A stretch of 61,337 bases of DNA, from positions 1 to 61,337 of the forward strand of contig NZ_NCII01000033.1 in the NCBI RefSeq assembly GCF_002256775.1. The letters are read 5' to 3'. Source of the DNA: Novosphingobium sp. 17-62-19. GTDB lineage: Bacteria > Pseudomonadota > Alphaproteobacteria > Sphingomonadales > Sphingomonadaceae. Shown in pieces: positions 1-61,337 of the stretch. The translations under genes were made by a program, and so were the position numbers. Below the pieces are notes generated by a model. It did not search any database, was not told where the DNA came from, and worked only from the letters and a program-made list of their open reading frames with translations. How positions within the stretch are numbered: position 1 is the first letter of the stretch; every line of letters starts with the position of its first letter.

Positions 1-111
1 ATTCTCGACCTCTTCATACGGCCACCACCCCGCCGATGCCCTCACTGCGATAAGCTCATTGCAAAGGCACCTTCGAAAAATCTGCCAAAGTAGTGCTAGT
101 TCGGGGGGAGA

Positions 112-135
112 CCGGGTGCCTCATGAGGCACCCGG
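112..135. terminator. Perfect 24-bp palindrome after the 144-527 gene
   Basis: The sequence from 112 to 135 is its own reverse complement, with arms CCGGGTGCC and GGCACCCGG around TCATGA. It lies 8 bp beyond the stop codon of the minus-strand gene ending at 144, so it could end that transcript. No T-run follows on either side, so it may be a transcript-stabilising hairpin rather than a true intrinsic terminator. Nothing else can be made out in bases 1-111. Confidence 0.45.
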
Positions 136-143
136 CGATCCGC

Positions 144-527
144 TCAATCCTCGCTGAGCAGCAGGATTTCACACTCCACTTCCATCAGCGGCGCCGGCAG
201 CAATTCGTGATCCACGCGTGTTATCGTGGCATCGGCAACCAATTGGCCGCGCACCCGGAACTCGTGTTCGGGCAGGGAGGTTACGAAGCCTTCGCCATCG
301 CTCACGGCATCGCTCCCTGCAAAGCGCAGAACCAGAGTGTGTCGCGCGCCTGAGAAGGTGATGCTCGCCCAAGGGGCCTCGGCATGACTTACGACCTCGG
401 CCAACGGCCCGGCGATGTCTCGGACGGACCGCAACAGCCGTTCCGCTGTACCAAGACGGCGTGGAGGCAGGGTGGTGCCGACTGAAGACTTGGTTTCAAA
501 AGCGTTCAAATCAAGCAGCATGGACAT
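144..527 (-). CDS. Hypothetical protein, about 127 aa
   Basis: I do not recognise a family. The protein is soluble, without signal peptide or membrane segment. It is rich in beta-type segments in its second half and ends in an acidic tail (EILLLSED). Possible starts are ATG at 527, ATG at 521 and TTG at 536; the ATGs are preferred because they reduce the overlap with the 62-aa gene just upstream, whose stop lies at 511-513. The overlap suggests translational coupling and a two-gene operon read away from the S24 repressor. Coding character looks normal for the region. Function is unknown. Confidence 0.6.
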   Translation of the reverse strand: MSMLLDLNAFETKSSVGTTLPPRRLGTAERLLRSVRDIAGPLAEVVSHAEAPWASITFSGARHTLVLRFAGSDAVSDGEGFVTSLPEHEFRVRGQLVADATITRVDHELLPAPLMEVECEILLLSED

Positions 528-699
528 TCTCCGCAAAAGTGTTCATGAAATGTTCTACACGTCTTACCATCGCGGAACGCGGCTCACGCCCGTTGCGCAA
601 GTCCCCGATCAGGCGAGGATCGTGCGCAGCCAGTCGGCCGAATTTGGTCACGGGCATTCCCGTGTTCTCAATGAATTTCTCAATACGGCGGAGAAGCAT
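511..699 (-). CDS. Small Cro-like helix-turn-helix protein (62 aa)
   Basis: This 62-residue protein is almost entirely helical. The stretch with TGMPVTKFGRLAAHDPRL followed by IGDLRNGREPR resembles the helix-turn-helix of XRE/Cro-type regulators, where the recognition helix is followed by a basic G-R-x-P turn. It diverges from the S24-family repressor at 820, and the space between them carries two inverted repeats. By analogy with Cro/CI pairs it may bind the same region; this is inference from arrangement and fold. There is no signal peptide. Its last codons overlap the start of the gene ending at 144. Confidence 0.6.
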   Translation of the reverse strand: MLLRRIEKFIENTGMPVTKFGRLAAHDPRLIGDLRNGREPRSAMVRRVEHFMNTFAENVHAA

Positions 700-746
700 G
701 ACCCTTGGACCCTCCCTGAAAGTGCGACCCGATAAAGCGACTCGAA

Positions 747-791
747 ATAGGATTTTTCCTATGTTGATCTTGAAATCCTACAATGCTAGGA
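747..791. promoter_or_regulatory. Paired operator-like inverted repeats with TCCTA/TAGGA half-sites
   Basis: Two small inverted repeats share the same half-site. ATAGGA-TTTT-TCCTAT occupies 747-762 and TCCTA-CAATGC-TAGGA occupies 776-791. They lie between the 62-aa Cro-like gene (start 699, minus) and the S24 repressor (start 820, plus), about 30 bp before the repressor's start codon. The position and repeated half-sites fit binding sites for one or both flanking regulators. No binding evidence exists beyond the sequence. Confidence 0.5.
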
Positions 792-819
792 AAAGTCCTT
801 CGAAAGTGGAGTAAGGTCG

Positions 820-1512
820 ATGGACAGCGAATCTGATGACGGTGCCCGGGCGCGCCTGATCGCCCTTGCTGCGGGGCGCGGCGTGAGTCTGGCGGCGCTT
901 TCTGCGCTGATTGGCCGTAACACTACGTACCTCCAGCAATTCGTCCGCAAAGGCAGCCCGCGCAAACTGGAGGAGAACGACCGTCGCACGCTGGCAGAGT
1001 TTTTTGGCGTGCCGGAAAGCGATCTTGGCGGATTGTCGCGCGGCGGAGTGGTAACGGTAGAACAAGGGCGCGCATTGCCAGTCACAGTGCCACCGCGCGC
1101 AATGACTGCTGAATGGGCGGACATCCCCCGCCTGCCATTGGGAGCGTCCGCCGGTCCCGGCGCGCTTCCGGCAGAGGAAATTCCCTCCGGCCGCCTGCGC
1201 TTTTCCAATCGTTGGCTTAAAGGGCAGGGGCTGGAGCCCGCTATGCTCTCCGTGATTGAGGTCGAAGGCGATTCGATGGAACCGACCTTGCGTGATGGCG
1301 ACGAAATTCTCGTCGACCGCACCCAGCGCCCTTTGCGTGCGGGCATTCACGTGATCCGGCTCAATGATGTGCTGCTTGTAAAACGGCTTGAACCCGGTCC
1401 CGGCGGCATGGTGCGCGTAATTTCAGACAATGCGGCCTATCCGCGCCTCGAACGTCCTATTCAGGAAGTCGAACTCGTCGGCCGCGTCGTCTGGAAAGGC
1501 GGGCGCCTCTAA
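820..1512 (+). CDS. HTH-S24 family repressor (LexA/CI-like, 230 aa)
   Basis: An N-terminal helix-turn-helix (about residues 20-65, with LAALSALIGRNTTYLQQF) is joined to a C-terminal S24 peptidase domain (about 135-230). The serine-lysine dyad is visible: Ser142 in GDSMEPTL and Lys178 in LLVKRLE, a spacing close to that of LexA and UmuD. An Ala111-Gly112 pair lies 30 residues before the serine and could be an autocleavage site, though the distance is slightly short. Such proteins repress promoters and may be inactivated by RecA-stimulated self-cleavage. GGAG about 10 bases before the ATG supports the start. It probably controls its own promoter and the divergent small gene. It is a chromosomal S24 regulator; no phage genes adjoin it. 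Confidence 0.88.
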   Translation: MDSESDDGARARLIALAAGRGVSLAALSALIGRNTTYLQQFVRKGSPRKLEENDRRTLAEFFGVPESDLGGLSRGGVVTVEQGRALPVTVPPRAMTAEWADIPRLPLGASAGPGALPAEEIPSGRLRFSNRWLKGQGLEPAMLSVIEVEGDSMEPTLRDGDEILVDRTQRPLRAGIHVIRLNDVLLVKRLEPGPGGMVRVISDNAAYPRLERPIQEVELVGRVVWKGGRL

Positions 1513-1592
1513 CTCCACCCCGGCACGGGGAGCGGCGCCATCGAAACATCCATAGTCTTGCCAATCCTTCCATCACGGGCCATCTCAACCCT

Positions 1593-2261
1593 ATGACCCA
1601 GACCAACGCAGAACCGCCCTTCAAAGTCGCGATCATCCCTGTCACGCCGCTCCAGCAGAATTGCACGCTGGTCTGGTGCACCAAGACAATGCGCGGCGCT
1701 TTCATTGATGCAGGCGGCGATCTGGAAAAGCTGCGCAAGGCGATCGAAGTCACCGGTGTCACCATTGAAAAGCTGCTGGTGACGCATGGCCACATCGATC
1801 ACTGCGGCATGACCGGGATCTTCGCCAGGGAACTGGGTGTGGAGATCGAAGGCCCACATGAAGCTGACCGCTTCTGGATCGCAAAGCTGGATGAAGACGG
1901 CCGGCGCTGGGGCATTACCGGCGAGGTGTTTGAGCCAGCCCGCTGGCTGAACGATGGTGACAAGGTGACTGTGGGTGAAGTCGAACTCGACGTTATCCAT
2001 TGCCCCGGCCATACGCCCGGCCACGTGATATTCTACCACGCCCCGTCCCAAGTGGCGATAGTCGGAGACGTGATCTTCCAAGGCTCAATCGGCCGCACCG
2101 ACTTCCCGCTGGGCAACCATCAGGACCTGATCGATTCGATCACTAAAAAGCTGTGGCCGCTGGGCAATGACGTGACGTTCGTTCCGGGCCACGGCCCCAA
2201 CAGTACATTTGGCCGCGAACGTCAGACCAACAGCTATGTGAGCGACTACGCGCTCAGCTGA
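1593..2261 (+). CDS. MBL-fold metallo-hydrolase (glyoxalase II-like, YcbL type)
   Basis: The metallo-beta-lactamase zinc motif THGHIDHCG lies near residue 65. Further metal ligands are in HCPGHTPGHV and in VGDVIFQGSIGRTDFP. The final HGPNSTFGRER fits the C-terminal histidine motif of short glyoxalase II-like enzymes such as YcbL. The length of 222 aa matches that subgroup, which lacks the extra helical C-terminal domain of true GloB. The likely reaction is thioester hydrolysis (S-lactoylglutathione or similar) in the cytoplasm; the exact substrate cannot be read from sequence. It follows the S24 repressor on the same strand after an 80-bp gap. No strong ribosome binding site precedes the ATG. 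Confidence 0.85.
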   Translation: MTQTNAEPPFKVAIIPVTPLQQNCTLVWCTKTMRGAFIDAGGDLEKLRKAIEVTGVTIEKLLVTHGHIDHCGMTGIFARELGVEIEGPHEADRFWIAKLDEDGRRWGITGEVFEPARWLNDGDKVTVGEVELDVIHCPGHTPGHVIFYHAPSQVAIVGDVIFQGSIGRTDFPLGNHQDLIDSITKKLWPLGNDVTFVPGHGPNSTFGRERQTNSYVSDYALS

Positions 2262-2326
2262 TTGCTTCCCTCCGCGGGCGGCAGGAGAGGTTGAGGGGAG
2301 GGGGTGTTCGCACACGCCCCCGCCGC

Positions 2327-2353
2327 CAACTACATATCCCCAACTACATATCC
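2327..2353. repeat. Tandem duplication of 13-14 bp at the MAPEG stop codon
   Basis: CAACTACATATCCC at 2327-2340 is repeated at once as CAACTACATATCC at 2341-2353. The second copy holds the last codons and TAG stop of the minus-strand MAPEG gene, so the duplication copied the end of the gene just beyond its stop. A small GC-rich hairpin around 2300-2322 sits between the two convergent genes. Confidence 0.7.
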
Positions 2354-2736
2354 AGCGCGATAGAAACGGCCCACACGGCCAACCCGAGTTGCGACAGCAT
2401 CGTCACCAGCGTGCCGACACCGCGCAGCGCGCCCAATGGTCCGCCATCCATGCCCACTCCATGTGCAACCCGCCCCAGCATGAACGCGCCGGCCACGCCC
2501 ATCAGATAGATGTTCCCAGTGCGTGCCAGTTCGATAACCGCGATCAGCACCAACATGATCGGCGTGTTTTCGATGAAGTTTGCTTGCGCGCGCATCCGGG
2601 CGATCAGGTCCATATCGCCGCCGTCACCAATGCTGATCTTTCTTGCGGTGCGCAGCATACCGATGCGGATGGAAAGCCATATGTTGATGGCTGCGGCGGC
2701 CGCAGCCGCGCACAGTGTAATGGGCAAAATAGTCAT
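2344..2736 (-). CDS. MAPEG family membrane protein
   Basis: A 130-aa protein with four predicted membrane helices (about residues 3-22, 55-72, 78-95 and 108-128). The second segment region contains RMRAQANFIENTPIMLVL, the R-x-Q-x-N-x-x-E-N-x-P signature of the MAPEG family (membrane-associated proteins in eicosanoid and glutathione metabolism). Bacterial members of this branch (YecN-like) are inner-membrane proteins of uncertain substrate. The ATG at 2736 is chosen because GGGGGAG and AGAGG lie just upstream; an in-frame extension to 2817 has no membrane or signal character. It is convergent with the MBL-fold gene. Confidence 0.88.
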   Translation of the reverse strand: MTILPITLCAAAAAAAINIWLSIRIGMLRTARKISIGDGGDMDLIARMRAQANFIENTPIMLVLIAVIELARTGNIYLMGVAGAFMLGRVAHGVGMDGGPLGALRGVGTLVTMLSQLGLAVWAVSIALDM

Positions 2737-2983
2737 GCCTCTTGGTACTCCCCCTCGTAACATGCCGTCGACCTTGGCACTGAACGCAGTGCTAGCGTGC
2801 CTATGCTTGCAAAGCATCAGAAAATCAGTATAGGCGCGCCTTCGCCTCGTGATTTGGCGAATCCCGATCCTGCTGGCGACACGTCGCTGCGCACGGGTCC
2901 TGTGCCAAACAGGGCTTGTGCGATGGACCGGTTTTCCCTATCGCGCCCGCAACAAACTACGCAATTCAGGAACAGGTGCCGAA

Positions 2984-3163
2984 ATGGCCGTCCCCAAAAG
3001 AAAAACTTCGCCCTCACGCCGGGGTATGCGCCGCAGCCATGGCGCACTCAGCGTTGATGCATTCCATGAATGCTCAAACTGCGGTGAACTGAAGCGTCCG
3101 CACAATCTTTGCAACGCCTGCGGTCACTACAACGGTCGCGAAGTCATCGCCGTCGGGCTTTAA
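2984..3163 (+). CDS. rpmF: 50S ribosomal protein L32
   Basis: A 59-aa basic protein beginning [18 protein letters not shown], the universal L32 start. The two CxxC pairs of zinc-binding L32 ([18 protein letters not shown]) are intact. The length is normal. It assembles into the large ribosomal subunit. The order rpmF-plsX-fabH is conserved across proteobacteria and links translation with fatty-acid synthesis. The start is the ATG directly before the conserved AVPKRK; an upstream in-frame extension is not conserved-looking. Confidence 0.98.
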
Positions 3164-3189
3164 GCCTTAAATCGGGGGGGACTGAGGAC

Positions 3190-4272
3190 ATGAGCCTGCC
3201 GCGTATCGCCGTCGATGCGATGGGCGGCGATGAAGGCGTGCGTGTCATGGTTGAGGGTGCGGCACTTGCCCGCCGCCGTCATGACCGCTTCAAGTTCCTT
3301 CTCGTCGGTGACGAGGCCCGCATCAAGCAGGCTCTCGAAGCGCACCCGAACCTTCGAAGCGCGGCGGAGATCCTCCACGCGCCTGATGTTGTTTCGGGTG
3401 ACGAAAAGCCGACGCAGGCCCTGCGCCGCGCCAAGACCACGTCGATGGGCCTGGCGATCAATGCGGTGAAGCAGGGTGATGCCGGTGCAGCGGTTAGCGC
3501 GGGGAATACCGGTGCGCTGATGGCCATGGCCAAGCTTGCGCTGCGCACAATGCCCGGAATTGATCGCCCTGCGCTCTCTGCATTGCTGCCTACGCTGGGA
3601 GAGCATGACCTGATCATGCTCGATCTTGGCGCCAACACCGATTGCGATGCGCGTAACCTCGTGCAGTTCGCGATCATGGGTGCGGCCTATGCGCGCATTG
3701 TCAACGGGCTGGAATCGCCACGCGTGCGCCTTCTCAACATCGGCACCGAGGAATCCAAAGGCACCGATTCGTTGCGTGATGCGGCGAACCAGCTCAAGGC
3801 TTTGGCTGGTGACCTTGCGATGAGCTTCGACGGCTTCACCGAGGCTGACAAGCTTTCACGCGGGGATTGCGATGTCGTCGTGACCGACGGTTTTTCGGGC
3901 AACATCGCCCTCAAATCGATGGAAGGCGCCGCGCGCTTTGTTGCAGACTTGCTGCGCCGCAGCTTCTCCTCATCTCTGCGCTCGAAATTCGGCTTCCTGA
4001 TCTCGCGTCCGGCAACCGAATTGCTCAAGCATCATCTCGATCCAAACAACCATAACGGCGCAGTCTTCCTTGGCCTTAACGGCGTCGTGGTGAAAAGCCA
4101 TGGTAGTGCCACTGCGGTTGGCGTGGCCAATGCCGTGGCGGTTACCGCGCGCCTGCTGGAGGAAAACCTGACCGAGCGTATTCAAGCCGACCTTGCCCGC
4201 CTTGGCGCTGAAAGCATCCGCTCCACCGGTCGTGGCCGCAGTGCTGCTGTGTCCAATGAGGATGCGGCATGA
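3190..4272 (+). CDS. plsX: Phosphate acyltransferase PlsX
   Basis: PlsX converts acyl-ACP and phosphate to acyl-phosphate, the first step of the PlsX/Y route to phosphatidic acid. The 360-aa protein starts [13 protein letters not shown] and carries [18 protein letters not shown] and [16 protein letters not shown], all hallmarks of the family. It is a peripheral membrane enzyme. The start ATG at 3190 has a GAGGA-type binding site directly before it. It lies 26 bp after rpmF and overlaps fabH by ATGA (4269-4272), so the two are translationally coupled. Confidence 0.97.
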
Positions 4273-5246
4273 CAACTCGTGCCGTCATTCGCGGCAGTGG
4301 TTCAGCCTTGCCAGAGCGCTGCGTGACCAATGCTGAAATGACCACAATGGTCGACACGACGGACGAGTGGATCGTTGAGCGTACCGGTATTCGTCAGCGC
4401 TACATCGCGGGTGAGGGGGAGACGACTGCGACTCTCGCCACGCTGGCCGCAAGCCGCGCACTCGAAGCTGCCGGCATAGACGCGGCGCGCGTTGATCTCA
4501 TCGTTCTCGCCACGGCCACACCCGATCAGACATTTCCTGCCACCGCCACGCTGGTCCAGCACAGCCTCGGCTGCAATGGCGGTATTGCGTTCGATGTTGC
4601 AGCGGTGTGCTCCGGCTTTCTCTATGCGCTTGCCACAGCAGATTCGATGATCCGCACCGGCATGGCAAAGTGTGCGCTGGTGATTGGCGCAGAAACTTTC
4701 AGCCGAATCCTCGATTGGGAAGATCGCACCACCTGTGTGCTTTTTGGCGATGGCGCGGGTGCGATTGTACTCGAAGCGCAGGACGTGGACGAGAGTGATC
4801 CCGCTGCACCCGGTGTAATCGCCACACGCCTCCACGCCGATGGCGCGCACAATGAACTGCTCTATGTCGATGGTGGCCCGTCCACCACCGGCACAGTCGG
4901 CAAAGTGCGCATGAAGGGCCGCGAAGTGTTCCGCCACGCGGTGACCAATCTTGCCAGCGTTCTGCGCGAAGTGCTTGAATCCACAGGACACAACGCTGCG
5001 GAGATCGACTGGGTCGTGCCGCATCAGGCCAATTTCCGTATTCTCGATGCAACCGCGCGCAAGCTCGACCTTCCGGCTGAAAAGGTCATCGTGACAGTCG
5101 ATCGCCACGCTAATACCAGCGCTGCTTCGGTCCCACTGGCATTTGATACTGCGGTGCGCGACGGGCGGATCAAGCCCGGTCAACTCGTCATGTTCGAGGC
5201 GATGGGCGGCGGCTTTACTTGGGGGGCCAGCTTGGTCCGTGTTTGA
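4269..5246 (+). CDS. fabH: 3-oxoacyl-ACP synthase III (KAS III)
   Basis: FabH condenses an acyl-CoA primer, usually acetyl-CoA, with malonyl-ACP to start fatty-acid elongation. The catalytic triad is complete: Cys114 in AAVCSGF, His252 in PHQANFRI and Asn282 in HANTSAAS. The length of 325 aa is standard. The C-terminal [12 protein letters not shown] is the family's closing motif. The start codon overlaps the plsX stop. A 136-bp gap separates it from ihfA. Confidence 0.97.
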
Positions 5247-5382
5247 ATCGCCTGTGCGTGGATTGTCCGAAGTTGCGGTACGCAACGAGCTGGGATCTTA
5301 TCCCCAAGCGATTGGATTGCGTTCTGTGGAATCCGCGTTATCATCTGGCGCTTGTCTGTAACTCTTGGGGGGTAAATTGGGG

Positions 5383-5679
5383 ATGCGGTCTGTTGGTACA
5401 TTGACGCGTGCGGATCTTGCAGAAAGCATCAATCGTCGTGTTGGCCTGTCGCGGGCAGATTCCCTTGATATGGTGGAATCCATCCTGCAGCACATGTGCA
5501 GTGCGCTTGCCGAAGGCGAGAACGTGAAGATTTCGGGTTTTGGAACTTTCCTGCTGCGTGACAAGGCAGAGCGGGTGGGCCGTAATCCAAAGACGGGCAT
5601 AGAAGTGCCGATCACGCCGCGTCGCGTCCTCAGCTTCCGTGCCAGCCAGATGCTAAAGGACCGCATCGGTCAGGTCTGA
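5383..5679 (+). CDS. ihfA: Integration host factor, alpha subunit
   Basis: A 98-aa HU/IHF-family DNA-bending protein. The N-terminal helices ([20 protein letters not shown]) are followed by the conserved [21 protein letters not shown] and the arm motif [18 protein letters not shown], with the proline that intercalates into DNA. It would pair with IhfB, encoded elsewhere. The ATG at 5383 is chosen over a TTG 18 bases upstream, because homologues begin close to the first helix. Location after fabH and before a merR gene is typical of alphaproteobacteria. Confidence 0.95.
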
Positions 5680-5702
5680 ACACCTGGCCGTAACCGGCAC
5701 TT

Positions 5703-6092
5703 ATGGATAAACCCAACCTTCCACACATTACCGATGGCAAAGAGCCTGATGCTCTGCGCACGATTGGCGAAGTGGCAAAGGCGTTGGGTATCCGCCAGCA
5801 CGTTTTGCGTTATTGGGAAGAACAGTTCCCCTCACTTCGCCCGCTGACCCGGGCGGGTGGGCGGCGCTATTACCGACCAGAAGATGTCGCGCTGATCGCT
5901 GAGATCGACCAGTTGCTGCACCGCGAAGGTTATACGATCAAGGGTGCGAAGCAGGCGCTTCGTGGCGGCAAGGCCAAACTGGTCGCCGCTGAAAATCAGC
6001 CCGTCGTGCAGCACGCGCCGGTTGATACTGCCGCGCCACTGATCGATTTCCTGCAAGGCATCCGTGAAAGACTGGCCGCCGCGCTCGATTAA
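5703..6092 (+). CDS. MerR family transcriptional regulator
   Basis: The N-terminal winged helix includes RTIGEVAKALGIRQHVLRYWEEQFPSLRP and GGRRYYRPEDVALI, the MerR signature. A short helical dimerisation region follows (about residues 75-129). There is no cysteine-rich metal site or extended effector domain, so the ligand is unknown. This short MerR type accompanies ihfA in many alphaproteobacteria. It begins 23 bp after ihfA, probably in the same transcript. Its TAA stop shares the four bases TTAA with the stop of the convergent gene. Confidence 0.92.
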   Translation: MDKPNLPHITDGKEPDALRTIGEVAKALGIRQHVLRYWEEQFPSLRPLTRAGGRRYYRPEDVALIAEIDQLLHREGYTIKGAKQALRGGKAKLVAAENQPVVQHAPVDTAAPLIDFLQGIRERLAAALD

Positions 6093-6634
6093 TCGATCAG
6101 TTGTGGCCCCAGCGCCGGGTCCAGATCGCGCGGCCGTTTGATTTCCACCAGCCGCGCGCAGCGTTCTGTCACGTCCGACCATCGCTCGACATCCAGTTCC
6201 AGCACCGCAAACGTCGCGGTCGGGAACTTCTCTTCGACCACGTCGCGAAGGGGCGATGAACCATCGTCGGGAACCAGATCGAAGATCAGGTCTTCCAGCC
6301 CTGGATTGTGTCCCACCATCAGCACGCTGGCCGGATCGCCCGAAAGCTCTTTCAGCAAATCAATCAGTGTGGCCGAACTGGCAAGGTAGATGCGCCGGTC
6401 CCATTCGACCTTGAACGTGCATTTCCACGCCTTGCTCGCCTCTTCCACCGTCTCGGCCGCGCGCACGGCGGGGCTGGCGATCATCCGGTCAAAAGTGCGT
6501 CCCGTATCGCGGATATATGCGCCCATCGCCTGTGCCCCGCGTTGCCCACGTGCGTTCAGCGGACGGTCGAAATCGCGCGCCCGTGCGTCGCTCCAGTCCG
6601 ATTTGGCATGGCGGAACAAGGCCAGTGTCTTCAC
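6089..6634 (-). CDS. SixA-like histidine phosphatase
   Basis: The catalytic motif LFRHAKSDW near residue 7 is the RHG-type motif of the histidine phosphatase superfamily in its SixA form (RHAKS). The second histidine lies in MVGHNPGLEDL. IASPAVRAAETVEEA supplies the phosphate-pocket arginine. SixA enzymes remove phosphate from phosphohistidine in phosphorelay proteins, but the target here is unknown. The 181-aa cytoplasmic protein overlaps the upstream helicase by ATGA (6631-6634), so the two are co-translated. Confidence 0.87.
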   Translation of the reverse strand: MKTLALFRHAKSDWSDARARDFDRPLNARGQRGAQAMGAYIRDTGRTFDRMIASPAVRAAETVEEASKAWKCTFKVEWDRRIYLASSATLIDLLKELSGDPASVLMVGHNPGLEDLIFDLVPDDGSSPLRDVVEEKFPTATFAVLELDVERWSDVTERCARLVEIKRPRDLDPALGPQLID

Positions 6635-9351
6635 GAAATCCCCTCGGGCCGCTTTGGCGCAGTCTGTTGTTCAGAAACACCGCCACTCACACTTTGTAAA
6701 GCCACATCGAGCGTCACGCGACGGATCGGTGTTCCCACAGGGAAGGCCGAGAGCAATCGCGAAGGGAAGGCGGAAGACAGCACCACGAAATGCCCCTTGT
6801 CCCCGGAAGAACGGATCAGCCGCCCGAACGCCTGCGCCAGCCGCGCACGGATAATTCGGTCGTCATAGGCAGAGCCGCCTCCTGCCAGCCGCCGCGCACG
6901 GTGCAGGATCGAAGGCTTGGGCCACGGCACCTGTTCCATCACCACCAGCCGCAGCGAATGGCCGGGCACGTCCACCCCGTCACGCAAGGCATCTGTCCCC
7001 AACAGCGACGCGCGCGGATCATCGCGGAATATGTCTACCAGCGTGCCCGTATCAATCGGATCGACATGTTGCGCAAACAGAGCAAGGCCGCTGCGCGCCA
7101 GCCGGTCAGCGATCCGGCCATAGACCGCCCGCAGCCGCCGGATGGCGGTAAACAGCCCCAGCACACCACCGCCAGAAGCCTCGATCAGCCGCCCATATGC
7201 CGCCGCCAGCGCCGGAATATCGCCCTTCGGCACATCGGTCACGATCAGCACTTCGGCCTGATTGGCATAGTCGAACGGGCTTTCCGCACCGAACAAGCGC
7301 GGATTCACATCCAGATGCGGCGCGCCACTACGTTGGACAGCGCTTGACCAGTCCTCGCCATCGCGCAGTGTGGCCGATGTCATCATCACCCCGTGTGAAG
7401 GCGCCAGCACGCTTTCGGCAAAGGGCTTCATTGGATCGAGATAATGCCGGTGCAGCCCCACATCCCACTCGCGCCCGTCCGAACGCTCGACCGCAATCCA
7501 GTCGACGAAATCAGGATCGCCCGGCCCGCCCAGCCGCGCCAGCAGCGCAATCCACCCGGCGATCAGATCGCTGCGCCAGCCAATTGCCCCGCGCGCGCCT
7601 TCGATCCGCGCGCGCGCCGGGCCATCCAGCCAGTCCGGCCCATCCTCGATCAGCGCTTCCAGCCGCAACCCCAGCCGCACCAGTGGCTTGCGCAAGGATT
7701 CCAGTGCTTCCTGCGCTCGCCCGGCCACTTCGATGAACGCGCCGTCCAGTTGCGCAATTTCCGTTTCCAGACCATAGCCCGCTTCCTGTCCACCGCTTTC
7801 ATCGCGTGCATAGGCCAGCGCCCGTGCCGCGCTGAGCAGTTCTTCCATCGGCCCTGACGGTGTGCCTTCCACCACGCGCGCCAGCCAGCCTTCAGAGGGC
7901 AGAGCCTCTGCCGCCGTGCGCGCCTGCGCAATGGCGCGCTCGCCTTCCTCGTCATAGCTAGCCACATCGGCGAGCCGCGCCGAAAGCCCGCGCCGCCGTC
8001 CGCGTGATTTGCCCTCTGGCCCGATCACCCAGCGGCGCAGTTCAATCGTTTCCGCCCCGGTAATGGCTGCCGAAAACGTTGAGTCCGCAGCTTCAAACAC
8101 GTGATGGCCTTCGTCGAACACGATCCGCGTCGGCCGTTGCGCCGCATCGCGTCCGCGCGCCGCGTTGACCATCACCAGCGCATGGTTGGCGATCACCAGT
8201 TCCGCATCGGCAGAGGCCCGCGCCGCGCGCTCGATGAAGCACTTGCGATAGTGCGGGCACCCTGCATAGACGCATTCGCCGCGCTGGTCGGTCAGCGCGG
8301 CAATCCCGCGCTTGCGGAACAGCGTGCCCAGCCACCCGGGCAAATCGCCGCCCACCATATCTCCATCCTGGCTGAACGCGGCCCAGCGCGCCACAAGTTG
8401 CGCCAGCACTGCCGCCCGTCCGCCAAAGCCGCCTTGCAGGGCATCCTCAAGGTTCAGCAGGCACAGGTAGTTCTCTCTCCCCTTGCGCACCACCACAGGC
8501 GGTTTGCCATTCCGCTCCGGCGGAAACGCCCGACGGCTTTCGCGCCGCAATTGCCGCTGCAACGCCTTGGTATAAGTCGAAACCCACACCGTCCCGCCCG
8601 ATTGTTCGGCCCACAGCGATGCAGGCGCTAGATAGCCGAACGTCTTGCCCGTCCCGGTCCCCGCCTGCGCCAGCACCACATGCGGTTGGCGTTGATCCCG
8701 GCGTGGTGCAAACATCCGCCCCGCCTCGCGCGCATAGGCTTGCTGCGCGGGACGGCTTTCGGCGTCAACGCCGGTCAGTTGCGCCAGCCGTGCCACCACA
8801 GCTTCGTCCGAAAGCAAAACCTGTGCAGGCTGCGGGCGATCCGCTGTCTCTTCCCATTCAGGCAGGCGCGTAAACAGCCAGCGTTCAGCGCGTTGTGGCT
8901 TTTTGATACGTGGTGTCAGCAGTGTTGCCCATGGCCAGCGCATCCGTATCAGAGATTGCAGCGCCGTCCATGCACCCTCACGCTCGGCCCAGTCTTCACG
9001 CTCGCACGTTGCAAGAAGCGCCTCTGCTGCTTGCTGCAACAGCAGAGGCACCGCATCGTCACCCACAGGCTCAGGCAAATCAAGCGTGTGGGCCAGGCCT
9101 TTGGGCGTTGGCACCATGAATTTGGCCGGGTGAATGAACGCAAACAGTTCCAGAAGATCCAGCCCTGACAGATCAGGATAACCCAATCGGCTGGCGACCA
9201 GCGGCGCATTAAGCATCAGGAGCGGCGTATCGGCTGCCGCCACAATTGCATCGCCCTTGCTAACCCCGCGCGTGGAAAATCCGTCGCGCAACCAGCATCC
9301 GCCGTGGCTGGCATGAATCGCAGGAAGCGATAGGGTTGGGGTCTCGGTCAC
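6631..9351 (-). CDS. ATP-dependent DNA helicase, DinG/XPD family
   Basis: A 906-aa superfamily 2 helicase. The Walker A motif AGTGTGKT (Lys236) and the DEAH-type box FDEGHHVFE are clear. Between them lie the iron-sulfur cysteines CVYAGCPHYRKC, the hallmark of XPD/DinG/Rad3 helicases. The C-terminal GTDALRDGVDVPGHSLRLVV and QAFGRLIRSSGDKG correspond to motifs V and VI. The roughly 200-residue N-terminal extension before Walker A is alphaproteobacterial in style and has no recognised nuclease motif. The likely role is 5'-3' unwinding in DNA repair or R-loop removal. It is divergent from the flagellin gene across a 174-bp gap. Confidence 0.92.
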   Translation of the reverse strand: MTETPTLSLPAIHASHGGCWLRDGFSTRGVSKGDAIVAAADTPLLMLNAPLVASRLGYPDLSGLDLLELFAFIHPAKFMVPTPKGLAHTLDLPEPVGDDAVPLLLQQAAEALLATCEREDWAEREGAWTALQSLIRMRWPWATLLTPRIKKPQRAERWLFTRLPEWEETADRPQPAQVLLSDEAVVARLAQLTGVDAESRPAQQAYAREAGRMFAPRRDQRQPHVVLAQAGTGTGKTFGYLAPASLWAEQSGGTVWVSTYTKALQRQLRRESRRAFPPERNGKPPVVVRKGRENYLCLLNLEDALQGGFGGRAAVLAQLVARWAAFSQDGDMVGGDLPGWLGTLFRKRGIAALTDQRGECVYAGCPHYRKCFIERAARASADAELVIANHALVMVNAARGRDAAQRPTRIVFDEGHHVFEAADSTFSAAITGAETIELRRWVIGPEGKSRGRRRGLSARLADVASYDEEGERAIAQARTAAEALPSEGWLARVVEGTPSGPMEELLSAARALAYARDESGGQEAGYGLETEIAQLDGAFIEVAGRAQEALESLRKPLVRLGLRLEALIEDGPDWLDGPARARIEGARGAIGWRSDLIAGWIALLARLGGPGDPDFVDWIAVERSDGREWDVGLHRHYLDPMKPFAESVLAPSHGVMMTSATLRDGEDWSSAVQRSGAPHLDVNPRLFGAESPFDYANQAEVLIVTDVPKGDIPALAAAYGRLIEASGGGVLGLFTAIRRLRAVYGRIADRLARSGLALFAQHVDPIDTGTLVDIFRDDPRASLLGTDALRDGVDVPGHSLRLVVMEQVPWPKPSILHRARRLAGGGSAYDDRIIRARLAQAFGRLIRSSGDKGHFVVLSSAFPSRLLSAFPVGTPIRRVTLDVALQSVSGGVSEQQTAPKRPEGIS

Positions 9352-9525
9352 GGCCTAGCGATAGAACAGGAATGGAACACGCGGCAAGCCTGAACCCACC
9401 CCAAAAAATCCTGCCCACCGATTAACCAGCCCCCTTAAACTTTGCGCGGGCTCACCGTCCTTCTCGCTGGGAACCTTTTACCGACGCGGCTTATCCCCGC
9501 TTCGGCCCATAGTGGAGAATGGGAA

Positions 9526-10419
9526 ATGGCAGTCATCAACACCAATATCAGCGCGGTCCGTGCGACCAACGCTTCAAATTCAGCGAACAAGATGCTCGGC
9601 GTAGCCATGGAGCGCCTGTCCACCGGCAAGCGCATCAATGGCGCCAAGGACGACGCAGCCGGCCTTGCGATCACCACGACCATGACCTCGCAGATCAAGG
9701 GTATGAGCCAGGGCGTGCGCAATGCGAACGACGGCATCAGCCTTGCTCAGACCGCCGATGGCGCGCTTAACGAAGTCACCGCGATGCTGCAGCGCATCCG
9801 TGAACTCGCCGTGCAGGCCGCATCGGGCACCTATCAGGGCTCCGACCGTGATGCGATGCAGTCGGAAGTGGAAAACCTCACCAGCCAGGTCAGCGAAGTG
9901 CTGACCAAGACCAAGTTCAACGGCAACGATCTGTTCGCTGTCGCCACGGCTCCGGTCGCCGCTGACAACCTCGATTTCGTTATCCAGACCGGCGCTGAAA
10001 CCAATGACACAGTGACGCTCGTCAGCGTGGCCTTCGATGGCGACGTGCTGTTTGGAACGGGCAACACTGCCTACACGGCGGCCGGCACTCAGTCACTGAA
10101 GGTCAATGATACCGTCGCCGGTGATAACAGTGGGTCGGCTAACGCGACCGCCACAATTACCAACGTCGATGACGCACTTGCCGCCGTCAGTGCCACTCGG
10201 GCAGGCCTTGGTGCAGGGCAAAACCGCCTTGAATCGGTGATCAACAACCTCAACGACAACGTGACGAACCTGTCGGACGCCCGCTCGCGCATTCTGGACA
10301 CCGACTATTCGGCAGAAACTACGCAGATGGCCAAGGCGCAGATCCTGTCGCAGGCTTCGACAGCGATGATCGCGCAGGCCAATCAGGCCCAGCAGAACGT
10401 CCTGTCGCTGCTGAAGTAA
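9526..10419 (+). CDS. Flagellin
   Basis: A 297-aa flagellin with the conserved N-terminal D0/D1 region ([32 protein letters not shown]) and C-terminal D1/D0 region ([28 protein letters not shown]). The central exposed part, about residues 150-210, is short, so the filament would be thin-walled and compact. The ATG at 9526 is preceded by GGAG and matches the universal flagellin start. No other flagellar gene is present within the window. A strong terminator follows at 10474, so it is monocistronic. Confidence 0.96.
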
Positions 10420-10473
10420 GCATGACTTCTCGCTTCTGAAGATTGCCTCCCTTCAGAAGCACCTCCACGGAAC

Positions 10474-10505
10474 GGCGGGACCGCGTGAGCGCGGCCCCGC
10501 CTTTT
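10474..10505 (+). terminator. Intrinsic terminator after flagellin
   Basis: A 12-bp GC-rich stem (GGCGGGACCGCG and CGCGGCCCCGCC, one A-C mismatch) closes a TGAG loop and is followed by TTTT. It lies 55 bp after the flagellin stop. Confidence 0.85.
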
Positions 10506-10735
10506 CGGCGTTTTCCTACAGCGCAGGCGTTGTGATAGGCAGCGGAAATGCTGTCGTTGTCCGCCATCTACCTCTCTTCCAACGTCACCCCGGGCTCGAC
10601 CCGGCGTCCCGCCTTCTTGCCGCAAATTCCGCGCCAACCGGGCGATGACAGTTTTCCTCTGGACTGTGTAAACCCCGTAAACCCCTTCAGCTTTCGCTTG
10701 CGAAACCTGAACAGCCGCGCAAAAGGGCGGGCACT

Positions 10736-12340
10736 ATGACAGACGCTATCCACACCGCCGCCCAGACCTCCAAGGCATGGCCCTTCGAGGAAGCCCGCAA
10801 GCTCATCAAGCGCTTTCCGGGCGGCAAACGCGATGCCTCTGGCGAACTGGTGCCTGTGCTGTTCGAAACCGGCTACGGACCGTCGGGCCTGCCGCACATC
10901 GGCACGTTTCAGGAAGTTCTGCGCACCACTTTCGTCCGCCGCGCCTATGAAGTGCTGACAGGCGGCCATCCCACGCGCCTCGTTGCCTTTTCGGACGATA
11001 TGGACGGGCTGCGCAAGGTGCCCGACAATGTGCCCAACAAGGCGCTGCTCGATGCACACCTCGGCCACCCACTCAGCCGCATTCCCGATCCGTTCGAGAA
11101 GTTTGAAAGCTTCGCACACCACAACAACGCGATGCTGCGCGATTTTCTCGATCGCTTCGGCTTCGATTACGAGTTCGTCTCGGCTTCCGACCGCTACAAT
11201 GCAGGGGCGTTCGACGATGCGCTGAAGAACGTGCTGCGCAACTGGCAGGCGATCATGGACATCATGCTCCCCACCTTGCGCGAAGAGCGCCGCAAGACCT
11301 ATTCCCCGGTCCTCCCCGTCTCGCCCACCACGGGCGAAGTGCTGCAGGTTCCGGTCGAAGTGGTGGACGCCGAAGCCGGCATCGTCCGCTTCACCGACAG
11401 CAATGGTGAAGTGATCGAACATACCGTGCTCGGCGGCTGGTCCAAGCTGCAGTGGAAGGTCGATTGGGCGATGCGCTGGGTCGCGTTGGGCGTCGACTAC
11501 GAGATGTGCGGCAAGGACCTGACCGACAGCGTCACCCAGTCCGGCAAGATCGCCCGCGTGCTGGGCGGCCAGCGTCCCGAAGGCCTGATCTACGAACTCT
11601 TCCTTGATGAGAAGGGCGAGAAGATCTCCAAGTCCAAGGGCAACGGCCTGACCATCGAGCAGTGGCTCGAATATGGCAGCGAGGAATCGCTCGGCTTCTA
11701 CCTGTTCCGCGAACCCAAGAGCGCGAAGTCGCTCCATGTCGGCATCATCCCCCGCGCGGTCGACGAATACTGGCAGTTCCGCGAAAAGCTGCCCGCGCAG
11801 CCGGTCGAGCAGCAACTCGGTAATCCGGTGTGGCACCTGTTGCGCACCAACGGTTACCACGGGGGCGAGGGTGACAGCCTGCCGGTAACGTACGGCCTCT
11901 TGCTCAACCTCGTCGGCGTGCTGGGCGCATCGGCTACGCGTGAGCAGGTCTGGTCCTACCTCGGCAACTATGTCGAGAACGCAGACGCCGCCGCACACCC
12001 GGCGCTCGACGGTCTGGTCACCCGCGCGCTCGCCTACAATCGCGATTTCATCGCGCCCACGCTCCAGCGCCGCAAGCCGGAGAGCAACGAAGCGCAGGCT
12101 CTGGCCGCACTCGACGAGGAACTGGCGGGCACGTCAGATGACGCGACGGCAGAGGAACTGCAGAACATCGTCTACGAGATCGGCAAGGACCCGCACTACG
12201 GCTTCGAACAGCTGCGCGATTGGTTCAAATGCCTCTACGAAACGCTGCTCGGGTCCAGCGCCGGGCCGCGCATGGGCAGCTTCATCGCGCTCTACGGCGT
12301 TGAAAACACGCGCAAACTGATCGCCGAAGCGCTGGACTGA
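10736..12340 (+). CDS. lysK: Lysyl-tRNA synthetase, class I
   Basis: The class I (archaeal-type) LysRS charges tRNA-Lys. The HIGH-like motif is GPSGLPHIG near residue 48, and the KMSKS motif is EKISKSKGNG near residue 298. The 534-aa length fits bacterial members, and the C-terminal half is the all-helical anticodon-binding cage. Many alphaproteobacteria carry this form in place of the class II enzyme. The upstream 230 bp contains a degenerate palindrome near 10585-10610 and a short direct repeat of GTAAACCCC near 10668-10684. No T-box leader is apparent. Confidence 0.96.
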   Translation: MTDAIHTAAQTSKAWPFEEARKLIKRFPGGKRDASGELVPVLFETGYGPSGLPHIGTFQEVLRTTFVRRAYEVLTGGHPTRLVAFSDDMDGLRKVPDNVPNKALLDAHLGHPLSRIPDPFEKFESFAHHNNAMLRDFLDRFGFDYEFVSASDRYNAGAFDDALKNVLRNWQAIMDIMLPTLREERRKTYSPVLPVSPTTGEVLQVPVEVVDAEAGIVRFTDSNGEVIEHTVLGGWSKLQWKVDWAMRWVALGVDYEMCGKDLTDSVTQSGKIARVLGGQRPEGLIYELFLDEKGEKISKSKGNGLTIEQWLEYGSEESLGFYLFREPKSAKSLHVGIIPRAVDEYWQFREKLPAQPVEQQLGNPVWHLLRTNGYHGGEGDSLPVTYGLLLNLVGVLGASATREQVWSYLGNYVENADAAAHPALDGLVTRALAYNRDFIAPTLQRRKPESNEAQALAALDEELAGTSDDATAEELQNIVYEIGKDPHYGFEQLRDWFKCLYETLLGSSAGPRMGSFIALYGVENTRKLIAEALD

Positions 12341-12356
12341 CAGGGGCAGGTGCTGA

Positions 12357-13502
12357 TCAGTCGCGGATGACGTGCGGCACAAACCGCGCGCCGTTTGCGG
12401 TGATCAGGCCGTCCTCGCGGATGCCAAGCCCGGCAGCCTTGCCGCCGACGATCCAACTGCCCAGTACCGGATAACCTCGCCCAAAGTCGCGCAAGGGGTA
12501 GCGTTGCTGATAGACCAGCCGGTCGGTTGAATATTCACCGCCGCTGCTGGCGATGACCTGTCCATCGGCCACCACTTCAATATTGGCCCCCTCGCGCGAC
12601 AGGATCGGCTTGGACACATAGTCACCGCTGACCATGCGGGGATCGAGCGTTGCTGGCAGCAGGTTTTTGTGGCCGTGGAACATGTCCCACAGGATCGCCA
12701 GCACGGCCTTGTTGCTCCACATCATCTTCCACACCGGCTCAAGCCAGATGGTATTGGTCAGATGCGGGATGATCGGCTGGCCGAACGGTTCCACCGCGAT
12801 CCATTCCCACGGATAGAGCTTGAACAACGCGGTAATCAGGCCGTCATCCTGATCGACGATGCGCCCCTTGGCATCAATGCCAAGCTGTTCGATCAGCAGG
12901 CCATGTGTTTCCAGACCCGCCTGTTGCGCCAGATCGCGCATGTAGGTCGTGGTCATGGTGTCTTCGTGAACTTCATCGCCCACATGCGCAAACCACAGGC
13001 GGCGTCCCGGCAGGGCGGGGGAGATCAGTTGCCAGCGTTCGATCAGGCGTTCGTGCAGGCTGTTGAACTGATCAAGATCGGGAAACACCGCTTCTTTCCA
13101 GTACCACTGGACGATCGATGTTTCGAGCAGCGACGTTGGTGTGTCGCAATTGTATTCCAGCAGCTTGGGCGCGCCGGTGCCGTCCCACGCAAAGTCGAAG
13201 CGTCCGAAATCGAGCGCGGGGACCTGCTTGGCCCAGGCGTTGCGCACGGCAGCGTGATAGCTTTGCGGGATGCCGCAGGCGGCCAATAGCCGCTCGTCCT
13301 CCACGATGCGCGCGCCCGCTTCGATGTAGAGCGCATGAACGGCATCGGTCGCGTCTTCCAGCGTATCGATCTGTTCAAGCGTGAATTCGTAGCAAGCGGA
13401 CTCATCCCAATAAGGACCGTCGACGTCGCTATGCCATAACAGGCCAAGTTCTCCGACGGCGCTTTGCCAATCGGCGCGTGGTTCCAGCGTGATACGGCGC
13501 AT
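12357..13502 (-). CDS. Glutathionylspermidine synthase family protein (YgiC-like)
   Basis: A 381-aa ATP-grasp protein of the GSP_synth family. Typical stretches are FDFAWDGTGAPKLLEYNCDTPT (substrate pocket), TNTIWLEPVWKMMWSNKAVLAILW and the terminal GSWIVGGKAAGLGIREDGLIT. It lacks the N-terminal amidase domain of the bifunctional E. coli Gss, so it resembles YgiC/YjfC, whose natural substrate is not settled. It follows the small lipoprotein gene by 3 bp on the same strand, like ygiB-ygiC of enterobacteria. It is convergent with lysK. Confidence 0.9.
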   Translation of the reverse strand: MRRITLEPRADWQSAVGELGLLWHSDVDGPYWDESACYEFTLEQIDTLEDATDAVHALYIEAGARIVEDERLLAACGIPQSYHAAVRNAWAKQVPALDFGRFDFAWDGTGAPKLLEYNCDTPTSLLETSIVQWYWKEAVFPDLDQFNSLHERLIERWQLISPALPGRRLWFAHVGDEVHEDTMTTTYMRDLAQQAGLETHGLLIEQLGIDAKGRIVDQDDGLITALFKLYPWEWIAVEPFGQPIIPHLTNTIWLEPVWKMMWSNKAVLAILWDMFHGHKNLLPATLDPRMVSGDYVSKPILSREGANIEVVADGQVIASSGGEYSTDRLVYQQRYPLRDFGRGYPVLGSWIVGGKAAGLGIREDGLITANGARFVPHVIRD

Positions 13503-13505
13503 GGA

Positions 13506-13922
13506 TCAGGACCGGCTGCTGGCGAACTTGCTGCCGCTCGATCCAAGCCCGGCACGCGAAGTTGCCGGCGAACGGACGATGTTGGTCGATGCCGGGGCCG
13601 CAGCATATTGTGCGCCCTTCGTGGCAAAGTGGCTGCCGGTGAAGCCCCGGTTGGGATCGTTGATGTTGTCACCGCGATGCGGGATGATGCCATTGCGCCC
13701 GATGTAGTACCAGAGGAAGGCCGATGACAGGCCACCGCCCGAACGCGCACCGGGTTTTCCACACTGTGAATCCTCTACGCGGGTTCCGTCCTGATCGACG
13801 CACACGGCGGTGTCCCGTTCGGCCAGAACGTCCTTGTCGTTGGCACTCTTTTCAGAGCAACCGCCAAGTGCGCTCAATGTTGCTGCCATTGCCGAGGTCA
13901 GTATGAGCTTTTTTTTGATCAT
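13506..13922 (-). CDS. Small lipoprotein, YgiB/DUF1190-like
   Basis: A 138-aa secreted lipoprotein. A lysine-rich start and hydrophobic segment end in the lipobox SALGGC (Cys22). The mature part has a Cys pair in ERDTAVCVDQDGTRVEDSQC, an aromatic segment FLWYYIGRNGI, then a low-complexity Gly/Ser/Ala tail. Composition, lipobox and position directly before a YgiC-like gene match YgiB (UPF0441/DUF1190). The similarity is in pattern rather than clear identity, so the assignment is moderate. The biochemical role is unknown. Confidence 0.72.
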   Translation of the reverse strand: MIKKKLILTSAMAATLSALGGCSEKSANDKDVLAERDTAVCVDQDGTRVEDSQCGKPGARSGGGLSSAFLWYYIGRNGIIPHRGDNINDPNRGFTGSHFATKGAQYAAAPASTNIVRSPATSRAGLGSSGSKFASSRS

Positions 13923-14015
13923 GCGCTTGCGCTTTCCGGCCGAAGATTGGTCGTGCCATCGGGTAAATAGCGGAGGATTCTTGCTAGGCGGTAAAAAAGC
14001 GGCCGATCAGGCTGG

Positions 14016-15929
14016 TTACCCGGTCTTGCCTTGCGCGGCGATCCACCCGCGCACTTTGCTTTCAAGCACCTGCATCGGCAAGGCCCCGCTGCCCAGAACC
14101 TGATCGTGAAACTGGCGAATGTCGAAGCGATCACCCAAAGCGGTTTCCGCCTCTTTGCGCAGCCGCTGGATCGTCAACGCGCCGATCTTGTAGGATAGCG
14201 CTTGCCCCGGAATGGCGATGTAGCGGTCCACTTCGGCCTCGGCATCGCTGCGGCCCATGCCGGAATTGCCGAGCATATAAGCCACCGCCTGTTCGCGATT
14301 CCAGCCTTTGGTGTGCAGCCCGGTATCGACCACCAGCCGCATCGCGCGCAGCATTTCGTCGTCCAGCGTGCCCCAATGCTGCATCGGATCCTTGTAGAAG
14401 CCCATCTCGTACCCGAGCGTTTCGGCATAGAGCGCCCAGCCTTCGATATAGGCTGTGTTGCCGCCGAACCGTTGGAAATCGGGGAGGGCGGTGTTCTCTT
14501 GTGCAAGGCTGATCTGGAAATGATGGCCCGGCGCTCCTTCGTGCAGATAAAGCGTAGAAATGCCGGTGAGAAAGCGGCTTTTCAGGTCATACGAATTGAA
14601 AAAGAACGTGCCCGGCAAGCGGCCATCGGGTGACCCTTGCGCATAGCTTCCCCCGGCTTCGAACTTCGCGCGATAGGGCGGATAAGACTGAATCTGCAGC
14701 GGTGTGCGCGGCAGGTGCAGGAAGTAGCGCGGGGCCAGCGCGTCGACCTTGCGGCCCACGGCGCGGAAACCCTCGGCCAGTTCGTTTTCGGTCCGGGGGT
14801 GGTACTTCGGATCGGTGCGGATGTGATCGAAGAAGCTGCGCAAAGGCCCGGAAAAGCCAAGTTCGCCCTTCACCTGCTCCATCTCACGCTGGATACGCGC
14901 AACCTCACCAAGTCCAAGGTCATGGACGGCTGCGGGGTCAAGGTCGAGCGTGGTGTTTATCCGCACCAGACGGCGATAAAGCGCCGAACCGCCGGGTGTG
15001 GCGGACAGTCCAACAGTTGCCCGCGCGGCTGGTCTGTATTCTTCGGCAAGGAACTGGCGAAGATTGCGATATGCCGGGTAGATGACTTTCGCAGTGACCT
15101 GATAAAGTTCCTGGCGAATTCTGGTGCGCTGTGCGGCCGGCATGGCATCGGGAAAGCTGCGCGCAGCAGCCATGAAGGGCGAGCGTTCAACCGGTTGCGC
15201 CAGCAATCCATCAATCTGCGCGATCATGTTGTCCACGGTCAGTCGTGGCTCTGTCACCCCGCTGGCCACCCCTTCGCGAAAGCGTGCAATGGCCTGATCG
15301 AACACTTTGGGCAGGGCGCGATGCCGTTCTATCAGCAGTTCGTAGTCGCCGCCGTTGTCCAGCACCAATCCGCTGCCCGGTGAGGACAGTTCTGGATAGG
15401 ATACGTGAAAGCCTCCAAAGTGATTGAACGGCTGGACTTCGGTCTGCGCCAACGATTCAGGCGAGAGCAGGGCCTGTTCGGCCTGCTTGGCATCCAACAT
15501 CACCGCGCGTGATATGCGGTGCCCTTCATCAAGTGCAGCCGGATCAATGTCGCCCAGATCGCCTAGCAGGCGGCTGTTGGCCTCACGCCGTTCGCGGGCA
15601 AGGCGGGGGGTGAACAGCAGCAGGAACTGGCTCGTGGGCACGCGCTTGCCCTGCTGCAACGCGCCCAGTGGATCAAGCGCAAGGCTTTGGCGAAGGTCCG
15701 CAGCAAAAAGCCGGTCCAGCGCGGTATTGGCAGAAAGTGGCGGGGTGGAAATAGATGAGGCTGTGCGCTGTTCTGGCAGGGTGCCAGGCTGGGCATCGAT
15801 CCGTGCCTTCGGTTCTGTCGCTACGGGCTTTGGAGCGCCGTGTTGCGCAGTTCCGGGTGACGAAGGGGCTGCCGTTGCAACAAGCAGGGACAGCGCAGCG
15901 CTACCAAGCGCGATCCGACGTATCAGCAC
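14016..15929 (-). CDS. DUF885 family secreted protein (putative metallo-carboxypeptidase-like)
   Basis: A roughly 640-aa protein with a signal peptide (LIRRIALGSAALSLLVATAA) followed by the DUF885 domain. The motif LHEGAPGHHFQISLA contains a zinc-type HExxxH arrangement. Downstream YIEGWALYAETLGYEMG supplies a further glutamate, as in this family, which is remotely related to M32/M3-type metallopeptidases. Peptidase activity is inferred. The start is uncertain: GTG codons at 15950, 15932 and 15929 all give a usable signal peptide, and 15929 overlaps the upstream gene's stop least. It is probably translated from the same message as the dioxygenase at 15923-16600. Confidence 0.83.
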   Translation of the reverse strand: MLIRRIALGSAALSLLVATAAPSSPGTAQHGAPKPVATEPKARIDAQPGTLPEQRTASSISTPPLSANTALDRLFAADLRQSLALDPLGALQQGKRVPTSQFLLLFTPRLARERREANSRLLGDLGDIDPAALDEGHRISRAVMLDAKQAEQALLSPESLAQTEVQPFNHFGGFHVSYPELSSPGSGLVLDNGGDYELLIERHRALPKVFDQAIARFREGVASGVTEPRLTVDNMIAQIDGLLAQPVERSPFMAAARSFPDAMPAAQRTRIRQELYQVTAKVIYPAYRNLRQFLAEEYRPAARATVGLSATPGGSALYRRLVRINTTLDLDPAAVHDLGLGEVARIQREMEQVKGELGFSGPLRSFFDHIRTDPKYHPRTENELAEGFRAVGRKVDALAPRYFLHLPRTPLQIQSYPPYRAKFEAGGSYAQGSPDGRLPGTFFFNSYDLKSRFLTGISTLYLHEGAPGHHFQISLAQENTALPDFQRFGGNTAYIEGWALYAETLGYEMGFYKDPMQHWGTLDDEMLRAMRLVVDTGLHTKGWNREQAVAYMLGNSGMGRSDAEAEVDRYIAIPGQALSYKIGALTIQRLRKEAETALGDRFDIRQFHDQVLGSGALPMQVLESKVRGWIAAQGKTG

Positions 15930-16600
15930 CACGGCCGTGCCCGATACCACTTGGTCAGGACATACTTCACGCCGCGTACCACCGGCATTCCGGCGTGCAT
16001 GGCGTTAGGATTGGGTGTGCCATCAGGCTTCATGTTGTTCCAGATCAGCAGGGCGCCTGGTTGGGGCGGGATGGACAGGGGCAGGCGGGTGAAGTCGGTC
16101 GTCCCGCCTTCCTCCACAGCATTGAGATAGGCCATTGCCGTCCAGCTACGCTGACCGCCACGCCTTTGTTCCGCATCCCAGAAATGTTGCGATGGCAAAA
16201 AGTGATCGTAGTGCCCCCGAAATTCCTGCCCTGGTTGATAGCGCTGGCCCTGGATCGTCTCGCCAAACGCAGGATCAATGCCCATCAGATCATCGATCCT
16301 GCGCTGCAGCATAATGATGAAAGGGTCGTTCGGATCGACGTCACCAGAGTAGCTGGTTCGCCCGGTTGCATCAGTCCCTTTGTAGGTTGGTGAAGGGCGC
16401 GCGACCGAATCGACGATAGTGATGAGCCTGCTGCATTCTGCTTCAGAGAAAAATCGCGCCACGCCAAATATTTCGAGATTGTCGACCGGCAGCCGATAGA
16501 CGCCTGCGTCCTGTTGCAGCCTATTGCGGACCGTTTCACCCACACGTTTCAGGGCAAGAGTCTCAGACGAAGAACGGGCGGTCTTTCGAAAAATCGACAT
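15923..16600 (-). CDS. Prolyl 4-hydroxylase-like 2-oxoglutarate/Fe(II) dioxygenase
   Basis: A 225-aa protein with the P4H fold in its C-terminal two thirds. The iron ligands are His130 and Asp132 in RGHYDHF and His202 in NAMHAGMPV. Lys212 in GVKYVLTKWYR would bind 2-oxoglutarate. It should hydroxylate a protein or peptide side chain, but the substrate is not indicated. There is no signal peptide, so it is cytoplasmic. The stop overlaps the beginning of the DUF885 gene, which suggests coupling. Confidence 0.88.
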   Translation of the reverse strand: MSIFRKTARSSSETLALKRVGETVRNRLQQDAGVYRLPVDNLEIFGVARFFSEAECSRLITIVDSVARPSPTYKGTDATGRTSYSGDVDPNDPFIIMLQRRIDDLMGIDPAFGETIQGQRYQPGQEFRGHYDHFLPSQHFWDAEQRRGGQRSWTAMAYLNAVEEGGTTDFTRLPLSIPPQPGALLIWNNMKPDGTPNPNAMHAGMPVVRGVKYVLTKWYRARPWC

Positions 16601-16850
16601 GTCGGGAACCGTCCTGCTTCAATGCGTTGTATGGTGCAAGCCCTGTCATTTAGTCCGAAGTGGAGGCTTAATACAGATTTCCTCAAGCATTTCCCGCAAC
16701 TTTGGGTTAACCAAAATCAACATGCGTTATCTTTAGCGGTCGCTGAACGATCATAAGTTTCGATAGAGTGCGTAGGGGGCGCGTGCCTACTGTCGAGGTT
16801 GAAGACGACCTTCTGTCGTCATGAGCGTTGGTTGGCCGGAGGAGTTTTGT

Positions 16851-17222
16851 TTGGACGCCTTCGCTGATCCAGAACTGGAAAGCCTGAAACTCGCCGTAGC
16901 GATTTACAGTCTTCGTAGAAAACGTGACGTAGCCAGCGCTCGGCGCGGCTTGTTTGGAGAACCCGGTTGGGACATCCTTCTCGACCTTTACATTGCTGAT
17001 CGTCGCCGTACCGAAGTGCAGGTATCTTCGGTGTGCCTTGACGCGGGCGTACCATCGACGACTATTTTGCGTTGGATTGCCCGGCTTGAACAGGAAGGCT
17101 TGATTTATCGCATCGCCGATAACGCGGACGCGCGCCGCCGCTATGTGCGGTTGACCGAAGACGGACATGAGATGATGCGAAACGTTCTGCGCGCAATATC
17201 GGGCACAGCTCTAGTCACCTGA
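16851..17222 (+). CDS. Winged-helix (MarR-like) regulator with IS-altered C-terminus
   Basis: A 123-aa winged-helix protein. The helix-turn-helix covers [31 protein letters not shown], and the wing is [23 protein letters not shown], as in MarR-type or similar sphingomonad regulators. TTG at 16851 is preferred as start because GGAGGAG ends 6 bases upstream; ATG at 16821 has no binding site. An IS630 element entered at TA 17212-17213, just after codon CTA. The protein now ends ...TALVT, whereas joining the flanks would give ...TALG and a TGA. It should therefore still function. Confidence 0.8.
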
Positions 17223-18308
17223 ATCTGAAGTACGCTTCATTGCTTTCTGGCAGAAGCGCTTGACGGAGGCGAGTATTTCGTCGGCGGATTTGGTCCAGCG
17301 ATAGGGTTTTGGGTTTTCGTTGTGCGCCTCGATGAATGCGAGGATGTCCGCTTCGAGTTCGGCGGTGGATCGGTGGACGCCGCGCTGCAACTGCTTGCGC
17401 GTGAGTTCGGCGAACCATCGTTCTACCTGGTTGATCCAGGAGGCCGATGTTGGTGTGAAGTGAACATGCCAGTGCGGACGTCGTGCGAGCCATGCCTTGA
17501 TCCTCGGCGTCTTGTGCGTTGCGTAGTTGTCCATCACGAGGTGCACGTCCGGCCCCTCGGGCATCGCGGCATCGATCTGCTTGAGGAAGTCGAGAAACTC
17601 GGTTGCCCGGTGGCGCTTGTAGCATTTGCCGATCACCGCCCCTGTGGCAATGTCGAGCGCCGCGAACAGCGAAGTCGTACCGTTGCGAACATAGGTATGG
17701 GTGCGCCGCTCGGGGACGCCGGGCGCCATCGGCAGAACCGGCTGTTCGCGATCGAGCGCCTGAATCTGGGACTTCTCGTCGACACACAGTACCACCGCCC
17801 GGTTCGGCGGCGCCATGTAGAGGCCGACGATGTCCTGCACCTTGTCGACGAACAGCGGATCGGTGGAGAGCTTGAAGGTCTGGGATCGGTGCGGCTGCAG
17901 GCCAAAGGCGGCCCAGATCCGGCGGATGGTGGTATGCGAAAGCCCGGTCGCGGCGGCCATTGAGCGGATCGACCAGTGGGTTGCATCCTTGGGCGTGGTG
18001 TTCAGCGTGCGCTCGATCACCTTTGCCACCTGGCCATCGGAGACGGTGCGCGGGCGGCCGGGCCGGTACTCGTCGGTGAGACCCTCGATGCGGCCCTTCA
18101 CGAACCTGCGGCGCCACTTGCCAACCGTGTGCTCGTGCACCCCGAGGCGCTCGGCGACCTCCTTGCTTTGCGAGCCATCTGCGCACAGCAGGATCATCCG
18201 GCACCGATCCGATAACGACCGAGGCACCTTGTGCCGTCGAACCTGTGCCTCAAGAAAAGCGCGCTCCTCCGCGCTCAACACCACCGCATCCGCCTGCCGG
18301 CCTGCCAT
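17211..18308 (-). CDS. IS630-family transposase (intact)
   Basis: A 365-aa DDE transposase. The N-terminal helix-turn-helix part includes [22 protein letters not shown] and a linker GRPRTVSD. The catalytic triad is visible: Asp177 in [13 protein letters not shown], Asp260 in [13 protein letters not shown] and Glu296 in [13 protein letters not shown]. There is no frameshift. The ATG at 18308 lies 56 bp inside the right end. The stop codon TAG is made from the duplicated target TA plus one base of host DNA, so the element itself carries no stop. Confidence 0.96.
17214..17242 (+). repeat. Left terminal inverted repeat of the IS630 element
   Basis: A 29-bp terminal repeat beginning GTCACC directly after the target TA. 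It contains the last codons of the transposase gene, and it pairs with 18336-18364 at 21 of 29 positions. Confidence 0.9.
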
Positions 18309-18335
18309 CGCTCATCTCCCCAAATGAATCCGGGT

Positions 18336-18364
18336 CAATGATACGGATTACAGTTCCGGGTGAC
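18336..18364 (-). repeat. Right terminal inverted repeat of the IS630 element
   Basis: A 29-bp repeat ending GGGTGAC directly before target TA 18365-18366. The transposase promoter must lie within or next to this end, since only 56 bp separate the end of the element from the start codon. Confidence 0.9.
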
Positions 18365-18386
18365 TAGGTTGAAGCTTCAGAAAACG

Positions 18387-18421
18387 AAGGCCCCTCTGCC
18401 ATGTGGCAAAGGGGCCTTTCT
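18387..18421. terminator. Bidirectional terminator between the regulator/IS and the RcnB-like gene
   Basis: The outer stem AAGGCCCCT with AGGGGCCTT and the inner stem TGCCA with TGGCA form one long hairpin. TTTC follows on the plus strand and TTCGTTTTC on the minus strand, so it can stop transcripts from both sides. Before the IS insertion it lay about 20 bp after the regulator's stop; now it is 1.16 kb away. It also serves the RcnB-like gene ending at 18458. Confidence 0.85.
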
Positions 18422-18457
18422 GTTGTTGGGCGATTGCTGGCGCGTGATCCCGCCGCG

Positions 18458-19420
18458 TTACCAGAAGAAGTTGTGAATCACGTCGACCACTTCGCCCGAA
18501 TAGGTGTCAACCAGCACCACATCGTTCCAGTAACGGACCCAGCGGTAGGAGCCGTAGGCCGGCGGCAGGCGATAGGCCCACGGATCGTTGATCCAGTAGT
18601 TGTTGCCATAGAAGCCTGAATTCAGGAATATCCCGATCGACAGGCGATTGTAGCCATAGCCGCGATAGGGCGCGTAATACGTGGGCAAGCGATAGAAACC
18701 GCGGTTGGCGGCCCGGTAACGGCCCCAATCATAGCGGTTGTCGCGGCGCCAGTCATTGCTCCAGCGGCGTTGATCGCCCCGGTTGTTGTTCCAACCGTCG
18801 CGGCGTCCATTGTTGTTGTTCCACGCATTGCCGCGCCCGTCGTTGCGATTGTTGTCGCGGTAATTTCGGTTCCGGCCGCTCCAATTGCGATTGTTGTCGC
18901 GGTTGCCATCCCTGCGATCATCGTCACGCCAGTTGTTGTTTGCTCCATTGTTGCGGCCGGGAGAAGAGCCGTTCCAGCGGGTGCCATCCCAGCCGCGCTG
19001 CGGTGTAGCCTGCGCAGTGGCGGGCCGATCTGGCGTGCGGACTTGCGATGGCACAGTGGTAGGCCGCTGTGGCGTAGCTCGCTGCGGAATGCCACGGTCT
19101 TCCCGGCTCCAGCGTGCGCCGTTCTCAACATTACCTGTGCCGCGCCAACTGCCTGTAGCTGGGCGTTCTGCCCGCTGCACAGGCGCTGCTGTGCGAGGCT
19201 GCTGCTGGACGCGCTGTGGGCGCGGCTGTGTCGCCTGACGGCTGCCTGCATCGCTGCTGCGGCCCCACATCCGGCCACCACCGTCACCGCCGCGCGCGCT
19301 GCTGCGTTCGCCGCGCTGCTGGCGTTCCTGCGCCATGACTTCCAGAGGGATGGCGGTGGTTGCCATTGCCACGGCCAGTACCGCGAGGGCGCTCTTGCTG
19401 AAGATTGACTTGCCGGACAT
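18458..19420 (-). CDS. RcnB-like periplasmic protein with Arg/Asn-rich region
   Basis: A 320-aa secreted protein. The signal peptide is KSALAVLAVAMATTAIPLEVMA. A long low-complexity section (about residues 35-230) rich in Arg, Asn, Gly and Trp follows, with many NNRN, RDN and GRR clusters. The C-terminal domain includes FYRLPTYYAPYRGYGYNRL and ends WVRYWNDVVLVDTYSGEVVDVIH, typical of the RcnB family. E. coli RcnB influences nickel/cobalt export; here that role is only a family analogy. ATG at 19420 is chosen because it starts the signal peptide. Confidence 0.82.
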   Translation of the reverse strand: MSGKSIFSKSALAVLAVAMATTAIPLEVMAQERQQRGERSSARGGDGGGRMWGRSSDAGSRQATQPRPQRVQQQPRTAAPVQRAERPATGSWRGTGNVENGARWSREDRGIPQRATPQRPTTVPSQVRTPDRPATAQATPQRGWDGTRWNGSSPGRNNGANNNWRDDDRRDGNRDNNRNWSGRNRNYRDNNRNDGRGNAWNNNNGRRDGWNNNRGDQRRWSNDWRRDNRYDWGRYRAANRGFYRLPTYYAPYRGYGYNRLSIGIFLNSGFYGNNYWINDPWAYRLPPAYGSYRWVRYWNDVVLVDTYSGEVVDVIHNFFW

Positions 19421-19553
19421 CGTGGCCGACCCTTTCCCGATTGTTGGCCATGACACTTCAGGGCCGTTACCATTTCGTAATACGTGATTCGCGCTGTCCG
19501 ATGTATGAACCGGATTGACCACCTCTCGTTCAGGTTTGTGTGGAGAAACATGA

Positions 19554-20144
19554 ATGGAGTTGACGCTGGATTGGGTGCTGGCCGATGCAACTGGGCGGCT
19601 TGCTTCAGCGGCCCAAGATCGGCGGCACGCCATGCACACGCCGGTGGTCGGCACGGCTGACGGTGACCTGCGGATCATGGTCCTGCGCGAGGCACCCGCT
19701 GATCTGGCGCGCTTGCGCTTTCATACTGACCTGCGCAGCCCCAAATGCGCGTTGATCGGTGAAGGTGCAGCTGTTTCATTGCTGGCCTATGATCCGGCAG
19801 CGCGCGTGCAACTGCGGATGCGCGGGGAAGGGTGGATCGAGCACGCGAGCCTCCTTTCCGACATTGCGTGGGAGCGCTCTGCCCCCTCCAGCCGCCGCTG
19901 CTATCTGGCCGAGGCAGGTCCGGGCGCGCTGCTGGAAGAGGCTGGTTCGGCCCTCCCCGAAGACCTGCTGCACCGCGCGCCGATGCCGGAAGAGACATTG
20001 CCCGGCCGCAGCAATTTTGCGGTGCTGCTGGTCGAAGTGCGCAGCCTTGACTGGTTGCGCCTGACGCATCTGGGCGGCGAACGCGCCCGCTTTACCCGCC
20101 CCAGCGCGGATCTGCCGTGGCGTGCGGAATGGTTGGCGCCTTGA
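19554..20144 (+). CDS. Pyridoxamine 5'-phosphate oxidase-like FMN-binding protein
   Basis: A 196-aa protein of the PNPOx-like split-barrel fold. FHTDLRSPKCALIGEGAAVSLLAYDPAARVQLRMRGEG is the typical flavin-binding barrel region, and it ends WRAEWLAP like PdxH-type proteins. It lacks the full PdxH substrate residues, so a general flavin or heme-utilisation role is as likely as vitamin B6 synthesis. GGAG 8 bases before the ATG at 19554 fixes the start. The DUF6265-type gene follows 11 bp later, probably in the same operon. Confidence 0.78.
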   Translation: MELTLDWVLADATGRLASAAQDRRHAMHTPVVGTADGDLRIMVLREAPADLARLRFHTDLRSPKCALIGEGAAVSLLAYDPAARVQLRMRGEGWIEHASLLSDIAWERSAPSSRRCYLAEAGPGALLEEAGSALPEDLLHRAPMPEETLPGRSNFAVLLVEVRSLDWLRLTHLGGERARFTRPSADLPWRAEWLAP

Positions 20145-20155
20145 AGGAGAACGCA

Positions 20156-20632
20156 ATGAACAGGCTCAAGCTTGCACTTGCAGTCATGCTGCTGGCACCG
20201 GCGCCTGCGCTGGCGGCACCGGCAGCCACCTTGGCAGACCTCGCGTGGCTGCAAGGCTCATGGGAGGGTGAGGGCATCGCTGGCGCACCTGCGCTCGAAG
20301 CCTATTCCCCGCCCGCAGGTGGGCAGATGGTTGGCCACTTCCGCCAGATGAATGCCGATGGCACCGTCATGTTTTACGAGATCATCACCATCGTCGAAGA
20401 AGGTGGATCGCTCGCCTACCGGCTCAAGCACTTCAATCCCGACCTTACCGGGTGGGAGGAGAAGAACGAGGTCGAGGCTTTTGCGCTAACCGCAAAGTCA
20501 GCGGACCGGTTTGATTTCTCCGGCCTAGTCTATGAGCGCACAGGAGCCGATACAATGACCGCGTCGGTCGTGGTTGAGGAAAAGGGCAAGCGCGAAACGC
20601 TGGTCTTCCGCTTCCGCCGCAAGGGCAGATAG
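20156..20632 (+). CDS. Secreted DUF6265-type protein
   Basis: A 158-aa protein with a signal peptide (LKLALAVMLLAPAPALAA). A compact domain starts LADLAWLQGSWEGEG, contains PAGGQMVGHFRQMNADGTVMFYEI and ends LVFRFRRKG. This pattern fits the lipocalin-like DUF6265 family of unknown function. AAGGAGA directly upstream supports the ATG at 20156. It is exported and probably acts in the periplasm. It is convergent with ettA. Confidence 0.75.
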   Translation: MNRLKLALAVMLLAPAPALAAPAATLADLAWLQGSWEGEGIAGAPALEAYSPPAGGQMVGHFRQMNADGTVMFYEIITIVEEGGSLAYRLKHFNPDLTGWEEKNEVEAFALTAKSADRFDFSGLVYERTGADTMTASVVVEEKGKRETLVFRFRRKGR

Positions 20633-20653
20633 CGGAAGACCACGCGTCTCAGA

Positions 20654-22327
20654 TCAGCGCGTCAGCTTCTTGTAGGCCAGCGCGGTTGGCCGGTCAGCCG
20701 CATCGCCCAGGCGGCGGCGCTTGTCTTCTTCATAAGCCGCGAAGTTGCCTTCGAACCATTCGACGTGGCTGTTGCCTTCGAAGGCCAGGATGTGCGTGGC
20801 CAGACGGTCAAGGAAGAAGCGGTCGTGCGAGATGACCACGGCGCAACCGGCGAAGTTTTCGATGGCGTCTTCCAGCGCGCTCAGCGTTTCCACGTCAAGG
20901 TCGTTGGTCGGTTCGTCAAGCAGCAGCACGTTGCCGCCCAGCTTCAGCATCTTGGCCATGTGGACGCGATTGCGTTCACCGCCTGAAAGCTTGCCGACGT
21001 TCTTCTGCTGGTCAGCGCCCTTGAAGTTGAACGCGCCGACATAGGCGCGGGTGGACATGTCCTGCTTGTTGACAGTCATGTAGTCCAGCCCGTCCGAGAT
21101 TTCCTCCCAGACGTTGTTCTTGGGGTTCAGATCGTCGCGGCTCTGGTCGACATAGCCGAGGTGAACGGTGCTGCCGATTTCCACGGTGCCGCTGTCAGGC
21201 TGTTCCTTGCCGGTGAGGATCTTGAACAGCGTGGACTTGCCCGCGCCGTTCGGCCCGATGATGCCCACGATGCCGCCTGGTGGCAGCATGAAGGACAGGT
21301 CTTCGAACAGCAGCTTGTCGCCATAGGCCTTCGAGATGTTCTTGACCTCGATAACCTTGCCGCCAAGGCGTTCGGGCACCTGAATGACGATCTGCGCCTT
21401 GCCGATCGGGCGATTGTCCTGCGCGTTCTGCAGTTCCTCGAACTTGCGGATACGCGCCTTGCTCTTGGTCTGGCGGGCGGCTGGCGTCTGCCGGATCCAT
21501 TCGAGTTCGCGGGTAAGGGCCTTCTTCTTGCCGCTTTCCTCGCGATCTTCCTGCTCAAGGCGCTTGGCCTTCTTTTCCAGATAGGTCGAATAGTTGCCCT
21601 CGTAAGGGAAGTACTTTCCGCGGTCGAGTTCGAGGATCCAGCCCACCACGTTGTCGAGGAAGTAGCGGTCATGGGTGATCATCAGCACCGCGCCAGCATA
21701 TTCTTTAAGGTGGTTTTCCAGCCAGTTGACCGATTCAGCGTCAAGGTGGTTGGTCGGTTCGTCGAGCAGCAGGATTGAAGGCTTCTGGATCAGCAGACGA
21801 GTCAGCGCGATGCGGCGCTTTTCGCCGCCCGATAGACTGTTCACCGGCCAATCGCCCGGCGGGCAACGCAGCGCTTCCATCGCGATTTCAAGCTGGTTGT
21901 CGAGCGTCCAGCCATCGACCGCGTCGATCTTGTCCTGCAACTCGCTCATCTCGGCGCCCAGCGCATCGAAATCGGCGTCTTCCTCTGCCATTTCCATGCC
22001 GATCGCATTGAAACGGTCAACCATGTCGGCAATCGCGCGCGCACCATCCTTGACGTTTTCAAGAACAGTCTTGCTCTCGTCGAGCTGCGGTTCCTGTTCA
22101 AGATAGCCGACCGTAATGTTCTCACCCGCCCAGGCCTCGCCGGTGTAATCCTTGTCGATCCCGGCCATGATCTTGATAAGCGTCGATTTACCGGCACCGT
22201 TGGGGCCAACGATGCCGATCTTTGCGCCTTGGTAGAATTGCAAGCTGATGTCGCTCAGCACCGGCTTTTGCGCGCCGGGGAAAGTCTTCGTCATGTTCTT
22301 CATGACGTAGGCATATTGGGCAGCCAT
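20654..22327 (-). CDS. ettA: Energy-dependent translational throttle protein EttA (ABC-F ATPase)
   Basis: A 557-aa ABC-F protein with two ATP-binding cassettes and no membrane segments. Both Walker A motifs (GPNGAGKST near residues 40 and 360) and both signatures (LSGGEKRRIALTR, LSGGERNRVHMAK) are present. The linker has the helical arm QEDREESGKKKALTRELEWIRQTPAARQ typical of EttA. EttA binds the ribosomal E site and gates elongation according to ADP/ATP ratio. It stands alone and is divergent from the M28 peptidase gene. Confidence 0.95.
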   Translation of the reverse strand: MAAQYAYVMKNMTKTFPGAQKPVLSDISLQFYQGAKIGIVGPNGAGKSTLIKIMAGIDKDYTGEAWAGENITVGYLEQEPQLDESKTVLENVKDGARAIADMVDRFNAIGMEMAEEDADFDALGAEMSELQDKIDAVDGWTLDNQLEIAMEALRCPPGDWPVNSLSGGEKRRIALTRLLIQKPSILLLDEPTNHLDAESVNWLENHLKEYAGAVLMITHDRYFLDNVVGWILELDRGKYFPYEGNYSTYLEKKAKRLEQEDREESGKKKALTRELEWIRQTPAARQTKSKARIRKFEELQNAQDNRPIGKAQIVIQVPERLGGKVIEVKNISKAYGDKLLFEDLSFMLPPGGIVGIIGPNGAGKSTLFKILTGKEQPDSGTVEIGSTVHLGYVDQSRDDLNPKNNVWEEISDGLDYMTVNKQDMSTRAYVGAFNFKGADQQKNVGKLSGGERNRVHMAKMLKLGGNVLLLDEPTNDLDVETLSALEDAIENFAGCAVVISHDRFFLDRLATHILAFEGNSHVEWFEGNFAAYEEDKRRRLGDAADRPTALAYKKLTR

Positions 22328-22477
22328 GTCGGGTCCTTGGATGAATGGCGAAAAGGAGTTGCGCCGCCTCTACCGAACAGGAACCGCGCGGGCAAGCGTG
22401 GCCTGAGAATCAATGGGCGCGCAACAAGGGCGACGGCGGGGCTTGGCAGCGGCAAGGCGGGGCGATAGCAAGGTTGC

Positions 22478-23812
22478 ATGAGAAACCTTTCCTGCGCTGT
22501 TGCGCTCACCGCCGCTCTTCTTTCCTCAACAGCTTATGCGCAGGAGCCGAAGGGCGATGTCGCGTGGGACATCCTCGCAGGGCTCACCAGCGAAGTCGGC
22601 CCGCGTATGCCGGGCAGCGAGGCTGAGGCGCGTGCCCGTGTTTGGGCCGATGCGCGGTTGAAATCGCTGGGCTTCAGCAACGTCACCGTGGAACCATTCC
22701 CCATCCGTGGTTACGTGCGCGGGCGGGACGAGGGGAGCCTGATTGCGCCGATCCCGTTCAAGCTGGCGGTAACGGCGCTTGGCTATAGCGGCACGACGCC
22801 CGAAAAGGGTGTCGAAGGCGAGGTTGTCTATTTCCCCACGCTCGATGCGCTAAAGGCCGCGCCCGCAGGTTCGCTCACCGGCAAGATCGCCTTCATCGAC
22901 CACGCGATGAAGCGCGCGCAGGATGGCAGCGGCTATGGTCCCTATGGCGCTGTGCGCAGGCAGGGACCAGCCATCGCTGCGGGCAAGGGTGCACTCGCCA
23001 CGGTGATCCGCTCCATCGGCACGGACAATCACCGCAATCCGCACACCGGCGGCACCACATTCCCCGATGGCGTGAAGGCCATCCCGGCGGGCGCGGTTTC
23101 AAACCCGGATGCCGATCTGATTGCGCGCATCGCCCGCAGCGGCAAGCCGATCCGGTTGAACCTGACGCTGACCGGCAAGACCGTGGATGGTCTGCCATCG
23201 GGCAACGTCTATGCCGATCTTCCGGGCCGTGACCCTTCGCTTCCCGCGATCCTGCTCGGGTGCCATCTCGACAGTTGGGATCTGGGCACCGGCGCGATTG
23301 ACGATGCGGCGGGCTGCGCGATCATCACCGCCGCAGCCTTGAAAGCGCAGGAGGGCGGCAAACCTCTGCGCACGATCCGCGTGTTTTGGGCAGGCTCCGA
23401 AGAACTGGGCGGTTTTGGCGGCAAAGCCTTTGCCGAAAAGCACGCTGAACCTTACGCGCTGGCCATGGAAAGCGATTTCGGCGCAGCCAAGGTCTGGCGC
23501 GTGACGTTCAGCATGACCGAGGCGAACAAGGCCTTGACCGACCGGATTGCTACCGCGCTGTCACCGATGGGGATCGTGCGCGGGGCGGGCAAGGCCAGCG
23601 GCGGCACCGACGTTGCACCGGTCATTGCCAAGCAGAAGTTGGCCGTGGTGGACCTTGATCAAGACGGTACGCACTACTTCGATCTGCACCACACGCCTGA
23701 TGATACGCTCGACAAGGTTGATCCGGCGGAACTGGCGCAGAACGTTGCGGCGTGGACTGAAGTGCTGAAGATCGTGGCGAACGAGGCGGGGCCGATTGCT
23801 GCGGTGGAGTAG
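22478..23812 (+). CDS. Secreted M28-family metallopeptidase
   Basis: A 444-aa exopeptidase-like protein with an N-terminal signal peptide (LSCAVALTAALLSSTAYA). The two-zinc catalytic core is complete: His/Asp in LLGCHLDSWDLG, the bridging Asp in GAIDDAAGCAI, Glu-Glu in GSEELGGFG, Asp in MESDFGAA and His in HHTPDDT. A protease-associated insert (about residues 110-210) lies before the catalytic domain. It would cleave N-terminal residues from peptides in the periplasm or outside. It is convergent with the histidine kinase across a 14-bp-stem palindrome. Confidence 0.9.
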   Translation: MRNLSCAVALTAALLSSTAYAQEPKGDVAWDILAGLTSEVGPRMPGSEAEARARVWADARLKSLGFSNVTVEPFPIRGYVRGRDEGSLIAPIPFKLAVTALGYSGTTPEKGVEGEVVYFPTLDALKAAPAGSLTGKIAFIDHAMKRAQDGSGYGPYGAVRRQGPAIAAGKGALATVIRSIGTDNHRNPHTGGTTFPDGVKAIPAGAVSNPDADLIARIARSGKPIRLNLTLTGKTVDGLPSGNVYADLPGRDPSLPAILLGCHLDSWDLGTGAIDDAAGCAIITAAALKAQEGGKPLRTIRVFWAGSEELGGFGGKAFAEKHAEPYALAMESDFGAAKVWRVTFSMTEANKALTDRIATALSPMGIVRGAGKASGGTDVAPVIAKQKLAVVDLDQDGTHYFDLHHTPDDTLDKVDPAELAQNVAAWTEVLKIVANEAGPIAAVE

Positions 23813-23847
23813 AGGGCAGCGCTTTCGCTACGTAATTCGCTCTAAAA

Positions 23848-23879
23848 TGCGTCATTCCCGCCTGCGCGGGAATGACGCA
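23848..23879. terminator. Palindrome with perfect 14-bp stem between convergent genes
   Basis: TGCGTCATTCCCGC and GCGGGAATGACGCA pair perfectly around a 4-base loop (CTGC). It sits between the M28 peptidase and the histidine kinase, which converge. GTCATTCCCGC-type palindromes recur in many proteobacterial genomes as repeat elements, so this may be a repeat copy used as a terminator. There is no long T-run. Confidence 0.65.
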
Positions 23880-23897
23880 GCTTTGGGATCACAAACT

Positions 23898-24911
23898 TCA
23901 ATCCGCGTCTTCGGGAAATTCCACCACGGTAGTCACGCCGTTGCTGCTGTCCGTGGTCACTTCTCCGCCAAGCTGCGCGACGAACCCTTTGATTATTGTG
24001 GTTCCCAGCCCGCGATGGCGTGGGGCTTCGTTTCCGCTTGCCGGATAAAAGCCCCTGCCATTGTCGGCGATGGTGAGGCGCAGGCGGCTGCTTCCTCTAC
24101 GCTCCAGCGTCAGCCGCACTTCGCCCGGTTGCCCTTCTGCAAAGGCGTGCTTGATCGAATTGTTGAGCACTTCGGTGACGAGAAGCATCAGCGTCATCAT
24201 CCGGTCCACCGCGATGCGGGCGTCAACGGCGTTGACCTCAATCGTCACGTGGCTGGCGGCGGCCACGTCTTGTGCATGGCGCACCACGCTCTCAATTTGC
24301 TCAGGCAGCGCAAGTTCGCGCGCCGCAGGATCGTAAAGCTGGCGATGGACACGGCCCATCAGTTCGATGCGGGTATCGGCGCTTTCCAGAATGCGCATGG
24401 CCGAGGCTGGATCGCGCTCAATCTGGCGGCGTTGCAGACGCAGCATTGATGATACCGACGCAAGGTTGTTGGCCACGCGGTGCTGCAATTCCTTGAACAA
24501 CAAGGTTTGCTGATCGGCCATCGCGGCAAGCTGATCCTGGTTTTCCTCCAACCGCGCCTGGCGTTGCTGAAGGCCATCGATCAACCAGATGTCCACCACC
24601 ACGACGGCGCTGAAGAACAGCAGCGCAGTCGCCACCGGCACGCTCAGTTCGAAGCTTTCGAACGGCGGGATGAAGTAGAACCACGATGCGAAGAAGCTGA
24701 TCGCCGCACAAAGCGCACCGGGGCCGCGTCCGCCAATAAACGCCGCGATGATGACCGCTGGAAAGAAGGTCAGGAACGGGAAGCCCGGTGGCAGCAGATG
24801 GTCCGCCGCAAACCGGACAGCAATCGCCAGCACAGCAAACAGCACAGCGAGCGAATAGGCTGCCAGCCTGCCGCGAACGGGTCTGAAAAGGGCGCGGGCA
24901 GCGGGCAACAT
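23898..24911 (-). CDS. DUF4118-containing HisKA_2-type sensor histidine kinase
   Basis: A 337-aa membrane kinase. Four membrane helices fill about residues 10-110 (AYSLAVLFAVLAIAVRF, FPFLTFFPAVIIAAFIGG, ALCAAISFFASWFYF and ATALLFFSAVVVVDIWL), matching DUF4118 as in KdpD. The phosphoacceptor histidine is in KELQHRVANNLASV. The ATPase domain has the N box TEVLNNSIKHAF and the G box ADNGRGFYP. No response regulator is adjacent. ATG at 24911 begins just before the membrane part; its ribosome binding site is weak. The signal sensed is unknown. Confidence 0.87.
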   Translation of the reverse strand: MLPAARALFRPVRGRLAAYSLAVLFAVLAIAVRFAADHLLPPGFPFLTFFPAVIIAAFIGGRGPGALCAAISFFASWFYFIPPFESFELSVPVATALLFFSAVVVVDIWLIDGLQQRQARLEENQDQLAAMADQQTLLFKELQHRVANNLASVSSMLRLQRRQIERDPASAMRILESADTRIELMGRVHRQLYDPAARELALPEQIESVVRHAQDVAAASHVTIEVNAVDARIAVDRMMTLMLLVTEVLNNSIKHAFAEGQPGEVRLTLERRGSSRLRLTIADNGRGFYPASGNEAPRHRGLGTTIIKGFVAQLGGEVTTDSSNGVTTVVEFPEDAD

Positions 24912-24961
24912 ATCTTGCGCACGATTGCCAGCAAGATCATCGCTTGGCAATGTCACATGAC

Positions 24962-24992
24962 AGAGGCCCGCCGAAATAATCGACGGCCCTCT
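24962..24992 (-). terminator. Hairpin after the thiolase gene
   Basis: AGAGGCCCGCCGA and TCGACGGCCCTCT pair at 11 of 13 positions around AATAA. It lies 23 bp beyond the thiolase stop and just upstream of the histidine kinase, so it probably separates the two minus-strand transcripts. The T-run is weak. Confidence 0.5.
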
Positions 24993-25014
24993 GGTTACAT
25001 TTGCAATTTGTTGT

Positions 25015-26262
25015 TCAGATGCGCTCGATGACGATGGCGGGGGCCATACCGCCTGCCGCGCACATCGTGACAAGTCCGTAGCGCCCGCCAGACCGCTCCA
25101 GTTCATCCAGCGCGGTGCCGATGAGGATCGACCCTGTCGCGCCAATCGGATGGCCCAGCGCCATGGCGCCTCCGTTGATGTTCACCTTCGCACGGTCCAG
25201 TTCCAGATCGCGGATGAACTTTTCGGCGACGACTGCGAAGGCCTCGTTGATTTCCCAGACGTCGATGTCGTCCTTGGTCAGGCCTGCCTTGGCCAGAACC
25301 TTCTTCGCTGCCGGAACCGGCGCATTGAGCATCAACGTGGGATCATCGCCTTGGTTGGCATAGGCGACGATGCGCGCGCGGGGCTTCATCCCGTGCTTTT
25401 CGGCATAGGCGGGCGAGACGATCAGGATCGCCGCTGCACCATCGACCACGCCGGAGGAGTTACCAGCGTGATGGAAGTGCTGGATTTCCACGTCGGGGTA
25501 GCGGCGGTTGATCTGCTTGCGGAACGTGGTGCCGCCAAGGTCAAAGTCCGCAAGGCCTGCGAAACTCGGCTTGAGGGCGGCCAGACCTTCGGCGGTGGTT
25601 TCAGGGCGAGGGAACTCTTCACGATCGAGCGCGACCGAGCCGTCCTCGTTCAGCACCGGCACCACTGATTTGTCAAAGCGCCCTTCCTTGATCGCCATGT
25701 CGGCACGCTGCTGGCTGACCAGAGCCAGCCCGTCGAGTGCCTCGCGGCTGATGCCTTCGATGCTGGCGATGGCATCACCGCACACGCCCTGATGCGATTG
25801 CGGGTGCAGCGCATCCAGCGCCATGTTGCCCGATCCCATGCCCAGCGGCTTGATCCCGGCATTGGCCTGTTCGGCGCCATGCGCGATGGTGAAGCTCATC
25901 ATTTCGGTGCCGCCTGCGATCACGCAGTCTTCCATGCCCGACATGACTGACGCGCAGGCGAGGTTTACGGACGTGATGCCGCCGCCGCAGAAGCGATCCA
26001 GAGTCGTGCCGCTGGCCGAAATGTCATAGCCAGCCGCAAGCGCCGCCATGCGGCCAAGGTCGCCGCCCTGCTTGCCGTACTGCGAAGATGTCGACCAGAT
26101 AATGTCGTCCACCGTTGCAGTATCAAGATTATTTCGCTCTTTCAGCGCCTTGAGTACGGTCGCCGCCAAATGCTGCGGGTGCAGGTGCGAAAGCGCACCC
26201 TTGCCGGGCTTGCCCACTCCGCGCGGGGTGCGGACGGCGTCGATGATATAGGCTTCAGGCAT
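25015..26262 (-). CDS. Acetyl-CoA C-acyltransferase (thiolase)
   Basis: A 415-aa thiolase. The nucleophile cysteine is in LDRFCGGGITSVNLA, the catalytic histidine in ALGHPIGATGS and the second cysteine in VTMCAAGGMAPA. The N-terminal AYIIDAVRTPRG is the family start. It would interconvert acetyl-CoA/acyl-CoA and 3-ketoacyl-CoA in fatty-acid or aromatic-acid breakdown. Chain-length preference cannot be told. It stands alone, divergent from the M20 gene. Confidence 0.93.
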   Translation of the reverse strand: MPEAYIIDAVRTPRGVGKPGKGALSHLHPQHLAATVLKALKERNNLDTATVDDIIWSTSSQYGKQGGDLGRMAALAAGYDISASGTTLDRFCGGGITSVNLACASVMSGMEDCVIAGGTEMMSFTIAHGAEQANAGIKPLGMGSGNMALDALHPQSHQGVCGDAIASIEGISREALDGLALVSQQRADMAIKEGRFDKSVVPVLNEDGSVALDREEFPRPETTAEGLAALKPSFAGLADFDLGGTTFRKQINRRYPDVEIQHFHHAGNSSGVVDGAAAILIVSPAYAEKHGMKPRARIVAYANQGDDPTLMLNAPVPAAKKVLAKAGLTKDDIDVWEINEAFAVVAEKFIRDLELDRAKVNINGGAMALGHPIGATGSILIGTALDELERSGGRYGLVTMCAAGGMAPAIVIERI

Positions 26263-26395
26263 GGCAGACTCTCCAGTGCGGCTTATTTAATCGCTCGATT
26301 AACAAAGCCTGCCCGCTGGTGCAAGCGCAATCCGGGAGGGTCGACAGCGGCGCTGCAACGTGCCAGCTTTGCGACATTCCAAACAACGAGGCCCC

Positions 26396-27598
26396 ATGCT
26401 GCATCACAAACTGCTGGAACAGGCGCAAGGCCACGCAGACGCCATCGTCGCCCTGCGCCGCGCCATCCATGCTGAGCCCGAACTTGGCCTGCACACGCCC
26501 AAAACGCGCGACAAGGTGCGCGCAGCACTCGCCCATTTGCCCCTCGAATGGCGTGAAGGGCCGTCCACCACCGGTCTGGTGGCGACGCTGAAGGGCAGGG
26601 CGGGACCGGGGCGGCGCGTGCTTCTGCGCGGCGATATGGACGCGCTGCCGATGACCGAGGAAACCGGCCTCGCCTTTTCCTCGACCATCCCCGGCGCGAT
26701 GCACGCCTGCGGCCATGACACGCACACCGCCATGCTGGCCGGGGCGGCAGAGCTGCTGTGCGCCCGCGCTGACCAGCTCGCAGGCGAAGTGCAGTTCATG
26801 TTCCAACCCGGCGAAGAAGGCTATCACGGTGCCCGCTTCATGCTGGACGATGGGCTGATCGATCCGCTGCCCGATGCAGCCTTTGCGCTGCACGTCATGC
26901 CGAACAGCCCGCATGGATTGATTGCGGGCAAGGCAGGCGCGCTGCTTGCCTCGGCCGATCAATTCGACATTGTCGTGGAGGGGCGCGGCGGCCACGCCTC
27001 AATGCCGCACGATGCGCTTGATCCAGTGCCTGTGGCGTGCGAGATCGTTACCGCGTTGCAGGCCCTCGTCACGCGCAAGTTCCCTGTCAGCGATCCGGTC
27101 GTTGCCACGGTGGCAAAAATCGAGGCAGGCACCGCGCACAATGTCATCGCTGATCGCGTGGCGATGCGCGGAACCTTGCGCACCCTGTCTCCCACCAATC
27201 GCGCAGCCTTGCGCGAAGTGCTGGACCACGCCGCCACCCACATCGCGCAGGCGCACGGCATGACCGCCACGGTCACCATCAGCCCCGGCTTCCCTGTGAC
27301 CGTTTGCGATTCCCGCGCGGTCGATCTTGGCGAAAAGGTGGTGCGCGCTATCACTGGCGACACCGGCTTCCACCGCCTCGACACCCCCATCATGGGCGCC
27401 GAAGACTTCTCCTATGTGCTCGAAAAAGTCCCCGGCGCGATGTTCTTCCTCGGCGTTGCGCATGAAGGCGTGGACTGGCGCGCGTGCTGCTCGATCCATT
27501 CCACCCGCATGATGGTGGACGAAAGCGTCCTGCCGCTTGGCACCGCCGTTCTGGCCGGTTGCGCCGAACGCTTTCTCGCAGAAGGATTTACCGCATGA
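26396..27598 (+). CDS. M20-family amidohydrolase (hippurate hydrolase-like)
   Basis: A 400-aa M20D-type enzyme. Metal ligands are visible in MHACGHDTHTAML, in FQPGEEGYHGARF and near the C-terminus in PIMGAEDFSYVLEKVPGAMFF. The dimerisation (lid) domain is inserted at about residues 185-300 (GRGGHASMPHDALDP). Such enzymes cleave N-acyl amino acids or indole-amino-acid conjugates; the natural substrate is unknown. The ATG at 26396 follows ACGAGG. The stop overlaps the next start (ATGA, 27595-27598), so it is coupled with the thioesterase. Confidence 0.92.
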   Translation: MLHHKLLEQAQGHADAIVALRRAIHAEPELGLHTPKTRDKVRAALAHLPLEWREGPSTTGLVATLKGRAGPGRRVLLRGDMDALPMTEETGLAFSSTIPGAMHACGHDTHTAMLAGAAELLCARADQLAGEVQFMFQPGEEGYHGARFMLDDGLIDPLPDAAFALHVMPNSPHGLIAGKAGALLASADQFDIVVEGRGGHASMPHDALDPVPVACEIVTALQALVTRKFPVSDPVVATVAKIEAGTAHNVIADRVAMRGTLRTLSPTNRAALREVLDHAATHIAQAHGMTATVTISPGFPVTVCDSRAVDLGEKVVRAITGDTGFHRLDTPIMGAEDFSYVLEKVPGAMFFLGVAHEGVDWRACCSIHSTRMMVDESVLPLGTAVLAGCAERFLAEGFTA

Positions 27599-28029
27599 TC
27601 TGGTGGAATGGCGTCATGCCGTCGATAGAGCGCCTGACGAAGCTTGGCAGCAGTTCCATGCCCGCCCACCTTGGCATCGAATTCGTCGATTGCGGGCCAG
27701 ACTGGATCCGCGCGCGGATGCCGGTCGATCATCGCACGCACCAGCCTTTCGGGCGGCTCCATGGCGGCGCATCAGTGGCGCTGGCCGAAACGATTGGTTC
27801 GATGGCAGGGGCGATGGTGGTCGACCCTGAAAAATTCGTCGGCGTGGGCATGGAAATCAACGCCAATCACTTGCGCCCCGTGCGCGAAGGCTGGGTCTAC
27901 GCAACTGCAAGGCCAGAAGCGCTGGGCCGCACCACCCACGTTTGGTCGATCAGGATCGAAGATGAGGCAGGCAAGCTGGTCTGCATCTCGCGCTTCACGT
28001 TTGCCGTAATTCCGCTGGAAAGGCAGTGA
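27595..28029 (+). CDS. PaaI-type hotdog-fold thioesterase
   Basis: A 144-aa protein of the 4HBT/PaaI family. The active-site region QPFGRLHGGASVALAETIGSMAG contains the HGG motif and the following catalytic acid. The core VGVGMEINANHLRPVREGWVYATA and THVWSIRIEDEAGKLVCISRFTFAV are typical. It should hydrolyse small acyl-CoA esters, perhaps aryl-CoA. It is translated by overlap with the M20 gene. It is cytoplasmic. Confidence 0.88.
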   Translation: MIWWNGVMPSIERLTKLGSSSMPAHLGIEFVDCGPDWIRARMPVDHRTHQPFGRLHGGASVALAETIGSMAGAMVVDPEKFVGVGMEINANHLRPVREGWVYATARPEALGRTTHVWSIRIEDEAGKLVCISRFTFAVIPLERQ

Positions 28030-28101
28030 GGCTGTGAATTTAATCACTTTTCTTGGAACCAAGCGATAGGAACGGCATTTCGGTGGTCAGGCACCACTGA
28101 T

Positions 28102-29208
28102 ATGAACAGAAACATTCCCGATAAATTTCCTCATACTGGCCCGATTGACCAGGCGCATACCGCGTTCGATCCCACCGCCGCGCGCGCCCGCGCAGAGCAT
28201 CCTGAAGATACCTTCGCAGGAGCATCTGGCGTGCTGTTCGAACAGGCAATGGCGCAAACCCGCATGGCGATCTGCCTGTGCGATCCGCATCAGACGGACG
28301 TGCCGATCGTTTTTGCCAACAAGGCGTTCCGGCATCTGACCGGCTATGAAGACCACGAAATCGTCGGTCGCAACTGCCGCTTTCTGCAAGGTCCGAAAAG
28401 CGACCGCGCCACGCTTGACCGCATCCGCAAGGCGATTGCCGAAGAAGATGTGCTGGTGGTCGAGGTGATGAACTATCGCAAGGATGGCACGCCGTTCTGG
28501 AACGCGCTGCACCTTGGTCCTATCTATGATGCCGATGGGCGGCTGGTCTATATCCTCGGCAGCCAGTGGGACGTTTCCGATGTGCGCGCCGCGCGCGCCG
28601 ATGAGCGCCACGCTCGCGATCTTGCCCGCGAATTGTCGCACCGCATGAAGAACATGTTCGCGGTGATCGGTGGCATCGTCAACTTCACCGGCCGGGTGCG
28701 CGGGATTGAAACCGAAGCGCGCGAGATCAACGAGCGCATTCAGGCGCTGGGTCGTGCCTATGAAACCACGCTGGACGATTCCCATCGCGGCACGGTCGAA
28801 GTCGGCCAGGCGATCCGCGCCGTTCTCGCGCCCTACGATCCCGATGGCACGCGCATTCGCTTTGAAGGCAATGGCCTGCGTTCGGATTTTGCCTCGGTTT
28901 CGGTGCTGGGCCTTTCGCTCCACGAACTCGCGGTCAACGCGCTCAAGCACGGTGCGCTGAGCAGCGGCGAGGGCCATGTCACCGTCGCGTGGCGCAGGAA
29001 CGGTTCAGCCGATGGCCCCGCCATCAGCATTGATTGGACAGAGCACGGCAGCCTTCCCGGCGACCCGGCTCTGGCAAGTGTCATGTCAGGCAGCGACGGT
29101 ATCGTTGATCGTATGCTCAACATGGCACGAGGAGGGATTGTAAGAGAATGGCACAGCGAGGGCCTGAGGGCGAAGCTGAACATCCCCCTGAGGGACCACG
29201 CGGAGTGA
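28102..29208 (+). CDS. LOV-domain HWE sensor histidine kinase (blue-light receptor)
   Basis: A 368-aa soluble kinase. The LOV/PAS domain (about residues 45-160) contains the flavin-cysteine motif GRNCRFLQGP, with Cys92 able to form the photoadduct. LGSQWDVSD ends the LOV core. The kinase part has the phosphoacceptor His180 in ELSHRMKNMFAVIGG, the N box LHELAVNALKHGAL and a WxE motif (IDWTEHG), which places it in the HWE family. It should signal blue light to a response regulator. The overlapping downstream gene encodes a single-domain regulator, its likely partner. In alphaproteobacteria such kinases often feed the general stress response. Confidence 0.94.
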   Translation: MNRNIPDKFPHTGPIDQAHTAFDPTAARARAEHPEDTFAGASGVLFEQAMAQTRMAICLCDPHQTDVPIVFANKAFRHLTGYEDHEIVGRNCRFLQGPKSDRATLDRIRKAIAEEDVLVVEVMNYRKDGTPFWNALHLGPIYDADGRLVYILGSQWDVSDVRAARADERHARDLARELSHRMKNMFAVIGGIVNFTGRVRGIETEAREINERIQALGRAYETTLDDSHRGTVEVGQAIRAVLAPYDPDGTRIRFEGNGLRSDFASVSVLGLSLHELAVNALKHGALSSGEGHVTVAWRRNGSADGPAISIDWTEHGSLPGDPALASVMSGSDGIVDRMLNMARGGIVREWHSEGLRAKLNIPLRDHAE

Positions 29209-29213
29209 CCGGG

Positions 29214-29597
29214 ATGTATCCCTCTTCGGGCGAGCCGTGCCGTGTCCTCGTGCTGGATGATGAGCCGCTGATCCTGCTCGATCTGGAATTCGCCGTCGAA
29301 GACGCCGGGTGCAAGCCGCTTACCGCGCTCGATCTGGTTGAGGCGCTGGCCATCGTGCAGAACAATGCCATTTCCGCGGCGATCCTTGATGTCTCGCTGG
29401 GGCAGGGGCAAACCTGCGAACAAGTCGCCCGAACGCTGGCAGCGATGGGCATTCCCTATGTCTTGCACACTGGCGATCTTGATCGGATGGACGAGGCTGT
29501 ACGCAGTCTTGGGGGCACACTGGTGCCAAAGCCCACGCCTGCTGCCGTGGTGGTTGCCCGCGCGCTGGAGCCACTGGCCATCCCGCTAGTGGATTGA
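29214..29597 (+). CDS. Single-domain response regulator
   Basis: A 127-aa receiver domain without output domain. The acidic pair Asp15-Asp16 (VLDDEPL), the phosphoacceptor Asp59 (AILDVSLG), Thr86 (LHTGD) and Lys106 (VPKPT) are all present. ATG at 29214 has GGAG eight bases upstream; a GTG at 29205 would overlap the kinase stop. It is almost certainly the partner of the LOV kinase and may act as phosphate sink or signal relay. Confidence 0.92.
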   Translation: MYPSSGEPCRVLVLDDEPLILLDLEFAVEDAGCKPLTALDLVEALAIVQNNAISAAILDVSLGQGQTCEQVARTLAAMGIPYVLHTGDLDRMDEAVRSLGGTLVPKPTPAAVVVARALEPLAIPLVD

Positions 29598-29717
29598 TTT
29601 TGACATTTGCATCCCCTGTCGGTTGGGATGGGTCTGCAAATGTCAAAATCGTAAAATCCACTAGAATCAAAAGCTTCTAGTGGTCCGAAAAACCGAATGT
29701 CAGAATCGGACCACTAG
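29586..29717. repeat. Double palindromic element with four related arms
   Basis: Two inverted repeats lie side by side. The first (29586-29664) pairs CTAGTGGATT with AATCCACTAG and then GATTTTGACATTTGCA with TGCAAATGTCAAAATC, with a 4-base bulge (GTAA). The second (29677-29717) pairs CTAGTGGTCCGA with TCGGACCACTAG. The arms of both resemble one motif: TAGTGG-3-GATT-Y-TGACATT-Y-G. The start of the element overlaps the last codons of the response regulator. It is either a nested repeat element or a strong transcript-end structure. Confidence 0.75.
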
Positions 29718-29781
29718 ATTGAACACTTGCGCCGCGGCGCTGGTCCGCGCATCTGCATTGCAAATTAGGCAGGGCGATTCC

Positions 29782-30579
29782 ATGAAAATGACGAACGAAG
29801 CGCGCGTGCTCGAAATGGTGGGCATCCACAATTTTCGCGACTATGGCGGCTATGCTGCGCGCGAAGGCCATTTGCGCAAAGGCGTGCTGTGGCGTTCTGG
29901 CCAGCACAGCGAAGCCACCGCCGAAGATCTCGCCCGCGTCCATGATTTGCGCATCGCCACTGTGATCGATTTGCGCGGTGACAGCGAGCGGCGCGGCAAC
30001 CCCTGCCTGCGTCACGCCGAGTTTGCCGGAGAAGTGCTGTTCCACCCCGGTGAAACCGCCAGCGCCGAAGGCCGCGCTGCGCATGAAGAATTCGCGCGCG
30101 ATGTCCACACGGCCGACGATGCGCGCCGCGCGATGAACACTCTTTACCAGACCTTACCGTTCCGCCCGGTCCTTGTCGGCACCTATCGCCTTTACATGCA
30201 GTCGCTGGCCGAACGTGACAGCGCCAGCCTGCTGCATTGCCTGGCCGGGAAGGACCGTACCGGCCTCGCTGCGGCGCTGGTCCATGATCTGCTTGGTGTC
30301 CATCCTGATGACATTGCGGCGGACTATCTTCTGACCAACACCGCCGGCAATGCTGAGGCGCGGATTGAGGCAGGGGCACGCCACGTCCGCGATGGATTTG
30401 GCATCAGTATGGACGATGCCGCCGTCCGCGTGCTGATGGGCGTGGAAAGCCTGTTTCTCGAAACTGCCTTTGCCGCCATCCGCGAAAGCCACGGTTCGGT
30501 CCAAGCCTACGCCGAAGCAGTATTGGGCGTTACGCCCGAAGTTCTCGCCGCGATGGAACGCAACCTGATCGACGCCTAA
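29782..30579 (+). CDS. Tyrosine/serine phosphatase (Y_phosphatase3 family)
   Basis: A 265-aa protein with the cysteine phosphatase loop HCLAGKDRTG (Cys153, Arg159). The N-terminal IHNFRDYGGYAAREG and VIDLRGDSERRGNPC are the conserved start of this family. The C-terminal helical part is usual. The substrate could be phosphotyrosine, phosphoserine or a phosphoinositide. ATG at 29782 is placed at the first family-like residues; the binding site is weak (CAGGG). It lies downstream of the double palindrome and is transcribed separately from the light-sensor pair. Confidence 0.85.
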   Translation: MKMTNEARVLEMVGIHNFRDYGGYAAREGHLRKGVLWRSGQHSEATAEDLARVHDLRIATVIDLRGDSERRGNPCLRHAEFAGEVLFHPGETASAEGRAAHEEFARDVHTADDARRAMNTLYQTLPFRPVLVGTYRLYMQSLAERDSASLLHCLAGKDRTGLAAALVHDLLGVHPDDIAADYLLTNTAGNAEARIEAGARHVRDGFGISMDDAAVRVLMGVESLFLETAFAAIRESHGSVQAYAEAVLGVTPEVLAAMERNLIDA

Positions 30580-30686
30580 AGCGCTCCAAAGAAAATCTGT
30601 CCGATTGTTGCGGAAAAACCGGGCCGCACGGACTCGCTTTTGTGGTTGGCGCTGCTTATCTCGCCAGCCTTCGGAGGATATTTCTC

Positions 30687-31655
30687 ATGGCGACCACGCA
30701 CAAGACCCGTATGCTTATCATTGGCTCCGGCCCCGCCGGGCTTTCCGCCGCGATCTATGGCGCGCGCGCAGGGATGCAGCCAATCGTCGTGCAGGGTCTC
30801 CAGCCCGGCGGCCAGTTGACCATCACCACCGATGTCGAAAATTACCCCGGTTTCCGCGATGTGATCCAGGGGCCGTGGCTGATGCAGGAAATGCAGGCCC
30901 AGGCCGAACACGTTGGCACGCGCATGATGTGGGACACGATCCTCGATGTGACGATGGAAGGCTCACCCTTCCGCGCCATCGGCGATAGTGGCGATGTCTA
31001 CGAAGGCGACGTTCTGGTCATCGCCACCGGTGCGCAGGCCAAATGGCTTGGCGTGCCGGGCGAACAGGAGCTTTCGGGCAAGGGTGTGTCAGCTTGTGCC
31101 ACGTGCGACGGGTTCTTCTATCGCGGAAAGAAGGTCGTGGTGATCGGTGGCGGCAACACGGCGGTTGAAGAGGCGCTCTACCTCACCAACCACTCCACCG
31201 ACGTCACCCTGATCCACCGTCGTGACAGCCTTCGCGCCGAAAAGATCCTGCAAGACCGCCTCCATGCGCACCCCAACATCAAGGTGCTGTGGAACCAGAA
31301 GGTTGACAGCTTCGTCAGCGAAGACGGCAAGGGCCTGACCGGGGTGAAGCTGATCGATACCGTGACCGGTGAACAATCGATCGAGCAGACCGACGGTGCC
31401 TTCGTTGCCATCGGCCACGCGCCCGCGACCGAACTGTTCAAGGGCAAACTGGAACTCGACGATAGCGGCTACATCGTGGTCGAACCCGGCACGCCTAAGA
31501 CCGCCATTCCCGGCGTTTTCGCTTGCGGTGACGTGATGGATCACACCTATCGTCAGGCCGTGACGGCAGCAGGCACCGGCTGCATGGCCGCGCTGGACGC
31601 CGAACGCTTCCTTGCGGACCTGGACTACAAGGCCACGCAGACGGTCGAAGTGTAA
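30687..31655 (+). CDS. trxB: Thioredoxin-disulfide reductase
   Basis: A 322-aa flavoprotein. The FAD-binding GSGPAGLSAAIYGARAG lies at the N-terminus, the redox-active CATC in SACATCDGFFYRG near residue 140, the NADPH-binding GGGNTAVEEAL next, and the C-terminal FACGDVMDHTYRQAVTAAGTGC last. It reduces thioredoxin with NADPH. GGAGGA precedes the ATG at 30687. It is convergent with the XrtA locus and is followed by two identical terminator hairpins. Confidence 0.96.
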   Translation: MATTHKTRMLIIGSGPAGLSAAIYGARAGMQPIVVQGLQPGGQLTITTDVENYPGFRDVIQGPWLMQEMQAQAEHVGTRMMWDTILDVTMEGSPFRAIGDSGDVYEGDVLVIATGAQAKWLGVPGEQELSGKGVSACATCDGFFYRGKKVVVIGGGNTAVEEALYLTNHSTDVTLIHRRDSLRAEKILQDRLHAHPNIKVLWNQKVDSFVSEDGKGLTGVKLIDTVTGEQSIEQTDGAFVAIGHAPATELFKGKLELDDSGYIVVEPGTPKTAIPGVFACGDVMDHTYRQAVTAAGTGCMAALDAERFLADLDYKATQTVEV

Positions 31656-31665
31656 ACTGCAAACT

Positions 31666-31722
31666 CCCCTCCCGCAGGCGGGAGGGGAACCATTAAATCT
31701 CCCCTCCCGCAAGCGGGAGGGG
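31666..31722. terminator. Two tandem identical hairpins after trxB
   Basis: CCCCTCCCGC and GCGGGAGGGG form a 10-bp stem at 31666-31687 and again at 31701-31722, with 2-base loops (AG, AA). They separate trxB from the convergent XrtA hydrolase gene. Identical arms suggest duplication of a common repeat rather than independent terminators. Confidence 0.7.
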
Positions 31723-31756
31723 TTGGGGGAGGGCATGTTGCCCCATCACCCCAGCA

Positions 31757-32548
31757 TCAACTGTGAAGCGCCTCCACCAAACGCGCCTGCAACCACGCCC
31801 GCGCGGGCTCATCCGAAAAGCTGTGCGATCCGCTGTCGATCCGCTGCACGCGTGGATCGGCACCATCCCACACTTCGGCAAACATCTGCGCCGTGCGGTC
31901 ACCATTGGCCAGCAGGATCGCAACCGATCCTTCAAACGCGGCTAGCCCTGCTTTCATCTCCGCCACCAGCCCAGAAGGCGTAGCGGGCGCAACTGCCGCA
32001 GCGCTGCGCAACCCCTTGAACAGCTTGCCAAGATTAACCCCGCCGGTCAGCAACCGCCAGACCTCGCGCGGATTGGTCAGCTTGGCGAGATAGCGGCTGC
32101 GGATCGCCGAAGCAGGCATCACCTGCGGCGCTTCCTCACCGTCGATCGTCCACGGATTGGCCAGCACCAGCCCCGCCAACGGCAGATCAGGCGCAAACAG
32201 CATCAGGGCCGCCGCTGCATCGCAATTGCCAAAAGCCACCACGCGCGAAACGTGCGGCGCGGCGGCCTTGAACGCGGCAATAGCTGCCGCAATGTCAGCC
32301 CCGGAATGGCGGAACGTCGGGTTCTCGCCCTCACTGTCACCCACCCCGCGCCGGTCATAGCGGAACACCGGAAAGCCCTCATGCGCCAGCCGAGCGGCCA
32401 TCTGCGCCTGCCCGCACCACGCCCCGGCGCGAAGTTCATTCCCGCCCGAAACGATCAGCAGCCCGGTCGCACCACTCGCCTGCCCGATATCGAGCGTGCC
32501 GAACAGCCGCGCGCCCTCGCACAGGAACGTCACTTGCCGCCGCGTCAC
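31757..32548 (-). CDS. XrtA-associated alpha/beta hydrolase 1
   Basis: A 263-aa alpha/beta hydrolase matching the exosortase A-associated hydrolase 1 type (TIGR03100). Seen are GLLIVSGGNELRAG near the oxyanion region, FRYDRRGVGDSEG and AFGNCDAAAAL at the nucleophile elbow, where the usual Gly-x-Ser-x-Gly serine is replaced by Cys (GNCDAA). The histidine DSGSHSFSD is near the C-terminus. GTG at 32548 overlaps the stop of hydrolase 2 (GTGA). The substrate is unknown but presumably belongs to the polysaccharide or its lipid precursor. Confidence 0.88.
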   Translation of the reverse strand: MTRRQVTFLCEGARLFGTLDIGQASGATGLLIVSGGNELRAGAWCGQAQMAARLAHEGFPVFRYDRRGVGDSEGENPTFRHSGADIAAAIAAFKAAAPHVSRVVAFGNCDAAAALMLFAPDLPLAGLVLANPWTIDGEEAPQVMPASAIRSRYLAKLTNPREVWRLLTGGVNLGKLFKGLRSAAAVAPATPSGLVAEMKAGLAAFEGSVAILLANGDRTAQMFAEVWDGADPRVQRIDSGSHSFSDEPARAWLQARLVEALHS

Positions 32549-33216
32549 GTGGCGATCTCCGCCAGCACAATCTGCGCCAGTGCGGCCGATTGCTCGGTCG
32601 CTGCGGCTGGTTCGGCCCGCAGCCAAAGCCCGCCGCCGCCCAGTTCGCTTTGTGAAACAATGCGCTGGCCTTCGATCTGCGAAGTTGCGGTCTCAAGCCC
32701 TGCGATCAGCGATGCCCCGCAATGCCAGCCCGCCAGTTCCAGCCCTCCGCTGCGGCCAGCTTCAAGAAGCGCCGCGCTATCCTCCTGCCGCCCGGCCTCA
32801 CGCGCAGAAATCACCCGCGCGCGCAGCAGTTGCCGCAGGATCGATCCGCCCTTGGCCGGTTCCAGAACCAGTCCCGGCAGGGTATGCGGAAACACCAGCG
32901 CCCCACCGCGCACCGCCAGCACATCAGTCGCGCCAAAGTGCCGCGCCGCCTGCGCCATCGCGCGCCGCCATGCGTGGAGGCTCTGCGCAGAAAAGGCCTG
33001 CAAACTCTCGTTACAGCCGGGCAGATCGGGCAGGAAGCTGTCCACGCCTGCCTCATCGAGCAGCCGCATCGTATCGACCAGCATCCGCCGCGTGCGGTTG
33101 GCTTCATCGAACAGGGCCGGCACGATCAGCAGCCGAACCATGCGGCCGCGATCAAACGCGAAAGCATATTCCTCGCTCTGCCCATGCGGGCCGGGGCAGG
33201 GCCAGGATGCGATCAT
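32545..33216 (-). CDS. XrtA-associated hydrolase 2
   Basis: A 223-aa protein of the exosortase A-associated hydrolase 2 type (TIGR03101). It shows VRLLIVPALFDEANRTRRMLVDTMRLLDEAGVDSFLPDLPGCNES, the conserved family core, and LAVRGGALV at the position of the nucleophile elbow, with Gly in place of serine. It may be catalytically inactive or act as a partner of hydrolase 1. It is coupled with the flanking genes: the ACP stop lies 2 bp upstream and its own stop overlaps hydrolase 1. Confidence 0.87.
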   Translation of the reverse strand: MIASWPCPGPHGQSEEYAFAFDRGRMVRLLIVPALFDEANRTRRMLVDTMRLLDEAGVDSFLPDLPGCNESLQAFSAQSLHAWRRAMAQAARHFGATDVLAVRGGALVFPHTLPGLVLEPAKGGSILRQLLRARVISAREAGRQEDSAALLEAGRSGGLELAGWHCGASLIAGLETATSQIEGQRIVSQSELGGGGLWLRAEPAAATEQSAALAQIVLAEIAT

Positions 33217-33218
33217 AT

Positions 33219-33494
33219 TCAGGCCTTTTCGGCGACCTTGCTTTCAAGGAACGCGAGGAGATTGCCGTAGCTTTCCAGCAGTTCGCCATCGACCTCGTCA
33301 TCTTCGATCACGACGTCGAGCCGGTCCTCGATTTCGGTGAGGAGACCTGCCACCGCCATCGAATCCAGTTCTGGCAGATCGCCGAACAGGCCGGTCGACG
33401 CATCGAACGCGGCGACCCGGTCCGGGGAGAGTCCAAGCACGTCGGAAAGGATCGCGCGGAGGGTGCTGTCGGTGTCGCTCTCAGTGTCGCTCAT
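33219..33494 (-). CDS. Acyl carrier protein of the XrtA locus
   Basis: A 91-aa acidic carrier protein. The phosphopantetheine attachment is Ser45 in ELDSMAVAGLL, a variant of the usual DSL. The N-terminus has a repeated SDTESDTDS stretch encoded by a short tandem DNA repeat. Its neighbours include an AMP-forming ligase, a PLP decarboxylase and hydrolases, so it may carry an acyl or amino-acyl group used to decorate the polysaccharide. The sequence is too short to name the cargo. Confidence 0.88.
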   Translation of the reverse strand: MSDTESDTDSTLRAILSDVLGLSPDRVAAFDASTGLFGDLPELDSMAVAGLLTEIEDRLDVVIEDDEVDGELLESYGNLLAFLESKVAEKA

Positions 33495-33502
33495 CGTATC
33501 CC

Positions 33503-33553
33503 GGTGCCGTTCAGGTGCGTTTAGGTGCAGTTTGGTGCATCTAGGTGTCGTTC
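33503..33553. repeat. Five degenerate tandem repeats with a 10-bp period
   Basis: Units GGTGCCGTTCA, GGTGCGTTTA, GGTGCAGTTT, GGTGCATCTA and GGTGTCGTTC follow one another directly. They fill most of the 71-bp gap between the GNAT gene and the ACP gene, ending 8 bp before the ACP start codon. The 10-bp period matches the DNA helical turn, as in clustered binding sites. It could equally be a slippage product. Confidence 0.6.
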
Positions 33554-33565
33554 GGAGAAGTGGCC

Positions 33566-34558
33566 TTAACCATCGCGGTTCGGGGAAACAAGGGGTTGCA
33601 GCTTGTAACGTGCAAGTGCCCGGACCATAGTGGGCCAGTGCCGCACCGCCGTCTTTCGCCATGCGCGTACACGCCAGCGGGTGCGCACGTCCTCCATCCA
33701 GTCGCGCTTGTAGGGATCGTCACCAGTCCCGAAATCGACCAGAGAAACGCCATCGCGATCAATGACATGCTCGAACATCGCAGCGCTCAGCAGCGTGCCG
33801 GGCGATTGCTTGCGGAAGCGTTCGTCATGCGCCAGCTTGTGAATGAAGGCCGTTCCGCCCTCCACGGTCCAGAACTGCGCGGCTACCGGCTGTCCGCCGA
33901 TTTCGGCAATCCCCAGCCGCAAGCGCCCAGCCGCGCCGTCCATCTCGGCCCAGCGCCGCAGGAAATCGGGCGATCCTTCGCCGGGCTTCCAGCTTAGCTT
34001 GTAGACGGCCTCGTAAGCGTCCCAATCGGTGGGCGAAAATTCAGTGACGATGCGAAGCGCCACTTCGCCTTTGCGCCCTTTGCGCCGCACTGTTTCGCGC
34101 AGCGCGCCGGGGCGGGCGGACCAGTACTGGGCAAAGCTTCGGTCCTTCACAGGCAACACGTGGTTAGAGTCGCAAGGCTCTGAAATCGCGACCCAACCTG
34201 TGCGGCGCAGCGCATCGGCCAACTGGCGCGCATCCTCTTCCGGCATCGGCGCAAAGGACGCGCGGCCCACAGGCAGACTTCGCGTGATCTCTGAAAGAAG
34301 CACCGCATCCCCCAGCGGACGCGCGATAAAGTTGTACCAGTTGGCCAGCGCTTCGGCCCCGCCATGGGCTTCCATCCACGGTAGCGCGGCCACTTGCGTA
34401 CCGTTGGAGGCAACGCTCACCCGCGGTTTTGCGGGGGCGAGGCACATTTCGCAGAGCAGGGCGAGCCAGTCGAGCCGCTCGAAGGGCGAGGGGCCTTGCA
34501 CTGCAAGAACGCCCGCATCTGCTTGCGCTTCTTTAAGACTGGCGTGATAGACCTTCAA
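33566..34558 (-). CDS. GNAT-fold acyltransferase (CelD/FemAB-like) of the XrtA locus
   Basis: A roughly 330-aa protein with a C-terminal GNAT domain like those of CelD/BcsL-type proteins. Seen are SARPGALRETVRRKGRKGEV, YEAVYKLSWKPGEGSPDFLRRW, LRLGIAEIGGQPVAAQFWTVEGGTAFIHKLAHDE and LVDFGTGDDPYKRDWMED, typical of the domain. It probably transfers an acyl or amino-acyl group to a sugar or lipid intermediate. The start is not secure; TTG at 34558 (KVYHASLKEAQ) is taken because it leaves room for the divergent ligase gene. It is likely co-transcribed with ACP and the hydrolases. Confidence 0.8.
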   Translation of the reverse strand: MKVYHASLKEAQADAGVLAVQGPSPFERLDWLALLCEMCLAPAKPRVSVASNGTQVAALPWMEAHGGAEALANWYNFIARPLGDAVLLSEITRSLPVGRASFAPMPEEDARQLADALRRTGWVAISEPCDSNHVLPVKDRSFAQYWSARPGALRETVRRKGRKGEVALRIVTEFSPTDWDAYEAVYKLSWKPGEGSPDFLRRWAEMDGAAGRLRLGIAEIGGQPVAAQFWTVEGGTAFIHKLAHDERFRKQSPGTLLSAAMFEHVIDRDGVSLVDFGTGDDPYKRDWMEDVRTRWRVRAWRKTAVRHWPTMVRALARYKLQPLVSPNRDG

Positions 34559-34588
34559 AACGATACCAATTCCTGTGCCGAGACCTGC

Positions 34589-36115
34589 GTGCCCGAAAGC
34601 CCCGATCCCACTGTATTTCCGCTCGATCACCTTGCACTGCGCGGGGCACGGTCCGCGCCCGCGCTGGTGCTGCGCGATCGGACTCTTAGCCATGAAGAGT
34701 TAAACGCGCGTGTAAGTGCGCTGGCGAAGTGGCTGAAATCGCAGGTGGGCGAAGCAGGCGCGCGGGTGGCGACGTGGTTGCCCAAGACCGAACTCGCCTG
34801 CCTGATGCCGCTGGCGGCGGTGCGCGCCGGGCTGGTGCATGTGCCGATCAACCCGTTGCTCAAGCGGGCTCAAGTAACGCATATACTTGGTGATTCCGGG
34901 GCTGCATTGCTGATCGCCAACAAGGCGCGGCTGGATACGCTGGAGCCGGGCGATGCTGCTTGTGCGGTGTTCGAGGAACCGAAGGTCTGGGCCGAAGTCG
35001 AGGAGCAGGGCGGAGAATTGCCGCCATCGAGCGCTGCGCCGGAGAGCCTTGCTGCGATTCTTTACACCAGTGGATCGACCGGGCGGCCCAAGGGAGTGAT
35101 GCTTTCGCAGGCGAACTTGTGGCTCGGCGCGGTGAGCGTCGCACACTACCTGAAGATCACGCCCGACGACCGCGTGCTGGCGGTGCTGCCGCTGGCGTTC
35201 GATTACGGGCAGAACCAGTTATTTTCGACTTGGTACGCTAGTGGCAGCGTGGTGCCGCTCGATTATCTGACGCCACGCGATGTGGTGAAAGCGGTGGCGA
35301 AACATGGGGTTACGACCATCGCCGCCGTGCCGCCTCTGTGGCTGCAACTGGCGGAACTTGATTGGCCAGAGGACGCTGCGGCCAGCCTGAAGCGCATGAC
35401 CAACAGCGGCGGGGCGCTCACGCTCTCGCTGGTCCGCGCGCTGCGCACGAAGTTTCCTGCGGCCGATCTTTACCCGATGTACGGATTGACCGAGGCGTTT
35501 CGGTCTACCTTTCTCGATCCCGCGCTGGTGGACGAACATCCTACCTCGATGGGCAAGGCCATTCCGTTCGCAGAAGTGCTTGTCGTCAATGACTTGGGGG
35601 CGGAAGCTGCGGCGGAGGAAGAGGGTGAACTGGTCCATACCGGTCCACTGGTGGCGCAAGGGTACTGGCAGGATGCGGAGCGCACAGCCGAGCGGTTCAA
35701 GCCAGCGCCTGCGTTTTCAAAGCTGGGCGGCATGGCCGTCTGGTCGGGCGACAGGGTGAAGCGGGACGCGGCGGGATTGCTGCATTTCGTCGGTCGGCGC
35801 GATGCGATGATCAAGACCAGTGGCAATCGCGTGAGCCCGCAGGAAGTGGAAGAAGCGGCAGTGGCAACGGGCTTGGTGGCCGAGGCAGTGGCGCTGGGTC
35901 TGCCCGATCCGCAACTGGGGCAGGCGATCCATCTGGTGGCGCGCGCAATGCCGGATGCTGTGAAGGATGAGCTTATTCCTGCACTAACACGCGCGCTGCC
36001 CAATTTCATGGTGCCGCGCCATGTCCATTGGCGTGACGCGATGCCGGTCAGTCCGAACGGGAAACTGGACCGGGTTGCGCTGGCGGCGGAACTGGCGGAG
36101 GGGAATGTGCGATGA
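34589..36115 (+). CDS. XrtA-associated acyl-CoA/AMP-forming ligase
   Basis: A roughly 508-aa ANL-superfamily ligase (exosortase A system type, TIGR03098). The P-loop-like A3 motif is LAAILYTSGSTGRPKGVMLS, A5 is YPMYGLTEAFRST, A8 is RRDAMIKTSGNRVSPQEVEE, and the catalytic lysine is in SPNGKLDR (A10). It would activate a carboxylic acid as adenylate and hand it to CoA or to the locus ACP. GTG at 34589 is the chosen start; GTG at 34544 is an alternative. It overlaps the decarboxylase gene by ATGA. Confidence 0.9.
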   Translation: MPESPDPTVFPLDHLALRGARSAPALVLRDRTLSHEELNARVSALAKWLKSQVGEAGARVATWLPKTELACLMPLAAVRAGLVHVPINPLLKRAQVTHILGDSGAALLIANKARLDTLEPGDAACAVFEEPKVWAEVEEQGGELPPSSAAPESLAAILYTSGSTGRPKGVMLSQANLWLGAVSVAHYLKITPDDRVLAVLPLAFDYGQNQLFSTWYASGSVVPLDYLTPRDVVKAVAKHGVTTIAAVPPLWLQLAELDWPEDAAASLKRMTNSGGALTLSLVRALRTKFPAADLYPMYGLTEAFRSTFLDPALVDEHPTSMGKAIPFAEVLVVNDLGAEAAAEEEGELVHTGPLVAQGYWQDAERTAERFKPAPAFSKLGGMAVWSGDRVKRDAAGLLHFVGRRDAMIKTSGNRVSPQEVEEAAVATGLVAEAVALGLPDPQLGQAIHLVARAMPDAVKDELIPALTRALPNFMVPRHVHWRDAMPVSPNGKLDRVALAAELAEGNVR

Positions 36116-37338
36116 AACCGCTCGGCCCCATTCCACCCGGATTTGATACTATCGATGGCGTGCTGGCCATTGACGGACGCAAGGTGACCGATCTGGTCGC
36201 CGAGGCGGGCGGGACGCCGCTGTTCGTCTATTCGCGCGACATGCTGAGCGCGCGCGTGGTGGCGCTGCGGGCCGCGATGCCACAGCGGCTGGCGATTCAT
36301 TATGCCGTTAAAGCAAATCCTTACGCGCCACTTTTGCGGCACATGCTGAATCTGGTCGACGGATTCGATATAGCCTCGGGCGGAGAACTGGCCATCGTGC
36401 AAAGCGCGGGAATCGATCCGGGGCGCGTCAGCTTTGCCGGGCCGGGCAAGCGCGATGCTGAACTGGAAGCGGCGATTGCGGCGGGGGTGACGCTCAATCT
36501 TGAATCCGAAGGTGAGGCCAACCGCGCGATGGCGATTGCCGAGCGGCTGGGCGTGACGCCCAAGCTGGCGATCCGCGTGAACCCAGAGTTCGATCTGAAG
36601 GGATCGGGCATGAAGATGGGTGGCGGGGCCAAACCGTTCGGCATTGACGAAGAGCGCGTGCCCGCGCTGGGCCGCAAGTTGATCGAAGCCGGTGTGGACT
36701 GGCGGGGCTTCCATATTTTCGCAGGAAGTCAGGCGCTTTCCGCCGATGCGATCATCGGGACGCAGCGGCAGACTTTGGCGCTGGCCGCGCGGCTGGCGGA
36801 CGAGATTGGCGCAGCGCTGCCCAAGTGCAATCTGGGTGGTGGCTTGGGCATTCCCTATTTCCCCGGTGACGAACCGGTGGACATCACTGCTGTGGGTGCG
36901 GCGCTGGCCGAGCGCTTTGCCGATTTGCCCGATGCGCTGAAAGAGACGGCGTTCTGCATCGAACTTGGCCGCTATCTCGTTGGCGAATCAGGGGTTTATC
37001 TGGCCACTGTGGTGGACCGCAAGGTCAGCCACGGAGAGGTCTATCTTGTGACCGATGGCGGACTGCATCACCAGCTTGCCGCGTCCGGCAACTTTGGCAC
37101 GGTGGTGCGCCGCAACTATCCCAGCGCTATCGCCACGCGGTTCGGGGCTGAGGTTGAGGAAGAGGCCAGCATAGTCGGCTGTCTTTGCACCCCACTTGAC
37201 CGGCTGGCAGACAAGGGCGGGTTTCCGCGCGCTGATGTTGGTGATCTCGTCGCAATTTTTTGCGCCGGTGCCTATGGAGCCAGCGCCAGTCCTGCCGCCT
37301 TCCTTGGGCAGGGTCCAGCGCGGGAAGTTCTGATCTGA
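36112..37338 (+). CDS. XrtA-associated PLP-dependent decarboxylase
   Basis: A 408-aa fold-type III decarboxylase of the ornithine/diaminopimelate family (TIGR03099 type). The PLP lysine is Lys67 in HYAVKANPYAPLL. The phosphate-binding segment is GGGLGIPYFPGD, and the C-terminal GCLCTPLDRLADKG carries the cysteine that completes the active site across the dimer. It would make an amine from an amino acid, possibly for the polysaccharide. Its start overlaps the ligase stop. A 225-bp leader with small hairpins (CCCTGCG/CGCAGGG at 37503-37531) separates it from the export gene. Confidence 0.92.
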   Translation: MKPLGPIPPGFDTIDGVLAIDGRKVTDLVAEAGGTPLFVYSRDMLSARVVALRAAMPQRLAIHYAVKANPYAPLLRHMLNLVDGFDIASGGELAIVQSAGIDPGRVSFAGPGKRDAELEAAIAAGVTLNLESEGEANRAMAIAERLGVTPKLAIRVNPEFDLKGSGMKMGGGAKPFGIDEERVPALGRKLIEAGVDWRGFHIFAGSQALSADAIIGTQRQTLALAARLADEIGAALPKCNLGGGLGIPYFPGDEPVDITAVGAALAERFADLPDALKETAFCIELGRYLVGESGVYLATVVDRKVSHGEVYLVTDGGLHHQLAASGNFGTVVRRNYPSAIATRFGAEVEEEASIVGCLCTPLDRLADKGGFPRADVGDLVAIFCAGAYGASASPAAFLGQGPAREVLI

Positions 37339-37563
37339 AAATCTTTTGGTAGCAGCGCGATAGGTTTCCGCTGTTAACCATTGCATTTCGGGCAGTCCCG
37401 CTTCGGGACATAGGTGAAAGCCGCCTTGGCGTCATCTCTTGCAGCAATCAAGGCTAACGCAATCTTCACCCTTTTTGGCGATAGCCGAGCGTGAATTGCG
37501 GTCCCTGCGATCCATGCGCCTGAACGCAGGGGTGGGGGAAAGCCGCAGCAAGAAGGAATATTC

Positions 37564-38211
37564 ATGCCGTTGAATACCCGCATAACCCGCATGTTGGCCG
37601 GAACGGCGATGCTCAGCCTTGCCCTGACGGGGTGTGGCGGCGTGGGCGGCGGGGCGCAATTGCCGCCAGCTTCGTTCGTGGCGCTTCAGGAAGGGCCGGG
37701 CGAGGAGTACGTGATCGGGCCGCTGGATGAGCTGACGATCTTTGTGTGGCGCAATCCTGAACTTGGCGCATCGGTGCAGGTCCGCCCGGACGGGCGCATC
37801 ACCACGCCACTGATCACCGACATGCCGGCGGTGGGCAAGACGCCTTCGATGCTGTCAGAGGACATCAAGCTCCAGCTTTCGCAGTACATTCAGGAGCCGA
37901 TCGTTTCGGTCATCGTCAACAAATTTGCCGGCACGTTCAGCCAGCAGGTGCGGATTGTGGGGGCGACCGAAAAGCCCGCGTCGATCCCGTTCCGCGCGAA
38001 CATGACGCTGCTTGACGCGATGATCGCGGTGGGTGGCCTGTCCGAATATGCCGCCGCCAACAAGGCGCGGCTGGTGCGTTTTGACAAGCAATCGGGCAGC
38101 CAGAAGGAATATGCCGTGCGCATCGGCGATTTGCTGCGCAAGGGCGATACCAAGGCCAACGTCCTGCTGATGCCGGGCGACGTGATTATCATCCCTGAGT
38201 CGATGTTCTGA
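37564..38211 (+). CDS. XrtA-system polysaccharide export lipoprotein (Wza-like)
   Basis: A 215-aa outer-membrane lipoprotein. The lipobox LALTGC (Cys24) follows a signal peptide. YVIGPLDELTIFVWRNPELGASVQVRPDGRITTPLI is the polysaccharide export domain, followed by a SLBB-type beta-grasp region (QVRIVGATEKPASIPFRANMTLLDAMIAVGGLSEYAA). It fits TIGR03027. It should form the outer-membrane channel with the chain-length protein encoded next. AAGGA precedes the ATG. Confidence 0.93.
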   Translation: MPLNTRITRMLAGTAMLSLALTGCGGVGGGAQLPPASFVALQEGPGEEYVIGPLDELTIFVWRNPELGASVQVRPDGRITTPLITDMPAVGKTPSMLSEDIKLQLSQYIQEPIVSVIVNKFAGTFSQQVRIVGATEKPASIPFRANMTLLDAMIAVGGLSEYAAANKARLVRFDKQSGSQKEYAVRIGDLLRKGDTKANVLLMPGDVIIIPESMF

Positions 38212-38236
38212 GCGGCAGGCGGGGAACACGGCGGCC

Positions 38237-39754
38237 ATGAGCAGCATCTATGAGGAAGTGCGCATTGCGCTCCACGGCATCTGGACCCGGCGCTGGATCG
38301 CGCTGGCGATCGCCTGGGCGGTGTGCATGGCCGGTTGGCTGGTGGTGGCGATGGTGCCCAACAGCTATGAATCCAAGGCGCGCATCTTTGTGCAAATCGA
38401 CGACGTGCTGGCCGACCAGATCGGCATCGGCGGCGATCGCAAGCGCGATATTGAGCGCGTGCGCCAGACGCTTACGAGTTCGGTGAACCTCGAAAAGGTG
38501 ATCCGCGCGACGCGGCTGGGCGACAAGGTGACCGACGACAAGCAGATGCAGGCGGCGGTGGAATCGCTGGGCAAGGACGTGAAAGTCGTCAGCCAGCAGG
38601 ATAACCTGTTCGAGATCACCGGTTTTGCGGGTGGTGGCGGGCGCAACGATGGCGAGAATGCCAAGCTGGCGCAGGACATCGTGCAGAAGATGATCGACAT
38701 TTTCCGCGAGGAAAACCTTGCCGGTGGACGCGGAGAAATGACCGATACGCTGGCCTTCATGGACCAGCAACTGGCCAGCCGTAAGAAGGATCTGGAAGCA
38801 GCTGAACTGAAGCGGACCGAATTCGAAGCCAAGAACGTCGGGTTCATTCCCGGCATCGGGTCGATCTCTACCAAGCTGGAAGCGGCGCGTGGGCAGTTGC
38901 GCGATGTTGAATCGAACCTGCTGGCGGCACAGAGCGCGCTGGCTTCGATCAACGGGCAGCTTTCGGGCACGCCTCAGACGATTGCCGTTGCAGGCCCGGC
39001 AGGCGGAGCCAAGGGTGCGCTGGCGCAGGCCCAGTCCGATCTTGGGTCGATGCGCGCACGCGGGCTGACCGACAGCCATCCCGATGTGATTGCGGTGAAG
39101 GGCCAGATTGCCGGCCTGCAAAAGGCGGCTGCTGGCGAGGGCGGTGCCGGGGGCACGCTCAACCCGGCCTATTCGTCGCTTATTTCGATCAAGGCTGACC
39201 GTGAAGCGAGCATTGTGGCGCTGCAATCGCGCAAAGGTTCGCTCCAGGCCGAAATCGCGCAACTCTCCGCACAGCAGTTCAGCGAGCCGACCGTGGCTGC
39301 GGAAGCCGCGCGCATCAGCCGCGATTATGACGTTTACAAAGAGCAGTACGACAAGCTGCTGCGTGACCGCGAACAGCTGCGTCTGCGCGGGCAGGTGGAA
39401 ACCGAGCGTGATGCGGTGAAGTTCGAAGTGATCGATCCGCCGACGATGCCGACTGGCCCTTCGGCGCCTGATCGCCCCCTGCTGCTAATGCTGGTGCTGG
39501 TCGTGGGGGTTGGCGCGGGCGGGGCCGGGGCCTTTGCCCTGGCGCAGTTGAAGTCTGCCTATTCGACCACGGGCCAACTGGAACGCTCCACCGGCCTGCC
39601 GGTGCTGGGCGGCGTGTCTGAGGCGGTGACGCGGGTGGCGCGGGCTGAACGTGCGAGGCGGCTCAAGTGGTTTGTGGGCGGCTTGGCTGGCCTGTTCGTT
39701 GTCCTGTTCGTCCTGCTCGGCGTGGAAATGCTGAAGCGCGGCATGGTGGCCTGA
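38237..39754 (+). CDS. XrtA-system chain-length determinant (Wzc N-terminal-like)
   Basis: A 505-aa inner-membrane polysaccharide co-polymerase (TIGR03007 type). Membrane helices lie at about residues 18-40 and 410-432. The long periplasmic region has coiled coils (LASRKKDLEAAELKRTEFEA, VESNLLAAQSALASINGQL), and EVIDPPTMPTGPSAPDRP precedes the second helix as in Wzz/Wzc proteins. A third helix ends the protein. The kinase domain is encoded by the next gene. It controls chain length and links to the export lipoprotein. Confidence 0.92.
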   Translation: MSSIYEEVRIALHGIWTRRWIALAIAWAVCMAGWLVVAMVPNSYESKARIFVQIDDVLADQIGIGGDRKRDIERVRQTLTSSVNLEKVIRATRLGDKVTDDKQMQAAVESLGKDVKVVSQQDNLFEITGFAGGGGRNDGENAKLAQDIVQKMIDIFREENLAGGRGEMTDTLAFMDQQLASRKKDLEAAELKRTEFEAKNVGFIPGIGSISTKLEAARGQLRDVESNLLAAQSALASINGQLSGTPQTIAVAGPAGGAKGALAQAQSDLGSMRARGLTDSHPDVIAVKGQIAGLQKAAAGEGGAGGTLNPAYSSLISIKADREASIVALQSRKGSLQAEIAQLSAQQFSEPTVAAEAARISRDYDVYKEQYDKLLRDREQLRLRGQVETERDAVKFEVIDPPTMPTGPSAPDRPLLLMLVLVVGVGAGGAGAFALAQLKSAYSTTGQLERSTGLPVLGGVSEAVTRVARAERARRLKWFVGGLAGLFVVLFVLLGVEMLKRGMVA

Positions 39755-39767
39755 GGAGGATCGAACG

Positions 39768-40727
39768 ATGACCGACCAGAGCAAGATCCCACTTCCGCCA
39801 TCCGGCCCGTCGCTGATCGAGCGGGCATCGGGAACATTTGATTTCCGCACGCTGACGCGGCCCGTGATGCCCGACCTTCCGCCTGCGCCGAAGCCGGTGG
39901 CTGCGGCCCCTGTGGCCCCTGCTCCTGTCGCTGCGCCCGCACCCTTTGCACCGCCGCCGCCTGAACCCATCGTGGAAGTGAGCCGTTTTACCGGGGCCTA
40001 TCACAAGATTGACCGCGAACATTTGCGCGAGCAGTGCATTATCGAGCCGGAAAGCGCGGTGACAGGCACGCTCGAAGAGTTTCGCATCATCAAGCGGCAA
40101 TTGCTGCGTGTGGCCGCCGAATCGCGGGGCGGGCAGGGTACGCGGCATGGTGAGCGCATCCTGATCGCGTCGGCGCATCCGGGCGAGGGCAAGACCTTCT
40201 GCGCGGTGAATCTCGCCATCTCGATCGCGGCGGAAAAGGACAACGAAGTCCTGCTCGTCGACGCCGATTTCGCCAAGCCTTCGGTCCTGTCCACGCTCGG
40301 CCTGCCGGGCGGCAAGGGGCTGATGGACGCGCTGGCCGATCCTTCGCTGCCGGTGGAAGATTGCGTGATCGGCACTGACATTGCCGGGCTCTATGTGCTG
40401 CCTGCCGGTAATGCCACGGGATCGGACACCGAATACCTTGCCTCTGCGCGCACCAATGCGGTGCTCGATCGGCTGACGGCACATTCGCCCAGCCGTATCG
40501 TTATTTTCGATTCACCCCCCGTGCTGGCGGCTTCGCCTGCCACGGTGCTTGCCAACCATGTCGGCCAGACGGTCGTCGTAGTGCGCGCCGATGTGACCGG
40601 CGAGGCTGCATTGCGCGATGCGGTGGGCCTGCTTGGCGCATGTGAAGACATCAAGCTCCTGCTCAACGGCACCCGCTTTTCAACCACGGGCCGCCGATTT
40701 GGCACTTATTACGGATACAAGGAATGA
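39768..40727 (+). CDS. XrtA-associated tyrosine autokinase
   Basis: A 319-aa BY-kinase (TIGR03018 type). A proline/alanine-rich N-terminal stretch (about residues 40-65) is followed by the ATPase. Walker A is SAHPGEGKTFCAVNLA, Walker A' is VLLVDADFAKPSVL and Walker B is IVIFDSPPVL. The C-terminal cluster GTYYGYKE offers tyrosines for autophosphorylation. It works with the preceding chain-length protein. Its stop overlaps the next gene (ATGA). Confidence 0.93.
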   Translation: MTDQSKIPLPPSGPSLIERASGTFDFRTLTRPVMPDLPPAPKPVAAAPVAPAPVAAPAPFAPPPPEPIVEVSRFTGAYHKIDREHLREQCIIEPESAVTGTLEEFRIIKRQLLRVAAESRGGQGTRHGERILIASAHPGEGKTFCAVNLAISIAAEKDNEVLLVDADFAKPSVLSTLGLPGGKGLMDALADPSLPVEDCVIGTDIAGLYVLPAGNATGSDTEYLASARTNAVLDRLTAHSPSRIVIFDSPPVLAASPATVLANHVGQTVVVVRADVTGEAALRDAVGLLGACEDIKLLLNGTRFSTTGRRFGTYYGYKE

Positions 40728-42412
40728 CCAGACCGGCTCTTTCCCTCCGCTTGGCTCTGCTCGCTGCTACGGCGTTTGCGGCAGCCCCGGCACATGCGCA
40801 GTCGCTCGACTATGAAGGCATGGACGGGGGCGATGCGCCTGCATCCAGCGCGTCCTCCTCACGCAGCGGCGGCAGTGGTGCGCGCACCACGGTGCGGCCC
40901 TATATCGAGGCCGTGCAGAACGTGCTGTGGGAGCTTTCCCCCGGCGATGACGTCCTGACTTACAGTTCACTGGCAGCAGGCGTTGACGTGGCTTTGCGCG
41001 GACGGCGGACCGAAGGCGCGATCTCGGTGCGGTACGAACGCCGCATCTCGCAGTCTGACCGGGTGGCCGATGGTGATACGCTGTCGGGCCTCGCCCGCGT
41101 GCGCCACGACCTGATTCCGCGCACGCTTTCCGTGGAAGCAGGTGCTTTGGCAACGCGCAGCAACATTGGCGCTGGCGGTGCGTCGGCGCTGAATGCCTTG
41201 GCTAACAATGATGCAGTGAGCCAGATCTACTCGCTCTATGCAGGGCCAGCGTTGTCCACCAATGTGGGCGACGTGGCGGTTTCGGCGTCCTATCTGGTCG
41301 GTTACAACCGGCTGGAGCAGGAGAACGTGCTGCAGGGTTCCGCCGGCCAACCGCTGAACGATATTTTCGATGATTCGGTCGTCCAATCGGCACAGCTTTC
41401 GGCAGGCGTTGCGCCGGGCACCGTGTTGCCGGTGGGCGTGACGGCTTCTGGCTCGTACTTCCAGGAAGACATCTCGAACCTCGACCAGCGTGTGCGCGAT
41501 GTGCGTGGCGGTGTGCAGGTGACCTTGCCGGTGAGCATGTCGCTCGCTGTGGTGGGGGCGATTGGTTACGAGGACGTTGAAATCTCGTCACGCGATGCCG
41601 TGCGCGATGGCAATGGCGTTGCGCTGATCGGCGACGATGGTCGTTTCGTTACCGACAAGTCGCAGCCGCGCCAGATCGCCTACGAAACCGATGGCTTGAC
41701 GTGGGACGCAGGCGTGATGTGGCGGCCAAGCCGTCGCACCGCGCTCTCGGCTTTCGTCGGCCGCCGCTATGACAGCACCACGTACTACGGCAGTTTCTCT
41801 TACGTGCCCGATGCCCGCAGCCAGTTGACCATCGCCGCTTCCGACAACATCTCCGGCTTTGGCGGGCAGGTGACGCGGGCATTGCGCGATCTGCCGACCG
41901 ATTTTGAAGTGACGCGCAATCCCTTCAACGGCCAGATTGGCGGCTGTGCCAATGGATCGCAGGCTGGTGGTTGCGTGAACAACGCGCTGTCGTCCGTCTC
42001 ATCAGCGGTGTTCCGTGCGCGCAGCATCAACGGCACCTATTCGCGTCAGATCGGCCGCATGACCGCCGGGATCGGCGCAGGTTACATCCGCCGCAGCTTC
42101 ATCGCACGCGCAGATTCGGTGCTGGGTGCAGCGAACGGGTTGATTGATGAAAGCTACTACGTGAACGCAGGGCTGAACGGCCCGATCGATCGCCGTTCGA
42201 GCTTTGCCATTTCGGCCTATTCCGCTTGGTTCGAGCCGGGTTCAAGCAACCTTGGCAGCAGCACGGCGGTGGGCGCAAATGCTTCTTATTTCCGCAACCT
42301 GACCGACCGCTTAGCAGCTTCCGCAGCTGTCGGTATAGATAGTTTTAACCAAAATTTGCTTGAAGATCAGACAATTGCATCCGGCCTTGTTGGCCTGCGT
42401 TACAGCTTCTGA
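40724..42412 (+). CDS. XrtA-associated outer-membrane beta-barrel protein (TIGR03016 type)
   Basis: A 562-aa secreted protein with a signal peptide (ALLAATAFAAAPAHAQ) and then many amphipathic strands ending in a terminal aromatic residue (VGLRYSF), the signature of an outer-membrane barrel. The TIGR03016 family always lies within exosortase/polysaccharide loci; its function is not established. It may form a pore or scaffold for export. Overlap with the kinase gene shows co-translation. Confidence 0.85.
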   Translation: MTRPALSLRLALLAATAFAAAPAHAQSLDYEGMDGGDAPASSASSSRSGGSGARTTVRPYIEAVQNVLWELSPGDDVLTYSSLAAGVDVALRGRRTEGAISVRYERRISQSDRVADGDTLSGLARVRHDLIPRTLSVEAGALATRSNIGAGGASALNALANNDAVSQIYSLYAGPALSTNVGDVAVSASYLVGYNRLEQENVLQGSAGQPLNDIFDDSVVQSAQLSAGVAPGTVLPVGVTASGSYFQEDISNLDQRVRDVRGGVQVTLPVSMSLAVVGAIGYEDVEISSRDAVRDGNGVALIGDDGRFVTDKSQPRQIAYETDGLTWDAGVMWRPSRRTALSAFVGRRYDSTTYYGSFSYVPDARSQLTIAASDNISGFGGQVTRALRDLPTDFEVTRNPFNGQIGGCANGSQAGGCVNNALSSVSSAVFRARSINGTYSRQIGRMTAGIGAGYIRRSFIARADSVLGAANGLIDESYYVNAGLNGPIDRRSSFAISAYSAWFEPGSSNLGSSTAVGANASYFRNLTDRLAASAAVGIDSFNQNLLEDQTIASGLVGLRYSF

Positions 42413-42428
42413 TGCCTGGAGACGGCTG

Positions 42429-43802
42429 ATGTACGATGAGTTCTATGGCCTGAGTGGGCGCCCGTTCCAGCTGACGCCGGACCCGCGCTTCTATTTCGAG
42501 AGCGGGACGCACCGCAAGGCGCTGTCCTATCTCGGCTATGGCCTGGCGCAGGGTGAGGGCTTCATCGTCATCACCGGCGAGGTCGGCGCAGGCAAGTCCA
42601 CGCTGGCCGCACACCTGATGGCTACGGTGGATCGCGCGCGGCTGACCGCCGCGCAGATCGTTACTTCGGCACTGGATGGCGAAGAACTGATCCACGTCGC
42701 CGCGCGGGCTTTCGGTATCGAAGTGGCGGGGCATGACAAGGCCACGGCCCTCGCGCAAATCGAAGCTTTCCTCCACCACGAGGCGCGCGAAGGTCGCCGC
42801 TGCCTGCTGGTGGTGGACGAATCGCAGAACCTTTCGGTTGAAGCGCTGGAAGAGCTGCGGATGCTGTCCAACTTCCAGCTGGGCGCGCACCCGCTGCTGC
42901 AGATCCTGCTGCTGGGCCAGCCTGAATTCCGCACGCTTCTTCAGACATCAAGCGAGCTTGAGCAACTGCGCCAGCGCGTAATTGCCTCGCATCACCTTGA
43001 TGCGATGGAACCTTCTGAAGTTGGCGCTTATGTCGAACACCGGCTGGCGCTGGTGGGCTGGCAGGGTCGGCCAGAGTTTGACGCACGCGTGTTTGCCGAT
43101 CTTGCCAAGGCCAGCGGCGGTGTGCCGCGCCGGGTGAACCAGATCATCAACCGCTTGCTGCTGATGGGCGCTGTTGAACAGCGCGACCAGATCGATGCCG
43201 GGATGCTTGAGGCTGTACTGAACGATTTGGCCGGAGACGGCGGGTTCGGTGGCGCAAAGCCTGCGGTGATGCCGGTTCCGGCAGCAGAAGCGCCAGTGGT
43301 GGAAATGCCCGCTGTGTCCGCGCCGCAGACCTTTGCGGCAATGCCTGCATCGGCTCCGGTCATCGACGACAGCGCGTGGCGCTCCGCTTTGGCAGAGCGG
43401 GACGAGCAGATTGCCGAATTGCAGCAGGCCATCATTGAACTGGCCGACATGCGCGCCGCAAATGCTGAACCGGTGGTGCCCGACTTTGAGCAGCAGACGC
43501 AATTGCAGGTTCAACTGGAAGAGGCAGAACGGCGGATCGCGGCGCTTGAAGCGCGGCCAGTGGGCGGTGACTCTTCGATCGACGAGGAAGTGGTTGCTGC
43601 GCTGGAAGATGCGCATCGTCGCATCTCCGCGCTGGAAAGCCGTCCGGGTGACGAACAGATCATGGCCGCATTCGATGAAGTGCAGCGCCGCATCGCCAGC
43701 CTTGAGACGCGCACCGCCGAGCAGGAACTGGCGATCCGCCACACGCTGACCATGCTGATCGAGTGGATCGAAGCCGAAGATTTCCACCGCGCCGCTGCCT
43801 GA
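42429..43802 (+). CDS. XrtA-associated ExeA-like ATPase
   Basis: A 457-aa AAA-type ATPase (TIGR03015). It starts MYDEFYGLSGRPFQLTPDP, then has Walker A ITGEVGAGKSTLAAHL, Walker B CLLVVDESQNLS and sensor-like LLLGQPEFR, as in GspA/ExeA. The C-terminal third (about 290-457) is a coiled coil with three similar units (RRIAALEARP, RRISALESRP, RRIASLETRT). The ATG at 42429 follows GGAG. It probably energises assembly of the secretion machinery at the inner membrane. Confidence 0.92.
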   Translation: MYDEFYGLSGRPFQLTPDPRFYFESGTHRKALSYLGYGLAQGEGFIVITGEVGAGKSTLAAHLMATVDRARLTAAQIVTSALDGEELIHVAARAFGIEVAGHDKATALAQIEAFLHHEAREGRRCLLVVDESQNLSVEALEELRMLSNFQLGAHPLLQILLLGQPEFRTLLQTSSELEQLRQRVIASHHLDAMEPSEVGAYVEHRLALVGWQGRPEFDARVFADLAKASGGVPRRVNQIINRLLLMGAVEQRDQIDAGMLEAVLNDLAGDGGFGGAKPAVMPVPAAEAPVVEMPAVSAPQTFAAMPASAPVIDDSAWRSALAERDEQIAELQQAIIELADMRAANAEPVVPDFEQQTQLQVQLEEAERRIAALEARPVGGDSSIDEEVVAALEDAHRRISALESRPGDEQIMAAFDEVQRRIASLETRTAEQELAIRHTLTMLIEWIEAEDFHRAAA

Positions 43803-43827
43803 GCGGCATTTTGTGGGGACAAAAGCA

Positions 43828-44706
43828 ATGGGTGCGCCGTCGCAGGTGCTGAACGGCCTTTCGGTCGACGTCGAGGACTGGTTCCAGGTCGGCGCGTTCG
43901 AAACCGTGATCGACCGCAAGGACTGGGACGGCCTTACTTGCCGGGTCGAGCGAAACTGTGCCGAAATCCTTGCGCTGTTCGATGCAGCGGGGGTGAAGGG
44001 CACGTTCTTCACGCTCGGCTGGATTGCGCAGCGCTATCCGCAGATGATGCGGCAGATTGCCGGAGCAGGCCATGAAATCGCCAGCCACGGTTGGGACCAT
44101 GCGCGTGTGTTCACGCTGGGGCGAGAGGGTTTTGCGGATGACATCGAGCGCGCGCGCAAGGTTCTGGAAGACATTACCGGCCAGCGCGTGATCGGCTATC
44201 GCGCGCCCAGCTTTTCCATCGATGCGCGCACGCCCTGGGCGCACGAAGTGCTGGCAGAGCAGGGCTACGTCTATTCGTCGTCTGTCGCACCGATTGTGCA
44301 TGACCACTATGGCTGGCGTGAGGCTCCACGTTTTACCTTCCGCCCGGTTGAGGGCGCGGACCTGATCGAGATTCCGGTGACCACGGCGGAAGTGGCAGGG
44401 CGTCGCATGGCTGCTGGCGGCGGCGGGTTCTTTCGCTTGTTGCCCTATGCGGTGTCGCGTTGGGCAATCCGACAGGTGAACGTGCGCGATGGGCGGCCAG
44501 CGGTGTTCTATTTTCACCCTTGGGAAATCGATCCCGACCAACCCCGGCCAGAGGTCGCGCCGCTCAAATCGCGGCTGCGGCACTATACCAATCTCGATGT
44601 CATGGCGGCCAAGCTGTCGCGGTTGGTCCACGAATTCCGCTGGGGCCGAATGGATGACGTTGCCGCCATCGAAGCGGCACGCACGCCCTTGAAGCGCGCT
44701 GCATGA
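43828..44706 (+). CDS. XrtA-system polysaccharide deacetylase
   Basis: A 292-aa NodB-type deacetylase (TIGR03006). Motif 1 is LSVDVEDWFQ (Asp14, Asp17) and motif 2 is EIASHGWDHARV with the metal histidines; YRAPSFSID is motif 3. No signal peptide is visible, so it may act on a lipid-linked intermediate in the cytoplasm or be exported in another way. It would remove N-acetyl groups from the polysaccharide. ATG 43828 has GGGGA upstream; it overlaps the FemAB gene (ATGA). Confidence 0.93.
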   Translation: MGAPSQVLNGLSVDVEDWFQVGAFETVIDRKDWDGLTCRVERNCAEILALFDAAGVKGTFFTLGWIAQRYPQMMRQIAGAGHEIASHGWDHARVFTLGREGFADDIERARKVLEDITGQRVIGYRAPSFSIDARTPWAHEVLAEQGYVYSSSVAPIVHDHYGWREAPRFTFRPVEGADLIEIPVTTAEVAGRRMAAGGGGFFRLLPYAVSRWAIRQVNVRDGRPAVFYFHPWEIDPDQPRPEVAPLKSRLRHYTNLDVMAAKLSRLVHEFRWGRMDDVAAIEAARTPLKRAA

Positions 44707-45758
44707 ACGCGCCGTTCTTCCCATCTAGCGCCGTTGCGCGATTGGCGGATGCGGGCGATCGCGGCGCGATTGCGCGTTTTCTGGCCGATCATCCCGATAC
44801 GACGGCTTTCCACCGGCTCGAATGGCTTGATGCCGTGGAGCAATCCACCGGGCACATGGCGCACATGCTACTGTCCGAACAGGACGGTGCGATCCGTGCT
44901 ATGTTGCCCTTTCATGAAGTCCATTCGCCATTGTTCGGACGTGCGCTGGTTTCGACGGGCTTTGGCGTCGGCGGTGGTGTAGTGGGTGAAGGCGATGCAG
45001 CCCTGTTTGCAGCGGCGCAGGAACTGGCGGTGCGGCTGAACTGCCCCAGTCTTGAACTGCGCGGCGGGCCTTTGCCTGAGGCACAGGACTGGCATGTGAA
45101 GACCGACAGCCACGCCGGGTTCGTCATGCCCTTGGCAGCCGACGATGACGCCCAACTGCTGACGATCCCCCGCAAGCAGCGCGCCGAAGTGCGCCGTGGG
45201 TTGGGCCATGCGATGGAAGTGCGGACAGGGCGCAGCGCGGATGATCGCGCGATGCACTATGCGGTCTATGCTGAATCGGTGCGCAATCTGGGTACGCCGG
45301 TCTTCCCCAGGCGCCTGTTCGATGCGGTGATGGATGCCTTTGGCGAGGATGCCGACATTCTGACGGTGCTCCACGAAGGGCAGCCGCTGGCTTCGGTGCT
45401 GAGCCTATACCATCGCGGCGCGGTCATGCCCTATTGGGGCGGCGGCGTGTTTGCCGCGCGGACCATGCGCGCGAACGACGTGATGTATTATGCGCTGATG
45501 AACCATGCGCGCGGGAAAGGTTGCGATCGCTTTGATTTCGGGCGCTCGAAAGTCGATACCGGGGCCTATCACTTCAAGCGCAACTGGGGCTTTACGCCCG
45601 AACCGCTGAGTTATGCCCACTGGACCGCCGACGGGCAGGCCCCGCGCGATGTCAATCCGCTCAGCCCGCGCTATCAGGCCAAGATTCGGCTGTGGCAGAA
45701 GCTGCCGCTGTCAGTCGCGAACCGCGTAGGGCCATTCATCGCGCAGGGCCTTGCATGA
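44703..45758 (+). CDS. XrtA-associated FemAB family protein
   Basis: A 351-aa double-GNAT protein (TIGR03019). It has LEWLDAVEQSTGHMAHMLL, the RKQRAEVRRGLGHAMEVRTG helix-arginine stretch and the FDFGRSKVDTGAYHFKRNWGF core. FemAB proteins use aminoacyl-tRNA or acyl donors; here the acceptor is probably the polysaccharide or its lipid carrier. It is locked between the deacetylase and the glycosyltransferase by 4-bp overlaps on both sides. Confidence 0.92.
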   Translation: MNAPFFPSSAVARLADAGDRGAIARFLADHPDTTAFHRLEWLDAVEQSTGHMAHMLLSEQDGAIRAMLPFHEVHSPLFGRALVSTGFGVGGGVVGEGDAALFAAAQELAVRLNCPSLELRGGPLPEAQDWHVKTDSHAGFVMPLAADDDAQLLTIPRKQRAEVRRGLGHAMEVRTGRSADDRAMHYAVYAESVRNLGTPVFPRRLFDAVMDAFGEDADILTVLHEGQPLASVLSLYHRGAVMPYWGGGVFAARTMRANDVMYYALMNHARGKGCDRFDFGRSKVDTGAYHFKRNWGFTPEPLSYAHWTADGQAPRDVNPLSPRYQAKIRLWQKLPLSVANRVGPFIAQGLA

Positions 45759-46984
45759 GCGAAGTCCTGTTCCTTGCCCACCGTATCCCGTTTCCGCCCG
45801 ACCGCGGTGACAAGATCCGCTCGTGCCATGTGCTGCGGCATATCGCGTCGCTGGCCCCTGTCCACGTCGCCTGCTTTGCCGACGATGAGGGCGATATGGG
45901 CCACGAGCCCGACCTTGCCGCCGTGGCGAAAAGCCACTGCCTTGTCCGCCGCAGCCGTTCGTTGAAGCTGGCGGGCATCGAGGCGCTGGCGACGGGCAAG
46001 CCGGTGAGCCTGACGGCCTTTGCGGACAAGACGCTGGCGGCCTATGTCGCGGGCGTGCTGGCAGAGCATCCGATTGGGGCGATCTATGTCTTTTCCGGGC
46101 AAATGGCGCAGTACATCCCCACCGATTTTCAGGGCCGCGTGGTCATGGACTTCGTCGATGTCGATTCCGCCAAGTTCGAAGCCTATGCTGCGCAGGCGCG
46201 CTTTCCGGTAAGCCAGATGTATGTGCGTGAAGCGCGACTGCTCTCACGCTTTGAAAGCGATGTGGCGCGGCGTGTCCATGCCAGTCTGCTGGTCACGACA
46301 GAAGAAGCCGCGCTGTTCCGCCAACGTCTGACGCCCGGTGCCGAACCGCAGATCATGGCGCTCGGCAACGGTATCGACACCGCTTTCTTTGATCCGCACG
46401 GTATGCCCGCCGCGCCGGAAATGGCAGGCGAGGGGCCGCATCTGACTTTCACCGGGCAGATGGACTATCCGCCCAACATAGCGGCGGTCGAGATGTTCGC
46501 GCGGCAGGTGATGCCGCAAATCCGCAGCGTTTTCCCGCAGGCGCGGTTCAACGTTGTAGGCCGTGCGCCAACTCTTGCCGTGCGCGCGCTCGAAGGCGTG
46601 AACGGCACCCATGTGACTGGCGCGGTGATCGATGTTCGTCCGTGGATCGCCGGAGCCGACCTCGTTGTCGCGCCGCTCACCATTGCACGAGGGGTGCAGA
46701 ACAAGGTGCTGGAAGCGATGGCGATGGCCCGCCCGGTCCTTGCCACGCCCGAAGCTGCCACCGGCATCCCGGCGCGCGAGGGGCAGGAGATCGTCGTTGC
46801 GGGCGGAGCCGACGCGCTGGCGAAACAGGCGGTGAGCCTGCTCCACGACAAGGTTCGCGCTGCCACCATCGGGCAATCGGCGCGCGCCTTCGTGGTGGAA
46901 AAGTGCGGCTGGGCAGGCGTGCTTGCGCCGCTGGCCGGGTTGCTGGGCCTGACCGGACCGGAGTCTCCACGCATTGCCGCGTAA
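45755..46984 (+). CDS. XrtA-system glycosyltransferase (TIGR03087 type)
   Basis: A 409-aa GT-B fold glycosyltransferase. The N-terminal FLAHRIPFPPDRGDKIRS is family-specific. The C-terminal nucleotide-sugar site includes LTFTGQMDYPPNIAAVEMF and LVVAPLTIARGVQNKVLEAMAMARPVLATPEAATGI. It would add a sugar to the growing repeat unit. It overlaps the FemAB stop by ATGA and ends 8 bp inside the XrtA reading frame. Confidence 0.93.
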   Translation: MSEVLFLAHRIPFPPDRGDKIRSCHVLRHIASLAPVHVACFADDEGDMGHEPDLAAVAKSHCLVRRSRSLKLAGIEALATGKPVSLTAFADKTLAAYVAGVLAEHPIGAIYVFSGQMAQYIPTDFQGRVVMDFVDVDSAKFEAYAAQARFPVSQMYVREARLLSRFESDVARRVHASLLVTTEEAALFRQRLTPGAEPQIMALGNGIDTAFFDPHGMPAAPEMAGEGPHLTFTGQMDYPPNIAAVEMFARQVMPQIRSVFPQARFNVVGRAPTLAVRALEGVNGTHVTGAVIDVRPWIAGADLVVAPLTIARGVQNKVLEAMAMARPVLATPEAATGIPAREGQEIVVAGGADALAKQAVSLLHDKVRAATIGQSARAFVVEKCGWAGVLAPLAGLLGLTGPESPRIAA

Positions 46985-48539
46985 CCTCGCTCTCGATGCC
47001 CCCATCGGGCGGGCTTGGGCGGCGCTTCCGGCGGAGTGGCGGCGCGCGCTCGGTTTTCTGGCGCTCGCGTGGCTCGCCAATCTGGTGCTGTTCGCGGCCG
47101 ACTGGCAGGCGATGTTTCTGCAATGGTGGGACTCATCGACCTACAACCACGTGCTGCTCATCCCCTTCATTCTGGGCTGGCTGATATCGCTACGCTGGCG
47201 CGAGGTGGTGAAGATTGCGCCGCAGGGCTGGTGGCCGGGACTGGTACTGTTCGGCGGCGCGGGTTTCCTGTGGCTGCTGGGCGATTTTGCCGGCGTCTCG
47301 CTCGCCACGCAACTTGGCACGGTGTTGATGGCGCAGGCCAGCGTGCTGACGCTGCTCGGCCCGCGCGCATCGGCAGCGCTGCTTTTCCCGCTGGCCTACA
47401 TGCTGTTTCTGGTGCCTGCAGGTGATGAACTGATCCCCACGCTGCAGACGGTCACTGCCGCGATCACCATGGAATTGCTCGATCTATCACAGGTTCCCGC
47501 GCACATCGAAGGCGTGTTCATCACCACACCGGGTGGCTATTTCGAAGTGGCCGAGGCCTGTTCAGGCGTCAAATTCCTGATCGCGATGATCGCCTATGGT
47601 GCGCTTGTCGCCAATGTCTGCTTCCGTTCCTGGCCGCGCCGGATTGCCTTTATGGGCCTGAGCGTCGTCATGCCGATCCTTGCCAACGGCGTGCGCGCAT
47701 GGGGGACGATCTATATTGCGCAAAGCCAGGGTATCGAATTCGCGGTCGGGTTCGACCACATATTCTACGGCTGGATATTCTTTGCCTTGGTCATGGTGCT
47801 GGTCATGGGAGTCGCGTGGAAGTTCTTTGATCGCGCGATCGAGGACCAGATGGTCGATGCCGGGGCGATTGCAGCCAATCCGCTGCTGGCGCGCATTGCC
47901 AGGCTCGGTTTGGGGCAGGGCCGCGCGCTTGGCGCGATGGCGGCGCTGGCGGCGCTGTTCATCGGCTGGGGCACGTGGGCCAACCGGCTTGAAGCCCAAG
48001 TGCCCGCCCGGCTTTCTTTCCCAACCGTTTCGGGTTGGCAGCAGGTGGATTACAGCCCGCGCGCCGCGTGGCGACCGCGCCATACAGGTGCCTCGCATGT
48101 GCTGCTCGGCCGCTTTCGGGATGGGGCGGGACACACGGTTGACCTGTCTTACGCGCTCTACCCGGCGCAAAGCGAAGGCCGCGAGGCAGGCGGCTTTGGC
48201 GAAGGCGCGCTGACGCCGGACACTGGTTGGTCATGGGAACGCTCTCCCGCCGCACTCGCCGGAGGCCACGCCGACCGCATCCAGACGGCCGGACCAGTCC
48301 ATCGCCTTGCAGAGACCTTCTACCGCTCAGGCGATCTGTTAACGGGTCGCAACAGCAGTTTGAAACTAAGGAACATTCTCGACCGCCTACTACTGCGCGA
48401 ACGGACCACTGCCACGCTGATCCTGTCTGCCGAAGATGCCATTCCGGGCCAACCCTCTGCCGAACAGTCAATGCGCGCTTTCCTTGCCGCCGCTGGCCCG
48501 GTCGATGCGTGGATGGACTGCGCGGGCGCTGGCCGCTAG
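46974..48539 (+). CDS. xrtA: Exosortase A fused to an EpsI domain
   Basis: A 521-aa inner-membrane protein. About eight membrane helices (residues 28-285) hold the exosortase active site: Cys196 in EACSGVKFLIAM, Arg241 in NGVRAWGTIYIAQ and His262 in FDHIFYGW. XrtA cleaves PEP-CTERM sorting signals. After a further helix near 318-335 an EpsI-type periplasmic domain follows (about 340-521). TTG at 46974 is taken as start with CGGAG about 10 bases upstream; it overlaps the glycosyltransferase stop. No substrate protein with a PEP-CTERM signal was seen within the window. Confidence 0.95.
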   Translation: MPRNLALDAPIGRAWAALPAEWRRALGFLALAWLANLVLFAADWQAMFLQWWDSSTYNHVLLIPFILGWLISLRWREVVKIAPQGWWPGLVLFGGAGFLWLLGDFAGVSLATQLGTVLMAQASVLTLLGPRASAALLFPLAYMLFLVPAGDELIPTLQTVTAAITMELLDLSQVPAHIEGVFITTPGGYFEVAEACSGVKFLIAMIAYGALVANVCFRSWPRRIAFMGLSVVMPILANGVRAWGTIYIAQSQGIEFAVGFDHIFYGWIFFALVMVLVMGVAWKFFDRAIEDQMVDAGAIAANPLLARIARLGLGQGRALGAMAALAALFIGWGTWANRLEAQVPARLSFPTVSGWQQVDYSPRAAWRPRHTGASHVLLGRFRDGAGHTVDLSYALYPAQSEGREAGGFGEGALTPDTGWSWERSPAALAGGHADRIQTAGPVHRLAETFYRSGDLLTGRNSSLKLRNILDRLLLRERTTATLILSAEDAIPGQPSAEQSMRAFLAAAGPVDAWMDCAGAGR

Positions 48540-48550
48540 GGCAGGGCACC

Positions 48551-50440
48551 ATGTGCGGAATAGCCGGAATCATCCACACCGAGGGCCTCAAGCCCGTCGA
48601 TCCTGACCGCGTCCGCCGCATGTGCGATGCCATCGCGCATCGCGGGCCGGATGGAGAGGGCGTGTGGACCGCGCCCGGTGTCGGCCTTGGCCATCGCCGC
48701 CTCTCGATCATCGACCTTGCCGGATCGCCACAGCCGATGATGGCAGCCGAAGGCGATGCGATGATCGTCTTCAATGGTGAAATATACAATTTCAAAGACT
48801 TACGTGCAGAACTTCAGGCGCTTGGGGCGACTTTCCGCACCGATGGCGATACCGAGGTGATCCTGCAGGCATGGCGGCATTGGGGCGTCGATTGCTTGCC
48901 GCGCCTCCACGGCATGTTCGCCTTCGCGCTTTACGACTTGCGGCAGCGCACCACACTGCTGGTGCGTGACCGGTTCGGCGTGAAGCCGCTGTTTACCGCC
49001 CGTCTTTCCGATGGTGCAGTGATTTTCGGGTCTGAACTCAAGGCCTTGCTGGCCCATCCTTCCTTGCGGCGTGAGATCGATCCGCTGGCGGTGGAGGACT
49101 ACCTCGCGTGGGGCTACGTGCCCGATCACCGCTCCATTCTGAAGGGCGTGGAAAAGCTGCCCGCCGGGCATTACCAGTTGCTGCGCCCCGATGCTCCGCC
49201 GCCAGCGCCAGTGCAGTGGTGGGACATTTCCTTTGCCGACCGGGCAAAGGGCAATGCCGACGACCTCGGCGCGCATCTGCTGCACCATATGCGCGACGCG
49301 GTCACGTCTCGGATGCTGTCAGATGTGCCGCTGGGCGCGTTCCTTTCGGGCGGGGTGGACAGTTCTAGTGTGGTGGCGCTGATGGCAGAGGCGAGCACGA
49401 CACCAGTCAAGACCTGCTCCATCGGCTTCGATGTCAGCGCGCTAGACGAGACCGCCTATGCTGACAGAATTGCTGAGCAGTTTCATACACAGCATTGGAA
49501 ACGAACAGTTTCTGCCGACGACTTCACGTTGGTTGATAAACTTGCCGGGATGTTCGACGAACCTTTTGCCGATGCCTCTGCACTGCCAACATTCCGGGTA
49601 TGCGAACTGGCGCGTGAGCATGTGACGGTGGCGCTTTCGGGCGATGGCGCGGACGAGGCCTTTGCAGGATACCGACGCCAGACTTTCCAGCACCGGGAGG
49701 AACAGGCACGGAGTTTCCTGCCCGCTGTCCTTCGTAAGCCCCTCTTCGGCGGTCTTGGCGCGATCTGGCCGAAGGCTGATTGGGCTCCCCGCCCACTTCG
49801 TGCCAAAACCACGCTGCTCAGCCTCGCTGCATCGGGTGAAGAGGGCTATGCCCGCGCTCTGGCCGCAACGTCGCCGGAACTGCGCGAAACGCTTTACAGC
49901 CCTGATTTCAAACGCCTGCGCGGCGAATATCGCGCCGAACAGCCACTGATCGAACTGATGCGTAACGCGCCCGCACGCTCAGGCCTTGACCGTGCGCAGT
50001 ACGCCGATCTCAAATTCTACATGCCCGGCGATATTCTGACCAAGGTGGATCGTACCAGCATGGCGGTAAGCCTTGAGGCACGCGAGCCACTGCTTGATCA
50101 TCGGCTTGTGGAGTTCGGTGCGCGTTTGCCGGAATCGATGCGCGTGCGCGGCACAACCGGCAAATGGCTGATAAAGCAAACAATGCGCCGCTATCTGCCC
50201 GAAGATGTGCTGTTCCGTCCGAAGATGGGTTTCGTCACCCCGATTGCGCAATGGTTACGCGGTCCGCTGGCATCGCAAGCGCGGGGTCTGGCCGCAAGTG
50301 GCGCTTTGGCCGCGACTGGTTGGTTCGATTCCGCCCGGATCGAGGGGCTTGCCGAAGACCACATCGCGGGGCGCGCTGATCACAGCCGCTTGATCTGGCA
50401 GCTGCTTATGTTGCGGAAATCATTTGATCGGCTTGGTTGA
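48551..50440 (+). CDS. XrtA-system amidotransferase (asparagine synthase-like)
   Basis: A 629-aa two-domain enzyme (TIGR03108 type). The N-terminal glutaminase starts MCGIAGIIHTEG with Cys2 as nucleophile, and continues with HRGPDGEG and FNGEIYNF. The synthetase domain has the PP-loop LSGGVDSSSVVALM and LSGDGADEAFAGYRRQ. It transfers ammonia to a carboxyl group, perhaps on the polysaccharide or a sugar acid, rather than making free asparagine. ATG is 11 bp after xrtA. It is the last gene of the compact locus. Confidence 0.93.
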   Translation: MCGIAGIIHTEGLKPVDPDRVRRMCDAIAHRGPDGEGVWTAPGVGLGHRRLSIIDLAGSPQPMMAAEGDAMIVFNGEIYNFKDLRAELQALGATFRTDGDTEVILQAWRHWGVDCLPRLHGMFAFALYDLRQRTTLLVRDRFGVKPLFTARLSDGAVIFGSELKALLAHPSLRREIDPLAVEDYLAWGYVPDHRSILKGVEKLPAGHYQLLRPDAPPPAPVQWWDISFADRAKGNADDLGAHLLHHMRDAVTSRMLSDVPLGAFLSGGVDSSSVVALMAEASTTPVKTCSIGFDVSALDETAYADRIAEQFHTQHWKRTVSADDFTLVDKLAGMFDEPFADASALPTFRVCELAREHVTVALSGDGADEAFAGYRRQTFQHREEQARSFLPAVLRKPLFGGLGAIWPKADWAPRPLRAKTTLLSLAASGEEGYARALAATSPELRETLYSPDFKRLRGEYRAEQPLIELMRNAPARSGLDRAQYADLKFYMPGDILTKVDRTSMAVSLEAREPLLDHRLVEFGARLPESMRVRGTTGKWLIKQTMRRYLPEDVLFRPKMGFVTPIAQWLRGPLASQARGLAASGALAATGWFDSARIEGLAEDHIAGRADHSRLIWQLLMLRKSFDRLG

Positions 50441-50523
50441 CCTGCGCTTAATTTCTATATGGCTGGTAAGGTGATCTTCACCATTTCGGACTAGTTCGGT
50501 GTGGAAACAACGACCGTAGGTCC

Positions 50524-52809
50524 ATGCTGAAGAAACTGCGCTCACCGCTGTATCTCGCGCTGCTGATCCCGGCGTTGTTGGTTTTTGCCAGTGATCTGCT
50601 GTCACCGATCGACCATGGTTTCTGGAATATACGGTATAAGCTTGGCGGATCGCCCGCATCGCAAAGCACCATCATACTCAGTTTCGATGGCGGCGTTAAC
50701 GCCAGCGAGAAATCGATCATCGATTCCGGCAAACTTGCCACCGTTCTGGAAAACGTTGCAAGGCAGATGCCGCAGCGCGTGTTCATCGACAGTCCGGTAA
50801 AATTCGGTGAGGATCAGCGAGGTGATCAGGCGCTGATCGAGGCTGTTCGGCGTCTCAAACCCGATGTAACCTTCGTGGTACGCAGCAAGCGAATTGGTCT
50901 GATCAACCAGCCCTTTACCAAAGCTGATTTCGACATACCAAGCGATGCGCAGCTCGCTGGCGCGTCAGTTGCATTGTCAGCCTGGCGGGCCAATTTCATC
51001 GAATACGGCCTGCTATCCGACTATGCGATAAGCGTCGGCGGCAAGTCGTACCCGACCTTGCCCGCAAACTTGGCCCATGTCGAAGCAGGTGCGCAAGCTT
51101 CGTTCGCACCCGAATTCCTGCTCGACGTTTCTGCGATTCCCGATCTCAAGGCTAGCAAGTTTCTTAAGGGAGATTATCCGCCCGGTCTTTTGACGGGACG
51201 GACCGTCATTGTGAATTCGGCCGGGATTGCTCCGCCGATCGGGTATTTCGGCAAAAGCCGTATGCATCCGCTGGCGCTCGACATTGCCGGGGCTGAGGCA
51301 CTTAAAAAGCCGATTGCCCTCTCCTTTAACGGTATGCCATTGCTGGTTGTGGTCTGGCTATGCATTTTCTTTGCCAGCCGCGCGACGAAAAGCCGCCGCA
51401 AGACACTACTCTATACTGGCGCGGTCGCAGGTGTCGTTGTGCTCCCCGTCGCGCTCCAGCGCCTTGGGCTGAGCGTTGATATGGGTGGTGCAGCGCTTTG
51501 CGTGATCATTTGCGGCACTGCCCGCATCTGGCAGAAGCGTGTCCGCCGCGTCCAGCATACCAGTACTTCGGGCTTGCCCAATCTTCTGGCGCTCAGTGCA
51601 AGGCCGCTGGCAACAGGCTGCGATGTCGTTGTGGCGGTTATTGCTCGGTACGAGGAGATTCTCGCAACGCTTCCCAAAGACCTGCACGGTGAATCCGCCA
51701 GACAAATTGCACGCCGGTTGTCGGTCGGTTCGGGCATCGATACGGTTTACAATGGCGAAGGTGGCCATTTCGCTTGGACGGAAGAGGCGCGTCCGCTTGA
51801 GATGCAACTCAATCACCTTGAAGGATTGCGCGCACTATTTTCTGCGCCTTTGCAGATCGGCAGCTACACTTTCGATACCAACATCCACTTTGGCCTGGAT
51901 CGTAACGAAGGAATCGATGCGCCAACGCGCGTCAATTCTGCCCTCGCCAGCGCCAATGATGCGTTGGCCAGCGGGCGTTCGGTTGAAGTCTTTGAAGCTG
52001 ACCGGTTGGCGGAGGCACCTTGGGAATTGTCGCTCCACGCAAGGATCGACGAAGGTTTGCGCAACGGTGAGATCTGGCTGGCATTCCAGAGCCAGTGGGA
52101 CATGCGTGAAGGCCGGGCTTCCGGTGCCGAGGCATTGATTCGATGGAGCCATCCAACGCGCGGACCAATTGCCCCGGACGCCTTCATACTGCAGGCAGAG
52201 CGTGCGGGGCGCATTGATGCCATCACTTATTGGGTGATGGATGAGGCGATTACCGCAGCATTGGCTTTGGCGGAGATCGACCCTAATTTTCAAATGAGCT
52301 TCAATCTATCGGCGCAAATGGTCGACAAGCCTTCACTGGTATCCAACATCGTCGAAATCGTCCGTCGACGGAACATAGATCCGCATTTTCTGACCATCGA
52401 AGTCACAGAAACGTCAAGCGTGCGGAACCGTCCGGCCGCCGTGAACAACCTCTCACAGCTGCGCAGCATGGGCTTTCGCTTGTCGATCGACGATTTCGGG
52501 ACTGGCGAGGCAAGCCTCGCCTATCTTGCAGACCTACCCAGTGATGAACTGAAACTTGATCGGCGATTCGTGTCGAAGTTGCTCACACACCCGCGCGAAC
52601 GAGAAATCATCCGGTCGACCATCGATCTTGCCCATGCACTCGGCCAGATCGTCGTGGCTGAAGGCATTGAAGATGAAGCAACTTATCTGGCTTTGGGAAG
52701 ACTCGGCTGCGACATCGGGCAGGGGTACTACCTTGGCCGTCCACAGCCCTTTGCCGAATTGTACCAGAACCTTCTCAAAATGGGACAGAGGCGAAGGGGT
52801 AGTCTTTAG
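50524..52809 (+). CDS. CHASE2-EAL cyclic-di-GMP phosphodiesterase with a dead GGDEF domain
   Basis: A 761-aa membrane protein. After an N-terminal helix, a CHASE2-type sensor (about residues 30-265) lies outside the cytoplasm, followed by three helices (about 273-345). The next part is GGDEF-like (LPNLLALSARP, YNGEGGHFAWT), but the signature is lost (GEGGHF for GGDEF). The C-terminal EAL domain keeps the catalytic set: Glu in AEALIRW, Asn in FNLSAQMV, Glu in IEVTETS, the Asp pair in IDDFGTGEASL, Lys in LKLDRRF, Glu in AEGIEDEA and Gln in GQGYYLGRP. It should lower c-di-GMP and may thus regulate the adjacent exopolysaccharide locus. Confidence 0.92.
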   Translation: MLKKLRSPLYLALLIPALLVFASDLLSPIDHGFWNIRYKLGGSPASQSTIILSFDGGVNASEKSIIDSGKLATVLENVARQMPQRVFIDSPVKFGEDQRGDQALIEAVRRLKPDVTFVVRSKRIGLINQPFTKADFDIPSDAQLAGASVALSAWRANFIEYGLLSDYAISVGGKSYPTLPANLAHVEAGAQASFAPEFLLDVSAIPDLKASKFLKGDYPPGLLTGRTVIVNSAGIAPPIGYFGKSRMHPLALDIAGAEALKKPIALSFNGMPLLVVVWLCIFFASRATKSRRKTLLYTGAVAGVVVLPVALQRLGLSVDMGGAALCVIICGTARIWQKRVRRVQHTSTSGLPNLLALSARPLATGCDVVVAVIARYEEILATLPKDLHGESARQIARRLSVGSGIDTVYNGEGGHFAWTEEARPLEMQLNHLEGLRALFSAPLQIGSYTFDTNIHFGLDRNEGIDAPTRVNSALASANDALASGRSVEVFEADRLAEAPWELSLHARIDEGLRNGEIWLAFQSQWDMREGRASGAEALIRWSHPTRGPIAPDAFILQAERAGRIDAITYWVMDEAITAALALAEIDPNFQMSFNLSAQMVDKPSLVSNIVEIVRRRNIDPHFLTIEVTETSSVRNRPAAVNNLSQLRSMGFRLSIDDFGTGEASLAYLADLPSDELKLDRRFVSKLLTHPREREIIRSTIDLAHALGQIVVAEGIEDEATYLALGRLGCDIGQGYYLGRPQPFAELYQNLLKMGQRRRGSL

Positions 52810-53129
52810 AAGTTGTTAACCAGTTAACTCGGTGGTAACCATGTGTCTCCAATCGTGGATGGAGACACGAACATGTTTGAGATCTTGCGCTGGATTTTCA
52901 CCTGATGGTGATCGGCTGATTCCTAATGAAATCAGCCGTTTCCACATTCTAAACGATCGCGCACCGCCAAACCTCACTATGGTTTGGCGGTGCGAATCGT
53001 TTGTGGGGCCTTAACCAATCTTTGGTTAGCCCTGCGGTTAGGATTTGTGCTGGTCGTCGGTGTTCAGGGGGACTTGGTGCCCACTAGCGGTCGGTGCACA
53101 GGCACCAGCGCATTTTGGTGGTCCGCTGG
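52810..53129 (+). other. 320-bp intergenic region packed with hairpins
   Basis: No long gene lies here. In order: a stem GTGTCTCCA/TGGAGACAC (52843-52868); a 10-codon ORF (52873-52905); a stem CGGCTGATT/AATCAGCCG followed by TTT (52913-52941), like a terminator; a strong hairpin with a 13-bp stem GCACCGCCAAACC/GGTTTGGCGGTGC extended by AAACGAT/ATCGTTT (52951-53002); a small stem TAACCAA/TTGGTTA (about 53012-53028); and a TGGTGCC/GGCACCA pairing near 53075-53106. It could encode a small RNA or a leader-type regulator. It also ends the transcript of the EAL gene. Confidence 0.5.
52873..52905 (+). CDS. Candidate 10-codon ORF (hydrophobic micropeptide)
   Basis: ATG at 52873 opens a reading frame for MFEILRWIFT, ending in TGA. 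GGAG lies 8 bases upstream, an ideal ribosome binding site, and it forms the right arm of the stem at 52843-52868, so folding would hide it. A terminator-like hairpin follows 8 bp later. The unit looks like a self-contained transcript, but so short a frame can arise by chance. No function is proposed. Confidence 0.25.
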   Translation: MFEILRWIFT

Positions 53130-54263
53130 TCAGTCTTCGCCGTGTCCCAAGGCCAGATAGTCTTGGCTCTGCATTTCCATCAGTCGGCTGACGGTGCGGT
53201 CGAACATGAACCGCCCTTCGTCGTCGCCCTTGCCGTTCCAGTCATACAGGTCCGAAGGTTCGGCGTCGGCCGTGGCAATCAGCTTCACCTTGTGCTCGTA
53301 AAGCGCGTCGATCAGCGTGATGAAGCGTGACGTCTCGTTCCGCAGTTCTGCGCCGAGGCGGGGAATTGCGACGACGATGACGGTGTGGAAGTTGCGTGCA
53401 ATAGCAAGGTAGTCCGCCGCGCCGCGTGCCTCACCACACAACTTCTTGAAGCTGAACACGCCCACGCCTTTCAGGCTTTTGGGTACGTGGAGCAGGCGGC
53501 CCCCGCCAACGTCGAGTTGGCAGGCAGGCACATGCGCGCTGTCTTCAGGCGGGTAGTCTGTAAGGCGGAAGAACGCTTCGCGCACTTTTTCGGTCGATTC
53601 GGGTCCGATCGGCACATGCCACGTGCCGACGCCCTGCATTCTTTGCAGGCGATAATCGGTCGGGCCGTTAAGCGTCAGCACATCGAGCCGGCCTTGCACC
53701 AGCGCAATGAAGGGCAGGAAATGTTCGCGGTTCAGCCCGTTCTTGTACAGATCAGACGGCGCGCGGTTTGATGTGGTGACCACGGTGACACCACCTTCAA
53801 CCATCAGCGCTGTGAACATGCGGCTCATGATCATGGCGTCGGCGCTGTTGTTGACGACCATTTCGTCAAAGCACAGCACCCGTGTTTCAGCCGCGATGGC
53901 GGCGGCAACTGGCAGGATCGGATCGCCGCTTTCCTTCTTGCGCTCCTCACGCAGCCGGGCGTGAACATCGAGCATGAATTCGTGGAAGTGCGCGCGGCGC
54001 TTGGCCGTGATGGTCAGGTTATCGTGGAACAAGTCCATCAGCATCGACTTGCCGCGCCCGACCCCGCCCCACATATAGACCCCTCGCGGGGGCGCAGGCG
54101 ACTTGGCACCGAACAGCTTGCCGAACAGGCCGGGCGAGGGTGGCGGCGTTTCCAGCTCCTGCTGCAGGGCATCAAGCCGCGCGGCGGCGGCGGCCTGTTC
54201 CGCATCGGGCCGCAATTCGCCAGCTGCCACCAGTTCGTTGTACCGTTGGAGGACTGACGTCAT
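53130..54263 (-). CDS. zapE: Cell division protein ZapE (AFG1-like ATPase)
   Basis: A 377-aa AFG1/ZapE ATPase. Walker A is GVYMWGGVGRGKSMLMDLF near residue 65. Walker B is VLCFDEMVVNNSADAMIMSRMF, where other family members often have FDEFxVxDIADA. The family-typical segments RAHFHEFMLDVH, TSNRAPSDLYKNGLNREHFLPFI and NETSRFITLIDALYE are present. ZapE acts at the FtsZ ring in E. coli. Its start overlaps the thioesterase stop (54260-54263). Confidence 0.93.
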   Translation of the reverse strand: MTSVLQRYNELVAAGELRPDAEQAAAAARLDALQQELETPPPSPGLFGKLFGAKSPAPPRGVYMWGGVGRGKSMLMDLFHDNLTITAKRRAHFHEFMLDVHARLREERKKESGDPILPVAAAIAAETRVLCFDEMVVNNSADAMIMSRMFTALMVEGGVTVVTTSNRAPSDLYKNGLNREHFLPFIALVQGRLDVLTLNGPTDYRLQRMQGVGTWHVPIGPESTEKVREAFFRLTDYPPEDSAHVPACQLDVGGGRLLHVPKSLKGVGVFSFKKLCGEARGAADYLAIARNFHTVIVVAIPRLGAELRNETSRFITLIDALYEHKVKLIATADAEPSDLYDWNGKGDDEGRFMFDRTVSRLMEMQSQDYLALGHGED

Positions 54264-54724
54264 CGTTTGGTCGGCTTGCGGATCGTGCCGTTGAAAGCAG
54301 CAATGATGTCATCGCCCTGTTCAACAAGGCCGCGCAGGAAGACGAGGCGGCCGGTCTCGCGCAGCACTTCGACCACAGCATCGAGCGGCTCGCCAAGGCG
54401 GCCTGCTCCGATGAACTGGGTTGAAAGGTCGAGTGTGACTGATCCCGCTGCATCGCCCGAAAGCAGCGTGCGCATGGCTGAGAAAAGGCTGATGTCGATC
54501 AGCGCCAGCGTGATCCCACCGTGGACCGCTTCAAGCAGATTGGAGTGACGGCGTTCGGGAAACATGCGTAGCCGCGCCACGCGCACGCCATCGCCACGCT
54601 CCTCGATCCGGGTGAGCATCCGGCCCATCGTCTGGCCGTTGAACCGGGTCTCGTCGGTGAGGTTCCAGGTGAACCAGCCGGGGTGATCCTCGGCCGGTTC
54701 ATAACGGAAGGCTTGGTCGGTCAC
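54260..54724 (-). CDS. PaaI-type hotdog thioesterase
   Basis: A 154-aa protein of the PaaI/4HBT superfamily. HSNLLEAVHGGITLALIDISLFSAM contains the conserved HGG with the following acidic residue, and SVTLDLSTQFIGAGRLGEPLDAVVEVLRETGRLVFLRGLVEQGDDIIAAFNGTI is the beta-sheet core. It should hydrolyse an acyl-CoA; the substrate is unknown. It lies between sdhB and zapE and overlaps zapE by 4 bp. Confidence 0.85.
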   Translation of the reverse strand: MTDQAFRYEPAEDHPGWFTWNLTDETRFNGQTMGRMLTRIEERGDGVRVARLRMFPERRHSNLLEAVHGGITLALIDISLFSAMRTLLSGDAAGSVTLDLSTQFIGAGRLGEPLDAVVEVLRETGRLVFLRGLVEQGDDIIAAFNGTIRKPTKR

Positions 54725-54727
54725 TGT

Positions 54728-55510
54728 TTAGACGAGACGCTCGGCCTGCATCTTCTTGATTTCAGCAATCGCGCGTGCGGGCGATAGGCCCTTGGGGCAC
54801 ACGTTGGCGCAGTTCATGATGGTGTGGCAGCGATAGAGGCGGAAGGGATCTTCCAACTCGTCAAGCCGCTCACCCGTCATCTCATCGCGGCTGTCGGCCA
54901 GCCAGCGATAGGCCTGGAGCAGGATAGCCGGGCCGAGGAACTTGTCCGAGTTCCACCAGTAGCTGGGGCAAGACGTGGAGCAGCAGGCGCACAGGATGCA
55001 TTCGTACAGACCGTCCAGCTTTTCGCGCTGTTCAGGCGATTGCAGGCGCTCCTTGCCCGAAGGCGTGGGCGTTACGGTTTGCAGCCAGGGGCGGATCGAC
55101 GAGTACTGTGCGTAGAAGTGCGTGAAATCGGGGACAAGATCCTTGATCACTTCCATGTGCGGCAGCGGCGTGATGCGCACTTCGCCGGTCAGATCTTCGA
55201 TCGCGGTGGTGCAGGCAAGGCCGTTGCGGCCGTTCATGTTCATCGCGCACGAACCGCAGATACCTTCACGGCAGGAGCGGCGGAAGGTGAGGGTGGGGTC
55301 TTGCTCCCCCTTCATCTTGATCAGCGCATCGAGCACCATCGGGCCGCACTGATCGAGATCGATTTCGAACGTGTCATAACGCGGGTTTTCACCGCTGTCG
55401 GGATCGTAGCGATAAACCTTGAACTTGCGGACTTTGCCCGATGTGGCGGCAGCGTGGTGGCGCGCCTTGCCGGTGATCTTGGAGTTCTTCGGAAGCGAGA
55501 AGTTCGCCAT
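54728..55510 (-). CDS. sdhB: Succinate dehydrogenase iron-sulfur subunit
   Basis: A 260-aa SdhB. The [2Fe-2S] ligands are in [22 protein letters not shown], and the [4Fe-4S] and [3Fe-4S] ligands are in [16 protein letters not shown] and [15 protein letters not shown]. It passes electrons from the flavin subunit to ubiquinone in complex II. No sdhA, sdhC or sdhD lies upstream within this window; a 258-bp gap and a divergent peptidase gene follow instead. The thioesterase and zapE are probably in the same transcript. Confidence 0.97.
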
Positions 55511-55768
55511 CTTGGTTTCCTGTGCCGCGAAGTTCGTGAATACCTATGTGAGTCGTCCTTAGCGATTGCAGCGCGAGGGGCAAGAGGGTGAAGCCTGCCC
55601 AATGGTAGAGGGTGGAAAAGGAAAAGCGCACTGACATCCGGCGAGATTGGCGATTTTGGCGTGTGTAGGACAGTGGAAAGCCACTTTGGCCTTAAAAGGT
55701 GTGGTGCGTCACTTGTCTGGTGTGCTGCGGGATTCTAGCACTTGGATCGGGCGCAACACGGGGGTATC

Positions 55769-57787
55769 GTGCGGAAATCGTTGAAAGTGTCGCTGGCTGT
55801 GGGCGCTTGCCTGGCTGCATCGCAAGCCATCGTAACTGCGCAGGAGAACGCTACGCCTAAGGAGCCTGTAGCGGCTTCAGCACAGGCGAACAGCGGTCCA
55901 CCGACGGTTGCGGCCTATGCCCAGTTGCCCTTTGTCGAGGGGGCAAAGCTTTCTCCCGATGGGCTGTGGATTGCCGGGATGTTTGCGATTGGCGGTTCGC
56001 AACGGGTGGTCATCGTATCGCCGTTTGATCCTGATGGTATCAAACAGGCTGTAATGCCCGAAGATACCGAAGTGAGCAGTCTGCGCTGGGTCGGGAACGA
56101 GAACGTGGTGATCCGGCTACGCGCGATCAGGCCCTTCGGTGCTGGCGAGCGTGCCTATGTTTCGCGCGTGGTGGCGTTCAACCGCATCACTGGCAAATTC
56201 ACGAAGCTGCTGTGGGATCTGGGTGGTCAGGACGCGGCAGACATCCTGTGGGTGCCGACTGACGGTTCTACCAAGATGTTGGTTGCTGGGCAGAATTCGA
56301 TCTACATGGGGAACGATTTCTGGCCGGCGGTCTATTCGGTCGATGTCACGAATGGCCGCCGGACAACCGATCTGCAAGGCCGCACCGATGTGATGGACTG
56401 GATCGTGGATTCGGCAGGTGTAGTGAGGCTGGCGATTGCCACAGACCGCACGCGCGGAACGCGAACTTTGCTCCATCGGCCGAAAAAGGGAGCGTCTTTT
56501 GACCGAGTAGGGCGCGCAGGGTTTGAAGAGCTTGAGGTTCCATATCTGATCCGGGCGGCGGAAGGTAAAGCGCTGGTGATCCGCACAATCGGCGGAGATG
56601 CGAATGCCAAATCGGATGCCCCGTCCGATGGAAAGGGCAAGCGCGATGCCCTGCTCGAAATCGATCTTGCCAGCGGCGCCACACTGCAGACGATTTATGA
56701 AGCCGCGGAGGGTATTGAAATTGACGGCGTCCGTTATGACGATGCGGGCAACGAGGTGCTCGGCGTCTATCTTGGCGGGCGCAGCCGTGAACCGCTGCAC
56801 TGGCTCGATCCAAGTCTGGACGAATTGCAAAAAGCGTTTGAAAAGAGCCTGAATGGCCGCCGGGCGCGCATTGTCAGCCTTTCAACGGATCGCCAGCGCA
56901 TGTTGGTGCGCGTGGACAAGGCCAACGAGGCAGGGCGGCTATATTACTTTGACCAAGCGGACGGCAGCTTGCGCCTGTTCGCCAATCTCAACAGCCAAAC
57001 CAACGGCAAACAGGCGGGCAAGGTTGAAGCTTTAACCTATAAGGCGCGTGATGGGCTGGAGATCGAGGCTATCGTGACCACACCGCCGGGGCGTGATGCC
57101 AAGAAGCTGCCGGTCGTGGTGATGCCGCACGGTGGCCCGTGGGCGCACGACACGCTGGATTGGGACTACTGGGCGCAATTCGTTGCCAGCCGGGGTTATC
57201 TGGTGATCCAACCCAATTTCCGGGGATCGACCGGCTATGGCGAAGCTTTCCTGAAAAAGGGCGAGGGTCAGTTGGGCTTTGCCATGCAGGATGATGTCAA
57301 CGATGCGCTGGACTGGGCGGTCAAGCAGGGCATGGCCGATGGCAAGCGTGCCTGCATTGTCGGGGCAAGCTATGGCGGCTATGTAGCGATGTGGGGGGCA
57401 TCGCGTGACGCTGACTTGTGGCGCTGTTCGGTTTCCATCGCAGGGGTGGCCAATTTGCGCCGCGAAGTGAATGACTTTGGCGGCGCGCTGTATAGCAAGC
57501 GCTATAAAGAGCAGTGGCAGGCGATGACGCCCGATTTTCAGGCGGTTTCGCCGATCAACTTCATTGATCGCATCAAGGCCCCGATGCTGCTGGTCCATGG
57601 CAAGAAGGATCTGACCGTTGACCATGTCCAGTCGCAAAGCATGTTCAGCAAGATGAAGGATGCGGGCAAGGACGTGGAACTGGTGTCGCTGCCGCAGGCG
57701 GATCATTCGTTCTCACGCACGGCTGATCGAGAGGCCTTGCTGGTGGCGCTGGAAGGGTTCTTGCGGAAGCACAATCCGGCGGATTGA
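55769..57787 (+). CDS. S9-family prolyl oligopeptidase-like peptidase (secreted)
   Basis: A 672-aa protein with a signal peptide (SLKVSLAVGACLAASQAIVTAQ) and a beta-propeller-like N-terminal region (about 40-400). The catalytic domain has Ser534 in GASYGGYVAMWG, the acid in HGKKDLTVD and His646 in QADHSFSR. It cleaves short peptides, perhaps after proline or as an acylaminoacyl peptidase. GTG at 55769 is chosen because GGGGG ends 5 bases upstream and the signal peptide starts there; TTG at 55742 is an alternative. Confidence 0.9.
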   Translation: MRKSLKVSLAVGACLAASQAIVTAQENATPKEPVAASAQANSGPPTVAAYAQLPFVEGAKLSPDGLWIAGMFAIGGSQRVVIVSPFDPDGIKQAVMPEDTEVSSLRWVGNENVVIRLRAIRPFGAGERAYVSRVVAFNRITGKFTKLLWDLGGQDAADILWVPTDGSTKMLVAGQNSIYMGNDFWPAVYSVDVTNGRRTTDLQGRTDVMDWIVDSAGVVRLAIATDRTRGTRTLLHRPKKGASFDRVGRAGFEELEVPYLIRAAEGKALVIRTIGGDANAKSDAPSDGKGKRDALLEIDLASGATLQTIYEAAEGIEIDGVRYDDAGNEVLGVYLGGRSREPLHWLDPSLDELQKAFEKSLNGRRARIVSLSTDRQRMLVRVDKANEAGRLYYFDQADGSLRLFANLNSQTNGKQAGKVEALTYKARDGLEIEAIVTTPPGRDAKKLPVVVMPHGGPWAHDTLDWDYWAQFVASRGYLVIQPNFRGSTGYGEAFLKKGEGQLGFAMQDDVNDALDWAVKQGMADGKRACIVGASYGGYVAMWGASRDADLWRCSVSIAGVANLRREVNDFGGALYSKRYKEQWQAMTPDFQAVSPINFIDRIKAPMLLVHGKKDLTVDHVQSQSMFSKMKDAGKDVELVSLPQADHSFSRTADREALLVALEGFLRKHNPAD

Positions 57788-57790
57788 ACG

Positions 57791-57960
57791 GCCCCTCCGT
57801 CAGCGCTGCGCGCTGCCACCTCTCCATTTGCACTGCGTGAAAATGAGGAGGAATTGTTGGAGTGGCATCAAATTGGCAGCACTTCCGCTTGATCCTCCCT
57901 GTTTTTCCGCAGGACAAACGGGGAGGTGGCATTCGCCGCCAAGGCGAATGACGGAGGGGC
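57791..57960. repeat. Long palindromic repeat, copy 1 (170 bp)
   Basis: It begins GCCCCTCCGTCAGCGCTGCG and ends ATGACGGAGGGGC, so its ends are inverted repeats of each other. The first 62 bases match copy 2 (58321 onward) with only two differences. The inner left arm (TGCCACCTCTCCATTTG) also pairs with the right arm near 57939-57950. A hairpin ATTCGCC/GGCGAAT lies near the right end. Its right end supplies a GGAGGGG ribosome-binding site for the DUF559 gene. Confidence 0.85.
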
Positions 57961-57963
57961 TTT

Positions 57964-58317
57964 TTGCCGAGGCTGAAGCATCAGCGCAACGTGGCCAGGG
58001 CACGGCAGTTGCGTGGGTCCATGACTTTGCCCGAAATTCTGTTGTGGCAGCGATTGCGCCGTTGTGAGGATGTGAAGTTTCGGCGGCAGCATCCGGTCGG
58101 GCCGTATGTGCTGGACTTCTACTGTGCAGCGGTGCGGGTTTGCATCGAGGTTGACGGGATTGTGCACGACATGGGCACGCGGCCTGCGCGTGACGCTGTG
58201 CGCGATGATTGGTTGGCTGGGCAGGGCGTTCGGGTGATGCGGATTGCTGCGGTCGAGGTTTTGCGAGATGTGGATGGGGTTGCTGCGGCGTTGGTGCGGA
58301 TTTGCGGAGGTGAGTGA
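57964..58317 (+). CDS. DUF559 endonuclease-like protein
   Basis: A 117-aa protein of the DUF559 family, related to Vsr-type very short patch repair nucleases (PD-(D/E)xK fold). Visible are LPEILLWQRLRRCEDVKFRRQHPVGPYVLDFYC, with Asp51, and VCIEVDGIVHDM, with Glu62 and Asp64. A typical C-terminal GVRVMRIAAVEVLRDVDGV follows. TTG at 57964 is preceded by GGAGGGG from the flanking repeat; GTG at 57991 is an alternative. It is bracketed by two copies of one repeat and may move or spread with it. The in vivo function of this family is not known. Confidence 0.85.
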   Translation: MPRLKHQRNVARARQLRGSMTLPEILLWQRLRRCEDVKFRRQHPVGPYVLDFYCAAVRVCIEVDGIVHDMGTRPARDAVRDDWLAGQGVRVMRIAAVEVLRDVDGVAAALVRICGGE

Positions 58318-58320
58318 ATA

Positions 58321-58467
58321 GCCCCTCCGTCAGCGCTGCGCGCTGCCACCTCCCCATTTGCACTGCGTGAAAATGGGGAGGAGTTCATTGGCCCCACCCG
58401 ATCCTCACCGTTTTTGCGAAGCACAAATGGGGAGGTGGCAGGCGCCGTAGGTGACTGACGGAGGGGC
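58321..58467. repeat. Long palindromic repeat, copy 2 (147 bp)
   Basis: It has the same 62-bp beginning as copy 1 and the same orientation, so copies 1 and 2 are direct repeats flanking the DUF559 gene. Its left arm pairs with its right arm over GCCCCTCCGTCAG and TGCCACCTCCCCATTTG, with unpaired spacers between. A second hairpin CCTCCCCATTT/AAATGGGGAGG (11 bp, perfect) lies in the left half. It begins 3 bp after the DUF559 stop. Confidence 0.85.
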
Positions 58468-58475
58468 TTGTTTCC

Positions 58476-59396
58476 TCAAGGCACGCGCTTGATCTGCCAT
58501 CCCCGTGCCATCATCAGGCGTTGCAGGCTGTCCGACCCAGCGAGGTGCGCAGCGCCCACGGCCACGAACGGCTTGGCGCCGCCTTTGAGCATCGCGTCCA
58601 GCTGGTCTGCCCACAGACGGTTGCGGGTGGTCAGCAAGGCGGTGTGGAGGCCGGGATCTGCGAGGAAGCCTTCGTTGGCTTCGCGCGCGATGCCAAGATC
58701 ATCGCCGCGCAGCCACATGGCGATCATCTGGGCTTCCTCGTCATTGTCGCTGGCGGCTTCGACGGTGACTTCCTGCAACAGGACTTTCTGTTCCCGCGGC
58801 GGGAGCGAATCGAACACCGCGAACTGGCTTTGGAGCGTTTCGAACCCGACAATGGGTTTGCCAGCGGCGAGGCGGCGCAGGGCGGGTTCGGATCCGCTTT
58901 CGGGATCGGACCCGGCCTTCTCTCCCGCAATGGCGGCCAGTTGCAGCGCCACGGCCCAGCTTTCGGTATCGACAAAATCGGCGTCGGTCAGGCCAAGCTT
59001 CTTGTAAACCTTCTTCAAATCGTCACGCATCTTTGGCGCGATGCGCTGCGATGGCGGCGGCAGGCCCGCGGTTCCAGCCAATTCTGCCAAGGCTTCCCCG
59101 GCCGAGGCCTGGTCAATGGGCTCGGCGATTTCAAGGACAAGGCGGTCTGACGCAGCCAGTGCATCGGTGATTGCAGGGCGCAACCACTGCGTCTTGGGCG
59201 GCAAGGCGTGCACAGTGCCAAACAGGTAGCCGCGCACGGTGCCGCCCTTGTCGGTGATTTGCCACAGCGCGACACGCCCTGATCCTGCTGGCGTGGTAAT
59301 TTCTTCGGCGGGTTTTTCACGGTTGAGCCACGTTATCCCCATGCCAAGCAGCAGGGCGGGGACGACAGCAAGGAGCAGGCGGCGGATCAGGGTCAT
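58476..59396 (-). CDS. TraB/GumN family protein 1
   Basis: A 306-aa protein with an N-terminal membrane anchor or signal (LLLAVVPALLLGMGITWL). The family motif YLFGTVHALPPKTQWL (GxxH) is near residue 60, and the C-terminal FVAVGAAHLAGSDSL carries the second conserved GxxH. TraB/GumN proteins resemble a metal-dependent peptidase-like fold, function unresolved. It is 35% to 45% similar by eye to the next gene, so the two arose by tandem duplication. Its start overlaps that gene's stop. Confidence 0.88.
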   Translation of the reverse strand: MTLIRRLLLAVVPALLLGMGITWLNREKPAEEITTPAGSGRVALWQITDKGGTVRGYLFGTVHALPPKTQWLRPAITDALAASDRLVLEIAEPIDQASAGEALAELAGTAGLPPPSQRIAPKMRDDLKKVYKKLGLTDADFVDTESWAVALQLAAIAGEKAGSDPESGSEPALRRLAAGKPIVGFETLQSQFAVFDSLPPREQKVLLQEVTVEAASDNDEEAQMIAMWLRGDDLGIAREANEGFLADPGLHTALLTTRNRLWADQLDAMLKGGAKPFVAVGAAHLAGSDSLQRLMMARGWQIKRVP

Positions 59397-60271
59397 TGCA
59401 CGCGCGCCGATTCAACGCCTTGGGCCTTCAGCGCATCCTGCACACTGTTCGGCCCGGCAAGGTGGCCTGCACCAACCGCGACGAACACCGTGCCCGGCTG
59501 CTGCAAGCGTTGGCGCGCCCACGTGGCCCAGTTGCGATTGCGCTGGTAGAGCAGGGTTTCGGCCAGTTCGGGATCGTCCATCTGCGCGTTGAGCAACTTG
59601 CCAAGGCCATCGGGATCGCCCGAACCCCATTCGTCGGTCATGGCGTTGATCAATCCGGCGCTCTTGTCGAAGTCCTTGACTGCGGCGTTCAGGAATTTGA
59701 GCTGAGCCTCTCGCGGGAGACCATCAAACAGGCCCAGCTGGTATTCGACCGTTTCCAACCCGCCGAGTTTCTTGCCCTTGGCCACCGCGGCCTTGCGCAG
59801 CACGGTCTCAACACCCTGCTCCTCGCCATAGCCTGCCAACGCATAGGGTATGACCGCCAGCGTGATTCCCGCCAACCATGGTTCGAGCGGATCGAGCGTT
59901 TCGGGCGGAATCTTCAGGCGGGCAAGCAGGGCTTCGTAGGCTGTGCGGTCAGCGTCGTTCATCAGCGAGCGCAGCGTTTCGCCCTTCAGCAGGCCAATGG
60001 CCATGACGGCCTTCTGCTGATCCGCATCGGACACGTCGGGGATTTCGGTGAGCAGTTCGGACGATTCATCCAGCGCGGCGGCAACCGGGCCATCGAGCCA
60101 GACCAGCCCCTTGGGCAGGGCGTGCACCGTGCCGAACAGGTAGATCGTGGTGTCCTCATCCGCCACTTTCCACAGCGCCGGTTTGAGCTGAGTCTGCGCC
60201 ATGGCTGGCGCGGTGAAGGCGCAGGCGGCAAGGGTGATGGCGGCGGTGAGGGTGCGGAAGGCTTTTCTCAT
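59393..60271 (-). CDS. TraB/GumN family protein 2
   Basis: A 292-aa paralogue of the preceding gene product, with a cleavable signal peptide (LTAAITLAACAFTAPAMA). It has IYLFGTVHALPKGLVWLDG, LGGLETVEYQLGLFDGLPREAQL and FVAVGAGHLAGPNSVQDAL, which match its neighbour in order and spacing. ATG at 60271 is chosen because it starts the signal peptide and AAGG lies upstream; the longer in-frame extension is antisense to glyQ. It is divergent from glyQ. Confidence 0.88.
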   Translation of the reverse strand: MRKAFRTLTAAITLAACAFTAPAMAQTQLKPALWKVADEDTTIYLFGTVHALPKGLVWLDGPVAAALDESSELLTEIPDVSDADQQKAVMAIGLLKGETLRSLMNDADRTAYEALLARLKIPPETLDPLEPWLAGITLAVIPYALAGYGEEQGVETVLRKAAVAKGKKLGGLETVEYQLGLFDGLPREAQLKFLNAAVKDFDKSAGLINAMTDEWGSGDPDGLGKLLNAQMDDPELAETLLYQRNRNWATWARQRLQQPGTVFVAVGAGHLAGPNSVQDALKAQGVESARVQ

Positions 60272-60391
60272 GCGCTGCCTTTTGCCCGCAAACGTCTTGC
60301 CATGGAATGAAGGAAATGTTGTCCATGTGTGGAGCGATCTCCCGTGATGCCGGTTGATTTGGCGCGTCCTATCGGCCAAAGCCCCGGCATT

Positions 60392-61312
60392 ATGGCCGAA
60401 CCCACGCAACAGCCTCTCAGCCTGCAGGACATGATCCTGCGCCTTCATGCCTTCTGGAGCGAGCAGGGCTGCCTGATCCTTCAGCCGTATGACATGCGCA
60501 TGGGCGCGGGCACGTTCCACACCGCCACCACGCTGCGCGCGCTTGGGCCAGAGCCGTGGAATGCGGCTTTCGTGCAGCCTTGCCGCCGCCCGACCGACGG
60601 TCGCTATGGCGAAAACCCGAACCGGCTGCAGCATTACTATCAGTATCAGGTGATCCTGAAGCCTTCGCCGGAAAACCTGCAGGAGCTTTATCTGCAATCG
60701 CTGGGCGTGATCGGCATTGATCCGCTGGTGCATGACATCCGCTTTGTCGAGGACGACTGGGAATCGCCGACGCTGGGCGCGTGGGGCCTTGGCTGGGAAG
60801 TGTGGTGCGATGGGATGGAAGTCACCCAGTTCACCTATTTCCAGCAGATGGGCGGCTTCGATTGCAAGCCGGTTGCGGGCGAGCTGACCTATGGGTTGGA
60901 GCGTCTGGCGATGTATATTCAGGGTGTCGACAACGTCTATGACCTCGCCTTCAACAATCCCAATAGTGCTTTGGGGGGCGTCACTTACGGCGAGGTGTTT
61001 CTCGAAAACGAGAAGCAGATGTCGAAGTGGAACTTCGAGGTTGCCGATACCGACAGCCTGTTCGAAGGCTTCCGTCGGGCCGAAGCCGAATGCGTGCGGT
61101 CGCTCGAAGCGGGCGTGCCGATTGCCGCTTATGAGCAGGCGATTGAGGCCAGCCACCTGTTCAACCTGTTGCAAGCGCGCGGCGTGATTTCGGTGCAGGA
61201 ACGCGCCAGCTACATGGGCCGGGTGCGTGATCTCGCGCGCGGATCGTGCGAGGCGCACATGGAAAAGAACGCCGATCAGTGGGCGGCCAAGTACCCGGAG
61301 TGGAGCAAGTGA
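60392..61312 (+). CDS. glyQ: Glycyl-tRNA synthetase alpha subunit
   Basis: A 306-aa subunit of the tetrameric bacterial Gly[50 protein letters not shown] is the family start, and [29 protein letters not shown] a conserved active-site segment. ATG at 60392 gives a normal length. Upstream starts at GTG 60344 and ATG 60347 have GGAG 9-12 bases before them, so a 15-residue longer form is possible. It overlaps glyS by GTGA. Confidence 0.95.
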
Positions 61313-61337
61313 CCGATTTCCTTCTCGAACTGCGCAG
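61309..61337 (+). CDS. glyS: Glycyl-tRNA synthetase beta subunit (partial, 5' end)
   Basis: GTG at 61309 overlaps the glyQ stop (GTGA). The nine full codons read TDFLLELR after the start, which matches the usual GlyS beginning (DFLLELRSEE). The gene runs off the end of the window. The beta subunit binds the tRNA-Gly anticodon and body. Confidence 0.85.

Follow-up and report, generated by a model that had tools for sequence, protein, structure and literature searches.

A gene encoding a DUF559 protein (PF04480) lies between two repeated elements in the window, that is, the whole 61,337-nt stretch of Novosphingobium sp. 17-62-19 DNA analyzed here (Table 1). The original prediction, made from the sequence alone, had described the gene as flanked by these elements at 3 bp, and the coordinates confirm this spacing, which is the same on the left and on the right. 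The matching 62-bp beginnings of the two copies are also found, 60 of the 62 positions being identical, as are the inverted ends GCCCCTCCGTCA / TGACGGAGGGGC. The elements had been taken for copies of one long palindromic repeat; they are palindromic, but each copy is a doublet of two hairpin-plus-tail units with the tails outwards. In both units directly flanking the gene, the tail points to the gene. The motif GGAGGGG at the end of copy 1, previously proposed as the ribosome binding site, ends 4 nt upstream of the DUF559 start codon, and would plausibly play that role.

Table 1. Coordinates of the features at the DUF559 locus of the window
Feature	Positions	Strand	Details
Left element, copy 1	57791-57960		170 bp
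Unit 1, left doublet	57791-57852	-	Tail 57791-57818 with small second hairpin, hairpin 57819-57851; tail outwards
Unit 2, left doublet (left terminal repeat)	57893-57960	+	Hairpin 57894-57926, tail 57927-57960 towards gene; tail contains CGTC-REP-like hairpin
CGTC-REP-like unit in tail	57925-57953	-	Relaxed form of the definition in the accessible text of PMC3733652 (CGTC tag, 8-9 bp stem starting AT, CCA tail)
GGAGGGG in left repeat tail, end of copy 1	57953-57959	+	Plausible ribosome-binding site
DUF559 (PF04480) Vsr-like nuclease gene	57964-58317	+	117 aa, TTG start
Right element, copy 2	58321-58467		147 bp
Unit 3 (right terminal repeat)	58321-58382	-	Tail towards gene, hairpin 58349-58381
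Unit 4	58402-58467	+	Hairpin 58403-58435, tail outwards

The window hairpin is 33 nt long and reads CCTCCCC..GGGGAGG, with a TTT/AAA step, a G opposite an A and a short inner stem; the tail of the unit forms a small second hairpin and has GGAGGGG at its end. When 24 copies were aligned, the hairpin G was constant and the opposing A was conserved in at least 90%. A 32-mer of the repeat gives two matches, both exact with up to three mismatches allowed, and none in 100 shuffles, and the folding z-scores of units 1-4 are -2.6, -5.4, -5.5 and -2.7 (in two of the four units, 3 of 200 shuffles fold equally well). As the 32-mer is absent from the shuffles and the z-scores range from -2.6 to -5.5, a chance origin of the window repeats is unlikely. 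The inner stem of the hairpin, which was left free by the search pattern, shows compensatory changes, two of the five compensation measures (pairs with double changes and further pair types) not exceeding shuffles. No Rfam match above the gathering score was obtained, and searches against PADLOC and PHROGs gave weak matches only. Downstream of the right element, two adjoining reading frames, presumably TraB/GumN-like, occupy positions 58476-61258 on the - strand.

The window protein matches PF04480 with 96.3 bits (curated cut-off 20.6, E 1.2e-27), and Pfam also returns weaker nuclease-type families. In an alignment of 76 rows, residues E24, W28, Q42, F52, E62, G65, H68 and D77 are invariant, D51 and D64 being conserved in at least 90%. 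The predicted fold matches the solved structures of Vsr and of the homing endonuclease I-Bth0305I, which we take to belong to the EDxHD family. The DUF559 gene is under purifying selection, with dN/dS values of 0.04-0.21 in eight of nine pairs, the remaining pair not being computable. At locus L167 (5723-6193) the DUF559 frame can extend into both repeats, so that repeat-encoded peptides such as ADGPPPRAGED would stand at the protein ends.

Generality of the bracket and pairing with the nuclease lineage

Bracketing was scored as the best local match, inverted or direct, between the left and the right stretch around the domain, with a threshold of 20. With 350-bp flanks, 30 of 33 DUF559 loci of the family sample were bracketed (two further loci were too short); the mismatched-flank control of this sample is not clean, since the same palindromes occur in different genomes (95% point of the inverted scores 25, maximum 120), and the ORF controls given below for the 40 further regions and the named loci are the ones to rely on. 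Among the top-scoring proteobacterial loci, only 12 of 28 were bracketed with 400-bp flanks. In 40 further proteobacterial regions, hand-picked among the strongest matches listed, the bracket was found at 28 DUF559 genes, versus 3 of 304 ORFs located in the same stretches and 4 of 1138 windows drawn at random. Named loci from several phyla, the best 80 of 577 relatives, gave 49 of 76 versus 7 of 504 control ORFs, four loci having been skipped for short flanks and one (L244) sharing its contig with L083 from the phylum set. Lack of DUF559 enrichment between paired palindromes, or a pairing peculiar to one strain, was what the original prediction had named as speaking against it; the enrichment is there, and reaches far beyond one strain.

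According to the record titles, the bracketed named loci include Pseudomonadota, one Kapabacteria, one Planctomycetes, Desulfuromonadales, Desulfobulbaceae, Binatia and one Gastranaerophilales. Within the same set, the two Verrucomicrobia loci and that of Stahlbacteria have no bracket at threshold 20, one Nitrospirae (19) and one Cyanobacteria (17) locus fall just under it, and in at least one case (L320) the shared flank stretch is not hairpin-like. A second criterion was a perfect C-rich/G-rich stem of at least 8 within 250 bp of the gene. Such a stem is present on both sides of 24 of 40 proteobacterial and 55 of 76 named DUF559 loci, versus 2 of 327 and 3 of 536 ORFs, and on one side only in 13 of 40 and 16 of 76, versus 22 of 327 and 28 of 536. 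A common form of the repeat has CCCTCTCCC-n-GGGAGAGGG and, after it, a tail such as TTGGGGTGAGGGG; judged by eye, pairing of this tail with the same C-rich arm is conceivable, which would give alternative folds.

Four of nine loci of the plasmid collection pass the threshold (one more fetched locus, L240, is outside the nine), with scores of 47 for Deinococcus (highest control 11), 65 for Sinorhizobium (12), 45 for Novosphingobium (14) and 73 for Neisseria (30). The E. coli, Klebsiella, Synechocystis, Photobacterium and Azospirillum loci score under 20, and by eye such palindromes are found near the first four. Taken together, the pairing of palindromes with DUF559 genes is general, and part of the family, a sizeable minority, is without such a bracket.

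In Neisseria gonorrhoeae (L232, about 3001-3306), the DUF559 stretch, which we assume is perhaps NGO0050, has direct repeats on either side, with palindromes of the CCCTCTCCC type. In E. coli K-12 (L242, 2484-2837), ycjD, annotated as DUF559 in RefSeq, is located between sapF and fabI, and a perfect palindrome with arms of about 17 bp is seen by eye directly upstream. As evidence on mobility ycjD was uninformative, the sapF-ycjD-fabI stretch being present at 80% or more in 3363 of 5426 genomes. In two E. coli strains (ST131 and O157:H7), efflux genes adjoin fabI in place of ycjD; the accessible text of PMC12817139 identifies them as the eef operon.

To compare repeats between loci, the left repeat of one was matched with the right repeat of the other, so that shared host flanks were excluded. 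The set comprised 80 of 124 assembled loci, those with inverted repeats (44 without them were dropped, and the window was kept by hand). Across genomes, repeat similarity follows protein identity (rho 0.41, reached in 0 of 500 permutations). When the nearer protein from elsewhere was set against the paralogue of the same genome for 15 genes, the repeats of the former were more alike in 11, less alike in three and tied in one. Hence, the repeat sequence tracks the nuclease lineage.

Gene-less units and the history of occupied sites

The window genome (G000, 3.8 Mb in 149 contigs) contains five DUF559 matches. Four are bracketed at threshold 20, with repeats that, by eye, differ between genes; at the fifth (L002), again by eye, one side carries a palindrome doublet and the other only a weak hairpin. 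The pattern of the window-type hairpin occurs 17 times in this genome and its reversed control never. Twelve other places listed were classified by eye as seven doublets with hairpins outside and tails facing, one doublet with tails outwards and four single units; in the seven, which are gene-less, the tails are 6-13 nt apart and each doublet combines one TGACGG-type with one GGTGG-type tail. Twelve neighboring hairpin pairs, hand-taken among the matches listed for five genomes of the genus, are spaced by 99-105 bp in seven cases and by 43, 46, 52, 152 and 451 bp in the others, the last value corresponding to the two sides of a DUF559 gene. Hairpins of the L003 type (CCTCCCCGGCACGGGGAGG) form seven pairs 105-117 bp apart, by eye too close to enclose a gene.

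Within the genus, the window-type hairpin is present in all four genomes in which a DUF559 gene was seen beside it (30 of 54 matches looked at), the gene's own repeats being included in these counts, and in 10 of the 55 other genomes, where no DUF559 gene with that hairpin was seen (Fisher 0.002; our Fisher tests ignore kinship between genomes). Orphan copies of the repeat thus exist in the genus. The pattern search covered 80 of 99 genomes of the family, chosen by hand so that all 12 without a DUF559 match were kept and 19 with one were left out. Over these 80 genomes, palindrome count correlates with DUF559 count with rho 0.65 (0.02 for the reversed pattern), and at least 10 palindromes occur in none of the 12 genomes without a match and in 28 of the 68 with one; as the PF04480 control search missed E. 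coli, whose ycjD is DUF559 in RefSeq, zero-count genomes may hide missed genes. The same may hold for Y1_Tnp (PF01797), the REP transposase family, which was not found in the window genome nor in 67 of the 80 genomes searched. It was found in 13, and none of seven Y1 genes, one each from seven of these 13 genomes, was bracketed.

At the window's own site, no occupied locus was found in the nine relative loci read. The search for an empty orthologous site of the window element was abandoned: gene order differs in the nine relative loci that carry the neighboring gene, and other sites were therefore used to follow the history. Site classes were read by eye, covering 30 of 52 matches of the ispE site and 30 of 53 of the pntA2 site (the names pntA, ispE and ETF-QO are those we presume from the sequences). 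Upstream of ispE, six loci carry gene and repeats (L171, L172, L173, L183, L190, L198), five a doublet without the gene (L181, L186, L187, L192, L200), three one hairpin (L182, L185, L194) and 15 no such unit, one further locus not being anchored. Occupied, gene-less doublet, single-hairpin and repeat-free states are thus all present at one site in one genus. In the copy of L172, the match to DUF559 starts only at residue 38; it looks frameshifted, as by decay of a resident copy. The pntA1-pntA2 interval is occupied in seven of 30 loci (one of them decayed) and reduced to a gap of 3-17 bp, with no palindrome, in 11, the other 12 being of another kind or unsure. L203, L210, L228 and L230 were too unsure to be counted, and the gaps given for L177 and L186 are overstated, their contigs starting early. 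No target-site duplication was recognized by eye in comparisons of occupied and free sites, all made between different species, and no pair of occupied and free sites was found for the Sinorhizobium and Azospirillum plasmid loci.

In a tree of 23 rows the DUF559 genes group by site, seven and six rows each standing on one side of a branch with support of 100/99, while 11 of the 20 inner branches are weak; the ispE group also takes in L166, which comes from another place. At the two sites tested, the DUF559 gene is inherited in place. The minimal mobile unit originally proposed is therefore only half supported: gene-less units are dispersed, but the gene stays in place at both sites, apart from one copy of one lineage that lies elsewhere.

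Probable partner nucleases of palindromic repeats and rival explanations

The recurrence of DUF559 genes between inverted palindromes in many bacteria suggests that they are partners of a widespread class of palindromic repeats, of which they may possibly also be the spreaders. Our preferred reading, to which we give a probability of roughly 0.6, is that DUF559 proteins of this kind are dedicated partner nucleases of REP/REPIN-like repeats, a Vsr-type enzyme replacing the RAYT. It starts from the observed bracket, the dispersed gene-less units, the lineage-specific pairing, the purifying selection and the support for the hairpin; the rise of palindrome number with DUF559 number, the states seen at one site in one genus, the predicted Vsr/I-Bth0305I fold and the failure to find Y1_Tnp in 67 of 80 genomes also speak for it. 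The gene would have its own cognate unit on both sides, a C-rich/G-rich hairpin with a G-rich tail towards the gene, and the gene-less single units and doublets would be dispersed non-autonomous copies of that unit. Most likely, the Vsr-like nuclease would recognize the extruded hairpin with its tail and nick it; doublets might then, at low frequency, move or be copied in trans, the nuclease gene itself being mostly passed on in place. Overall, the system would work like RAYT/REPIN with an unrelated enzyme. Counting against this reading are the sets in which only 12 of 28 and four of nine loci are bracketed, the orphan hairpins in 10 of 55 genomes of the genus, the two compensation measures that do not exceed shuffles, and the VSP-type repair proposed for the DUF559 protein VsrA of Caulobacter; neither a target duplication nor an insertion polymorphism between close strains was seen. 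The interpretation originally offered, in which the nuclease may recognize, cut or spread the palindrome, is partly supported.

A homing-type element appears unlikely: here, cleavage by the nuclease at gene-less doublets (or at intergenic sites) would be followed by repair that carries over the gene and its flanks, in the manner of free-standing homing endonucleases, and the dispersed doublets would be targets or leftovers. The palindrome-free gaps in 11 of 30 pntA1/pntA2 loci indicate that a doublet need not have stood there beforehand, and the grouping of DUF559 copies by site in the tree also argues against such homing. We also consider it improbable that DUF559 serves the host as a VSP-like repair nuclease while palindromes gather as intergenic hairpins that are tolerated or useful as terminators. 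The work on Caulobacter VsrA, as far as the text of PMC12907096 is accessible, the purifying selection and the residence at fixed sites fit a host function; yet control genes of the same stretches are almost never bracketed, the repeats match the protein lineage, and palindrome number rises with DUF559 number.

That another transposase moves the palindromic elements, with DUF559 as cargo, appears very unlikely: in other bacteria REPs are tied to RAYTs, and some Y1 transposases, the TIRYTs, have long terminal repeats (PMC3733652, accessible part), but Y1_Tnp, the transposase family searched, was found neither in the window genome nor in 67 of 80 genomes, and the seven Y1 genes inspected lack the bracket. 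Least probable by our estimate is that the nuclease processes palindromes extruded at replication and so limits them, palindrome-rich genomes needing it, which would fit the co-occurrence over 80 genomes but leaves the cognate terminal repeats at the gene itself unexplained.

If the partner-nuclease reading is right, at least two unrelated enzymes have accompanied the rise of REP-like repeat populations, and such populations can be driven by a Vsr/homing-type nuclease, or such a nuclease can depend on them. A large family without an assigned function, DUF559, gains a concrete and testable role, and a common unexplained class of bacterial palindromes gains a candidate enzyme. We see about an even chance that these are selfish palindromic elements, hitherto undescribed and spanning phyla, with a Vsr-like nuclease in place of RAYT, and that DUF559 proteins, to which E. 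coli YcjD and gonococcal NGO0050 are related, spread many of the C-rich/G-rich palindromes found in bacterial genomes (CCCTCTCCC...GGGAGAGGG, frequently bearing a GGGGTGAGGG tail).

Comparison with known systems

The literature searched, with most subscription papers outside its reach, gave no report of DUF559 paired with palindromic repeats, and in the accessible part of a 2025 REP survey (PMC12306157) the words "endonuclease," "RAYT" and "transposase" are absent. Caulobacter VsrA, a DUF559 protein, has been proposed for VSP-type repair (PMC12907096, accessible part). Unlike Vsr endonuclease and VsrA, the window gene sits in a palindrome bracket; unlike I-Bth0305I, it is intergenic and palindrome-bracketed.

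CGTC-tagged REPs of alphaproteobacteria have been described without a dedicated transposase (Di Nocera 2013, PMC3733652, accessible part). The window tail resembles them in carrying, in a relaxed form, a CGTC, AT-stem and CCA unit, and a CGTC-like unit is also found in the window-like loci L162, L163, L164 and L237 and in the genome's own doublets L008, L015 and L021. However, among 181 DUF559 loci of four broad sets, such a unit lies within 500 bp of the gene in just one, the window's own. DUF559 does not, therefore, supply the missing transposase of CGTC REPs, an idea that we dropped since only the window and window-like loci fit.

TIRtrons (TIRYT), as far as their accessible description goes, share with our elements terminal repeats that occur in dispersed families, some self-complementary, and their reported GGGGWSAS motif would fit GGGGTGAG, found in many tails of the named loci. 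They differ in the enzyme family, which is there a Y1 transposase.

A close likeness is to REP/REPIN elements with RAYTs (REPtrons). The accessible text of PMC3733652 and PMC8049555 describes a small gene with flanking palindromes, inverted doublets that are non-autonomous and dispersed, genes each specific to one repeat where a genome has several repeat families, vertical inheritance of the gene, and repeats that are commoner where the gene is present, all of which have their counterpart here. The difference from RAYT/REP announced by the original prediction is true of the enzyme, which is a Vsr-like PF04480 protein and not an HUH/Y1 tyrosine transposase, no Y1 transposase having been found in the window genome; the window hairpins, in units read by eye, also have no GTAG foot. 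As in REPtrons, the gene is flanked by genome-dispersed palindromes, often as inverted doublets, and at two sites of relatives it is inherited vertically in a fixed position.
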